Assembly (NCBI GenBank): GCA_902779505.1
Contig: CACZBZ010000026.1
Location: 1 to 39,154, forward strand
Length of the DNA: 39,154 bases
DNA from: an uncultured Lachnospiraceae bacterium
Lineage (GTDB): Bacteria > Bacillota > Clostridia > Lachnospirales > Lachnospiraceae
Direction: 5' to 3'
Position 1 is the first letter of the stretch; the number at the start of each line of letters is the position of its first letter. The notes under the pieces are model-generated. The model did no database searches. It saw nothing but the letters and a program-made list of their open reading frames with translations, and was not told the DNA's origin. The translations under genes were made by a program, and so were the position numbers. Positions 1 to 39,154 of the stretch are shown in pieces.

Positions 1-497
1 GAGGCATTTATTAAAAGATTCAAATATTCATCAGCGGCAAAGTCGGTTCATCATGGTTTTATAGGAGGACTTGTTGAACATTCACTCAGTGTTGCAAAAA
101 TATGCGAGTTCTTTGCAGCTCATTATGATGTAATCAACAGGGATCTGATTGTTACGGCGGCGCTTTTACATGATATAGGTAAGATAAAGGAGATAGATCC
201 TTTCCCTGCGAATGATTACTCGGATGACGGTAATCTCCTCGGTCATATAGTCATGGGAGCAATCATGGTGGATGAGAAGATTAAGAGCATCCCGGATTTT
301 CCACATGTGCTTGCATCGGAAGTGAAGCACTGCATACTGTCTCATCACGGTGAGTATGAGTATGGTTCACCTAAGAAACCGGCAATCATTGAGGCAGTCG
401 CCCCTTTACGGAGATACTTAAAGGAACAAACAGTATGGATTGGCTTGGATTCAACAGATTGTTTGATTCAAATATCCGAATAACAAAATTTGATTAA
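1..497 (+). pseudogene. YhaM-type 3'-5' exoribonuclease (HD domain), 3' part, frameshifted
   Basis: The window opens inside a gene read in frame 1. It encodes the HD phosphohydrolase domain of the YhaM/CBF1 family, metal-dependent 3'-5' exoribonucleases acting in RNA turnover. Visible motifs are HHGFIGGLVEHSLSV, LLHDIGK (the HD pair) and LSHHGEYEYGSPKKPAI. Frame 1 runs to a stop at 481-483 but becomes nonsense after EAVA (about position 402). From 405 another frame reads FTEILKGTNSMDWLGFNRLF and on to a natural family-like C-terminus, with stop at 495-497. From memory of the family, about 13 residues containing the conserved D-x-DAK helix are missing at the junction, which implies a non-triplet deletion. 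The last HD-domain aspartate probably lies in the lost piece, so the product should be inactive unless the frameshift is an assembly error. The 5' end is outside the window. Confidence 0.85.
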
Positions 498-503
498 AAA
501 ATA

Positions 504-532
504 GCCTGCACTTGGTTGCAGGCATTTTTTTC
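504..532 (+). terminator. Intrinsic terminator after the yhaM-like gene
   Basis: A perfect 7-bp stem, GCCTGCA (504-510) with TGCAGGC (517-523), has a 6-nt loop and is followed by an A and seven T. It lies 6 nt past the restored yhaM-like stop codon and 35 nt before the methyltransferase start. Confidence 0.85.
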
Positions 533-567
533 AAATAAGAATGCGAGTAATAACATCGGAGTCGCGA

Positions 568-2274
568 ATGGATTATAAGAAGAACGACATAGTTGAAGTT
601 AACATAACAGATATAGGAAAAGACGGAGAGGGTATAGGTAAGCATGAAGGATATACTCTTTTTGTCAAGGATGCAGTAATCGGTGACCATGTCAGGGTCA
701 AAATCATGAAGGCAAAGAAGAACTATGCCTATGCCCATCTGGAAGAAGTAATCGAAGCATCTGAAAAGAGAGTAAAACCCGAGTGTAAGATTGCAAGAGC
801 CTGCGGAGGCTGTCAGATACAGGAACTCATATACGATGAGCAGCTTAAATACAAGCAGAACAAAGTGCTGGAGAATCTGGTCAGAATAGGGGATTTTGAA
901 GAAGGCTACATCCGAGAAATCATGGAACCTATTGTAGGCATGGATACGCCATACAGGTATAGGGGAAAGGCTCAGTTTCCAATCGGAAGAGACAATAACG
1001 GTAAACCCGTCGCCGGTTTTTATGCGGGAAGAACTCATTCAATAATAAAAACTGATGATTGTGTCATAGGAGTGGAAGAGAATAGGGACATTCTTAATGT
1101 GATACTGTCACATATGGAGACATATAACATCGCACCCTATGATGAAGTAACGGGAACGGGACTTGTAAGACACGTGCTTATACGTAAGGGCTTCGATTCA
1201 TCTGAGATAATGGTCTGTATCGTTATTAACGGTGACAAGATTCCTCATGATAAAGTACTTGTCGAGAATCTGAAAAAGATTAAGGGAATGACATCTATTT
1301 CGTTGTCTCATAACAAGGCGAACACCAACGTAATCATGGGAGATAAGATTACATCTTTGTGGGGAGAAGGAGTCATTCATGACACAATTCACAAAAGAGA
1401 TGTTCGCAATGGTTTCTCAAGATATGAAAGCGGGATTACCTACTCAATCTCACCCCTTTCTTTTTATCAGGTCAATCCTGAACAGACCGAGAAGCTCTAC
1501 AGCATTGCTCTGGACTATGCGGGGCTTACGGGAAAAGAGTCTGTATGGGATCTTTATTGCGGAATCGGAACAATCTCACTATTTCTTGCGGGACAGGCAA
1601 AGCAGGTGTATGGAGTTGAGATAATCCCCCAGGCAATCGATGATGCAAAAGCCAATGCATCTGCGAATGGGATAGATAATGCCGAATTCTTTGTCGGTAA
1701 AGCTGAGGAAGTGCTCCCTGCTTACTATGACAATGAAAGCAATGATGACAGCATGAAGAATCCGGATGTGATAGTGGTGGATCCTCCACGTAAAGGTTGC
1801 GATGAAGAATGTCTGTCCACAATGCTTAAGATGAAGCCGGACAGAATAGTATATGTAAGCTGTGATCCGGCAACACTGTCACGAGATCTAAAATATCTTG
1901 TGAGCGGTGGCTACGTGCTCAAGAAAGTAAGACCGGTGGACATGTTTCCACACAGCGTTCATTGCGAGACGGTATGTTTATTGTCCAAACTTCATGAAGC
2001 AAAGCATCATATCAACGTAAAGGTAGATATGGACGAGCTTGATCTTACAAGTGCGGAAGCGAAAGCAACATATAAAGAGATTGAAGAATGGGTGCAGGAG
2101 CACTACGGATTCCATGTGACAAACCTGAATATAGCTCAGGTAAAGCAGAAGCATGGGATTATAGAAAGAGAAAATTACAATAAGCCAAAATCAGAAAATA
2201 GCAGACAACCGGGATGCCCGGAAGAAAAGGTAAAGGCTATAGAAGAGGCTTTGAAATTTTTTCAGATGATATAA
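568..2274 (+). CDS. rlmD: 23S rRNA (uracil-C5)-methyltransferase, RlmD/RumA family
   Basis: This is an SAM-dependent methyltransferase that makes 5-methyluridine in 23S rRNA. Domains in order: an N-terminal TRAM domain (about residues 1-60, with DIGKDGEGIGKHEGYTLFV); an Fe-S cluster motif C-x5-C-GG-C (around PECKIARACGGC) with a further Cys at TDDCVIG; and the Rossmann methyltransferase domain with DLYCGIGTISLFLA (SAM site), DPPRKGC and the catalytic cysteine in YVSCDPATLSRDL. A tail of about 85 residues ending KAIEEALKFFQMI is, from memory, normal for Lachnospiraceae homologues. I chose ATG 568 because GGAG at 558-561 is well placed and the TRAM domain begins at once; an in-frame ATG at 541 lacks a good ribosome binding site. 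The gene follows a terminator closely and I see no convincing promoter, so readthrough expression is possible. Confidence 0.93.
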   Translation: MDYKKNDIVEVNITDIGKDGEGIGKHEGYTLFVKDAVIGDHVRVKIMKAKKNYAYAHLEEVIEASEKRVKPECKIARACGGCQIQELIYDEQLKYKQNKVLENLVRIGDFEEGYIREIMEPIVGMDTPYRYRGKAQFPIGRDNNGKPVAGFYAGRTHSIIKTDDCVIGVEENRDILNVILSHMETYNIAPYDEVTGTGLVRHVLIRKGFDSSEIMVCIVINGDKIPHDKVLVENLKKIKGMTSISLSHNKANTNVIMGDKITSLWGEGVIHDTIHKRDVRNGFSRYESGITYSISPLSFYQVNPEQTEKLYSIALDYAGLTGKESVWDLYCGIGTISLFLAGQAKQVYGVEIIPQAIDDAKANASANGIDNAEFFVGKAEEVLPAYYDNESNDDSMKNPDVIVVDPPRKGCDEECLSTMLKMKPDRIVYVSCDPATLSRDLKYLVSGGYVLKKVRPVDMFPHSVHCETVCLLSKLHEAKHHINVKVDMDELDLTSAEAKATYKEIEEWVQEHYGFHVTNLNIAQVKQKHGIIERENYNKPKSENSRQPGCPEEKVKAIEEALKFFQMI

Positions 2275-2317
2275 GGCCTGATTTATGGCGCAAGTTCTTT
2301 TATAATTATTGTTAAGG

Positions 2318-2346
2318 TTGAATCGTAAACTGTATTCACGTACAAT
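2318..2346 (+). promoter_or_regulatory. Sigma-70-type promoter for the CD3324/DUF1062 patch
   Basis: TTGAAT (2318-2323) and TACAAT (2341-2346) are separated by exactly 17 bp, predicting a start near 2353. The ten bases TGAATCGTAA that overlap the -35 box are repeated directly at 2440-2449. Confidence 0.6.
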
Positions 2347-2390
2347 TTACAAAGATTTTACTTTATTTGATTGGAAAGGAGCATGATTAT

Positions 2391-2420
2391 ATGACCATCA
2401 GAGTTGTTATCGCTCAGTAG
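2391..2420 (+). CDS. Nine-codon micro-ORF (leader peptide or response-regulator scrap)
   Basis: ATG 2391 has a strong ribosome binding site, GAAAGGAG at 2374-2381, 9 nt upstream, and sits about 38 nt after a good predicted promoter. It encodes MTIRVVIAQ and then stops at TAG. Two readings are possible. It may be a leader peptide, because its last codons form one arm of a set of alternative hairpins. Or it may be the ruined start of a NarL-type response regulator, whose N-termini often read MIRVVIADDQ; losing the two Asp codons would give this sequence. The good translation signals are kept in both readings. Confidence 0.4.
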   Translation: MTIRVVIAQ

Positions 2421-2456
2421 TCTGAGCTTAAATAATAAATGAATCGTAAGCTCAGA
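2412..2456 (+). promoter_or_regulatory. Mutually exclusive hairpins between the micro-ORF and the HTH gene
   Basis: GCTCAG (2412-2417) can pair with CTGAGC (2422-2427), closing a TAGT loop that contains the micro-ORF stop codon. The same central arm, extended to TCTGAGCTTA (2421-2430), can instead pair perfectly with TAAGCTCAGA (2447-2456). The layout resembles an attenuator, but no T-run follows the second hairpin, so transcription termination is not supported. Translational control, or chance in a decayed region, remains possible. Confidence 0.4.
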
Positions 2457-2493
2457 TGAATCCTAAAAGAAATATCAATTTAGGAGGAGCATT

Positions 2494-2784
2494 ATGAGCT
2501 ATATTAAGGCAGAGAACGTGCTGCCACAGGAACTGATTGAAACGATTCAGCAATATGTAGACGGTAAATTGATCTATATTCCCTGCAAGGAAAAACAGGA
2601 GTGGGGAACCACGACTTCTGCCAAGGTCTTCTTTCGTGAAAGAAATGAAGAAATATACGAAAACTATATAGGCGGAATAGGAATACACGAACTTGCACAC
2701 AGGTTTTCCTTGTCGGAGAAAAGCATTCAGAGAATCCTCAGGAATCAGAGGCTGGCCTTAAGCAAAGGTGCCCCTTCTGTCTGA
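2494..2784 (+). CDS. CD3324-like small HTH protein
   Basis: A 96-residue protein opens with MSYIKAENVLPQELIETIQQ, then YVDGKLIYIPCKEKQEWG and a helix-turn-helix ending in SLSEKSIQRILRNQR. This matches small CD3324-type proteins of Firmicutes, whose function is unknown to me. The start is supported by AGGAGG about 6 nt upstream. The HTH suggests DNA binding, perhaps as a regulator of the adjacent gene. The last residues (ALSKGAPSV) do not resemble the family, and the ORF runs into the start of the next gene, so the junction may be a deletion scar that removed the true C-terminus and the N-terminus of its neighbour. Confidence 0.7.
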   Translation: MSYIKAENVLPQELIETIQQYVDGKLIYIPCKEKQEWGTTTSAKVFFRERNEEIYENYIGGIGIHELAHRFSLSEKSIQRILRNQRLALSKGAPSV

Positions 2785-3076
2785 TCATACCAAAACAAGA
2801 GTGTTCTTTAGATGTGGAGGTTGTGGGAAGAAACAGGAGTTTATCAATTCCTATAGATTTAGAGTAAATGCTAACGGTAAGAGTGTTGATGTATGGCTGA
2901 TATATCGATGTAAGAAATGTAAGCATTCCAAGAACCTCACAATTTATGAAAGGACTCGTCCAGGAAAGATACCTAAAGAATTGTTTGAGAGCTTTATGAA
3001 TAACGATATGGAAACTGCCATGAAGTATGGTAGCGATATAGACTTTTTAAAAAGAAACAATGCTGAATTAAAATGA
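2768..3076 (+). pseudogene. DUF1062 protein, truncated
   Basis: The 102-residue frame contains the DUF1062 core: a zinc-ribbon-like pair of Cys motifs (CGGCGKK and CKKCKHSKN), FRVNANGKSVDVWLIYRCKK and NLTIYER. From memory the family is about 170-200 residues. Here the normal N-terminal lead-in is absent, the only start is a GTG inside the preceding ORF, and the protein stops at FLKRNNAELK, where homologues continue for roughly 90 residues. I therefore call it a remnant. The function of DUF1062 is unknown; the zinc ribbon suggests nucleic-acid or protein binding. Confidence 0.65.
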
Positions 3077-3081
3077 ATTTC

Positions 3082-3102
3082 GGCCGGGCTATGTGTCCGG
3101 CC
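3082..3102 (+). terminator. GC-rich hairpin after the DUF1062 remnant
   Basis: GGCCGG (3082-3087) pairs with CCGGCC (3097-3102) around a 9-nt loop. Only a short ATTTC follows rather than a T-run, so it is a weak terminator at best. Confidence 0.4.
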
Positions 3103-3122
3103 ATTTCAATAGGGAGAATGTA

Positions 3123-4118
3123 ATGGAAGAACAATATTTTTTTCATGTAATATCCGACATTCCCAAGAAGGTCGGTGAACATATCATTCTGGATGACAAG
3201 CATCCAAACGGTGTACACAAGCGTGTATATGAGGAACTCGAAACAGTAAATGATATATATAACAATCCTGAAAAATATAAGGATACAGAACTGACGCACA
3301 AGGTGGATGTAGCGCTTCGTGAGCTTGCGTTGGAAAAAGTTAGAAAAGAAAAGTATTCGGAGTACCCTTCGAGAATGGCTTCGCTATATGTGTCTAAGTC
3401 ATACGAGGAAGCTGAGAGGTGGGGAGACTATTTTGCTAAGTTAGGAAGACCTACTTTCGGAATTGCAAAGATAAAAGTGACTGGAAGAGTTTTTGAAGGA
3501 GATGCCTACAAGTGTTTTGATGGAGTAACAGACGAACAAGAGAATCTTAGGATGGCTGAAATCTATTGGCAGAATGGAGCTAATGAGGATGGACATGAAT
3601 CAATCGTGGAGATTCTTGCTGACGGAGATATAGAGATTGTTGAGATGGTAAAAGATATTAATGCGAATACGGAATACAAATATTTTGAGTTGAGAGAAAA
3701 ACCCGACTTAAAAGATATGGCTGCAGATTGGTTTCACAAAAAGTGGGGAGTCCCCAAGGATGCTTATCTTGAATGTATGACAGCGTATCTTAATAAAGAG
3801 ACCGAAAATGGTTGGTACCTATGCATGTTAGGAGATCAAATTGTCGGCGGGTTAGGTGTAATCGATAATGATTTTCATGACAGGAAGGACTTAAGCCCCA
3901 ATGTTTGCGCTGTATATACTGAAGAGGCTCATCGTGGACAGGGGATAGCAGGAAATCTTCTTAATCTTGTTGTGGAGAACATGAATAAAAAAGGAATTTC
4001 ACCGCTCTATCTTGTTACAGATCATACTGGTTTTTATGAGCGTTATGGATGGGAGTTTTACTGTATGGCTCAAGGGGATGATGAACCGGAGCAGACGAGA
4101 TTGTACATTCATCGATGA
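3123..4118 (+). CDS. DUF2441 domain fused to a GNAT acetyltransferase
   Basis: A 331-residue two-domain protein. The N-terminal half (about 1-175) matches DUF2441: YFFHVISDIPKKVGEHIILD, VDVALRELALEKVRKEKYSE, YPSRMASLYVSKS, then EILADGDIEIVEMVKDINAN. The C-terminal half (about 185-331) is a GNAT domain, with the acetyl-CoA loop region EEAHRGQGIAGNLL and the C-terminal FYERYGWEF. GNAT proteins transfer acetyl groups to small molecules or proteins; the substrate cannot be told here. DUF2441 has no assigned reaction that I know of. ATG 3123 is preceded by GGGAG at 3112-3116; an in-frame codon at 3093 has no such signal. The C-terminus looks natural, so this gene was not cut by the adjacent mobile element. 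Confidence 0.8.
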   Translation: MEEQYFFHVISDIPKKVGEHIILDDKHPNGVHKRVYEELETVNDIYNNPEKYKDTELTHKVDVALRELALEKVRKEKYSEYPSRMASLYVSKSYEEAERWGDYFAKLGRPTFGIAKIKVTGRVFEGDAYKCFDGVTDEQENLRMAEIYWQNGANEDGHESIVEILADGDIEIVEMVKDINANTEYKYFELREKPDLKDMAADWFHKKWGVPKDAYLECMTAYLNKETENGWYLCMLGDQIVGGLGVIDNDFHDRKDLSPNVCAVYTEEAHRGQGIAGNLLNLVVENMNKKGISPLYLVTDHTGFYERYGWEFYCMAQGDDEPEQTRLYIHR

Positions 4119-4141
4119 TACATTTGAAATAAACAACTAGG

Positions 4142-4193
4142 AAAAGACGCACTCTATACTTACTAATGGCAGGTATGAGTGCGCCTTTTTCTT
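4142..4193 (+). terminator. Bidirectional terminator between convergent genes
   Basis: AGACGCACTC (4146-4155) pairs with GAGTGCGCCT (4177-4186, one G-T mismatch), and the stem extends imperfectly. TTTTTCTT follows on the plus strand and an AAAA run precedes it, so it can also serve the minus strand. It separates the DUF2441-GNAT gene from the XRE regulator that converges on it. Confidence 0.75.
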
Positions 4194-4238
4194 GAAAAAG
4201 AAAATGTAATAGATTTCGGAAAAGCATTTGACATTGGT

Positions 4239-5138
4239 TTATTTTTTCTTTTTGCCGCGTCCGGTTCCTTTTACAGGTTTACAAAGATCTGAATATCTCT
4301 GGAGGATATCGGTAAAGGTTTTAAACTCATAAGGGTTCATCTTAGTGAAGTTGATTTTAAAGAGTTTGCTGTACATTATCATCTGAGCTTGTGTTGCATT
4401 ATCGGCAGTCTTTAGTTCTTCAAATGAGTCAAGGATATCATCAACAGGTGTAGTTGCATCACCGGTTTCTGCATCTTTGCTATGAGCATCTCTTAAATCT
4501 TTTGCGATTTTTACGATATCATTTCCGAGAAGGTTGTTAAAGTAATTATCTTCGGAAATAGAAGCTGTCGCCAATGTTTTCATATAATGATCTTCATCAG
4601 ATATGCCTTTGTTTTGAAGACGGACTCTTGTCTGTTCAATCATTTTGTTGAGGTTTCTAAATTGCATTCCGGCAAGATTGTCAATGTAGATTTCCATGTC
4701 AGTGAGAAAATTTTTAAACTCTGGATGCTTTATCATTTCGCATATTAGGCGAGCATTCAGCTTGCCACTTTTTAATATTTCAACAGTTTCATCATCTAAC
4801 CCTAAGTCATCAACAGGGAATCTGTGCTGTTCACGATTCTCGGTAAGTCCTAATAAATAATCGGAAGTTACTCCATAAAAATTTGCAAGGGAGATAATAG
4901 CCTTGTGAGTAATTTCTTTGTAATCATCAGTTTCATAATTTCCTAGAGATGCTCTGGATATTCCGGTCTGTTCTGCCAGTTCTTGCAGTGACAGACCTTT
5001 TTCTATTCTTAAATCCTTTAGTTTTTCCTGAATTGATAATTTACACTTCAATGCTTTATTCCCCCAATGCTTTTCCAAAAGATCTTGTATATGTAAATCA
5101 TAACAGAATGTAAGTTTGCTATAAATGATGAATTCCAA
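4239..5138 (-). CDS. XRE-family regulator typical of mobilizable elements
   Basis: A 299-residue protein. After an N-terminal lead-in (MEFIIYSKLTFCYDLHIQDL, common in this family as I recall) comes an XRE helix-turn-helix at about residues 36-95: LKDLRIEKGLSLQELAEQTG, ISRASLGNYE and FYGVTSDYLLGLTEN. A long C-terminal region without an identified enzyme motif follows and ends in KGTGRGKKKK. Such regulators are found divergent from mobC or relaxase genes on Firmicute integrative mobilizable elements, as here, and probably control transfer functions. The gene marks the left part of the element. The intergenic region to mobC carries the repeat TCTTGGATA twice, a candidate operator. Confidence 0.85.
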   Translation of the reverse strand: MEFIIYSKLTFCYDLHIQDLLEKHWGNKALKCKLSIQEKLKDLRIEKGLSLQELAEQTGISRASLGNYETDDYKEITHKAIISLANFYGVTSDYLLGLTENREQHRFPVDDLGLDDETVEILKSGKLNARLICEMIKHPEFKNFLTDMEIYIDNLAGMQFRNLNKMIEQTRVRLQNKGISDEDHYMKTLATASISEDNYFNNLLGNDIVKIAKDLRDAHSKDAETGDATTPVDDILDSFEELKTADNATQAQMIMYSKLFKINFTKMNPYEFKTFTDILQRYSDLCKPVKGTGRGKKKK

Positions 5139-5177
5139 TATCGTGGAAAATTTTGAGAAGAGCAGCTATTTCCTACC

Positions 5178-5215
5178 TCTTGGATATACGGAGTAGGGCT
5201 TCTAAATCTTGGATA
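5178..5215 (+). promoter_or_regulatory. Candidate mobC promoter with direct-repeat operator
   Basis: TCTTGGATA occurs at 5178-5186 and again at 5207-5215, 29 bp apart. The first copy contains a -35-like TTGGAT (5180-5185) placed 17 bp before TAAATC (5203-5208); the second overlaps the -10. This would suit repression by the divergent XRE protein. It is inferred from pattern only. Confidence 0.35.
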
Positions 5216-5257
5216 ATTAGTCCATGAACAACGATAACGAGAGGAGGTGAAAAGCAA

Positions 5258-5605
5258 ATGTTGTTAAATCAGGGATACGTTCCATGTAACAAACAGATTC
5301 ATATCAAGATTCCTGAAAATGAATTGCAGATGATTCATGACAGGATGGAGAAGATAGGAGTCAAAAACATGAGCGCCTATATTAGGAAGATGGCAATCGA
5401 TGGATATTACATTCACATCTTCAGTGAGTTATTAGAAATCATTAAACTTCTAAAAATTGACAGCAACAATATCAACCAGATTGCAAAAGTTGCCAATTCA
5501 TGTGGCACTGTAGATGGCAAAACAATTTCGGATATGAAGGAGAATCATGAACGAGTTTTGAAGAAGGTGGAAAAGACTTTTAACAAATATTTGGACATTT
5601 ATTGA
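5258..5605 (+). CDS. mobC: MobC-family relaxosome accessory protein
   Basis: A 115-residue protein with an N-terminal ribbon-helix-helix region (IHIKIPENELQMIHDRMEK then GVKNMSAYIRKMAIDG) and a C-terminal helix typical of MobC (DSNNINQIAKVANSCGTVDG). MobC proteins bind or open DNA near the transfer origin and assist the relaxase in nicking during conjugative mobilization. The ribosome binding site GGAGGTG (5243-5249) lies 8 nt from ATG 5258. Normally a relaxase gene follows; none is present in this window, so mobilization would require a relaxase in trans or is lost. The palindrome cluster just downstream is a candidate oriT. Confidence 0.85.
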   Translation: MLLNQGYVPCNKQIHIKIPENELQMIHDRMEKIGVKNMSAYIRKMAIDGYYIHIFSELLEIIKLLKIDSNNINQIAKVANSCGTVDGKTISDMKENHERVLKKVEKTFNKYLDIY

Positions 5606-5617
5606 CTTCGTTTTTTA

Positions 5618-5716
5618 GCCTGTTTTGCAGGCGTAGCTTGCCGATGAAAATCGGCAATCAGGGGGATTGGGGCATACTCCCCAACAAGCAAAATCGCATC
5701 AGGTGTACACCGATGC
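5618..5716 (+). other. Palindrome cluster, candidate oriT region
   Basis: Four dyads lie in 100 bp directly after mobC. GCCTG/CAGGC spans 5618-5632. A perfect 8-bp stem TTGCCGAT (5638-5645) with ATCGGCAA (5650-5657) closes a GAAA loop. TTGGGG (5667-5672) pairs with CCCCAA (5679-5684). GGTGTACACC (5702-5711) is self-complementary and flanked by GCATC and GATGC. Clustered hairpins next to mobC are the usual place for a transfer origin in mobilizable elements. No nic consensus was recognised. The 165-bp gap has no other recognisable gene. Confidence 0.5.
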
Positions 5717-5771
5717 ACTGCTTGCCAATTTGTGAAAGGCCAAAAAATCTCATTTAAGGAAGGGGATAGCT

Positions 5772-5966
5772 ATGAAGAATAAAGTGATAGTAAAAGACAA
5801 AGATGAATGGAGTTCTCTTGCAAACTTTATCGGAAATATAATAGCAAAATACGCTGATGAAATTGATTTTGATTCATTACCGGATCCTGATGTCTATCTT
5901 CAAAAAAGATATATATATGAATCTTATAAGGCGTATATGAAGTTCCGTAATAAGAAAACGAAGTAG
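5772..5966 (+). CDS. Small hypothetical protein of the mobile element
   Basis: A 64-residue, highly charged protein (MKNKVIVKDKDEWSSLANFI at its N-terminus, FRNKKTK at its C-terminus). AAGGAAGGGG about 7 nt upstream of ATG 5772 supports translation. I recognise no domain. It lies between the oriT-like cluster and the XRE-ORF6N pair, where mobilizable elements often carry small accessory genes. An N-terminal fragment of a lost larger protein cannot be excluded. Confidence 0.55.
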   Translation: MKNKVIVKDKDEWSSLANFIGNIIAKYADEIDFDSLPDPDVYLQKRYIYESYKAYMKFRNKKTK

Positions 5967-5970
5967 AACA

Positions 5971-6032
5971 TTGAAGGATATCATGAGGTGTGATAAAATA
6001 AATTCACTAATATGAATATTACATAGGTGAAT
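5971..6032 (+). promoter_or_regulatory. Promoter with nested inverted repeats for XRE-ORF6N module 1
   Basis: TTGAAG (5971-5976) and TAAAAT (5994-5999) are 17 bp apart. Just downstream, ATTCAC (6002-6007) and GTGAAT (6027-6032) form an inverted repeat enclosing a second dyad, TAATAT-GA-ATATTA. An operator at the predicted start would suit autorepression by the XRE protein encoded at 6053. Confidence 0.45.
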
Positions 6033-6052
6033 GGCAAAGCGAGGTATCACTC

Positions 6053-6415
6053 ATGATTATCAGCGAAAGAATTATAAAGGTTTTGAAAGAACGCAATATG
6101 ACTCAGGCGGAGTTTGCAAAGCAGGTAGGTATTTCAACTAGTACCATAAGCGAATGGAAAAAGAGAAAGACCAATCCTACGGTAGAAAAGATAATGGACA
6201 TCTGTAATGTTTTGCAAATTACCCCGGAGCAACTTCTTACCGGTAAAGGAATTGAGGATGAAGAGGAAATTGCTGCAGCAAGTCCTGAAAGTAAATTCAC
6301 TCCAGGCGATGTTCAGATGATTGAGGATTATCATAATCTTAAGGAAGAACAGCAGAAGCGTCTTATGGCTTATATGGAAGCCCTGAAGAAGATAGAGAGT
6401 CTTGAGGATATGTAG
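6053..6415 (+). CDS. XRE-family repressor, ORF6N module 1
   Basis: A 120-residue protein with an N-terminal XRE helix-turn-helix (about residues 1-62): IIKVLKERNMTQAEFAKQVG, STSTISEWKKRKTNPTVEKI and LQITPEQLLTGKG. An acidic linker and a short helical tail (NLKEEQQKRLMAYMEALKKI) probably serve dimerisation. It resembles phage-type repressors. GAGG about 10 nt upstream supports ATG 6053. The gene is 142 bp before an ORF6N gene. The same pairing, a small XRE gene followed by an ORF6N/PLD-like gene, recurs at 11226-12478, which suggests a two-gene functional unit. Confidence 0.85.
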   Translation: MIISERIIKVLKERNMTQAEFAKQVGISTSTISEWKKRKTNPTVEKIMDICNVLQITPEQLLTGKGIEDEEEIAAASPESKFTPGDVQMIEDYHNLKEEQQKRLMAYMEALKKIESLEDM

Positions 6416-6454
6416 ATAAAATAATTCGATTAAAAATTTGGACCAGTGGTTTGA

Positions 6455-6471
6455 GGTCGATTTTTTCGACC
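6455..6471. repeat. Diverged GGTC...GACC palindrome upstream of ORF6N gene 1
   Basis: GGTCGA (6455-6460) and TCGACC (6466-6471) flank five T. It shares the 17-bp GGTC-N9-GACC frame with the palindromes tied to the two ORF6N genes but has a different inner sequence. Its centre is 53 bp, about five helical turns, from the cognate palindrome centred at 6516. Confidence 0.5.
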
Positions 6472-6504
6472 ACAAAAAACATCTTTGTTTGAATATAGAA
6501 TACA

Positions 6505-6527
6505 TGAAGTCACAATTTGTGACTTCA
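6505..6527. repeat. Upstream cognate palindrome of ORF6N gene 1
   Basis: A perfect 23-bp palindrome: arm TGAAGTCACAA (6505-6515), centre T at 6516, and the reverse-complement arm at 6517-6527. All 23 bases recur identically inside the gene at 6763-6785. The centre is 42 bp before ATG 6558, a natural operator or 5' UTR position. Confidence 0.85.
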
Positions 6528-6557
6528 AAAAAGAAAATGCAAAGGAATATAGTGTTT

Positions 6558-7481
6558 ATGAAAAATACAACAGACTTACTCACAGTTGAGTCTATTAGAA
6601 ACTGTGTATATACGATACGCGGACAACAGGTGATGCTTGACAGTGATTTGGCTGATATTTATGGATATGAGCTTAAAGCTATGAACCAACAGGTGAAAAG
6701 AAATATTGAGCGCTTTCCAGAAGATTTTATGTTTCAATTAACAAAAGATGAAGTTGAATTGGTGAAGTCACAATTTGTGACTTCACCAGAAAACACATTT
6801 TTTTCTGGACAAGGTGGAGGTCGTAGAAAATTTCCATATGCCTTTACAGAACAGGGCATTTATATGTTAGCAACGGTTCTAAAGGGTGAATTGGCCACTA
6901 AGCAGAGTATTTTTATAATGCGTGCTTTTAAGGAGATGCGTCACTTCATTGCTAATAATGCTCTAATGTTTGAGAAGATTAATGCTATCGAACTGAAGCA
7001 GTTGGAATATCAAAAAGATACAGATGAGAAGTTTGGCAGGATATTTGAGTATATGGCAAATCATGAGGAAGAAAATCAGAAGATTTTCTATGATGGTCAG
7101 ATTTTTGATGCCTTCAGTTTTCTTACAGATATTATCGGACATGCAAAGAAGGAAATTGTTTTAATAGATGGATATATTGATGTGATTACATTAAATATCC
7201 TTGCTAAGAAAAATGCGGGCGTTGATGTATTTGCATATACGTTGCCCAGTGCAAGAATATCTTCGCAGGATATTAATAATTTCAATGCACAGTATCCTAC
7301 ATTAACAATTAAGAAGACTATAGCTTTTCATGATCGGTTTTTGATTATAGATGGCGTGGAAGGCTATCATATCGGAGCTTCTTTGAAGGATGCAGGAAAG
7401 AAGTGTTTTGGGGTGAATAAGATAGAAGGTACGGATGTTGTTAAGGATATTATGAAGAAAGCACAACAGACAGGAACGTAA
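6558..7481 (+). CDS. ORF6N-domain protein with PLD-like C-terminal domain (module 1)
   Basis: A 307-residue protein. Residues about 8-110 form an ORF6N (KilA-N-related) DNA-binding domain: YTIRGQQVMLDSDLADIYGY, NQQVKRNIERFPEDFMFQLT and FPYAFTEQGIYMLATVLKGE. After a helical linker, the C-terminal part (about 180-300) has VLIDGYIDVITLNIL and FHDRFLIID (His 258), followed by YHIGASLKDAGKK, resembling a phospholipase-D-superfamily catalytic half-site. Biochemical function is unknown; DNA binding plus a possible nuclease or hydrolase is inferred. ATG 6558 fits the family N-terminus; an in-frame ATG at 6537 is an alternative, and the frame is open back to 6438. Codons 69-77 (VKSQFVTSP) coincide with a 29-bp perfect palindrome. 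The serine recombinase starts 20 bp downstream. Confidence 0.8.
   Translation: MKNTTDLLTVESIRNCVYTIRGQQVMLDSDLADIYGYELKAMNQQVKRNIERFPEDFMFQLTKDEVELVKSQFVTSPENTFFSGQGGGRRKFPYAFTEQGIYMLATVLKGELATKQSIFIMRAFKEMRHFIANNALMFEKINAIELKQLEYQKDTDEKFGRIFEYMANHEEENQKIFYDGQIFDAFSFLTDIIGHAKKEIVLIDGYIDVITLNILAKKNAGVDVFAYTLPSARISSQDINNFNAQYPTLTIKKTIAFHDRFLIIDGVEGYHIGASLKDAGKKCFGVNKIEGTDVVKDIMKKAQQTGT
6760..6788. repeat. Intragenic perfect palindrome in ORF6N gene 1
   Basis: A 29-bp perfect palindrome centred on T 6774: arm GGTGAAGTCACAA (6761-6773), its exact reverse complement at 6775-6787, and a T/A outer pair. It lies in the ORF6N domain codons for V-K-S-Q-F-V-T-S-P. The inner 23 bp equal the upstream palindrome at 6505-6527. 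Confidence 0.9.
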
Positions 7482-7501
7482 CATAGAAGGGATTGATTAA
7501 A

Positions 7502-9199
7502 TTGGGTAAGGATAAAACAAAAGTATATTTATATACCCGTGTTTCTACATCTATGCAGATAGATGGCTATTCGTTGGATGCACAGAAATCCAGAATGAAA
7601 GCTTTCTGCGAATTTAATGATTATGAAATCGCCGGAGAATATGAAGATGCAGGCAAGTCCGGTAAGTCCATTGAAGGGCGTGTCGCCTTCAACAACATGA
7701 TGGAAGATATCAAATCTGGAAAAGATGATGTCTCTTTTGTTCTTGTATTTAAGCTTTCCAGATTTGGCAGAAATGCGGCTGATGTTCTAAATTCACTTCA
7801 GATTATGCAGGACTTTGGCGTGAATTTAATCTGTGTAGAGGATGGAATTGATTCATCAAAAGAAGCAGGAAGACTTATGATTTCTGTACTGTCGGCAGTC
7901 GCTGAGATTGAGCGTGAAAACATACGTGTACAGACTATGGAAGGCCGTATGCAAAAGGCTAGAGAAGGTAAGTGGAATGGTGGCTTTGCTCCTTATGGAT
8001 ATGCCTTGGTTGATGGAAAGCTTGAAATAAATGAAGAGGAAGCTGTAGCTATCAGAACAATCTTTGACCAATATGTGAATACAGATATGGGGTCAAACGG
8101 AATCGCAAAATATTTGGAAAACCATGGGATTCATAAGATCGCAAGGCAGAATGGTAAGAACCCCTTGTTTGATGCATCCTTAATACGAAGAATAATTCAG
8201 AATCCGGTATACTGCGGTAAAATTGCTTATGGCAGGAGAAGAACAGAAAAGGTTCACGGAACAAGAAATGATTATCGCCAAGTCTATAAGGATGATTACC
8301 TGCTTGTAGATGGACTTCATGAAGCTTTGGTTTCTGAAGAAGTATGGGAACAGGCACAGATAAAAGTAGCAGCTCAGGCTAAAAAATATGAAAAAGTCAA
8401 TTCTCCTAAAGGTGAGAAAATACATCTTTTATCAGGTATATTAAGGTGTCCTGTCTGTGGTGCAGGCATGTATGGGAATAAAAGCATTAAGCATAGAAAA
8501 GATGGTACGAAGTACAGTGATTATTTCTACTATGGTTGCAAGCATCGTAATATGACCAGAGGGCATAAATGTGACTATCGAAAGCAGGTTTCAGAGACGA
8601 AGTTGGATGGTGCGGTAGTTGAAGTGCTTCGTAAGTTGGTGAGCAATAAGAGATTTGCCGGAATGATGCGTGAGAAAATCAATATGGAAGTTGATACCTC
8701 AGCACTTGATCAGGAAATAGCTGCTCAGGAAAAGACGCTACGCCAAAGTTACTTGAACAAGGATGCTATTCTTTCAGATTTGGACAACTTGGATTATGAA
8801 GATAAGCATTACAAGAGAAGAAAAGCAGATTTAGAGGATCGCCTCAGTAAGACTTATGATAAAATCGAAGAGACAGAAAATGCCTTAGTAGAGGCTAAAG
8901 CTAAGAAGCGGTCGATACTTGCTGAAAAGGTTTGCGGAGACAATATCTACAAAGCTTTAATCTTTTTTGACAAAATGTATGAGCCAATGAATGAAGCGGA
9001 ACGCAGAGAGTTCCTGACACAATTTATTGAAAAGGTTGAGATTTACGAAGAAGAACAAGAGAACGGCCAATGGCTTAAGTCCATTGAATTCAAGCTTCCT
9101 ATCATCTCAAAAGATATGAAGATTAGTTTGGACAATGGTTCGCAAATCGAAACCGTCGCTCAGTTGGTTAAACAAATGTCATCGCGAGCATCTCGTTGA
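7502..9199 (+). CDS. Large serine recombinase (integrase of the mobile element)
   Basis: A site-specific recombinase of about 565 residues. The N-terminal resolvase domain has YLYTRVSTSMQIDGYSLDAQ with the nucleophilic Ser in RVST, then FKLSRFGRNAADVLNSL and SAVAEIERENIRVQTMEGR. A recombinase domain follows (GGFAPYGYAL, LIRRIIQNPVYCGKIAYGRR), then a zinc ribbon (CPVCGAGMYGN and CKHRN..HKCDY), a coiled coil (about 400-480) and the C-terminus. Such enzymes integrate and excise elements by double-strand breaks with a 5'-phosphoserine intermediate. TTG 7502 is preferred, because GAAGGG (7486-7491) is 10 nt upstream; TTG 7493 would leave one base. It is the last gene of the element, next to the probable right attachment site. 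Confidence 0.92.
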   Translation: MGKDKTKVYLYTRVSTSMQIDGYSLDAQKSRMKAFCEFNDYEIAGEYEDAGKSGKSIEGRVAFNNMMEDIKSGKDDVSFVLVFKLSRFGRNAADVLNSLQIMQDFGVNLICVEDGIDSSKEAGRLMISVLSAVAEIERENIRVQTMEGRMQKAREGKWNGGFAPYGYALVDGKLEINEEEAVAIRTIFDQYVNTDMGSNGIAKYLENHGIHKIARQNGKNPLFDASLIRRIIQNPVYCGKIAYGRRRTEKVHGTRNDYRQVYKDDYLLVDGLHEALVSEEVWEQAQIKVAAQAKKYEKVNSPKGEKIHLLSGILRCPVCGAGMYGNKSIKHRKDGTKYSDYFYYGCKHRNMTRGHKCDYRKQVSETKLDGAVVEVLRKLVSNKRFAGMMREKINMEVDTSALDQEIAAQEKTLRQSYLNKDAILSDLDNLDYEDKHYKRRKADLEDRLSKTYDKIEETENALVEAKAKKRSILAEKVCGDNIYKALIFFDKMYEPMNEAERREFLTQFIEKVEIYEEEQENGQWLKSIEFKLPIISKDMKISLDNGSQIETVAQLVKQMSSRASR

Positions 9200-9266
9200 A
9201 ATTGGAATAGATTTTTCAGACTACTATAGTGTTGAGGGTGTTAACGGGGAAGGTAAAGATAATTGA
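9180..9266 (+). pseudogene. 3' stub of a gene cut by the element (probable attR side)
   Basis: Starting inside the last codons of the recombinase, another frame reads HLVEIGIDFSDYYSVEGVNG and ends with a TGA at 9264-9266. That stop overlaps the TTG start of the next gene at 9263, the arrangement of translationally coupled genes. The stub therefore looks like the 3' end of a genuine host gene whose front part was separated by element insertion. The sequence resembles the tail of a small enzyme, but I cannot assign a family. No matching 5' part was recognised in the window. Confidence 0.5.
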
Positions 9267-10012
9267 AAAAGATAAATAAAACAGATTATGCAAAATATAT
9301 TGAAGCTGCGAAGAAATGTACAGCTAACCGAGTTTATCCGATGTCAATAGCTACCGGTGTTCAGACGGGAGAGATTTATGAAGATGGTGAAAATGTACTC
9401 TTCTGGCATTATTGCGGTTTTGCATATATCTCCGGGAAGGCTGATCCGGATTTTCTTGAACAGATATATCAGGAGTTCCTTGTGGCTGACACGGATCGAA
9501 GGTTCTTGCTAATCACGGACTCAGACTTTGTGACGGACTACTATAAAAATCATAAATTGCTAAAGCAAGATAAAAGAGTTGAATATGATCATGCCTCGCT
9601 ACCGGAGATATCATCGGTTCCTGATAAGCAGTTCATAATAGAACGAATAACCGATGATAATATTAGTTGTGTTCGAGGAGGGATTGTTCCGGCATTTTCG
9701 TGGGAAAGTGATAATGCATTTCTGGAGCATGGATTTGGTTATTTGGCCAGACGAGATACTGATTTTGCAGCGATTGCTTTTTCAAGCGCAATCAGTCCTG
9801 AAGAGGTGGATATTGGAGTTGAGACTGCAGAATCTTTTAGACATCATGGGCTGGCATTATACTTGGCAAACAGGATGTGCGAGGAAATTATAACGCAGAG
9901 AAAGAAACCGGTGTGGGCTCACGCGGAGACAAATGAAGGCTCCCGTAAGACGGCGATTGGTGCCGGTTTTAAACCCTGCAGGGTGAATACGGTGATTCAT
10001 AAAAACATATAA
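9263..10012 (+). CDS. GNAT acetyltransferase (PF12746-like)
   Basis: A 249-residue protein resembling the GNAT_acetyltran family: N-terminal YIEAAKKCTANRVYPMSIAT, a middle FLLITDSDFVTDYYKNH, and a C-terminal acetyl-CoA-binding segment SFRHHGLALYLANRMCEEII followed by PVWAHAETNEGSRKTAIGAG and FKPC. The function is N-acetyl transfer to an unknown substrate. The start is TTG with GGGGAAGG (9246-9253) 9 nt upstream. The start overlaps the stop of the truncated gene before it, implying former translational coupling. The isochorismatase-GNAT gene follows after 34 bp in the same direction, so the two may share a transcript. Confidence 0.8.
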   Translation: MKKINKTDYAKYIEAAKKCTANRVYPMSIATGVQTGEIYEDGENVLFWHYCGFAYISGKADPDFLEQIYQEFLVADTDRRFLLITDSDFVTDYYKNHKLLKQDKRVEYDHASLPEISSVPDKQFIIERITDDNISCVRGGIVPAFSWESDNAFLEHGFGYLARRDTDFAAIAFSSAISPEEVDIGVETAESFRHHGLALYLANRMCEEIITQRKKPVWAHAETNEGSRKTAIGAGFKPCRVNTVIHKNI

Positions 10013-10046
10013 TCATTAGTTTGAGAGGATTTGAAAGGAGCGAATA

Positions 10047-11093
10047 GTGGTTTTACTTGTTATAGATGTTCAAAAAGGAATAACGGATGAGAGATTATAT
10101 GAATATCAGCAGTTTGAAAAGAATCTGAAGACTTTGATTGAGGCATCCCGTAAATGTGGAGTTGAAGTAATCTATGTCAGACATGATGACGGTCCGGGTT
10201 CAGGTTTCTCAGTAGGAGATGCTGATTTTGAGATCTATGATGGAATTGCACCTGCGACAGGAGAAAAGATTTTTGATAAGAAAGTCAACAGTGCGTTTCA
10301 TGACTCAACAGGGCTGGACAAGTATCTAAAATCCAAGAACATCAAAAAGGTTATAGCAGTCGGACTTCAGACAGATTACTGCATAGACGCTACCGTAAAA
10401 AGTGGCTTTGAAAGAGGCTATGAGATGATTGTTCCGGAATACAGCAATTCCACCAGAAGCAATCCATATATGGATGCTAAGACTACATATGAATATTTCA
10501 ATAAGAATATGTGGCCGGGCAGATACGCGACTTGTCCAACTGTTTCTGAAACATTGGAAATGATACGAAACCATAAAAAGAACGATAATTCTTACAGAAT
10601 TAACGGGGACAGAGAAGGCGTTGTATACGATATTGCAAATATTAATGATATAAGCGAGCTTGTGCGACTTAGAATATTGTATATGATCGATGATTTCGGT
10701 TCTATAACAGATGAAGAAAGAGAAGGAATGGAAAAACAACTTCCGGGTTATTTTGAGAGAGAACTCGGGAAAAAGCTGATTGCATTTGTGGCAAGAGCTG
10801 AAGGGAGACTTGTTGCAGCGGCATATCTTCTTATTATTGAAAAACCTGCAAATCCATTTTTCCTTAACGGCCTTGATTCAGAAGTATTAAGTGTATATAC
10901 GGAAGAAGATTACCGCGGAAGAGGTATATGTTCGCAGCTTATGAAGAACATGATTGCTTATGCCACGGAACATAAGATTAGCCGAATTGATCTGATTGCT
11001 ACCGATGACGGCTATCCGATTTACAAGAAATTGGGCTTTGAAGATAAAACTCAGAAATATAAGGATATGAGATATAAAGTGCTTAATCAATGA
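10047..11093 (+). CDS. Isochorismatase-like cysteine hydrolase fused to GNAT
   Basis: A 348-residue fusion. Residues 1-175 form an isochorismatase-like hydrolase: Asp 7 in LLVIDVQKG, Lys 78/79 in FDKKVNSAF and Cys 112 in GLQTDYCIDATV give the expected Asp-Lys-Cys triad. Family members hydrolyse amides such as nicotinamide, or related compounds. Residues about 195-348 are a GNAT domain: VVYDIANINDISELVRLR, SVYTEEDYRGRGICSQLMKN and PIYKKLGFEDKTQKYKDMRY. Both halves look complete. A single polypeptide with amidohydrolase and acetyltransferase activities could process one metabolite in two steps, but no substrate is evident. The start is GTG 10047, with a GAAAGGAG site about 8 nt upstream. Confidence 0.85.
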   Translation: MVLLVIDVQKGITDERLYEYQQFEKNLKTLIEASRKCGVEVIYVRHDDGPGSGFSVGDADFEIYDGIAPATGEKIFDKKVNSAFHDSTGLDKYLKSKNIKKVIAVGLQTDYCIDATVKSGFERGYEMIVPEYSNSTRSNPYMDAKTTYEYFNKNMWPGRYATCPTVSETLEMIRNHKKNDNSYRINGDREGVVYDIANINDISELVRLRILYMIDDFGSITDEEREGMEKQLPGYFERELGKKLIAFVARAEGRLVAAAYLLIIEKPANPFFLNGLDSEVLSVYTEEDYRGRGICSQLMKNMIAYATEHKISRIDLIATDDGYPIYKKLGFEDKTQKYKDMRYKVLNQ

Positions 11094-11160
11094 AACAACA
11101 GGGTGACTGCCCATTCGACAGAGGATTTTATTTCATAAAAAGACAACAAATTATACACCA

Positions 11161-11215
11161 CGCATTGCGAATAGCTTGCAAATGTGATACTCTGTACTTA
11201 CAAATACGCAATGCG
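11161..11215 (+). promoter_or_regulatory. Promoter flanked by inverted repeats, XRE-ORF6N module 2
   Basis: CGCATTGCG (11161-11169) and its exact reverse complement CGCAATGCG (11207-11215) bracket a candidate promoter, TTGCAA (11176-11181) and TACAAA (11199-11204), 17 bp apart. The arrangement fits autorepression by the XRE protein starting at 11226, and parallels the dyad before module 1 with a different sequence. Confidence 0.5.
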
Positions 11216-11225
11216 AGGTGACAAT

Positions 11226-11435
11226 ATGGATATAGCTGGATCAATAAAAGACTTGAGAGAAAGAACAGGGATGTCACGTAAAGAGTTTTCAAATCATACG
11301 GGTATCCCTGTTCGCACATTGGAAGATTGGGAGGCAGGAAGAAGAACACCATCGGAGTATATTCCAAGGCTGATATCGTATCAGTTGAAATATGAGGAAC
11401 TGATAGGGAAGGATGACCAGGGTCAAAAAATTTGA
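11226..11435 (+). CDS. Small XRE-type regulator, ORF6N module 2
   Basis: A 69-residue protein that is almost entirely one helix-turn-helix: IKDLRERTGMSRKEFSNHTG, IPVRTLEDWEAGRRTPSEYI, then PRLISYQLKYEELIG. ATG 11226 has GAGGTG about 8 nt upstream; a longer frame opening at 11184 would run through the promoter and is rejected. Its stop codon (TGA, 11433-11435) lies inside the palindrome that precedes the following ORF6N gene, so the two genes are physically interlocked. A role as repressor of the module is inferred. Confidence 0.8.
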   Translation: MDIAGSIKDLRERTGMSRKEFSNHTGIPVRTLEDWEAGRRTPSEYIPRLISYQLKYEELIGKDDQGQKI

Positions 11436-11437
11436 CC
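11421..11437. repeat. Upstream cognate palindrome of ORF6N gene 2
   Basis: GGTCAAA (11421-11427) and TTTGACC (11431-11437) flank AAA. The 17 bases differ at one position from the core of the intragenic palindrome (11694-11710), and the similarity continues into the following CTCACGG. The centre is 36 bp before ATG 11465. Confidence 0.8.
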
Positions 11438-11464
11438 TCACGGAAACAGCTTAAGGAGAAATAC

Positions 11465-12478
11465 ATGAGTGAGAAGAAAGAAAACGCGCTTGTTCCGGTG
11501 GAGATTACGGTGGAAACGCTAAAAGCAAAGATTTATCTAATCCGTGGTCAGAAAGTTATGTTGGATGCTGATCTTGCGGAGATATACGGATACACGACAA
11601 AAGCTTTTAATCAGCAGGTCAGAAACAATATCGAGAAGTTTGATGAGGACTTTCGTTTTCAGATAACTAGGGAAGAACTTGACGAATTGGTGAGGTCAAA
11701 AATTTTGACCTCACGGGAAGAGACACTATTCCGTGGACAATCAGGTGGTACGAGGTACCTGCCCTGGTGTTTTACTGAAAGCGGTGTATATATGCTCATG
11801 ACCGTCCTTAAGGGAGAACTTGCTGTCCGTCAGAGCAAGGCATTAATCCGGACATTCAAAGCAATGATGGATTATATTGAGCAGGATCCTTTACTGACGG
11901 AATCTTCTAATATTGCGAAACTGTCTCTTCAGGTATCGGAGAATACAAAGGACATCAGTGAAATTAAAGAAAATATGGTCACAAAGGATGATCTGACGAA
12001 GGTCATCAGGAGTTTTTCATTACCGGATAAAGGCATGGAATATGTGATCTACGCTGGGCAGACATTTGAGGCTGATGTAGCATACGCGGATATTTACAGC
12101 AAAGCGAAGAAGAAGTTGTACATAGTGGATAACTATATCGGACCGAAAACCCTGCTGATGCTGAAAAGTGTGCCTTCAAATGTGGATGTTATCATTTTCA
12201 GCGATAACCTGAGAAATATTCTTCGTCTGTCAGAATTTCAAGCATTTCGGGCGGAGTATCCGAATGTAAAGCTAACGTTCCGGAAAACCGACGGGAAGTT
12301 CCATGACAGGTATATCATCATCGACTATAGGTGCCGGACGGAGAAGATATATCACTGCGGCGCATCCTCAAAGGATGCAGGAAACAAGATTACAACCATA
12401 GCACAGGCTGACAACAGGAAATTGTATTATCCTATGATCGAGGCACTGCTTATGCAGCCTGTATTAAACTTACGATGA
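11465..12478 (+). CDS. ORF6N-domain protein with PLD-like C-terminal domain (module 2)
   Basis: A 337-residue paralogue of the protein at 6558-7481. The ORF6N domain (about 10-115) has YLIRGQKVMLDADLAEIYGY, NQQVRNNIEKFDEDFRFQIT and LPWCFTESGVYMLMTVLKGE. A helical linker carries SLQVSENTKDISEIKENM. The C-terminal domain has LYIVDNYIGPKTLLML and FHDRYIIID (His 280), then YHCGASSKDAGNK, again a PLD-like half-site. Function is unknown; sequence-specific DNA binding joined to a possible phosphodiesterase is inferred. ATG 11465 has AAGGAG (11453-11458) upstream. Codons 76-83 (VRSKILTS) form a 25-bp perfect palindrome that differs from that of module 1 by paired substitutions. Unlike module 1, no recombinase follows. 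Confidence 0.82.
   Translation: MSEKKENALVPVEITVETLKAKIYLIRGQKVMLDADLAEIYGYTTKAFNQQVRNNIEKFDEDFRFQITREELDELVRSKILTSREETLFRGQSGGTRYLPWCFTESGVYMLMTVLKGELAVRQSKALIRTFKAMMDYIEQDPLLTESSNIAKLSLQVSENTKDISEIKENMVTKDDLTKVIRSFSLPDKGMEYVIYAGQTFEADVAYADIYSKAKKKLYIVDNYIGPKTLLMLKSVPSNVDVIIFSDNLRNILRLSEFQAFRAEYPNVKLTFRKTDGKFHDRYIIIDYRCRTEKIYHCGASSKDAGNKITTIAQADNRKLYYPMIEALLMQPVLNLR
11690..11714. repeat. Intragenic perfect palindrome in ORF6N gene 2
   Basis: A 25-bp perfect palindrome centred on A 11702: arm GTGAGGTCAAAA (11690-11701) and its exact reverse complement (11703-11714). It occupies the same protein position as the palindrome in gene 1. Relative to gene 1, A/G and C/A changes in the left arm are mirrored by T/C and G/T changes in the right arm. 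Confidence 0.9.
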
Positions 12479-12514
12479 AAAATGTAGATAGCATCAACAG
12501 TTCAAAGGGAAATT

Positions 12515-13096
12515 ATGAAAACAAGAGAAGAAGCACTAAAATACGGGCTCACTTTCCCGGATACATATCAGGATGCGCCTTTTCATGATCCGAACTGGCA
12601 GTTGGTCAGATATAAAGGGAATAAGAAGGCTTTTCTTTGGACATATGAAAAGGACGGACATATTAATCTGAATGTGAAAGTAGATCCGGAGAAGGCATAT
12701 TTCTGGCGAAAGATATATAAAGCCGTCATTCCGGGTTATCATCAGAACAAGGATCACTGGAATACAATCATTCTTGACGGAAGTATTCCGGATGAAGATA
12801 TCAAGATCATGATTGCGGAAAGTTATGATCTCATTAGTGACTGTCCTTCAAAGAGGATATATGAAGCGGTAAAAAAGATTCCCTATGGCCGTGTGGCAAC
12901 ATATTCGCAGGTTGCGGAGCTTGCGGGAGATAAGAAGATGGCGAGGGCAGTTGGCAATGCCCTTCACAAGAATCCGGATCCCGATAGTATTCCATGTTTT
13001 CGCGTTGTGAATGCAAAGGGTGAGCTGGCAGGAGAATTTGCTTTCGGAGGACCGGGAGGTCAGGCAAAATTGCTTGAAGGACTAAAAGAAATGTAA
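12515..13096 (+). CDS. MmcQ/YjbR domain fused to alkyltransferase-like DNA-binding domain
   Basis: A 193-residue fusion. Residues 1-110 are an MmcQ/YjbR fold (TREEALKYGLTFPDTYQDAP, INLNVKVDPEKAYFWR, HWNTIILDGSIPDEDIK), a small DNA-binding-like domain of unclear function. Residues 112-193 match the C-terminal domain of O6-alkylguanine-DNA alkyltransferases: IYEAVKKIPYGRVATYSQVA, MARAVGNALHKNPDPDSIPC and GELAGEFAFGGPGGQAKLL. The active-site motif, normally PCHRV, reads PCFRV: the acceptor cysteine (Cys 161) is kept but the adjacent histidine is Phe. It may repair or merely sense alkylated DNA. ATG 12515 follows the ORF6N gene by 36 bp. A decayed copy of an MmcQ start lies at 24313. Confidence 0.85.
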   Translation: MKTREEALKYGLTFPDTYQDAPFHDPNWQLVRYKGNKKAFLWTYEKDGHINLNVKVDPEKAYFWRKIYKAVIPGYHQNKDHWNTIILDGSIPDEDIKIMIAESYDLISDCPSKRIYEAVKKIPYGRVATYSQVAELAGDKKMARAVGNALHKNPDPDSIPCFRVVNAKGELAGEFAFGGPGGQAKLLEGLKEM

Positions 13097-13121
13097 GAAG
13101 TTATATATAACGGAGATTGTT

Positions 13122-13619
13122 ATGGAACTGATAAGAGTACAGGATTCTGATTATAGAAAAACATATGAGCTGTATATGACCTTTCCGAAAAATGAGAATG
13201 GCTATATGAATAATGTATATGGCTATGACTATGAGCAGTTTCTTGAATGGATTGAAAAAAAGAGAAACTGGTCATTGGGGAAAGAACTGCCTGATGGATT
13301 TGTTCCCGATACTACTTATGTACTTGTTGATGAAGGCCTTTATGTGGGAGTTTTTAATTTAAGACATTGTCTTAACGATTTCCTGAGAGAAGGCCCGGGG
13401 CATATCGGATATTGCGTGTCGAAAAAATACAGGGGAAAAGGCTATGCAACAAAGGGACTTGAGCTGACTCTTAAAAAAGCCGGAGAGATGAATATCCAAG
13501 AAGTCTATATGTCTGTAAACAAGGATAATCCCGCAAGCCTTCGGGTACAGATGAAAAACGGAGCATACATCCATCATGAAAATGAGACAGAGTATTTTAC
13601 GAGGATAGATCAGATCTGA
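13122..13619 (+). CDS. GNAT acetyltransferase
   Basis: A 165-residue single-domain GNAT protein. The acetyl-CoA-binding region is clear: GHIGYCVSKKYRGKGYATKG followed by LELTLKKAGEMNIQEVYMSV and NKDNPASLRVQMKNGA. This arrangement is typical of RimJ-like or uncharacterised small-molecule acetyltransferases; the substrate is unknown. CGGAGA upstream supports ATG 13122. It lies 25 bp after the MmcQ-alkyltransferase gene in the same direction and is probably cotranscribed with it. Confidence 0.85.
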   Translation: MELIRVQDSDYRKTYELYMTFPKNENGYMNNVYGYDYEQFLEWIEKKRNWSLGKELPDGFVPDTTYVLVDEGLYVGVFNLRHCLNDFLREGPGHIGYCVSKKYRGKGYATKGLELTLKKAGEMNIQEVYMSVNKDNPASLRVQMKNGAYIHHENETEYFTRIDQI

Positions 13620-13635
13620 GGAGGCACTTCCGGAT

Positions 13636-13644
13636 TGGTATAAT
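13636..13644 (+). promoter_or_regulatory. Extended -10 promoter of the response regulator
   Basis: TG (13636-13637), one base and then a perfect TATAAT (13639-13644) form an extended -10 element, about 56 bp before the response-regulator ATG. No strong -35 box is seen, as expected for this promoter class. Confidence 0.55.
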
Positions 13645-13699
13645 TTACATGCAGAAAAAGAACTTTGAACTGTAGTGGGGTTATGGGGCAAGCAGAAAA

Positions 13700-15223
13700 A
13701 TGAAGATACTGATAGTAGAAGATGAGATCAGAATAAGGGAAGGAATACGTAAGCTTCTTGGCAAGATCGATCCGGATTATATTGTGGTGGGGGAAGCAGA
13801 GGACGGTGCGGAAGGTCTTAATATGTGCAGACAGCTTCGACCGGACCTTATCATAACCGATGTACAGATGCCGCAGATGGATGGCCTTGAGATGCTTCGC
13901 AGTATTTTTGAAGAGGGCATTCACGCCAAGGCAATAGTGCTGAGTGCTTATTCGGAATTCGAATATGCAAGGGGAGCCATGAAGCTGGGGGTTACCGAAT
14001 ATCTCCTTAAACCGATCAGCCTGAATGATCTTTCAAGAGCAATAGAGACTATACGTCTTCAGATTGCGGAAGACAAGAGGAAAAAGCCGGAAGAGATCGG
14101 AACTTTGGAGCAGACTTTCAGAGAAATACTCGGCGGAAGGATGGAAGTATCGGACGAAGTCGGAGAATACCTCTCCGGAAGATTTGGGATAGATAAAAAA
14201 AGCAGATTTGTTCTTCTCTATGCTTATCTCGGAGCGGCTTACGAATCTGAGTGGGAAAATGAGATAAGGAGGATAACCGGCTCATTATCTACTTACCCGG
14301 ATATAAGCTTTTCGATAATTGAAGAGGAATACAAGAAATCTCTTGCAATAATTGTATACAAATACAAGAGTGGAGCGGATCTTGAGAGATGGATCCAGTA
14401 TCAGCTGCTTTCGAATCTCTCCGATCATTCCGTAATGGGCTTCGTGGAAGCTGAGGGGATTGATAATATCAAGCCGTGCGCAGAAAAACTCTTTCCCTAT
14501 ATGGACTGGAATATCACATTTCAGGACAGCATCCTGATATCTTACCCCAAAATAACCCATGTTCAGACAGGCTTGTGTGTATATCCTCAGGATCTTGAGA
14601 CTCAGATAAAGGCAGCCATCTGTGCTGCTGATTATTCAAAAGTTAAGCTTCTTATGGATAAGTTTGCGGATACTTTTGGAGACGGAAAAGTATATCTTCC
14701 GAGAGAGATCAAGGAATGCTATGTAAGGTTCATATGGGCAGTACTTGAAATCGCCAAGAACATAGGAATATCAAAAGCATCGGATATTAAACAGCAAAAG
14801 CTCCTGGAGCAGATTATGAATGCCAAGACAAGAACGGAACTTAAAGACATATGCCGCATGGTTTCTTCCGCTCTTGAATCTGACGGAACCGAATCCGAGT
14901 CTACCAATCTTACAATAAAGCGTGCCAAGAGGCTTATTCATGAGTTCTACAACACGGGAATAACGTTGGATGAGATTGCGGGCAAGCTTAATATAACGCC
15001 TGAATATCTTGGAACTCAGTTTCACAAAGAGACGGGAGTTACTTTCAGCAATTATATGAAGAATTACCGTATCTCCAAAGCAAAAGAACTCTTAGTCGGA
15101 ACATCTATGAAATTATATGAAATAGCCCAGAGAGTGGGATACAACGATTCCAAGTACTTCAGTAAAGTATTCAAGGATGTTACGGGACAGCTTCCCGCCG
15201 ATTACAGGAAAACAATAAAATGA
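13700..15223 (+). CDS. YesN-type response regulator (REC + AraC HTH)
   Basis: A 507-residue two-component regulator. The receiver domain (1-120) has the acidic pair VEDE, the phosphoacceptor Asp 54 in IITDVQMPQMDG, VLSAYSEFEYA and the Lys of EYLLKPI. A middle region of about 270 residues is typical of YesN-like proteins. The C-terminal AraC/XylS DNA-binding domain (about 410-507) has LDEIAGKLNITPEYLGTQFH, GVTFSNYMKNYRISKAKELL and EIAQRVGYNDSKYFSKVFKD. Its partner is presumably the YesM-type kinase at 17093. The likely target is the permease promoter 40 bp downstream, where two direct repeats lie just upstream of the -35 box. The intact protein suggests a functional carbohydrate-response system. 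Confidence 0.92.
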   Translation: MKILIVEDEIRIREGIRKLLGKIDPDYIVVGEAEDGAEGLNMCRQLRPDLIITDVQMPQMDGLEMLRSIFEEGIHAKAIVLSAYSEFEYARGAMKLGVTEYLLKPISLNDLSRAIETIRLQIAEDKRKKPEEIGTLEQTFREILGGRMEVSDEVGEYLSGRFGIDKKSRFVLLYAYLGAAYESEWENEIRRITGSLSTYPDISFSIIEEEYKKSLAIIVYKYKSGADLERWIQYQLLSNLSDHSVMGFVEAEGIDNIKPCAEKLFPYMDWNITFQDSILISYPKITHVQTGLCVYPQDLETQIKAAICAADYSKVKLLMDKFADTFGDGKVYLPREIKECYVRFIWAVLEIAKNIGISKASDIKQQKLLEQIMNAKTRTELKDICRMVSSALESDGTESESTNLTIKRAKRLIHEFYNTGITLDEIAGKLNITPEYLGTQFHKETGVTFSNYMKNYRISKAKELLVGTSMKLYEIAQRVGYNDSKYFSKVFKDVTGQLPADYRKTIK

Positions 15224-15225
15224 CC

Positions 15226-15258
15226 TTTAGATTTCTCCTCTTTTTTTAGATTTGTCTC
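15226..15258 (+). promoter_or_regulatory. Direct repeats, candidate AraC-type activator site
   Basis: TTTAGATTTCTCC (15226-15238) is repeated as TTTAGATTTGTCT (15245-15257), 19 bp apart, on the same helical face within about two turns. The second copy ends four bases before the -35 box. Tandem direct repeats abutting -35 are the usual layout for class II AraC-family activation, so this is the likely target of the regulator encoded upstream. Confidence 0.6.
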
Positions 15259-15261
15259 ATT

Positions 15262-15291
15262 TTGAACAGTTGCTGCTCGGTGTAGTATAAA
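15262..15291 (+). promoter_or_regulatory. Promoter of the sugar transport operon
   Basis: TTGAAC (15262-15267) and TATAAA (15286-15291) are spaced 18 bp, giving a start near 15298, 30 bp before the permease ATG. Confidence 0.6.
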
Positions 15292-15327
15292 AAAAGAAAT
15301 ACTATATCTTTTATAAAGAGGACAAGC

Positions 15328-16227
15328 ATGAAAAAGATTAAAGATTTTTTCAGGTATGAAAATGCGGGGCTTTTGTTTGTTTTCCCGGCTTTTCTTTACA
15401 TGATGGTATTTGTCGGATATCCGATCATAAGCAACTTTTTTCTGAGCTTTCAGGATGTTTCGGTGAAAAACCTGGTAAATGGAAACAGACATTTCATTGG
15501 CCTTCAGAACTATGTGACCATCTTTGGCGATGATGTATTCCTTAAGGCAATGGGCAATACTTTGCTGTTTACGGTGGCCTGCCTTATCTTCCAGTTTCTT
15601 ATAGGATTTCTGTTAGCTCTTTTATTCTGTAAGAAATTCTCATTTGCTAAACCTATAAGAGGTCTTACTATGATCCCGTGGATGATGCCCATGACGGTTA
15701 CTGCACTGATGTTTAAGTTCATGTTTTCCACTGATGTGGGAATTATCAATTATGTGCTTAAGACGGCAGGGCTTATTCAAAGCAACATCGAATGGCTGAC
15801 AACTCCCGGGACTGCAATGATCGCGGTTATCATAGCAAATGTCTGGATCGGAATTCCTTTTAATACAATCCTTTTGTCCACCGGGCTGTCAACTATTCCC
15901 CAGGAATTATATGAAAGTGCATCGGTTGACGGAGCCAACAGTATTCAGAGATTTTTTAAGATCACGCTTCCGCTCCTTCGCCCGACAATTGAATCTGTTC
16001 TGGTTCTTGGATTTATTTACACCTTTAAGGTATACGATATTGTATATGTAATGACAGAAGGCGGTCCTGTTAATTCAACGCACCTTCTCTCTACATACTC
16101 ATATAAACTGTCGTTTGATCTGTTTCAGTATTCAAAGGGTTCGGCGGTTGCCAATGTCCTGTTCTTAATACTGTTCCTGGTTGGACTTTTGTATCTTAAG
16201 ATTACCATGGAAGGAGAAGACGACTGA
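15328..16227 (+). CDS. Sugar ABC transporter permease, MalF/UgpA type
   Basis: A 299-residue inner-membrane permease with about six hydrophobic segments, starting at LLFVFPAFLYMMVFVGYPII. The EAA loop that docks the ATPase is visible as PQELYESASVDGANSIQRFF with ITLPLLRPTI after it. It belongs to the CUT1 class of oligosaccharide importers and would pair with the permease encoded immediately downstream; the stop and next start overlap by one base (TGATG at 16225-16229). No ATPase gene is in the locus, so a shared MsmK-type ATPase elsewhere probably energises it. ATG 15328 has AGAGGAC about 6 nt upstream. Neighbouring glycosidases suggest oligosaccharides as substrates. Confidence 0.92.
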   Translation: MKKIKDFFRYENAGLLFVFPAFLYMMVFVGYPIISNFFLSFQDVSVKNLVNGNRHFIGLQNYVTIFGDDVFLKAMGNTLLFTVACLIFQFLIGFLLALLFCKKFSFAKPIRGLTMIPWMMPMTVTALMFKFMFSTDVGIINYVLKTAGLIQSNIEWLTTPGTAMIAVIIANVWIGIPFNTILLSTGLSTIPQELYESASVDGANSIQRFFKITLPLLRPTIESVLVLGFIYTFKVYDIVYVMTEGGPVNSTHLLSTYSYKLSFDLFQYSKGSAVANVLFLILFLVGLLYLKITMEGEDD

Positions 16228-17072
16228 TGGATGAAAGAAACCTTAGCAAAAAAAAGAATTTATTATACAACACGATTGCGGTTATAATACTTATAGTACT
16301 TCTGTTTCCGTTATTCTGGACCTTTATCACATCTTTAAAAACGGAGAAAGAGATCTTTTTGAATCCGCCGACCTGGTATCCGCATGTGCTTAACACCAAG
16401 TCATATGCAGCTCAGATTGAAAATGGCGATTTCAACATGTTCAAGTCATTTTTTAATAGTTTCATGATATCTATGGGAGCTATGTTGATCTCGGTTGTTC
16501 TGGCGGTTCCGGCATCATATGCCATTGCAAGATATAAGTTTGTTGGAAGAAAAGCACTGTTACTGGGATTCCTTGTTACACAGATGTTACCTGTTTCGGT
16601 TCTTTTGACTCCAATGTTCATTATGTTCAGGAATATCAAGCTCTATAATACCTGGGGCGCGGCGATCCTTGCGGATGCAACCATAGGCATTCCTTTTTCC
16701 GTGCTGATACTCAAGAATTATTTTGCTTCTATTCCGCCGGCTTTGGAAGAAGCGGCGTATATTGACGGCTGCACCAGATTCTCCGCCTTTATGAGGATCC
16801 TGGTTCCGGTGGCAAAACCCGGAGTAATAGTTTGCGCGGTATTCTCGTTCCTCTACGGATGGGGGGACCTGGCTTATGGTATGACTTTTATCTTAGATCA
16901 GGAGAAGCGTCCCATAACCGCAGGTATCTTCAATTTTATGGGACAGTACGGAACCAAATGGAGTTACCTTACGGCATTTGCGATCGTAGCCATCATACCG
17001 GTTACGCTGATCTTCATATTCATGCAGAAATATATTATAAGCGGAATGACCAACGGAGCTGTAAAGGGCTAA
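16227..17072 (+). CDS. Sugar ABC transporter permease, MalG type
   Basis: A 281-residue partner permease. It begins with a transmembrane helix (VIILIVLLFPLFWTFITSLK), shows FLVTQMLPVSVLLTPMFIMF, and carries the EAA loop PPALEEAAYIDGCTRFSAFM followed by RILVPVAKPG. It has about six transmembrane segments and ends KYIISGMTNGAVKG, typical of CUT1 MalG-type proteins. It overlaps the first permease gene by one base, so translation is coupled, and precedes the histidine kinase by 20 bp. Together the two permeases form the membrane channel for sugars delivered by the lipoprotein encoded at 18966. Confidence 0.92.
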   Translation: MDERNLSKKKNLLYNTIAVIILIVLLFPLFWTFITSLKTEKEIFLNPPTWYPHVLNTKSYAAQIENGDFNMFKSFFNSFMISMGAMLISVVLAVPASYAIARYKFVGRKALLLGFLVTQMLPVSVLLTPMFIMFRNIKLYNTWGAAILADATIGIPFSVLILKNYFASIPPALEEAAYIDGCTRFSAFMRILVPVAKPGVIVCAVFSFLYGWGDLAYGMTFILDQEKRPITAGIFNFMGQYGTKWSYLTAFAIVAIIPVTLIFIFMQKYIISGMTNGAVKG

Positions 17073-17092
17073 GGTCATTTACAGGAGAGATT

Positions 17093-18868
17093 ATGAACAA
17101 GATTAGTCTTAGAGCAAAATTGTGGCGGATTTTTCTGGTTATTTCAATTGTTCCGATACTGATCCTGGGAGTTTTTTCTTATCTTAATATGTCAAGCACT
17201 CTTAAAGAGAACACAGAGAAGATGGCCGGAGACAATCTTCGCCATATAGACAATTCCCTCAATATAACTCTGGGTTCTTATAAGGATATCCTCTATCAGA
17301 TATATACCAACGATGATATGGTAAAATGGACTGACCGCCTTGGAAGCAATACTGACGAGGCGGTCACCATCAATCAGATGAGGAGATTCATTAACGCAAT
17401 TCTTAATTCAAAAGAATATATCCGCGCAATTACCATCATTTCTCCTGACGGAGACGTCGTCTCATACGATCACCTTACTCAGGCCACATACATGAGTTCA
17501 TGGATAGATGATTTCAGTCTGTCTAAAGAGGAACTTTATGATCAGGTGATAGCAGACTACAACATTCATATTTATCCAACAGAATTTGATACAAGATTTG
17601 CCAATAAGGATTATTATCTCTTCCACCTTGCTCACAGAATAGTGGACTACAGAGACCTTAGCAAGGAATGCGGAATAGTAGTGGTCAGTATTGATGAAGA
17701 TCTTCTTCAGAGCGTATGCTCCAATCCCGAATCGGAAGACAAAGTGTCTAATTTTATAGTTGATGAAAGAGGCCGTCTTATTTCTTTTGGCCAGGAGACG
17801 TCATATCTGGGAAACAAACTGACAGATCCGGGAAAAAGCGAAGAAGAGAGACTAAAAGACTATAAGCATTTCCTGAAGGGAGTAGATTTTTATTCCAATT
17901 CAGATGTTGAACCCTACCTCTATCATGATGAAGAACTCGGATGGGACATAGTAAATGTCTATGACCTAAGCGATCTCAGCTTTTTGCAGAGAAGGCAGTT
18001 ACTGTTGATCGCCACTCTGGGATTATTGATGGTAGTGATCGGACTTCTTTTATCAGGAGGTCTTACAAGAGACCTTATTTCTTCTGTTAAGAGAATAGTC
18101 TCAGGTATGAAGGAAGCAAGAAGCGGGGACCTGTCTGTTAGAATTGAAAAGACAAAGGAGATGCCCCTTGAGATTGAAAGCATTGCCGACGGTTTTAACG
18201 ATATGCTTAAAAAACTTCATGCAGCAATAGAAAGGCAGAGAGAGTCTCAGATTGTAGCTTTGGAAGCGCAGATCAATCCTCACTTCCTATATAATACTTT
18301 GGATACCATCAACTGGATGGCAATAGATAAAGATGAATATGATATCAGCAATGCTATCAATGCATTGGCGACCATCCTTCGTTATGCCATCAATGAGAGT
18401 AATGCAGAGGTGATGGTTACGGATGAAGTTGAATGGATAAAGAAATATCTCTACCTTCAGCAGTTCAGACTGAAGAACAGCTTTTCATGCAATATAGATG
18501 TGGAGCCCGATGCAAGAAACGCCAAGATCCATAAACTGCTTCTTCAGCCTTTTATTGAAAATTCCATCGTACACGGTTTTGATAAAAACAGAGATGATGC
18601 AAAACTTTTTATTTCTATAATGAAGAAAGAGGATAAACTCGAAATAGTGGTTGAGGATAACGGAGTCGGGATCGATAAAAATATGATGGAACGCATCAAC
18701 AACAACACGCTTGGTGAAGCTGCGGACAAGAGAGGAATCGGTCTTAAAAACGCGGTGACAAGACTTGGCATGTATTACGGAAATGAAGGAAAAGTCTGTG
18801 CAAAGGCGGTTGATCCGACAGGTACAAGGATTGAAGTAACAATTCCATACAAAGAAAAACAAGATTAG
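17093..18868 (+). CDS. YesM-type sensor histidine kinase
   Basis: A 591-residue membrane kinase. TM1 (about 10-30, IFLVISIVPILILGVFSYL) and TM2 (about 300-322, LLLIATLGLLMVVIGLLLSG) flank a large extracellular sensor domain. A HAMP region follows, then the His_kinase domain with the phosphoacceptor His in EAQINPHFLYNTLDTINWMA and an ATP-binding domain (LQPFIENSIVHGF, VVEDNGVGID, RGIGLKNAVTRL). It should detect sugar or loaded binding protein and phosphorylate the YesN-type regulator at 13700. ATG 17093 has AGGAGAG upstream; a longer in-frame ORF starting at 16832 overlaps the permease and is rejected. Its place inside the transport operon creates positive feedback if the operon is induced. 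Confidence 0.92.
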   Translation: MNKISLRAKLWRIFLVISIVPILILGVFSYLNMSSTLKENTEKMAGDNLRHIDNSLNITLGSYKDILYQIYTNDDMVKWTDRLGSNTDEAVTINQMRRFINAILNSKEYIRAITIISPDGDVVSYDHLTQATYMSSWIDDFSLSKEELYDQVIADYNIHIYPTEFDTRFANKDYYLFHLAHRIVDYRDLSKECGIVVVSIDEDLLQSVCSNPESEDKVSNFIVDERGRLISFGQETSYLGNKLTDPGKSEEERLKDYKHFLKGVDFYSNSDVEPYLYHDEELGWDIVNVYDLSDLSFLQRRQLLLIATLGLLMVVIGLLLSGGLTRDLISSVKRIVSGMKEARSGDLSVRIEKTKEMPLEIESIADGFNDMLKKLHAAIERQRESQIVALEAQINPHFLYNTLDTINWMAIDKDEYDISNAINALATILRYAINESNAEVMVTDEVEWIKKYLYLQQFRLKNSFSCNIDVEPDARNAKIHKLLLQPFIENSIVHGFDKNRDDAKLFISIMKKEDKLEIVVEDNGVGIDKNMMERINNNTLGEAADKRGIGLKNAVTRLGMYYGNEGKVCAKAVDPTGTRIEVTIPYKEKQD

Positions 18869-18903
18869 AATAATCCACCTTTATTAGTTTTATAGAGTTT
18901 TGA

Positions 18904-18954
18904 TTAACGGGATATGGGGAGAAAATGATATTGTAAAAAAACCATTCTCGTTAA
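18904..18954 (+). promoter_or_regulatory. Possible hairpin before the binding-protein RBS
   Basis: TTAACGGGA (18904-18912) can pair with TCTCGTTAA (18946-18954) with one G-U pair, and the downstream arm runs into AAGGAGGT (18953-18960), the ribosome binding site of the binding protein. It might tune translation or stabilise the mRNA. Weak evidence. Confidence 0.3.
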
Positions 18955-18965
18955 GGAGGTAAAAA

Positions 18966-20255
18966 ATGAAGAAGGTATTGGCAACACTTTTAGCAGGGGC
19001 TTTAGCAGCAAGTATGCTGATAGGATGTGGAGCTTCAGCCTCAACAGATTCATCAGCAGCTGCACCGGCAGCAGAGCCACAGGCACAGGAGACAGCTACT
19101 GAGGCTTCAGAACCTGTAGCTGCAGCAGCTGATGCGGCAGGCGATGTAACAATCTGGTACTACTGGGAGACAGCAGGACATCAGGAAGCACTTAATCACA
19201 TTATTGAAGAATTCAATAATCAGCAGGATAGTATTACGGTTCAGGCAAAGTATGTTCCTTTTGCTGATTTCAAGAAGCAGCTCTCAGTCGGAGCATCAGC
19301 AGGAGAACTTCCTGACATCGTTATTCTGGACAATCCCGATCACGCATCATATGCGGCAATGGGAATTTTCGCTGACATTACTGACAGATTTGATGTAAGC
19401 AATTATTTCCCGGGACCGGTTAATTCATGTACATTAGACGGAAGACTTTATGGTGTTCCTTTTGGAAGCAATGACCTTGTTCTTTTCTACAACGAAGACA
19501 TGCTTGCTGAGGCAGGATGTGAAGTTCCGACTACATGGGATGAGCTTTTGGATGTAGCTAAGAAGACAACAAAGGGTAATGTATACGGTTTTGCACACAG
19601 TGCACTTCAGAACGAAGAAGGAACATTCAACTTCCTTCCTTGGGTATGGTCAACAGGTCAGACATCTTACGAGATCGACTCTGAGGGCGGTATCAAGGCA
19701 ATGAACTTCATGAAAGAACTTGTTGACTCAGGAGCTTTCCCTAAGGAAGCAATCAACTGGACACAGGGTGATACAATGAATCAGTTCATTTCAGGTAACC
19801 TTGCAATGATGATCAACGGTACATGGCAGATTCCTACAATGAGACAGGAAGTGCCGGATATGCACTGGAACGTAGCAATGATCCCTCAGGACAAGCAGCA
19901 GGCATCAGGCCTTGGTGGTGAGAACTACGCTGTTATCGCAGGTGGCAATGAAGAAGCTGCAATCGCATTCCTTCAGTATGCAACCAGCAAGGATACATGT
20001 CTCTACATGATGGAAAAAATGGGCTATATCTCTTCTGATTCAACCATCGCCGCTAATCAGTTTGATGGCGATCCAGTATATCAGGTATTCGTAGATGAGA
20101 TGCAGTATGCTAATGCAAGAGGACCACTTCCTGAATGGCCTGATATTTCAGATGCTATTTCACTTGCATTCAACAAAGTTATCACTGGCGACAGCACTCC
20201 TGAAGATGCGGCAGCAGAGGCACAGGCCACAATTGACAGTATTATTGGAAACTAA
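18966..20255 (+). CDS. Sugar-binding lipoprotein of ABC transporter (SBP family 1)
   Basis: A 429-residue extracellular solute-binding protein. A lipoprotein signal peptide ends in the lipobox LIGC (Cys 21), followed by an Ala/Ser/Thr-rich linker. The mature part has WYYWETAGHQEALNHIIEEF, PDIVILDNPDHASYAAMGIF, FYNEDMLAEAGCEVPTTWDE and FISGNLAMMINGTWQIP, all typical of CUT1 oligosaccharide-binding proteins. It should capture sugars outside the membrane and pass them to the two permeases. The strong AAGGAGGT site and a following hairpin with T-run (20279-20311) fit the usual higher expression of binding protein relative to downstream enzymes. Confidence 0.93.
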   Translation: MKKVLATLLAGALAASMLIGCGASASTDSSAAAPAAEPQAQETATEASEPVAAAADAAGDVTIWYYWETAGHQEALNHIIEEFNNQQDSITVQAKYVPFADFKKQLSVGASAGELPDIVILDNPDHASYAAMGIFADITDRFDVSNYFPGPVNSCTLDGRLYGVPFGSNDLVLFYNEDMLAEAGCEVPTTWDELLDVAKKTTKGNVYGFAHSALQNEEGTFNFLPWVWSTGQTSYEIDSEGGIKAMNFMKELVDSGAFPKEAINWTQGDTMNQFISGNLAMMINGTWQIPTMRQEVPDMHWNVAMIPQDKQQASGLGGENYAVIAGGNEEAAIAFLQYATSKDTCLYMMEKMGYISSDSTIAANQFDGDPVYQVFVDEMQYANARGPLPEWPDISDAISLAFNKVITGDSTPEDAAAEAQATIDSIIGN

Positions 20256-20278
20256 TCTGATATAAAAACCATAATGAG

Positions 20279-20311
20279 GAGGCAGAGCAGATTACTGCGC
20301 TGCCTCTTTTT
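20279..20311 (+). terminator. Hairpin terminator between binding protein and GH127 gene
   Basis: GAGGCAG (20279-20285) pairs with CTGCCTC (20300-20306). The stem continues inside with GCAG/CTGC after one mismatch, around an ATTA loop, and TTTTT follows. It lies within an apparently continuous gene series, so partial termination would lower glycosidase expression relative to the binding protein. Confidence 0.8.
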
Positions 20312-20337
20312 AAAAGGGAAAAGGAGAAAAGTGCTTC

Positions 20338-22302
20338 ATGAGTAAAAGAAACATCCGCGTTACGGATCCTGTGTGGAAGAACTATAAGGAACTGGTGAGA
20401 AAAGAAATGATACCTTACCAGTGGGCTGTGCTTAACGACAGCATAGATATTGCCATAGAGAGAGAAAGAAATGACGATTCGATCCCAAATGAAAAAAGTC
20501 ACGCAATCGAGAATCTGAAGATTGCTGCAGGACTCAAAAAAGGAGAGCATTATGGCTGGGTATTCCAGGACAGTGATGTCTATAAATGGCTGGAAGCAGT
20601 GGCATATTCTCTTTTGGACACATGGGACGACAGTCTTAAGGATCTGGCAGACGAAGTTGTGGAACTGATATCAAAGGCTCAGGAACCTGACGGTTATATC
20701 AATACATTCTTTACGATTTCGGGTCCGGAAAGAAGATATATGCGTCTTGCCGAGAGTCATGAGCTTTATTGCATGGGACATCTTCTTGAAGCATTGGTAG
20801 CTTACAATATGGCTACAGGCAGCAGCCTTGCAATGGAGATCGCTGCTAAGCTTGCCGATCACCTGTGTGATACTTTTGGACCTGAAGAGGGCAAATATCA
20901 TTTTGCTGATGGCCATGAAGAAATCGAGATAGGCTTAATGAAACTGTATCACCTCAAAGGCGACAACAGATACAGAGACCTTGCTGAGTATTTTCTGAAA
21001 GTCAGGGCTGATTCTCCAAAAGAGTGGAAAAGACTTAAGGCTGAAGATAAAGGTGGCGACATTCTTGGAGGCATATCTTCGGAGCCATCTAAATACAACC
21101 AGACTCATCTACCGGTAGAGAAGCAGGACACGGCCGAGGGTCATGCGGTAAGAGTGGTCTATATGTGCAGCGCAATGGCAGATGTGGCCGAGGCTTCAGG
21201 CAATAAGGATTTTGCGGCAGCATGCAGGAAAATATGGAGAAATATTGTAGATAAGCGTATGTATATAACAGGCGGAATAGGATCTACTGTTCTTGGTGAG
21301 TCTTTTACTCTTGACTATGATCTGCCCAATGACACTATGTACTGCGAAACATGTGCATCTATAGGCCTTATATTTTTTGCGAAGCAGATGTTAAAACTTG
21401 ACAGGAATGGCGAGTATGCTGACGTTATGGAAAGAGCTCTCTATAATACTGCTCTTTCGGGAATGGCATTGGATGGCAAGCACTTTTTCTATGTTAATCC
21501 CCTTGAAGTCGTTCCTCAGAAAGGAAAACTGGATCCGACAAAGAGCCATGTTAAAAGCGTAAGACCGGAGTGGCTTGGCTGTGCATGCTGTCCTCCCAAT
21601 CTTGCAAGGCTTATTACTTCTGTTGAGGATTATATCTATTCGGTATTTGATGATGCGATATTTGTTAATCTATTTATTGCTTCTGAATTGGAGCCGGATG
21701 AGAATGGCAAAAAAGTCTTCATAAAGCAAAAAACAGATTACCCGAAAAGCGGAAAAGTTCTTTTTGAAATAGACAATAAAGAGGAAAAAGAAACTACAAT
21801 TGCAATTCGTCTTCCCGGATGGACAGATGATGCAAAGATGAGCTTAGACGGTACAGCATACAAGCCAACACTAAAGGATGGATATATGTATGTACCGGTG
21901 TCTTCAGGAGAGCACACCATAGACTTTGAGATAGAGATCAAGCCAAAGAGATGGTATGCAAATCTTGACGTATCCGAGGATATTCATAAAGTAGCTGTAG
22001 CAAGAGGTCCGCAGGTATATTGTGTAGAGGAAAAAGATAACGGAAGTGGGCTTCACAGGCTTCTGCTCAATAAGGAATCAAGGCTTGTGGATCATTATGA
22101 AGAAGATCTCCTCGGAGGAGTATGTGTAGTTGAGGGTGACGGAGAAAGATGCACAGACTCTTCAGACTCTGAGAGTATCGGAGGATTATATACAGACCGA
22201 AAAGAGTATAAAAAAGAAACTGTGAAGATCCGCTTCATTCCTTATAATACCTGGGGTAATCGCGGAGAAAACGAGATGAGGGTATGGCTGTCGGAAGAGT
22301 AG
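20338..22302 (+). CDS. GH127 family glycosidase (beta-L-arabinofuranosidase type)
   Basis: A 654-residue protein matching GH127 (formerly DUF1680). Hallmarks: QEPDGYINTFFTISGPERRY, ESHELYCMGHLLEA, MYITGGIGSTVLGESFTLDY, and the zinc/catalytic set Glu 337 and Cys 339 in YCETCAS plus Cys 417-Cys 418 in GCACCPPNLARL. In the characterised Bifidobacterium enzyme HypBA1 the nucleophile is Cys 417, so the numbering nearly coincides. The family removes terminal beta-L-arabinofuranose from plant glycans or hydroxyproline-linked arabinosides. There is no signal peptide, so it is cytoplasmic and acts on imported oligosaccharides. ATG 20338 follows an AAAAGGAG site. It is 20 bp upstream of the GH31 gene, suggesting cotranscription and joint substrate degradation. 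Confidence 0.92.
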   Translation: MSKRNIRVTDPVWKNYKELVRKEMIPYQWAVLNDSIDIAIERERNDDSIPNEKSHAIENLKIAAGLKKGEHYGWVFQDSDVYKWLEAVAYSLLDTWDDSLKDLADEVVELISKAQEPDGYINTFFTISGPERRYMRLAESHELYCMGHLLEALVAYNMATGSSLAMEIAAKLADHLCDTFGPEEGKYHFADGHEEIEIGLMKLYHLKGDNRYRDLAEYFLKVRADSPKEWKRLKAEDKGGDILGGISSEPSKYNQTHLPVEKQDTAEGHAVRVVYMCSAMADVAEASGNKDFAAACRKIWRNIVDKRMYITGGIGSTVLGESFTLDYDLPNDTMYCETCASIGLIFFAKQMLKLDRNGEYADVMERALYNTALSGMALDGKHFFYVNPLEVVPQKGKLDPTKSHVKSVRPEWLGCACCPPNLARLITSVEDYIYSVFDDAIFVNLFIASELEPDENGKKVFIKQKTDYPKSGKVLFEIDNKEEKETTIAIRLPGWTDDAKMSLDGTAYKPTLKDGYMYVPVSSGEHTIDFEIEIKPKRWYANLDVSEDIHKVAVARGPQVYCVEEKDNGSGLHRLLLNKESRLVDHYEEDLLGGVCVVEGDGERCTDSSDSESIGGLYTDRKEYKKETVKIRFIPYNTWGNRGENEMRVWLSEE

Positions 22303-22322
22303 AGGATTGAAAGAGGTGCGAT

Positions 22323-24296
22323 ATGATAAACAGAGAAGGTAACAGACTGTTTTACAGCTATGATTCCGAAACTGTTATGATAGAACCCTGGGGAGATGAC
22401 GCTTTCAGAATAAGAGCAACAAAGTGTCCATCTTTTCCGGAAGAAGCATGGGCACTTACCGAAAAGCTGTCCTGCAGTGGGGAAGTGACTGTATGTCCTG
22501 AAGAGGGTATGATCCAAAACGGAAGGGCAAAGGCAGTAATAAGCAAAGCCGGCAAGATCAGGATATACAGAGATGACACGCTTGTCATTGAAGAATATTG
22601 GAGAAACAGAAGAGATGTACTGGACCCAAAATGCAGTGCCATAGAGGTAGAAGGAAGAGAATTTTGTCCCAATGTGGCAGGTGATTATCATCTGACATTC
22701 AGAATGGAGTCCCTGGATGAAAATGAAAAGATCTACGGCATGGGACAATATCAGCAACGCTATCTTAACCTTAAGGGTACGGATCTGGAACTTGCACAGA
22801 GGAATTCCCAGGCCTCTGTTCCTTTCATGATTTCTTCTTTGGGCTATGGTCTTTTGTGGAATAATCCGGCTGTAGGCAGGGTTGTGTTTGGTAAGAATAT
22901 CACAAGTTTTGAAGCTTTTTCAACAAAACTGTTGGATCTTTGGATCGTAGTGGGAGACAATCCGGCAGAACTGCTTACTTCCTATGCATCTGCCACGGGT
23001 ACAGTTCCGATGATGCCTGAATACGGAATGGGATTCTGGCAGTGCAAACTAAGATATCAGACACAGGATGAGCTTTTGACGGTTGCAAGAAAATATAAGG
23101 AGCTTGGAATTCCTCTGGATGTGATAGTCGTTGACTTCTTCCACTGGCCAACGCAGGGAGAGTGGAAATTTGATCCGGTGTATTGGCCGGATCCGAAGGC
23201 TATGATAAAGGAACTTAAAGAAATGGGGACCGAGCTTATGGTCTCAGTGTGGCCTACAGTATCAAGAGAGAGTGAAAACTTTGATGAGATGCTGGAAAAA
23301 GGCTATCTTATAAGAACTGAAAGAGGATTCAGGACAGGTCTGAATTTCGAAGGAGCTACGATACACATCGATACCACCAATCCCGACGCGAGAAAATATC
23401 TTTGGGATAAGATAAAAAAGAACTATTATGAATATGGTATCAGACTGTTCTGGCTTGATGAGGCAGAACCGGAATACACGGCCTACGATTTTGACAATTA
23501 CAGATATCATATGGGAACCGATCTTGAGATCGGTAACATATATCCGCTCGAATATGCCAAGGCCTTTTATGAAGGAATGACATCGGAGGGACAGGAAAAA
23601 ACAGTCAATCTCTTAAGATGTGCATGGGCCGGAAGCCAAAAGTACGGAGCTCTTGTATGGTCCGGAGATATAGCGTCAAGCTTTGACAGCATGAGAAATC
23701 AGTTGTCAGCGGGACTTAATATGGGCCTTGCCGGTATACCGTGGTGGACCACCGATATAGGGGGCTTTCACGGAGGCAATCCGGAGGATCCTGAGTTCAG
23801 GGAACTGTTTGTCAGATGGTTCGAATGGGGATGCTATTGTCCTGTTATGAGACTTCACGGTGACAGAGAACCGAGACAGCCTCAGTTCGGAACAACAGGA
23901 GGGGCCACTTGCAGATCCGGCGCTGCAAACGAGATATGGAGCTATGGTGATGAGGTATTTGAGATATGCAGGAAGTATATCGATATCAGAGAAAAGTTAA
24001 GACCTTATACCGAGAAGATAATGGAGGAAGCTCATGCCAAAGGGACTCCAATAATGAGGACCTTGTTCTATATGTTCCCGAATGATCCAAACTGCTGGGA
24101 GATCGATGATGAATATTTCTATGGACCGGATATATTGGTTGCTCCGATACTTGAGGCCGGAATGAGAGAAAGAAAAGTATACCTTCCGGAAGGCGCTGAC
24201 TGGATATATGAACTTGACGGCAAAAAATACAGTGGAGGTCAGGACGTGACAGTTAGTGCTCCGCTTGACTGTATTCCGACTTTTCGCAGAGTATAG
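22323..24296 (+). CDS. GH31 family alpha-glycosidase (probable alpha-xylosidase or alpha-glucosidase)
   Basis: A 657-residue TIM-barrel glycosidase. It shows KIYGMGQYQQRYLNLKGTDL, GYGLLWNNPAVGRV, MPEYGMGFWQCKLRYQTQDE, a nucleophile Asp 379 in FWLDEAEPEY, and the acid/base region WSGDIASSFDSM (Asp 449), then GIPWWTTDIGGFHGGNPEDP and PVMRLHGDREPRQPQ. GH31 enzymes release alpha-linked glucose, xylose or galactose with retention. The WLDEAEPE nucleophile motif recalls bacterial alpha-xylosidase-like members, but specificity cannot be fixed from sequence alone. There is no signal peptide, hence cytoplasmic. It starts 20 bp after the GH127 gene with GAAAGAGGTG upstream. Paired with GH127 it suggests a decorated plant oligosaccharide containing arabinose and an alpha-linked sugar. 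Confidence 0.9.
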   Translation: MINREGNRLFYSYDSETVMIEPWGDDAFRIRATKCPSFPEEAWALTEKLSCSGEVTVCPEEGMIQNGRAKAVISKAGKIRIYRDDTLVIEEYWRNRRDVLDPKCSAIEVEGREFCPNVAGDYHLTFRMESLDENEKIYGMGQYQQRYLNLKGTDLELAQRNSQASVPFMISSLGYGLLWNNPAVGRVVFGKNITSFEAFSTKLLDLWIVVGDNPAELLTSYASATGTVPMMPEYGMGFWQCKLRYQTQDELLTVARKYKELGIPLDVIVVDFFHWPTQGEWKFDPVYWPDPKAMIKELKEMGTELMVSVWPTVSRESENFDEMLEKGYLIRTERGFRTGLNFEGATIHIDTTNPDARKYLWDKIKKNYYEYGIRLFWLDEAEPEYTAYDFDNYRYHMGTDLEIGNIYPLEYAKAFYEGMTSEGQEKTVNLLRCAWAGSQKYGALVWSGDIASSFDSMRNQLSAGLNMGLAGIPWWTTDIGGFHGGNPEDPEFRELFVRWFEWGCYCPVMRLHGDREPRQPQFGTTGGATCRSGAANEIWSYGDEVFEICRKYIDIREKLRPYTEKIMEEAHAKGTPIMRTLFYMFPNDPNCWEIDDEYFYGPDILVAPILEAGMRERKVYLPEGADWIYELDGKKYSGGQDVTVSAPLDCIPTFRRV

Positions 24297-24312
24297 AAAA
24301 GAAACGTAGTGT

Positions 24313-24368
24313 GTGAATACAAGAGAAGAAGCTTTAACATATGCCCTTTCCCGGATAAGTATACTGCT
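24313..24368 (+). pseudogene. 5' scrap of an MmcQ/YjbR gene
   Basis: GTG 24313 opens VNTREEALTYAL, and after a frameshift near 24347 the sequence reads FPDKYTA. This mirrors the intact start at 12515 (MKTREEALKYGLTFPDTYQD), and the DNA is also alike (ACAAGAGAAGAAGC shared exactly). Nothing homologous continues after about 24368. It is a tiny remnant of a second MmcQ/YjbR gene, shortened and frameshifted, at the start of the 388-bp gap before the ABC-F gene. Confidence 0.65.
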
Positions 24369-24495
24369 TTAGTGATCAAGATTGACAGAGTCCTCAAGAT
24401 ATGATACATTGACGGATGTGTTGAGGAATTGAACAACATGAAATAAAAAGAAAGAGCACATTACGTGTAAGGTGGAGAAATGCAAATTAGATAGT

Positions 24496-24525
24496 TTGAT
24501 TTAAGTTAACACGTTGAATTATAAG
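24496..24525 (+). promoter_or_regulatory. Promoter of the ABC-F leader transcript
   Basis: TTGATT (24496-24501) and TATAAG (24520-24525) are 18 bp apart, predicting a start near 24532 and a leader of about 150 nt before the ABC-F ATG. Upstream, 24369-24495 shows no gene. A weak GTG micro-ORF (24537-24563, MGRCVRLD) lies in the leader without a clear ribosome binding site. Confidence 0.5.
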
Positions 24526-24622
24526 TCCTGCTGATAGTGGGCCGTTGTGTACGCTTAGATTAGATTATCGCATCCGTTTTGTCTCTACTTTATCCTTATG
24601 ATATATGTAGCTTATTTTTGCG

Positions 24623-24660
24623 GGTCTATTTTGCGTATGCAGGATAGGCCTTTTTGTTTT
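24623..24660 (+). terminator. Leader terminator (attenuator) upstream of ABC-F gene
   Basis: GGTCTAT (24623-24629) pairs with ATAGGCC (24644-24650, one G-U). The stem continues after a small internal loop with TGC/GCA around GTAT, and TTTTTGTTTT follows. It sits between the predicted promoter and the ribosome binding site, 25 nt before the ATG. Antibiotic-resistance ABC-F genes are often controlled by drug-induced readthrough of exactly such leader terminators. Confidence 0.75.
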
Positions 24661-24684
24661 ATTTGGCAGGCGAAGGAGGTACAC

Positions 24685-26214
24685 ATGTCACTAATAAATG
24701 TAAATAATCTCACCTTCGCGTATGAAGGGAGCTTTGATAATATTTTTGAAAATACATCTTTTATGATTGATACAAATTGGAAGTTAGGATTTATCGGAAG
24801 AAATGGTAAGGGAAAAACAACATTCCTGAATCTACTGATGGGAAAGTATGAGTATAAGGGAACTATCAGTACTACAGCTGTATTTGATTACTTTCCATAT
24901 GTAACATCACCCGGAGACATGACGAAAAACGCATATGGGCTTATGGAAAACTGGAAGCCCGGAGTGGAGGATTGGAAGGTTATGTGTGAACTTCCAAAAC
25001 TGGCGCTTGATGCAGAACTTTTATATCGCCCTTTTAATACTTTAAGCTTTGGAGAGCGCACGAAGATTATGCTGGCAGTTTTGTTTTCCGGTGAAAATGA
25101 TTTTCTGTTGATTGATGAACCTACAAATCATTTGGATAAAGAAGCCAGAGAAATAGTAAAGAATTATCTTAAAACTAAGAAGGGCTTTATGTTGGTGTCC
25201 CATGACAGAGATGTGCTTGATGCCTGTATTGACCATGTGCTGGTTCTTAATCGTGCTTCCATTGAAGTTCAGACAGGCAATTTCAGTTCCTGGTGGGAGA
25301 ATAAAGAAAAAGCAGATATCAATGCACGCGCCGAGAATGAAAAACACCTTAAGGAAATTGGAAAACTCGAGGCAGCAGCTGACAGGGCGGGTAGATGGGC
25401 AGAAAAAAGTGAGAATAGTAAGATTGGATTTGACCCAAGTAAAGAGCATGACAGGTCTATAAGTACCAGATCTTTTATAGGCGCCAAAACCAAGAAAATG
25501 CAAAAGCGAGTGAAAGCTTACGAAGGAAGGATCAACAGGGAAATAGAGGAAAAAGAAGGGCTTCTTAATGATATTGAAGAAGTGACCGACCTTAAGCTTA
25601 AGCCACTAAAATATCATAAGGAACGCCTGATACACGGAAGAGATTATTCGCTTAAGTATAAGGATGCAGATACGGATGTATTTCATGGGCTGACATTTGA
25701 GATTAACTGTGGTGACCGTGTGCTTATCGATGGTGAAAACGGATCCGGCAAATCAAGTCTTATTAAGGCAATTCTGGATATGAATTGCAAAGCGGCTAAA
25801 GAGACTCTGCATTATGAATGGGAAGGGACCCTTGAAGTTCCGGAAAATCTTATTATTTCTTATATTAATCAGGATACATCTCACTTAAAGGGATTTCTAA
25901 AGGATTATTGCGAATTAAAAGGTCTTGATTACACGCTTCTTTTGTCATTACTTCGTCAATTGGATTTTGAGAGAGTTCAGTTCACCAAACCGATGGAACA
26001 GTATTCTGAGGGGCAGAAGAAAAAAGTCTTGATAGCTTTAAGTCTACTTACACCTGCACATCTGTATATTTGGGATGAACCTCTTAATTACATAGATGTA
26101 TTTACGAGAATGCAGATAGAGAAGCTTATAGAGACCTACGAACCAACTATGCTTTTGGTGGAGCATGATGTAAGATTTAAGGAGAAGATTGCCACAAAAA
26201 CAATAAGTATATAA
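24685..26214 (+). CDS. ABC-F ribosome-protection ATPase (Lsa/Vga-like)
   Basis: A 509-residue protein with two ABC ATPase domains and no membrane segments. Domain 1: Walker A GRNGKGKTT, signature LSFGERTK, Walker B LLIDEPTNHLD. A charged linker of about 90 residues (PtIM-like) follows. Domain 2: GENGSGKSS, signature YSEGQKKK, Walker B IWDEPLNYID. ABC-F proteins act in trans on the ribosomal E site; Lsa/Vga/Msr-type members dislodge antibiotics such as lincosamides, pleuromutilins and streptogramins. The N-terminus (MSLINVNNLTFAYEGSFDNI) resembles Lsa-type proteins. ATG 24685 has a perfect AAGGAGGT 4 nt upstream; an in-frame ATG at 24598 lies inside the leader and reads through the terminator hairpin. 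The leader attenuator supports a drug-inducible resistance role. The ASCH-GNAT gene follows after 28 bp. Confidence 0.88.
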   Translation: MSLINVNNLTFAYEGSFDNIFENTSFMIDTNWKLGFIGRNGKGKTTFLNLLMGKYEYKGTISTTAVFDYFPYVTSPGDMTKNAYGLMENWKPGVEDWKVMCELPKLALDAELLYRPFNTLSFGERTKIMLAVLFSGENDFLLIDEPTNHLDKEAREIVKNYLKTKKGFMLVSHDRDVLDACIDHVLVLNRASIEVQTGNFSSWWENKEKADINARAENEKHLKEIGKLEAAADRAGRWAEKSENSKIGFDPSKEHDRSISTRSFIGAKTKKMQKRVKAYEGRINREIEEKEGLLNDIEEVTDLKLKPLKYHKERLIHGRDYSLKYKDADTDVFHGLTFEINCGDRVLIDGENGSGKSSLIKAILDMNCKAAKETLHYEWEGTLEVPENLIISYINQDTSHLKGFLKDYCELKGLDYTLLLSLLRQLDFERVQFTKPMEQYSEGQKKKVLIALSLLTPAHLYIWDEPLNYIDVFTRMQIEKLIETYEPTMLLVEHDVRFKEKIATKTISI

Positions 26215-26242
26215 ATATAATTGATAGCAGAAAGAGTAAAAC

Positions 26243-27247
26243 ATGACAGATAAAGAATTATGGATAGAATTTTGTGCAAAGAAAAATATAGATGTTGATA
26301 TACCTTATGAGTCGTATGGCTTCGGAGGTATTGAAGAAGGCGATACGGACAAGCTTGCCGAGCTGGTTTTGGAAGGGAAAAAGTTTGGAACCGCCGGCCT
26401 CTATGACGAATATCTTATGGAGGATGCTCTGGATGAAATCCCAAAGCCCGGTGATTACAGTATAATCCTCAACAGTAAGGACGAGGCCGTATGCGTAATC
26501 AGAGACTACGACGTATATGTGAGGGCCTTTGGAGACGTAGCTCCCTTTCATGCTTATGCGGAAGGCGAGGGTGACAGATCGCTAAAATATTGGCGTGATG
26601 TTCACACAGATTTTTTCACAGAATGTCTTGATGAAATAGATCTGCAACTCGATCAGGAGTCAAGAATAGTATGCGAAAAGTTCAGTGTTGAGTATATTCC
26701 CGGAAAAGAGATTCCGGAGGACGAACTTCTTTTTGTAGAGCCTTCTATGGCCTTTGCAAAAGAGATAGCAGCCTACAGACAGGAGATGCTGGATGCAGAT
26801 TCTTCTTTTGATGGATGTTATTCCATGAAAAGAATGCAGGATATCAAGGAATATGTGGATCATTGCATAGACTGGGCCAATCCCGGGAGAGAAGCGGATG
26901 AATACGGCGCATGGGGAAATGTGATTTTAGTCATTAGAAAGTCTGATATGAAGATGGTCGGTTGTATGCAGGTTCATAACGTACTGACCGAGCGCATGAA
27001 GAACTATACGGGACATGTAGGCTATTCGGTTCGCCCATCAGAGCGTAGAAAAGGCTATGCAACAAGAATGCTGGCTAAGGCCTTGGACTTTTTATCAAGC
27101 TTCGGATTTGAAGAAGTATACGTTAGTTGTCTCCCGGAAAATGAAGCAAGCAAGAAAACAATTCTGGCCAATGGCGGGAAATTGACAGAGACGGTATTCT
27201 TAAAAGAAGACAACGTGAATCTTGAGAGATATAAGATTAGATTATAG
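26243..27247 (+). CDS. ASCH domain fused to GNAT acetyltransferase
   Basis: A 334-residue fusion. Residues 1-150 match an ASCH domain (KELWIEFCAKKNIDVDIPYE, YSIILNSKDEAVCVIRDYDV, KYWRDVHTDFFTECLDEIDL), a PUA-like fold proposed to bind RNA or modified nucleosides. Residues about 160-334 are a GNAT domain: LFVEPSMAFAKEIAAYRQEM, GHVGYSVRPSERRKGYATRM and CLPENEASKKTILANGGKL. The partner domain complements the DUF2441-GNAT and isochorismatase-GNAT fusions elsewhere in the window. The substrate is unknown; acetylation of a nucleoside or RNA-linked compound is speculative. It begins 28 bp after the ABC-F stop and is probably cotranscribed, which raises the possibility of a linked defence or resistance role. 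Confidence 0.82.
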   Translation: MTDKELWIEFCAKKNIDVDIPYESYGFGGIEEGDTDKLAELVLEGKKFGTAGLYDEYLMEDALDEIPKPGDYSIILNSKDEAVCVIRDYDVYVRAFGDVAPFHAYAEGEGDRSLKYWRDVHTDFFTECLDEIDLQLDQESRIVCEKFSVEYIPGKEIPEDELLFVEPSMAFAKEIAAYRQEMLDADSSFDGCYSMKRMQDIKEYVDHCIDWANPGREADEYGAWGNVILVIRKSDMKMVGCMQVHNVLTERMKNYTGHVGYSVRPSERRKGYATRMLAKALDFLSSFGFEEVYVSCLPENEASKKTILANGGKLTETVFLKEDNVNLERYKIRL

Positions 27248-27299
27248 GGAATATGAGAAAAGCCCTAAAATACCGCTGATTTTTAAAAGTCAAACATTC

Positions 27300-27384
27300 A
27301 TTGAAAAATTTTTCAATAAAATGCTTGACTTTTATTTTTTGATATATTATATTGAATATACATTCAATGAACAATATTTCAATG
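27300..27384 (+). promoter_or_regulatory. Promoter with TetR-type operators for the FAD oxidoreductase operon
   Basis: TTGACT (27325-27330) and TATATT (27348-27353) are exactly 17 bp apart. A perfect 18-bp palindrome, arm ATTGAAAAA, lies at 27300-27317 upstream of -35. A second, ATTGAAT-N4-ATTCAAT (27351-27368), covers the end of -10 and the start site. A weaker TGAA/TTCA dyad follows at 27368-27381. Shared ATTGAA/TTCAAT half-sites suit binding by the TetR protein encoded at the end of the operon. Confidence 0.75.
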
Positions 27385-27402
27385 TAAGAAAGGGAATCAA
27401 AA

Positions 27403-28789
27403 ATGAACGGAAAAGAAAAGGTAGTTATTATAGGCGGTGGAGTAGCAGGCTTAACTGCAGGAATATATGCTCTTAAGCAGGGCTTTGAGGTAGAGATATA
27501 TGAGAAAAACGCGACACCCGGCGGAGAGTGTACAGGCTGGAACAGAAAGGGATATCACATAGACAACTGTATTCACTGGCTTACAGGAACCAAGAAGGGA
27601 ACTCAGATGTATGACCTCTGGAAAGAGGTTGGTGCTTTATCCGATGATACGGAATATGCTAAGATCGATGCATTTTATATCTCAACTCATGAAGGAAAAA
27701 GCGTGACACTCTGGAACGACCTCAAGAGAACAGAGAAAGAACTTATTGAAGCATCACCGGAAGACGAGGAAGAAATAAAGAAATTTATTCAGTATGTGGA
27801 ATACTCAAAGCAATGTCTTTTCCCTGCTGCAAAACCCGCTGAAATGTGGGGAGTAAAGGACTATATTGCAATGGGTAAAGACATGGCCGATATGCATAAG
27901 GTTATGAAGGAATTCGGCAAGATATCCATTAGCGAATATGCCATGAGATTCAAGTCTCCTCTTCTTCGCAAGATGATATGCGATTACTTACCGGGAGAAT
28001 ACACTGCATATTCACTCTTGGTGTCATATGCAACCATGGCTGACGGCAACGGTAACATCCCCATGGGGGCCAGAAGCAATCAGACTTGAAGACGGCAGAG
28101 TAATCAGTGCGGATTATGTTATTCCGGCGGTAGATATGAGTCTTCTCTTTAATAAGCTTATACCGAATAAGTATATGCCTAAGGAATACAAGGCTGCATA
28201 CAGCAATGCAAAAGATTATCCTGCAATAAGCGGTTTTCAGATTGCTTACAGTGTAAGTATGGATTATGATCGAGGTGAGACAGTATTTGTTGATATCGAT
28301 CCCATTAAGGTTGGCAACAGAACTTTTGACAGAATGTATGTTAAGGCATACGGTTACGATCCCATATTTATTAAGGACGGAAGACAGGTTATCCAGACAG
28401 ATATCTCACAGACAGATATCGACTATGAATTTTGGAAGGGCCTCAGTGAAGAGGAATACAGAGCAGAGAAAGAAAAACTTATTGCAGCAATAACTGAAAG
28501 AATAGTCAAGAGTTTTCCTGAGCTTGAGGGAGATCTGGAATTCCTTGACTGCTGGACACCTCTTACATATGAAAGATACTGCAACGCATATCACGGAAGC
28601 TATATGAGCTTTGTATCTACACCGGCAGCTAAGCGAATCAACTTTAAGGGACGATTAAAGGGAATTAAGAACATCTATCCGGCAGGCCAGTGGACAGGTT
28701 CCACAGGTGGACTTCCCGTGGCAGCAGCCAGCGGCAAGTTTGCGGTTCAGAGATTGTTAAAGGATCAGAGAAGGGATATAAACATATGA
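27403..28789 (+). pseudogene. FAD-dependent phytoene-desaturase-like oxidoreductase, frameshifted
   Basis: Two overlapping frames encode one protein. The first (27403-28071) begins VVIIGGGVAGLTAGIYALKQ, the Rossmann FAD site, then YEKNATPGGECTGWNRKGYH, and is in good frame to GNGNIPMGA. The second frame, from about 28073, reads EAIRLEDGRVISADYVIPAV and continues to the family C-terminus IYPAGQWTGSTGGLPVAAAS. From memory of NAD(P)/FAD-dependent CrtI-like proteins, about 35 residues, GSLAM... to the GKA(T/V)G strand, are missing between them, so this is a deletion with frameshift and not a point slip. Loss of part of the FAD domain should abolish activity. The stop overlaps the TetR start (ATGA at 28786), showing an original two-gene operon. 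The ribosome binding site AAGGG precedes ATG 27403. Confidence 0.82.
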
Positions 28790-29355
28790 CAAGAAAGGAA
28801 CAGAAAGAAGAAAGACGTAAGGCGATACTTATGACAGCTCTCAGACTCTTTGTTGAGCGAGGCTATTATGATACCAAGATTACGGATATAGCCGAAAGCG
28901 TACCCATGAGTACGGGTCTTATGTTCCATTATTTTGAGTCCAAGGAAGAATTGCTTTTTGAACTTGTTAAGATGGGTGCGGAAGGAACCAGATCCTTTAG
29001 CATGACAGAAGATGTTCCTCCCGAGATTTTTCTTAAGGAATTTTTGAAGAAACTTTTTTCCTTCGCAAAAGATCAGCCCTGGGTATTTAATATGTTTGTG
29101 CTGATGGGTCAGGCAAGGAGAGGCGGACTGTCGGAGGAGGCAAAAAAGATCGCCGATTCCATAGATTCCATAGGCTCCACCGCCAAAATGATAAAGAAGG
29201 GTCAGGACAGCGGCATTTTCCGTGACGGGGATGCAAATCTTATGTCCAGATGCTTCTGGGCATCCGTACAGGGTATAATGGAAGAGATGGCACTGAATAA
29301 AGAGATGAAAGCGCCGGATCCGGAATGGATTGTTGCAATGTTACTCAAAAAATAG
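28786..29355 (+). CDS. TetR-family transcriptional regulator
   Basis: A 189-residue regulator with an N-terminal TetR helix-turn-helix: RRKAILMTALRLFVERGYYD, TKITDIAESVPMSTGLMFHY and FESKEELLFELVK. The C-terminal ligand-binding region includes RCFWASVQGIMEEMAL and PDPEWIVAMLLKK. Start ATG 28786 overlaps the oxidoreductase stop by four bases (ATGA), so translation is coupled. It probably represses its own operon by binding the ATTGAA/TTCAAT palindromes at 27300-27384. With the oxidoreductase broken, it may be an orphan regulator; it appears intact. Confidence 0.88.
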   Translation: MTRKEQKEERRKAILMTALRLFVERGYYDTKITDIAESVPMSTGLMFHYFESKEELLFELVKMGAEGTRSFSMTEDVPPEIFLKEFLKKLFSFAKDQPWVFNMFVLMGQARRGGLSEEAKKIADSIDSIGSTAKMIKKGQDSGIFRDGDANLMSRCFWASVQGIMEEMALNKEMKAPDPEWIVAMLLKK

Positions 29356-29375
29356 TGAAAAAATAAAAAATCACC

Positions 29376-29418
29376 TTACGTCATGTATTGCTTGTGACGC
29401 TACGTAATAAGCTAATCT
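29376..29418 (+). promoter_or_regulatory. MerR-type promoter with 19-bp spacer
   Basis: TTGCTT (29388-29393) and TAATCT (29413-29418) are 19 bp apart, the long spacing typical of MerR-controlled promoters. TTACGT (29376-29381) and ACGTAA (29402-29407) form an inverted repeat spanning the -35 box and spacer. It precedes the MerR gene, so autoregulation is likely. Confidence 0.5.
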
Positions 29419-29441
29419 TGGCGATAAGGAGGTGAAAGGCT

Positions 29442-30179
29442 ATGTCAAAATACACTACAGGTGAAGTCGCAAAGATCTGCGATATAACCGTCCGAACAGT
29501 TCAATATTATGATAATCGAGGCATCCTCGTTCCTTCGGAACTTACCGAAGGCGGCAGAAGATTGTATTCGGAAGATGATGTAAAAAGAATGAAGATCATA
29601 TGCTTCCTTAGAGATCTGGGATTGTCCATCGATACCATCGGTCAGCTTTTAGAAGAGGAAGACCCGGGAAGCGTTATCGAACTTCTTCTTAAAAGACAGG
29701 AGAACGATCTGAAAAATGAGATCAGAGACCGTGAAGAAAAACTGAAGAAAGTATTGGAGCTGAGAGACGGACTCCGCAGTCTTAATGACTTCTCTGTTGA
29801 ATCCATAGCTGACATAGCGTACATCATGACAAACAAAGAAGAACTCAGAAAAACACGTATCACAATGATATTAACTGCAATACCCCTTGCTATTTTGCAG
29901 TGGACTGCCATCATCTTATGGGTAACAAAGGGATTTTGGCCGCTTTTCCTGATATGGGCAATAGTAGCATTACCATATGCTATAGTAGTCTCACGCTGGT
30001 ATTTCAAGAAAGTGGACTACATATGTCCCAAGTGCCATAAGGTGTTTAAGCCGACATTTAAGCAGATGTTTTGGGCAAACCATACGCCGAACACCAGAAA
30101 ACTTACCTGTCCTCACTGTGGTCATAGAGGTTTTTGTGTTGAGGTAGCTGCTACGTCGAATCCGGCAGAGCAGGAATAA
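29442..30179 (+). CDS. MerR-family regulator with two TM helices and zinc ribbon
   Basis: A 245-residue protein. The MerR winged-helix DNA-binding domain (1-75) has YTTGEVAKICDITVRTVQYY, DNRGILVPSELTEGGRRLYS and FLRDLGLSIDTIGQLL. A coiled coil (about 80-115) for dimerisation follows. Residues about 140-185 contain two hydrophobic helices (ITMILTAIPLAILQWTAIIL and LFLIWAIVALPYAIVVSRW), and the C-terminus is a four-cysteine zinc ribbon, CPKCHKVF then CPHCGHRG. A membrane-anchored MerR regulator is unusual; it could sense a membrane or metal signal. GATAAGGAGGTG upstream supports ATG 29442. The AlkD-like gene follows after 22 bp. Confidence 0.85.
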   Translation: MSKYTTGEVAKICDITVRTVQYYDNRGILVPSELTEGGRRLYSEDDVKRMKIICFLRDLGLSIDTIGQLLEEEDPGSVIELLLKRQENDLKNEIRDREEKLKKVLELRDGLRSLNDFSVESIADIAYIMTNKEELRKTRITMILTAIPLAILQWTAIILWVTKGFWPLFLIWAIVALPYAIVVSRWYFKKVDYICPKCHKVFKPTFKQMFWANHTPNTRKLTCPHCGHRGFCVEVAATSNPAEQE

Positions 30180-30201
30180 GTGAAAGAAATAGGAGAAAAT
30201 C

Positions 30202-30849
30202 GTGTCTGACAATATCAAGGACGAGATCAAAAAGGAATTATCGGAAAAACAGGATCTGAAATATCGCGACATGCAGATTAAGATCATACCTTCGGTAGAT
30301 GCCGATTCCATAATCGGTGTAAGAACACCGGAGCTAAGAAGCATGGCAAAGCGCTTAAGCAAAAATGAGGACATCCGGGTCTTTTTGGATGACCTTCCTC
30401 ACAGATACTTCGATGAGAATCAGCTTCACGCATTTATTATATCCGAAATAAAGGATTATGAGACCTGCGTAAAGGAAGTGGAACGTTTTCTTCCTTATAA
30501 GGTATTTAAGAAGCATAAGGAAGATCTGTTGAAAAAGATTAAAACTTGGATGTCATCGTCTGAACCATACAGTATAAGATTCGGAATAGAGATGCTGATG
30601 AGTCATTATCTGGAAGAAGATTTTGATATTGAATATCCCGATATGGTTGCGACAGTCAGATCCGATGAATACTATGTCAATATGATGATTGCATGGTATT
30701 TTGCAACGGCTTTGGCCAAGCAGTACGACAAGAAGAAACTTGATGTCTGGACACATAATAAGGCTATACAAAAAGCTGTGGAAAGTAATCGTATAAGCCC
30801 GGAACAAAAAGATTATCTGAAGACATTGAAAATTAAAAAAGAGAAGTAA
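30202..30849 (+). CDS. AlkD-like DNA alkylation repair protein with two internal deletions
   Basis: A 215-residue HEAT-like repeat protein of the AlkD family, DNA glycosylases that release alkylated bases. Clear motifs: KYRDMQIKIIPSVDADSIIG, VRTPELRSMAKRLSK, LPHRYFDENQLHAFI and MMIAWYFATALAKQYD. Two conserved pieces seem absent. FLPY is followed directly by KVFKKHKEDL (junction near 30498), where homologues carry about 12 residues including the DNWATCD motif with catalytic Trp and Asp. QYD is followed by KKKLDVWTHN (near 30730), where homologues have about 7-8 more residues. Both gaps keep the frame. The product is probably not an active glycosylase. The start is GTG 30202 with AGGAG about 9 nt upstream. 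Confidence 0.75.
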   Translation: MSDNIKDEIKKELSEKQDLKYRDMQIKIIPSVDADSIIGVRTPELRSMAKRLSKNEDIRVFLDDLPHRYFDENQLHAFIISEIKDYETCVKEVERFLPYKVFKKHKEDLLKKIKTWMSSSEPYSIRFGIEMLMSHYLEEDFDIEYPDMVATVRSDEYYVNMMIAWYFATALAKQYDKKKLDVWTHNKAIQKAVESNRISPEQKDYLKTLKIKKEK

Positions 30850-30876
30850 GACAGTGCGTTTTATCGATGAAATAAA

Positions 30877-30906
30877 GGCTCAGACCAATTTGGTCTGAGC
30901 CTTTTT
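30877..30906 (+). terminator. Intrinsic terminator after the AlkD-like gene
   Basis: An 11-bp perfect stem, GGCTCAGACCA (30877-30887) with its reverse complement (30891-30901), an ATT loop and then TTTTT. It separates the MerR/AlkD transcript from the sulfur operon. Confidence 0.92.
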
Positions 30907-30927
30907 GTGATAAGAAGCGCTTATCAC
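30907..30927. promoter_or_regulatory. Palindromic operator candidate before the sulfur operon
   Basis: GTGATAAG (30907-30914) and its exact reverse complement CTTATCAC (30920-30927) flank AAGCG. It lies directly after the terminator T-run and about 83 bp before the first ATG of the operon, near where promoter elements would be expected (a -10-like TATAAC is at 30969-30974). It could bind a repressor or form an RNA hairpin. Confidence 0.45.
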
Positions 30928-31009
30928 GGGCGATAAAATCCCTGTAATTTTCAAACCGGGCAAAGACATATAACATAAAGCTATAGAAAACACGAAAGGA
31001 GAAAACGCT

Positions 31010-31639
31010 ATGGAATCTATACTTGCTTTTGGCGATTCAAACACATGGGGAATGGTTCCCGGATCCAAAAACTATAAAAGATATACATGGGATAAAAGAT
31101 GGACAGGGATCCTGCAGAGCAACTGTAAGAACAGCAGAATCATAGAAGAAGGTCTCTGTGGAAGAACAACCATTTTTGAAGATGAGCTTCGCCCCGGCAG
31201 AAGAGGCATAGCGACACTTCCTCTCATACTTGAGAGCCAGCAGCCCATATCGGCAGCGATATTAATGCTTGGAACAAATGATTGTAAGACCCTTTACGGG
31301 GCCTCAGCATACACAATAGGAAAAGGAATAGAGCTTTGTATAAACGAGCTTAAGAAATACATACCGGCGGAGAAGATACTTTTGGTATCACCCATTCATC
31401 TGGGAGATAACGTCTGGAGACCTGACAAGGATCCGGAATTCCGACCGGAATCGGTAACAGTAAGCCACGAGTTGAAAGAAGTATACAGCGAGATAGCAAA
31501 ACAAAACGGAACAGGATTTCTTGCAGCATCGGATTTTGCAGATCCTGATGAATCAGATAACGAACATCTTAATGAAGAAGGACATTCAGCTTTTGCTGCA
31601 GCGGTATACAAAAAATTGAAAGAAATGAAAGTGGCCTGA
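31010..31639 (+). CDS. SGNH/GDSL-family hydrolase
   Basis: A 209-residue esterase-like protein. The catalytic serine block is ILAFGDSNTWG (Ser 9), the oxyanion Gly/Asn region is ILMLGTNDCK, and the C-terminal catalytic pair is seen as NEHLNEEGHSA (H-x-N-x-x-G-H form). SGNH enzymes hydrolyse acyl esters of sugars or other small molecules. It heads the sulfur operon, 22 bp before the PLP enzyme gene. Removal of O-acetyl groups from an amino acid derivative would fit this context but is speculative. AAAGGAG about 9 nt upstream supports ATG 31010. No signal peptide, so cytoplasmic. Confidence 0.87.
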   Translation: MESILAFGDSNTWGMVPGSKNYKRYTWDKRWTGILQSNCKNSRIIEEGLCGRTTIFEDELRPGRRGIATLPLILESQQPISAAILMLGTNDCKTLYGASAYTIGKGIELCINELKKYIPAEKILLVSPIHLGDNVWRPDKDPEFRPESVTVSHELKEVYSEIAKQNGTGFLAASDFADPDESDNEHLNEEGHSAFAAAVYKKLKEMKVA

Positions 31640-31661
31640 GCAAAAGAAAGAAGGTTAAAAA

Positions 31662-32822
31662 ATGAGTCTTAATATTAATTCTTTATTGATACACGGAGGA
31701 ACGGACGGAGACGAAACAACCGGAGCCGTAAATGTTCCCATATACCAGACATCAACCTACAAACAGGATGGTCTGGGAGAGACAAGAGGATGGGAATATT
31801 CCAGAACAGGCAATCCTACAAGAGATGCACTGGAAAAACTGATAGCGGATCTTGAAGAAGGAAAATACGGATTTGCTTTTGCATCCGGACTTGCAGCAAT
31901 CAACACAGTGCTTTCACTTTTTAAAGCGGGAGACAGATTACTGGTTTCGGACAACATATACGGTGGAACATTCAGGATATTAGATAACGTATTTAAGAAT
32001 TTCGGAATCGAGTATTCCATCGTGGATACATCAGATCTTAAAGCTGTGGAAGCGGCAATAGACGATGATGTTAAGGCAGTATATGTTGAGAGTCCTGCCA
32101 ATCCGCTTTTAACAATTACAGATATTAAAGCGGTTGCGGAAGTGGCTCACAAAGCAGGAAAACTTCTTATTGTAGATAACACATTCTTAACACCCTACCT
32201 TCAGAGACCTTTATCTCTCGGAGCAGACATAGTTGTACACAGCGGTACAAAATACCTTGGCGGACACAGTGATACAGTATCGGGTCTGGCTGTTGTAAAA
32301 GACAAAGAACTGGCCGATCGCCTTTATTACCTCCAGAACGCCATAGGCGGTGTTCTTGCTCCATGGGACAGTTTTTTGGTAATAAGAGGAATCAAGACAC
32401 TGGGCGTAAGAATGGACAGACATGTTCAGAACGCTGAAAAGATAGCTAACTGGCTGAACGAAAGCAAATATGTCAGCAAAGTATATTATCCGGGACTTAA
32501 ATCAGATCCCGGTTACGAAGTTCAGAAAAAGCAAGCAGACGGCCCCGGAGCAATGATTTCATTTGTTCTTGATGAAAAATATGATTATAAGAAATTCTTC
32601 AAGAGTCTTAAACTGATTACTTTGGCGGAAAGCCTTGGCGGAGTTGAATCTCTTGTATGCCATCCGGCCAGTATGACACATGCGGCAATACCTAAGGAAA
32701 TCAGAGAAGAAGTGGGGATCGTGGATGAATTGATCAGATTCTCGGTTGGAATTGAAGATGCAGATGATCTTATAAAAGATCTTGAACAGGCTATTAAAGC
32801 CTCAGCAAAGGAGGCGATTTAA
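31662..32822 (+). CDS. Trans-sulfuration PLP enzyme (cystathionine gamma-lyase/synthase family)
   Basis: A 386-residue Cys/Met-metabolism PLP enzyme. Key parts: QTSTYKQDGLG, YSRTGNPTRDALEKLIADLE, FASGLAAINTVLSLF, LIVDNTFLTPYLQRPLSLGA and the PLP lysine Lys 197 in HSGTKYLGGHSD; the C-terminal SLGGVESLVCHPASMTHA is complete. Members interconvert cystathionine, cysteine and homocysteine by gamma-elimination or replacement. With the beta-synthase-like gene directly downstream (3-bp gap) the pair resembles Bacillus MccB-MccA, implying cystathionine gamma-lyase in reverse trans-sulfuration. Cystathionine gamma-synthase cannot be excluded from sequence. AAGAAGG supports ATG 31662. Confidence 0.9.
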   Translation: MSLNINSLLIHGGTDGDETTGAVNVPIYQTSTYKQDGLGETRGWEYSRTGNPTRDALEKLIADLEEGKYGFAFASGLAAINTVLSLFKAGDRLLVSDNIYGGTFRILDNVFKNFGIEYSIVDTSDLKAVEAAIDDDVKAVYVESPANPLLTITDIKAVAEVAHKAGKLLIVDNTFLTPYLQRPLSLGADIVVHSGTKYLGGHSDTVSGLAVVKDKELADRLYYLQNAIGGVLAPWDSFLVIRGIKTLGVRMDRHVQNAEKIANWLNESKYVSKVYYPGLKSDPGYEVQKKQADGPGAMISFVLDEKYDYKKFFKSLKLITLAESLGGVESLVCHPASMTHAAIPKEIREEVGIVDELIRFSVGIEDADDLIKDLEQAIKASAKEAI

Positions 32823-32824
32823 TC

Positions 32825-33739
32825 ATGGATGTACACATGAGTATCCAGGATATGATTGGAAAAACACCGATTTTGAAGCTCAACCATCTGGGGGTTAAAG
32901 ACAGCGTAGGGCTCTACGCAAAGCTTGAGCTGATGAATCCTGCAGGAAGTGTTAAGGACCGCGTGGGCATGTACATGTTGAAGGATGCGGAAGAAAGAGG
33001 CCTCCTGAAACCCGGCGGAACGATTGTTGAAGCTACTGCAGGTAATACGGGAATCGGAATTGCAATAGCAGCTCTTAATAAGGGTTACAGAGTAATATTT
33101 ACCGTTCCTGAGAAATTCTCCATTGAAAAACAGAAAATAATGAAAGCCCTTGGGGCTGAACTGATCCATACAAGCAGGGAAGAAGGAATGCTTGGAGCTG
33201 AGAAGAAAGCACAGGAAATATTGGATCAGATACCCGGTTCAATATCATTAAGGCAATTTCGTAATCCTGCCAATCCATTGGCACACTACGAAACAACAGG
33301 TCCCGAGATATATGAACAGATGGATGGAAAGATTAATTACCTGGTAGCAGGTGCAGGAAGTGGTGGAACATTTTCAGGCATCATGAAGCATCTGAAAGAG
33401 GTTGATGCGAACATAACAGGAGTCCTCGCAGATCCGGTTGGTTCTGTGATAGGAGGGGGAGAGCACGCCGATTACGACATCGAAGGAATCGGAAACGATT
33501 TTATAGCTGACACCATGGACATTTCATTCGTGGACAAGGTGATCAAGGTGACGGACAAGGATGCTTTTGATGCTTCAAGACTCCTTGCAGCAAAGGAAGG
33601 GATTCTTGCCGGATCCTCTTCCGGAGCTGCTTTGGCAGCAAGCCTCAGACTGGCTGATGAAATAGATGAAGGCAATATAGTGGTTGTCTTCCCGGACAGA
33701 GGAGACAGATATCTGAGCAAAGGACTATTCGATATATGA
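32825..33739 (+). CDS. Cysteine synthase / cystathionine beta-synthase-like PLP enzyme
   Basis: A 304-residue fold-type II PLP enzyme: IGKTPILKLNHLG, the PLP lysine Lys 44 in NPAGSVKDRVGMYML, VEATAGNTGIGIAIAA, GAGSGGTFSGIMKHL, and ILAGSSSGAALAASL near the C-terminus. It joins a sulfur nucleophile to a serine-type substrate. Next to the gamma-lyase gene it most resembles MccA-type enzymes that make cystathionine from homocysteine and O-acetylserine; ordinary cysteine synthase is the alternative. ATG 32825 is 10 nt after AAGGAGG, which lies in the end of the upstream gene; ATG 32837 is a second possible start. Upstream and downstream genes are close, so one operon with metNIQ is likely. Confidence 0.9.
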   Translation: MDVHMSIQDMIGKTPILKLNHLGVKDSVGLYAKLELMNPAGSVKDRVGMYMLKDAEERGLLKPGGTIVEATAGNTGIGIAIAALNKGYRVIFTVPEKFSIEKQKIMKALGAELIHTSREEGMLGAEKKAQEILDQIPGSISLRQFRNPANPLAHYETTGPEIYEQMDGKINYLVAGAGSGGTFSGIMKHLKEVDANITGVLADPVGSVIGGGEHADYDIEGIGNDFIADTMDISFVDKVIKVTDKDAFDASRLLAAKEGILAGSSSGAALAASLRLADEIDEGNIVVVFPDRGDRYLSKGLFDI

Positions 33740-33777
33740 TTTCGGGGTTAAAAACCTGAAGACAACGGAGGATTAAC

Positions 33778-34782
33778 ATGACTGAAGTATTCAGATTGGA
33801 TCATGTATCAAAAAAATATAAGAACGACGGTAAAGAGTTCCTTGCTCTTAAAGATGTAAGTCTCTCCATAGAAGAAGGAGAAGTATTCGGAATAATCGGA
33901 ATGAGTGGAGCAGGAAAATCTACACTTGTTCGAACACTTAACCGACTGGAAGAAGTAACTGATGGAACCGTCAGTTTCTACGGACAGAATCTTACCGGAC
34001 TTAATGCTAAAGAAATAAGAAAAGTAAGAAGACAGATTGCGATGATATTCCAGAGCTTCAATCTCTTAGGTCAGAGAAGCGTAGTGAGCAATGTAATGCA
34101 GCCTTTGAGGATTGCAAAAGTTCCCAGAGCCGAGAGAAAGGAAAAGGCTTTGGAAATGTTGAAAGTAGTAGGACTTGAGGATAAGAAACACGAGTTTCCT
34201 GCAAGACTTTCGGGAGGTCAAAGACAAAGAGTGGCAATAGCCAGAGCTCTTGCATCGGACCCTAAGGTTCTTCTCTGTGATGAAGCAACCAGTGCTTTGG
34301 ATCCAAAGATGACAGGAGAGATCCTGGATCTTCTGAAGGATATCAATACTACAAGAAAGCTTACCATCGTAATCATTACTCACGAGATGTCGGTAGTGGA
34401 AAAGATATGCGATAAGGTAGCAATTATAGATGACGGTAACCTGGCTGAGGTGGGAGAAGTAAAAGAGATATTTACCAATCCAAAGTCGGAAGCAGCTAAA
34501 AAGTTGGTATTTCCTACCAATCCCTTTGATCCTTCAAGTAAGGACAGCAGACTCATTCGTCTGGTATTTGACGGGCTTGCAGCCAGCAAACCCATCATAT
34601 CCGAACTTGTTGAGAAGACAGGTAAGAAGGTCAATATCTTATGTGCCAACACCAAGAGCGTGGGAGGCATAGGATACGGACAGATGGTAGTGGAACTTCC
34701 AAAAGATAAGGAAGATCAAGACTTGATTATCGACTTCTTCAAAAAGGGAGGACTTAATATACAGGAGGTGGAGAAGGCATGA
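33778..34782 (+). CDS. metN: Methionine ABC transporter ATP-binding protein MetN
   Basis: A 334-residue ATPase. Walker A is GMSGAGKSTLVRTLNRLE, signature LSGGQRQRVAIARALA, Walker B LLCDEATSALD with THEMSVVEKICDKV. The C-terminal NIL regulatory domain (about 260-334, including VNILCANTKSVGGIGYGQMV) binds methionine and inhibits transport in known MetN proteins. It powers the MetI permease for uptake of methionine or related sulfur compounds. It lies 38 bp after the beta-synthase gene with GGAGGATT upstream of ATG 33778, and its stop overlaps the metI start (ATGA). Confidence 0.93.
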   Translation: MTEVFRLDHVSKKYKNDGKEFLALKDVSLSIEEGEVFGIIGMSGAGKSTLVRTLNRLEEVTDGTVSFYGQNLTGLNAKEIRKVRRQIAMIFQSFNLLGQRSVVSNVMQPLRIAKVPRAERKEKALEMLKVVGLEDKKHEFPARLSGGQRQRVAIARALASDPKVLLCDEATSALDPKMTGEILDLLKDINTTRKLTIVIITHEMSVVEKICDKVAIIDDGNLAEVGEVKEIFTNPKSEAAKKLVFPTNPFDPSSKDSRLIRLVFDGLAASKPIISELVEKTGKKVNILCANTKSVGGIGYGQMVVELPKDKEDQDLIIDFFKKGGLNIQEVEKA

Positions 34783-35333
34783 GCGACTATATCATAGAAG
34801 CAATAAAAAGCGGAATATTTGAGACGCTTCAGATGACAGTGTCTGCATCCATACTTGCTTACATTGCAGGTCTTCCTCTCGGAATACTCTTGTATGCAAC
34901 ATCAAAAGGAAGGATCCTTTCCAACAGACCGGTGAATTTCATCCTTGGTCTTGCGGTTAATATATGCAGGTCACTTCCCTTCTTGATACTGTTGGTTCTC
35001 TTGATTCCTTTTACAAGATTTGTGACAGGATCTTCAATAGGAACCACAGCATCGGTTGTACCTCTGACAGTTGGAGCAATACCGATTGTGGCAAGAATGG
35101 TTGAGTCATCTCTCAGCGAAGTGTCACCCGGCATTATCGAGGCCGCAACGGCAATGGGGGCCTCCCCCATATACATAATCATTCACTTTATATTACCGGA
35201 GGCAACTCCATCGCTCTTATTCGGAGCAGCATACCAGAAAGATGTACTCTGGACCACGGTTACCATCCTGATCATCATGGTTATGTTCATTCAGGAGAGC
35301 GGCAATTTTATAGCCAAGAAGGCAAGAAAATAA
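34779..35333 (+). CDS. metI: Methionine ABC permease MetI, internally shortened
   Basis: A 184-residue permease of the MetI family, against a usual 210-220. Present are SGIFETLQMTVSASILAYIA, VNICRSLPFLILLVLLIPF, the EAA loop (PGIIEAATAMGASPIYIIIH and ILPEATPSLLFG) and the last helix TILIIMVMFIQESG. After LLFGA (junction near 35231) the sequence jumps to AYQKDVLWTTV. Homologues carry about 33 more residues there, a helix plus the conserved GGGGLGD-IRYGY loop. The deletion keeps the frame. Losing a transmembrane helix should invert the topology of the last segment and probably cripples transport. It is coupled to metN by an ATGA overlap. Confidence 0.85.
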   Translation: MSDYIIEAIKSGIFETLQMTVSASILAYIAGLPLGILLYATSKGRILSNRPVNFILGLAVNICRSLPFLILLVLLIPFTRFVTGSSIGTTASVVPLTVGAIPIVARMVESSLSEVSPGIIEAATAMGASPIYIIIHFILPEATPSLLFGAAYQKDVLWTTVTILIIMVMFIQESGNFIAKKARK

Positions 35334-35337
35334 TATG

Positions 35338-35382
35338 AGATAAAGACCTGAAGCATATCCGGAATGCAAAAGAGTCTTATCT
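35338..35382 (+). other. Structured RNA element between metI and metQ
   Basis: AGATAAAGAC (35338-35347) pairs with GTCTTATCT (35374-35382) with one bulged A, and GCAT/ATGC pair inside around ATCCGGA. No T-run follows, so it is not a simple terminator. In binding-protein operons such stems often protect or process mRNA so that the binding protein is made in excess. Confidence 0.45.
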
Positions 35383-35428
35383 ATAGAGGAAAAAAGAAAT
35401 CATTTAGATACAGTAGGAGGAATATATT

Positions 35429-36310
35429 ATGAAAAATCAGATTAAGAAAATTGTAGCAGCAGCATTAACATTAAGCCTTACATTTGCTTTAACAGCATGC
35501 GGAAGCAGCGCAGCTGTTGAAAGCACAGATCTTGCAGCACCACAGGAAGCAGAAACAGTACAGACAGCAGAAGCACCGGAACCCGTTGTTATCAAGGTAG
35601 GCGCTAATATCACTCCTCATTCGGAGATTCTTCAGCAGGCAAAGCCCATCCTTGAGGAAAAGGGAATCGTACTTGAGATCGTTGAACTTGAAGATTCAAT
35701 CACACCTAACACAGGTGTTATAGAAGGAAGCCTTGATGCTAACTACTTCCAGCATGTGCCTTATCTTGATCAGTTCAACCTTGAGAACGGATCAGATCTT
35801 GTATCTATCGGAGCAATCCACTACGAGCCATTCGGAATCTATGCAGGTAAGACAACAGATCTAGCAGCACTTCCCGATGGAGCACTTGTTGCAGTACCTA
35901 ACAACGTAACAAACGAAGCAAGAGCACTTCTTCTTCTGGCACAGGAAGGTATCATCACACTCAGTGAGGACGCAGGTATCAACGCAACAGTAGAAGATAT
36001 CACAGAGAATCCTAAGAACATCCAGTTCAAGGAGCTTGCTCCCGAGCAGCTTGTAGCAGCACTTCCTGATGTTGACGTTGCTGTCATAAACGGTAACTAC
36101 GCAATCGAGGGTGGACTTCACGTAAGCGGTGCACTTGCTGTAGAGGCTAATGACGGACTTGCAGCAACAACATACGGCAACATTGTTGCAACATCACCTG
36201 ACAAGGCAAATGACCCCGCTCTTCTTACACTTGTAGAAGTACTTCAGGGTGAAGAGATCAGCAAGTTTATTAATGATACATATGACGGCGCTGTAGTTCC
36301 TTTGAACTAA
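35429..36310 (+). CDS. metQ: Methionine-binding lipoprotein MetQ
   Basis: A 293-residue NlpA/MetQ-family lipoprotein. The signal peptide ends in lipobox LTAC (Cys 24). The mature protein shows VGANITPHSEILQQAKPILE, DANYFQHVPYLDQFN, SIGAIHYEPFGIYAGK, VAVPNNVTNEARALLLL and VDVAVINGNYAIEGGL, all hallmark positions of MetQ. It captures methionine or a related sulfur amino acid for the MetNI transporter. AGGAGGA 9 nt before ATG 35429 is strong. The preceding stem-loop suggests separate control of its level. The alcohol dehydrogenase gene follows after 31 bp. Confidence 0.93.
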   Translation: MKNQIKKIVAAALTLSLTFALTACGSSAAVESTDLAAPQEAETVQTAEAPEPVVIKVGANITPHSEILQQAKPILEEKGIVLEIVELEDSITPNTGVIEGSLDANYFQHVPYLDQFNLENGSDLVSIGAIHYEPFGIYAGKTTDLAALPDGALVAVPNNVTNEARALLLLAQEGIITLSEDAGINATVEDITENPKNIQFKELAPEQLVAALPDVDVAVINGNYAIEGGLHVSGALAVEANDGLAATTYGNIVATSPDKANDPALLTLVEVLQGEEISKFINDTYDGAVVPLN

Positions 36311-36341
36311 TTATGCGACCCGTCAAGATTGGAGAATAATT

Positions 36342-37502
36342 ATGATCGGATTTGAGTACTACAATCCTGCGAAGATAGTGTTTGGGGAGGACAGTGAAAA
36401 GAAATTAAAAGGTCTTCTTGAAGGCTACGGAGTAAAATCTTTACTTCTGGTGTACAGCGGAGACTTCATAAAAACATTAGGCGTTCATTCAGTAATAAAA
36501 GAAGCTGTATCCGAACTGGGAATAACATTTTCCGAGAACGGGAACGTGGTACCCAATCCGAGCATTGAACTTGTACGTGAATTGGTTGAACAGGGGAAGA
36601 AGGATAAAGTGGATTTTGTCCTTGCCGTAGGCGGCGGAAGCTCGATTGATACGGCTAAAGCAGTTGCACTGGGAATTCCATATGACGGAGATGTGTGGGA
36701 CTTTTTCGAAAAGGGAGTATCTCCCAAAGAAGTATTACCTATCGGAGTAATAGCAACCACAGCATCAAGCGGTTCGGAGACTTCAAATGCAGCAATTCTC
36801 TCAAGCGGAGAATGGAAGCTGGGCTTTGAAGACGACAGAATAATTCCCAAATTTGCAATTATGAATCCAAAATACACAGTGGGTCTTCCTTCATATCAGA
36901 CCTTTGTCGGAATTGCGGATGTGTTGTCACATTTATTGGAAAGATATTTTTCCGATACCAAGTATTCCGATACAACAGATTATCTGATCGAAGGAGCAGT
37001 CAGAGCTTTACTTGTTAATGCAGAGAGACTGCTTAAGGATCCGAAAGATGTCAATGCCAGAGGAGAGATCCAGTGGCTGGCAAGCGTGGCTCACAACAAT
37101 TTCCTGGATGCGGGAAGAGCTGCGGACTGGGGATCTCACAGAATAGAGCATGAACTGTCAGCTCAGTATAACATTACTCACGGAGAGGGAATGGCGATCG
37201 TCATGACGGCCTGGGTAAAATACATGGCTGAGAAAAAGCCTTGGAGACCGGCTCTTTTAGCGAGCAGGGTATTCGGAGCAGACAGCTATAACTATTCGGA
37301 AAAAGAAAGAGCTCTGATCTTGGCAGACAGACTTAGCGAACTTTTTAAGAAGATTGGTCTGAAGACAAGTCTTACAGAGCTGGGAATCGACGACAAAGAC
37401 TTTGACATCATGGCAAAAAGAGCAACAAGAAACGGAAGCGTGGGACATTATCTTCCGCTTGGAGCAAAGGAATTTACAGAGATATTGAGACTGGCTCTGT
37501 AG
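36342..37502 (+). CDS. Iron-type alcohol dehydrogenase
   Basis: A 386-residue group III (Fe-dependent) alcohol dehydrogenase, BdhA/YqhD-like. The cofactor site is LAVGGGSSIDTAKAVALGI, followed by GVIATTASSGSETSNAAILS. Metal ligands lie in GIADVLSHLLERYF (Asp, His) and GSHRIEHELSAQYNITHGEG (two His). It reduces aldehydes or oxidises alcohols with NAD(P)H. Start ATG 36342 follows GGAG. Its place after metQ and before an AhpD-like gene is unusual; it may remove aldehyde by-products of sulfur metabolism or belong to a separate unit controlled by the LysR gene downstream. Confidence 0.92.
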   Translation: MIGFEYYNPAKIVFGEDSEKKLKGLLEGYGVKSLLLVYSGDFIKTLGVHSVIKEAVSELGITFSENGNVVPNPSIELVRELVEQGKKDKVDFVLAVGGGSSIDTAKAVALGIPYDGDVWDFFEKGVSPKEVLPIGVIATTASSGSETSNAAILSSGEWKLGFEDDRIIPKFAIMNPKYTVGLPSYQTFVGIADVLSHLLERYFSDTKYSDTTDYLIEGAVRALLVNAERLLKDPKDVNARGEIQWLASVAHNNFLDAGRAADWGSHRIEHELSAQYNITHGEGMAIVMTAWVKYMAEKKPWRPALLASRVFGADSYNYSEKERALILADRLSELFKKIGLKTSLTELGIDDKDFDIMAKRATRNGSVGHYLPLGAKEFTEILRLAL

Positions 37503-37528
37503 AACAATAAAAAAAGGAGTGTTGAAAA

Positions 37529-38083
37529 ATGGCAAGAGTAAATCTTAAGCAACCAAACGAACTTACCGGTGAAGCAAAGAAAGCATATGATGAACTTGCT
37601 TCAAAGGGTAAGATTACAAACATGAAGCTTGTAATGCTTCAGGATTACGGTACATACAAGGCTTTCATGGGCTGGTATGATTCATGGGCAAGCCTTGAAA
37701 AGGTAGTGGGACTTCGTGCAGCAACCATATATGCACATTCAGTATCTACAACAAACGGATGTATGTTATGCTCACTGTTCTTCATCAGTGATCTTAAGGA
37801 ACTTGGAATTGATCCCAACAACTTTGAGGTATCTGAAAACGAGAAGCTTCTTCAGGATCTCGGAAGACAGATCGTTAAGGATCCGACTAAGGTATCGGAT
37901 GAACTGCTTAACGGCTTACGCAAGTTCTATACAGATGAGGAAATCATCGTAATCGTAGGCTTCGGAGCTCAGATGCAGGCTACCAATAACTTTAACTCCG
38001 TACTGGGTGTAGATGTTGATGAGAGACTTCTTCCCATCAAGGATCAGTTCAAGCCTGCAACATGGAGAGAAGTTATCAAATAA
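37529..38083 (+). CDS. AhpD/carboxymuconolactone decarboxylase-like protein
   Basis: A 184-residue helical protein of the CMD/AhpD superfamily. The redox motif C78-x-x-C81 is in TTNGCMLCSLFFISDLKELG, matching the AhpD-type CxxC though without the usual following histidine in the expected place. It may act as a peroxidase-linked thiol oxidoreductase, or bind a small molecule. AAAGGAGTG 10 nt upstream supports ATG 37529. It is 26 bp after the alcohol dehydrogenase gene, so the two are likely cotranscribed, and a LysR gene follows in the same direction. Together they suggest a small redox module. Confidence 0.8.
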   Translation: MARVNLKQPNELTGEAKKAYDELASKGKITNMKLVMLQDYGTYKAFMGWYDSWASLEKVVGLRAATIYAHSVSTTNGCMLCSLFFISDLKELGIDPNNFEVSENEKLLQDLGRQIVKDPTKVSDELLNGLRKFYTDEEIIVIVGFGAQMQATNNFNSVLGVDVDERLLPIKDQFKPATWREVIK

Positions 38084-38230
38084 TTAAGACTATTAATTTA
38101 ATACAAAATCTTGAAGAATTGGCGATTTCGTAGCACAATTACACTTAGGGAGTTTATTACTATTATCCCATTTTAGTATCCTTAAGTTTTACCTATTGAT
38201 GGACCCCCATCCTAACATAGGAGAGTAACC

Positions 38231-39136
38231 ATGAATATTACACAAATCAAATACGTGCTCGAGGTCGCCAATTCTTCTTCTATGAGAGAAGCTGCAACAA
38301 AACTTTTTGTATCGCAGCCCGCCCTTTCGTCAAGTATCAGAGAATTGGAAGACGAACTGGGAATACTGATTTTCGAGAGAACCAACAAAGGTATAAGCCT
38401 TACAGATGAAGGAAGAGAATTTGCCACTTACGCAAAAAAGGCCGCCTCTCAGTATGAGATTCTCGAAGACAGATATCTTTCCAAGGATAGCGACAAAGAA
38501 CAGTTCTCTGTCTCAACTCAGCACTATAATTTTTCAATCAAAGCATTCACAGACATAATTAAAAAATTCAATCCGGACAAGTTTGTTTTTGCCATACATG
38601 AGACAAAGACCAGGCATGTGCTTGAAGATGTCAGGAACATGAAAAGTGAAGTGGGAATAATCTCATTTTCAGGTTCAAGCGAAGGTCTGATTAAGAAGCT
38701 TTTCAAGGAATACAATCTGGAGTTCACTCCATTGATGGTAAGAGAGACCTATGCATATGTGTGGGAGAACCACAAATTTGCAAAAAGAAAAGAGATCTCA
38801 CTGGAGGAACTGGCAGACTACCCTTGCGTATCCTTTGACCAGAGCGATGACAGCAATTTCTATCTCAACGAGGAAGCTATGGCTGATTATGACTTCAAGA
38901 AAATGGTCAAATCCGATGACAGAGCCACAAGTATGGAGATCATATCGGAACTTCAGGGCTATTCCATCGGAAGCGGAATGTTATCCGGCGATGACGCAAT
39001 ACTTAAGGGCTTCGTATCAATAAAGCTTAAAGAGGAAGATCCTCTTACCATAGGCTACATTATCAGAAAAGGCAGCAACCTGTCTGTCTACGGCAAGGCT
39101 TATGTTGAGGAACTGCTTAAATATAAAGAGCTGTGA
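38231..39136 (+). CDS. LysR-family transcriptional regulator
   Basis: A 301-residue regulator. The N-terminal winged helix-turn-helix has ITQIKYVLEVANSSSMREAA, TKLFVSQPALSSSIRELEDE and LGILIFERTNKGISLTDEG. A C-terminal periplasmic-binding-like effector domain follows. Its ligand is unknown; genes adjacent to LysR regulators are frequent targets, so the alcohol dehydrogenase/AhpD pair or the sulfur operon are candidates. GGAGAG upstream supports ATG 38231. The 147-bp leader contains a possible hairpin (CCTAT with ATAGG, GATGG with CCATC, between 38191 and 38221) near the ribosome binding site and no other gene. Confidence 0.92.
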   Translation: MNITQIKYVLEVANSSSMREAATKLFVSQPALSSSIRELEDELGILIFERTNKGISLTDEGREFATYAKKAASQYEILEDRYLSKDSDKEQFSVSTQHYNFSIKAFTDIIKKFNPDKFVFAIHETKTRHVLEDVRNMKSEVGIISFSGSSEGLIKKLFKEYNLEFTPLMVRETYAYVWENHKFAKRKEISLEELADYPCVSFDQSDDSNFYLNEEAMADYDFKKMVKSDDRATSMEIISELQGYSIGSGMLSGDDAILKGFVSIKLKEEDPLTIGYIIRKGSNLSVYGKAYVEELLKYKEL

Positions 39137-39154
39137 TTGGGGAGACAGATGGAA

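Follow-up and report, generated by a model that had tools for sequence, protein, structure and literature searches.

Two ORF6N genes with internal and leader palindromes

The window analysed here, a 39,154-nt stretch of DNA from an uncultured Lachnospiraceae bacterium, contains two ORF6N genes on the plus strand. Gene 2 (11465..12478) encodes a protein of 337 aa with an ORF6N domain and a C-terminal region, and it matches both Pfam ORF6N (105.8 bits, cut-off 27.8) and PADLOC PDC-S05. Within the gene lies a perfect, odd-centred palindrome of 25 bp, GTGAGGTCAAAAATTTTGACCTCAC (11690..11714, centre 11702), which codes for V-R-S-K-I-L-T-S and is predicted to be an ORF6N binding site of the N41/Q37 type (family column numbers). 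A leader site of the same specificity type, GGTCAAAAAATTTGACC (11421..11437), has fully paired arms of 8, and its centre at 11429 lies 36 nt ahead of the ATG at 11465. The original prediction had described the internal palindrome and its leader near-copy, and both were borne out by the sequence. The codons of the putative recognition helix, T-K-A-F-N-Q-Q-V-R-N, were located at 11597..11626 (plus strand) by alignment to the gene 1 helix, with K33 at 11600-11602, Q37 at 11612-11614 and N41 at 11624-11626. A small HTH ORF (Pfam HTH_3; 11226..11435, plus strand) precedes gene 2; its 3' end overlaps the leader, and its stop codon falls within the leader site.

Gene 1 (6504..7481, plus strand) encodes 325 aa from the ATG at 6504, or 306 aa from the ATG at 6561, and matches Pfam ORF6N (PF10543) with 121.4 bits, above the curated cut-off of 27.8. 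Its internal palindrome is perfect over 29 bp (6760..6788, centre 6774), codes for V-K-S-Q-F-V-T-S and is of the R41/Q37 type. The leader palindrome, perfect over 23 bp (6505..6527, centre 6516), starts one base inside the in-frame ATG at 6504. Upstream of it, at 6455-6471, we observed GGTCGATTTTTTCGACC, whose arms correspond to a different specificity (A-T at pair 3, G-C at pair 4) and which is missing the usual core. The predicted recognition helix, residues 57-66 (6672..6701, plus strand), was placed from the code table described below and an AF2 model; K58 (6675-6677), Q62 (6687-6689) and R66 (6699-6701) are family columns 33, 37 and 41. A large serine recombinase gene (7493..9199, plus strand) lies 11 nt downstream of gene 1.

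The AF2 model of gene 1 had a mean pLDDT of 85.9 and a full-length pTM of 0.50, which leaves the placement of the domains unsure. In the model, neighbouring helices span residues 46-53 and 57-66, and K58, A59, Q62 and R66 are located on the latter, the second helix of a putative HTH. The codons of the palindrome correspond to the end of helix 81-90 and to a loop with pLDDT <50. Foldseek with the ORF6N domain gave weak matches only (best Dachshund, E 0.1), and a PDB sequence search with the ORF6N domain profile returned no credible solved structure (best E about 1). The C-terminal end of the model has a PLD-like fold (Foldseek: NucT/PLD/TrmB). The PLD catalytic motif H-x-K-x4-D is absent from both proteins, which have H-x-R-x4-D in its place (H-D-R-F-L-I-I-D in gene 1, H-D-R-Y-I-I-I-D in gene 2), a replacement of Lys by Arg. 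The archaeal regulators TrmB and TrmBL2, which carry a PLD-like domain, ranked among the top structural matches for the gene 1 model (13-18% identity in the matches listed, TM-scores <0.41); they resemble the ORF6N protein, at the level of fold only, in joining a DNA-binding part to such a domain.

The intragenic palindrome is a general feature of the ORF6N family

Homologues were taken from relatives, from the genomes of species across many phyla, archaea among them, and from viral contigs. From 274 domain hits, 18 partial ones were removed, and the remaining 256 were reduced to 189 genes by removal of domains that were >90% identical. As a null, the loop of each gene was recoded 400 times with synonymous codons. 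The best palindrome score averaged 10.3 in the observed genes compared to 3.8 after recoding, a score of >=10 was reached by 111 of the 189 genes compared to 0.135% of the recodings, and 118/189 genes exceeded all 400 of their recodings. Significance at 5% was not reached by 28/189 genes; in nine of these, of a class typified by RCKNFT and similar sequences, outer arms flank an AT core that is asymmetric, and in the rest the palindrome is interrupted or the gene is a distant member. The intragenic palindrome is therefore general to the ORF6N family, in bacterial, archaeal and phage genes. The covariation check proposed with the original prediction was passed across these 189 genes, with paired substitutions far above synonymous expectation.

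A site was found in 185/189 genes, and its centre falls in one codon phase in 173 of the 185. With this phase, the second and third codon positions of either arm are paired to the third and second positions, respectively, of its counterpart. There were 111 distinct 19-mers among the sites, and the pairs switch four ways: pair 4 is A-T in 68, G-C in 53 and C-G in 34 rows, pair 5 is C-G in 119, G-C in 32 and T-A in 7, and pair 3 is C-G in 138 and A-T in 33. Two or three strict copies of the palindrome were present in 12/189 loops. Judged by peptide, the loops of L044, L052, L067, L088 and L089 hold two to four palindromic units.

The synonymous null and the compensated pairs support the proposal that the palindrome is itself under selection and that the peptide it encodes yields to it. 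Mismatches within the palindromes comprised 23 of the G-U type and 30 of the A-C type, showing no wobble tolerance. Since the compensated pairs lack the signature of G-U wobble, selection acts on the DNA and not on an mRNA hairpin. The original prediction had allowed for either DNA or RNA; the DNA part stands, and the mRNA hairpin was rejected on this count.

Residues of one helix track the base pairs of the site

The codons of the recognition helix lie ~60-90 nt upstream of the palindrome in the same gene. A code table was built from the 171/189 genes with a site score >=6 in the common frame, and every protein column outside the loop was scanned against pair type. The idea linking R/N at column 41 to pair 3 arose from reading the sequences ahead of the scan. 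The five strongest column-pair associations were all on one helix, with normalised information of 0.99 for column 41 and pair 3, 0.89 and 0.68 for column 37 with pairs 4 and 5, 0.56 for column 33 and pair 7, and 0.52 for column 34 and pair 4. At pair 3, R41 went with C-G in 134 rows and N41 with A-T in 33, so that 167/167 resolved Watson-Crick rows fit. At pair 4, Q37 went with A-T (66 rows), E37 with G-C (51, and A-T in 1) and R/K37 with C-G (34), and R37 was combined with a C/T mismatch in 14 rows. R34 was present in 51/51 resolved G-C rows at pair 4, plus 3 A-T rows, and pair 7 was G-C in 106 rows with K33. The usual protein-DNA contacts are Arg-G, Asn-A and Gln-A, and the preferences of the code match them. 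Misses at pair 4 numbered 13/71 in the Bacillota set, 2/67 in the genome_contigs set and 0/28 in the viral set; the C/T mismatch that characterises the RCKNFT class accounted for most of them (15 rows).

The effect of lineage was assessed on a tree built from the C-terminal parts only of 136 genes. Supported independent contrasts were 9/9 for R/N at column 41 and 15/16 for Q/E at column 37, and further contrasts gave 9/9, 7/7, a mean of 10.8/11, and 9/11 for column 33. None were opposed, and p ranged from 0.016 to 6e-5. The helix-pair code thus recurs in independent lineages. Helix residue 37 requires at least 57 changes on this tree. On a domain tree from which helix and loop were omitted, nine changes each were counted for column 41 and pair 3; this domain-only tree yielded 1 to 5 supported contrasts per test, below significance, and none opposed on average.

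Domains fetched after the code was fixed agreed with it in 15/17, 17/19 and 17/19 cases at pairs 3, 4 and 5, misses included. This later set came from 17 plasmid and phage records with 22 domain hits, of which 19 were scored and 3 without helix or loop were excluded; L421, which has no real palindrome, was retained in the score, and the records may include near-identical copies of earlier loci. In one of them, a Parabacteroides distasonis plasmid (L414, 1473-3222), three tandem ORF6N genes have different helices, a Q37 gene with a TCAC-type site and two R37 genes with TGCC-type sites. For the ORF6N gene on plasmid pCY186 of Butyrivibrio proteoclasticus B316, the leader agreed with the code at pairs 3-5, and the internal site did so at pairs 3 and 5.

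Collectively, these associations make it very probable that the predicted recognition helix reads the palindrome of its own gene. Selection on the palindrome, as originally proposed, is supported, with a second correction besides that of DNA over RNA: the partner missed at that time is the gene's own predicted recognition helix. The arm substitutions between the two window genes are as claimed, aag/agg going with act/acc and caa/aaa with gtg/ttg. Gene 1 combines Q37/R41 with C-G at pair 3, and gene 2 combines Q37/N41 with A-T, so the change from K-S-Q-F-V to R-S-K-I-L includes a change of specificity that is predicted by the code.

Leader copies are optional and follow the code in part

The best palindrome upstream of the gene scored >=8 in 62/189 genes, compared to 16/945 shuffled upstream regions. 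A search with the family motif, blind to the code, identified 42 leader sites in 39/189 genes. These agreed with the helix code in 35/42 cases at pair 3, 33/42 at pair 5 and 21/42 at pair 4. Together, 89/126 leader pair positions fit the code, compared to a mean of 67 and a maximum of 83 in 2000 shuffles. A leader copy is therefore optional and follows the code partly. The claim that each leader tracks its own gene holds for genes 1 and 2 and to this extent for the family; in its strict form it fails, and was rejected across the family, at pair 4. Several of the leaders that do not match the code are perfect palindromes; such leaders may be relics, sites of weaker binding or targets of another paralogue.

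Leader copies occur in all three frames or outside an open frame, with a spacing of 212 to 445 nt between leader and internal site. This spacing showed no 10.5-bp phasing (p about 0.54), and looping of the DNA between the two sites is thus unsupported. No promoter-like site stood out by either leader of the window (2 compared to 1.2 expected at one, 1 compared to 1.0 at the other).

Sites are rare and concentrated at ORF6N genes

Scanning the 39-kb window with the family motif (full pairing over pairs 2-8, with A-T at pair 2 and T-A at pair 6) detected five sites, four belonging to genes 1 and 2 and a fifth, AT-rich, at 19210, compared to a mean of 0.36 in 50 mononucleotide shuffles. The longest perfect palindrome of the window is a different element, AAAGGCTCAGACCAATTTGGTCTGAGCCTTT (30874-30904), perhaps terminator-like. 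In the 2.22-Mb home genome (84% complete), an R/W/Y consensus with <=3 mismatches matched three sites, all at the two ORF6N genes, and the reversed-consensus control matched none; the gene 2 leader exceeds 3 mismatches and falls outside this count. A dispersed palindromic element (RPE/REP-like) was rejected on this distribution.

Across 397 family genomes there were 68 consensus sites, 45 of them in or <=300 nt from an ORF6N domain and 7 within 1.8 kb, the count being based on the 54 ORF6N places needed for contigs with sites. The remaining 16/68 had no ORF6N within 1.8 kb, which implies that other targets or relics exist. Sites without a nearby ORF6N include those at L267, L278, L282, L285, L287 and L288; at L285 and at L288 the site forms the beginning of a short ORF, MRSQF(V/A)TSK, as if it were a leader without a gene.

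Some Bro-N and DinD-like genes carry other palindromes

We also examined related domain families. Among Bro-N genes (L302, L306, L309-L311, L353-L372), 11/31 exceeded all 100 synonymous recodings, with other palindromes than those of ORF6N, as did 13/31 DinD-like genes (L312, L383-L410). The palindromes of both mostly occupy one constant position within the gene's codons, e.g. TGGTGACAAATTGTCACCA and TTTTGCTGAGGTCAGCAAAA. At pair 5 of Bro-N, a helix residue Q went with G-C (8/8), N/K with T-A (5/5) and R with C-G (4/4), and A, S and T were mixed; this association, from 28 usable rows of 45, was spotted by eye and then counted on the same data. The two Bro-N/DinD-like representatives scanned match PADLOC PDC-S13. 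The Rha family was rejected as a palindrome carrier, with 0/19 genes exceeding all 60 synonymous nulls; one of these genes scored 11.

Gene neighbourhood and defence labels

A large serine recombinase gene directly 3' of the ORF6N gene was found in 9/189 cases, gene 1 included; the others are L003, L040, L070, L098, L128, L140, L162 and L184. At L279, an extra consensus site apparently lies between the ORF6N and serine recombinase genes. With so few cases, an operon with the recombinase was rejected as an explanation. We also scanned 20 of 63 downstream ORFs, each the longest downstream on either strand. Three of the 20 were type I specificity subunits (Methylase_S), the others being varied or without a Pfam match, and one annotated subunit S was present in the 14 plasmid records examined. 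Embedding in type I R-M systems was rejected as the general context.

The products of genes 1 and 2 match PADLOC PDC-S05, a phage defence candidate, with E values of 1.2e-126 and 1.2e-103, and both match PHROG 'anti-repressor' families. A defence role for PDC-S05-matching proteins with a PLD-like fold may exist. As far as the available text of the source goes, most PDCs are without experimental validation (PMC12988326).

Discussion

From the site, its compensated evolution, the helix-pair code and the conservation of these features, we infer binding by a dimer, repression and a roadblock. The second helix of the putative ORF6N HTH would present the variable columns 33, 34, 37 and 41, which would contact pairs 3, 4, 5 and 7 of each half-site, and the dimer would read two half-sites about one DNA turn apart. 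The site sits in codons of a flexible loop in the same domain, and the protein would therefore tolerate the changes that the DNA requires. Because second codon positions face third positions across the palindrome, an amino-acid change encoded in one arm is often offset by a silent change in the opposite arm; only the first-position pairs (3, 6, 9, 12) are able to alter both residues together. Once bound, the dimer may act as a roadblock to RNA polymerase inside the gene and so exert negative autoregulation, the leader site joining the internal site in about a fifth of genes. As reader and site lie within about 120 bp, they could move or be swapped together, and the feedback would then accompany the mobile gene under any promoter. 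An operator built into the gene in this way would be of use to a single mobile gene whose neighbours vary.

Overall, we think that the ORF6N protein probably binds the palindrome within its own gene, most likely for negative autoregulation. That negative autoregulation is the purpose of the own-gene site is, as a separate claim, somewhat favoured. We likewise lean towards regarding ORF6N and part of the Bro-N/DinD-like genes as self-addressed, with a near-deterministic code and a reader/operator cassette of ~120 bp that would evolve, recombine and spread as one. Some of the data sit less easily with own-gene binding: the leaders ignore the code at pair 4, which is odd if the same protein reads them, 28 of the 189 genes fail the synonymous null at 5%, and 16 of the 68 genomic sites have no ORF6N nearby.

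The protein could instead bind the internal site for another end, tethering or sequestering a defence effector on its own gene, or marking the gene for recombination or cassette exchange. The PDC-S05 matches, the PLD-like C-terminal fold and the minimum of 57 changes at residue 37 on the C-terminal tree would suit such uses; cassette exchange would leave leaders lagging behind the helix and internal site, as observed. We nevertheless regard this use as rather unlikely, since the leader copies of 39/189 genes occupy the usual place of an operator and the PLD motif has Arg where the catalytic Lys would be. Control of translation or decay by an mRNA stem is very improbable. A hairpin would result from the perfect arms, and the gene 1 leader, which starts inside an ATG, is also the one terminator-like match of the region (on the minus strand), but the mismatches show no excess of the G-U type and the paired bases follow residues of the predicted recognition helix, which is unexpected for an RNA stem.

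Equally improbable is co-evolution at the protein level, in which the helix touches the loop and the palindrome is a by-product. The palindrome does code for loop residues (Q/K, V/A/G/L), and covariation within the protein would mimic that of the pairs. Such contact would, however, produce neither synonymous matches nor leader copies in any frame or outside an open frame, and the loop is disordered in the AF2 model. Moreover, whether a Ser codon ends in A or G (TCA/TCG), a silent difference, tracks the Q/E residue at column 37, 27 aa upstream, which is not predicted by contact between protein parts. The least probable explanation is a selfish palindromic element inserted in frame, as known from the Rickettsia palindromic elements. 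The 12 loops with two or three strict copies and the 16 orphan sites would fit such an element, but the three consensus sites of the home genome are all at the two ORF6N genes, one codon phase accounts for 173/185 genes, and the site matches the helix of each gene.

Parts of the arrangement that we favour, binding of the ORF6N protein to its own gene, have precedents. E. coli purR has a second operator in its coding region and hence both leader and intragenic operators on its own gene; to our knowledge, the intragenic operator of purR is not family-wide or co-evolving. A defined DNA site for ORF6N is not known to us and was not given in the sources consulted, and the labels Pfam ORF6N, PHROG 'anti-repressor' and PADLOC PDC-S05 name no binding site. 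According to the available portion of the source, C.Kpn2I binds a site within its own ORF and blocks the elongating RNA polymerase, and its authors consider that such cases are perhaps widespread (PMC6237814). By the helix-site code, ORF6N would likewise have its cognate site inside its own ORF. In contrast to ORF6N, C.Kpn2I is the C-protein of a type II R-M system and belongs to a different family, and its description, in the portion available, does not include co-evolution of palindrome and recognition helix. For the LacI family, amino-acid/base rules were derived from own-gene sites, with convergent events (PMC2978694). In the available part of that report, the LacI code comprises two residues and two bases at intergenic sites, whereas that of ORF6N comprises four residues and sites inside the codons of the DNA-binding domain. 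Judging from these partial sources, autoregulators with a site in their own gene and recognition codes drawn from the autoregulated sites of a family are each known already, separately. The part that is new to us is the family-wide co-evolution of an own-gene site with the recognition helix. Among the matches listed from the open-licence literature, no paper dealt with palindromes inside ORF6N or Bro-N genes, and the combination of a family-wide operator in DNA-binding-domain codons with helix co-evolution was not found there.

In these genes, one stretch of DNA is selected both as protein code and as the predicted binding site of that protein, and the compensations are visible in many lineages. 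Proteins with ORF6N/Bro-N-type domains are encoded in phage and plasmid records and in many bacterial genomes, and some are listed as defence candidates. As every gene brings its site along, DNA specificity would be readable from sequence, which would make binding, regulation and the role of the PDC-S05/S13 candidates directly testable. If true, the code would reveal which DNA is recognised by many regulators and defence candidates that are so far uncharacterised.
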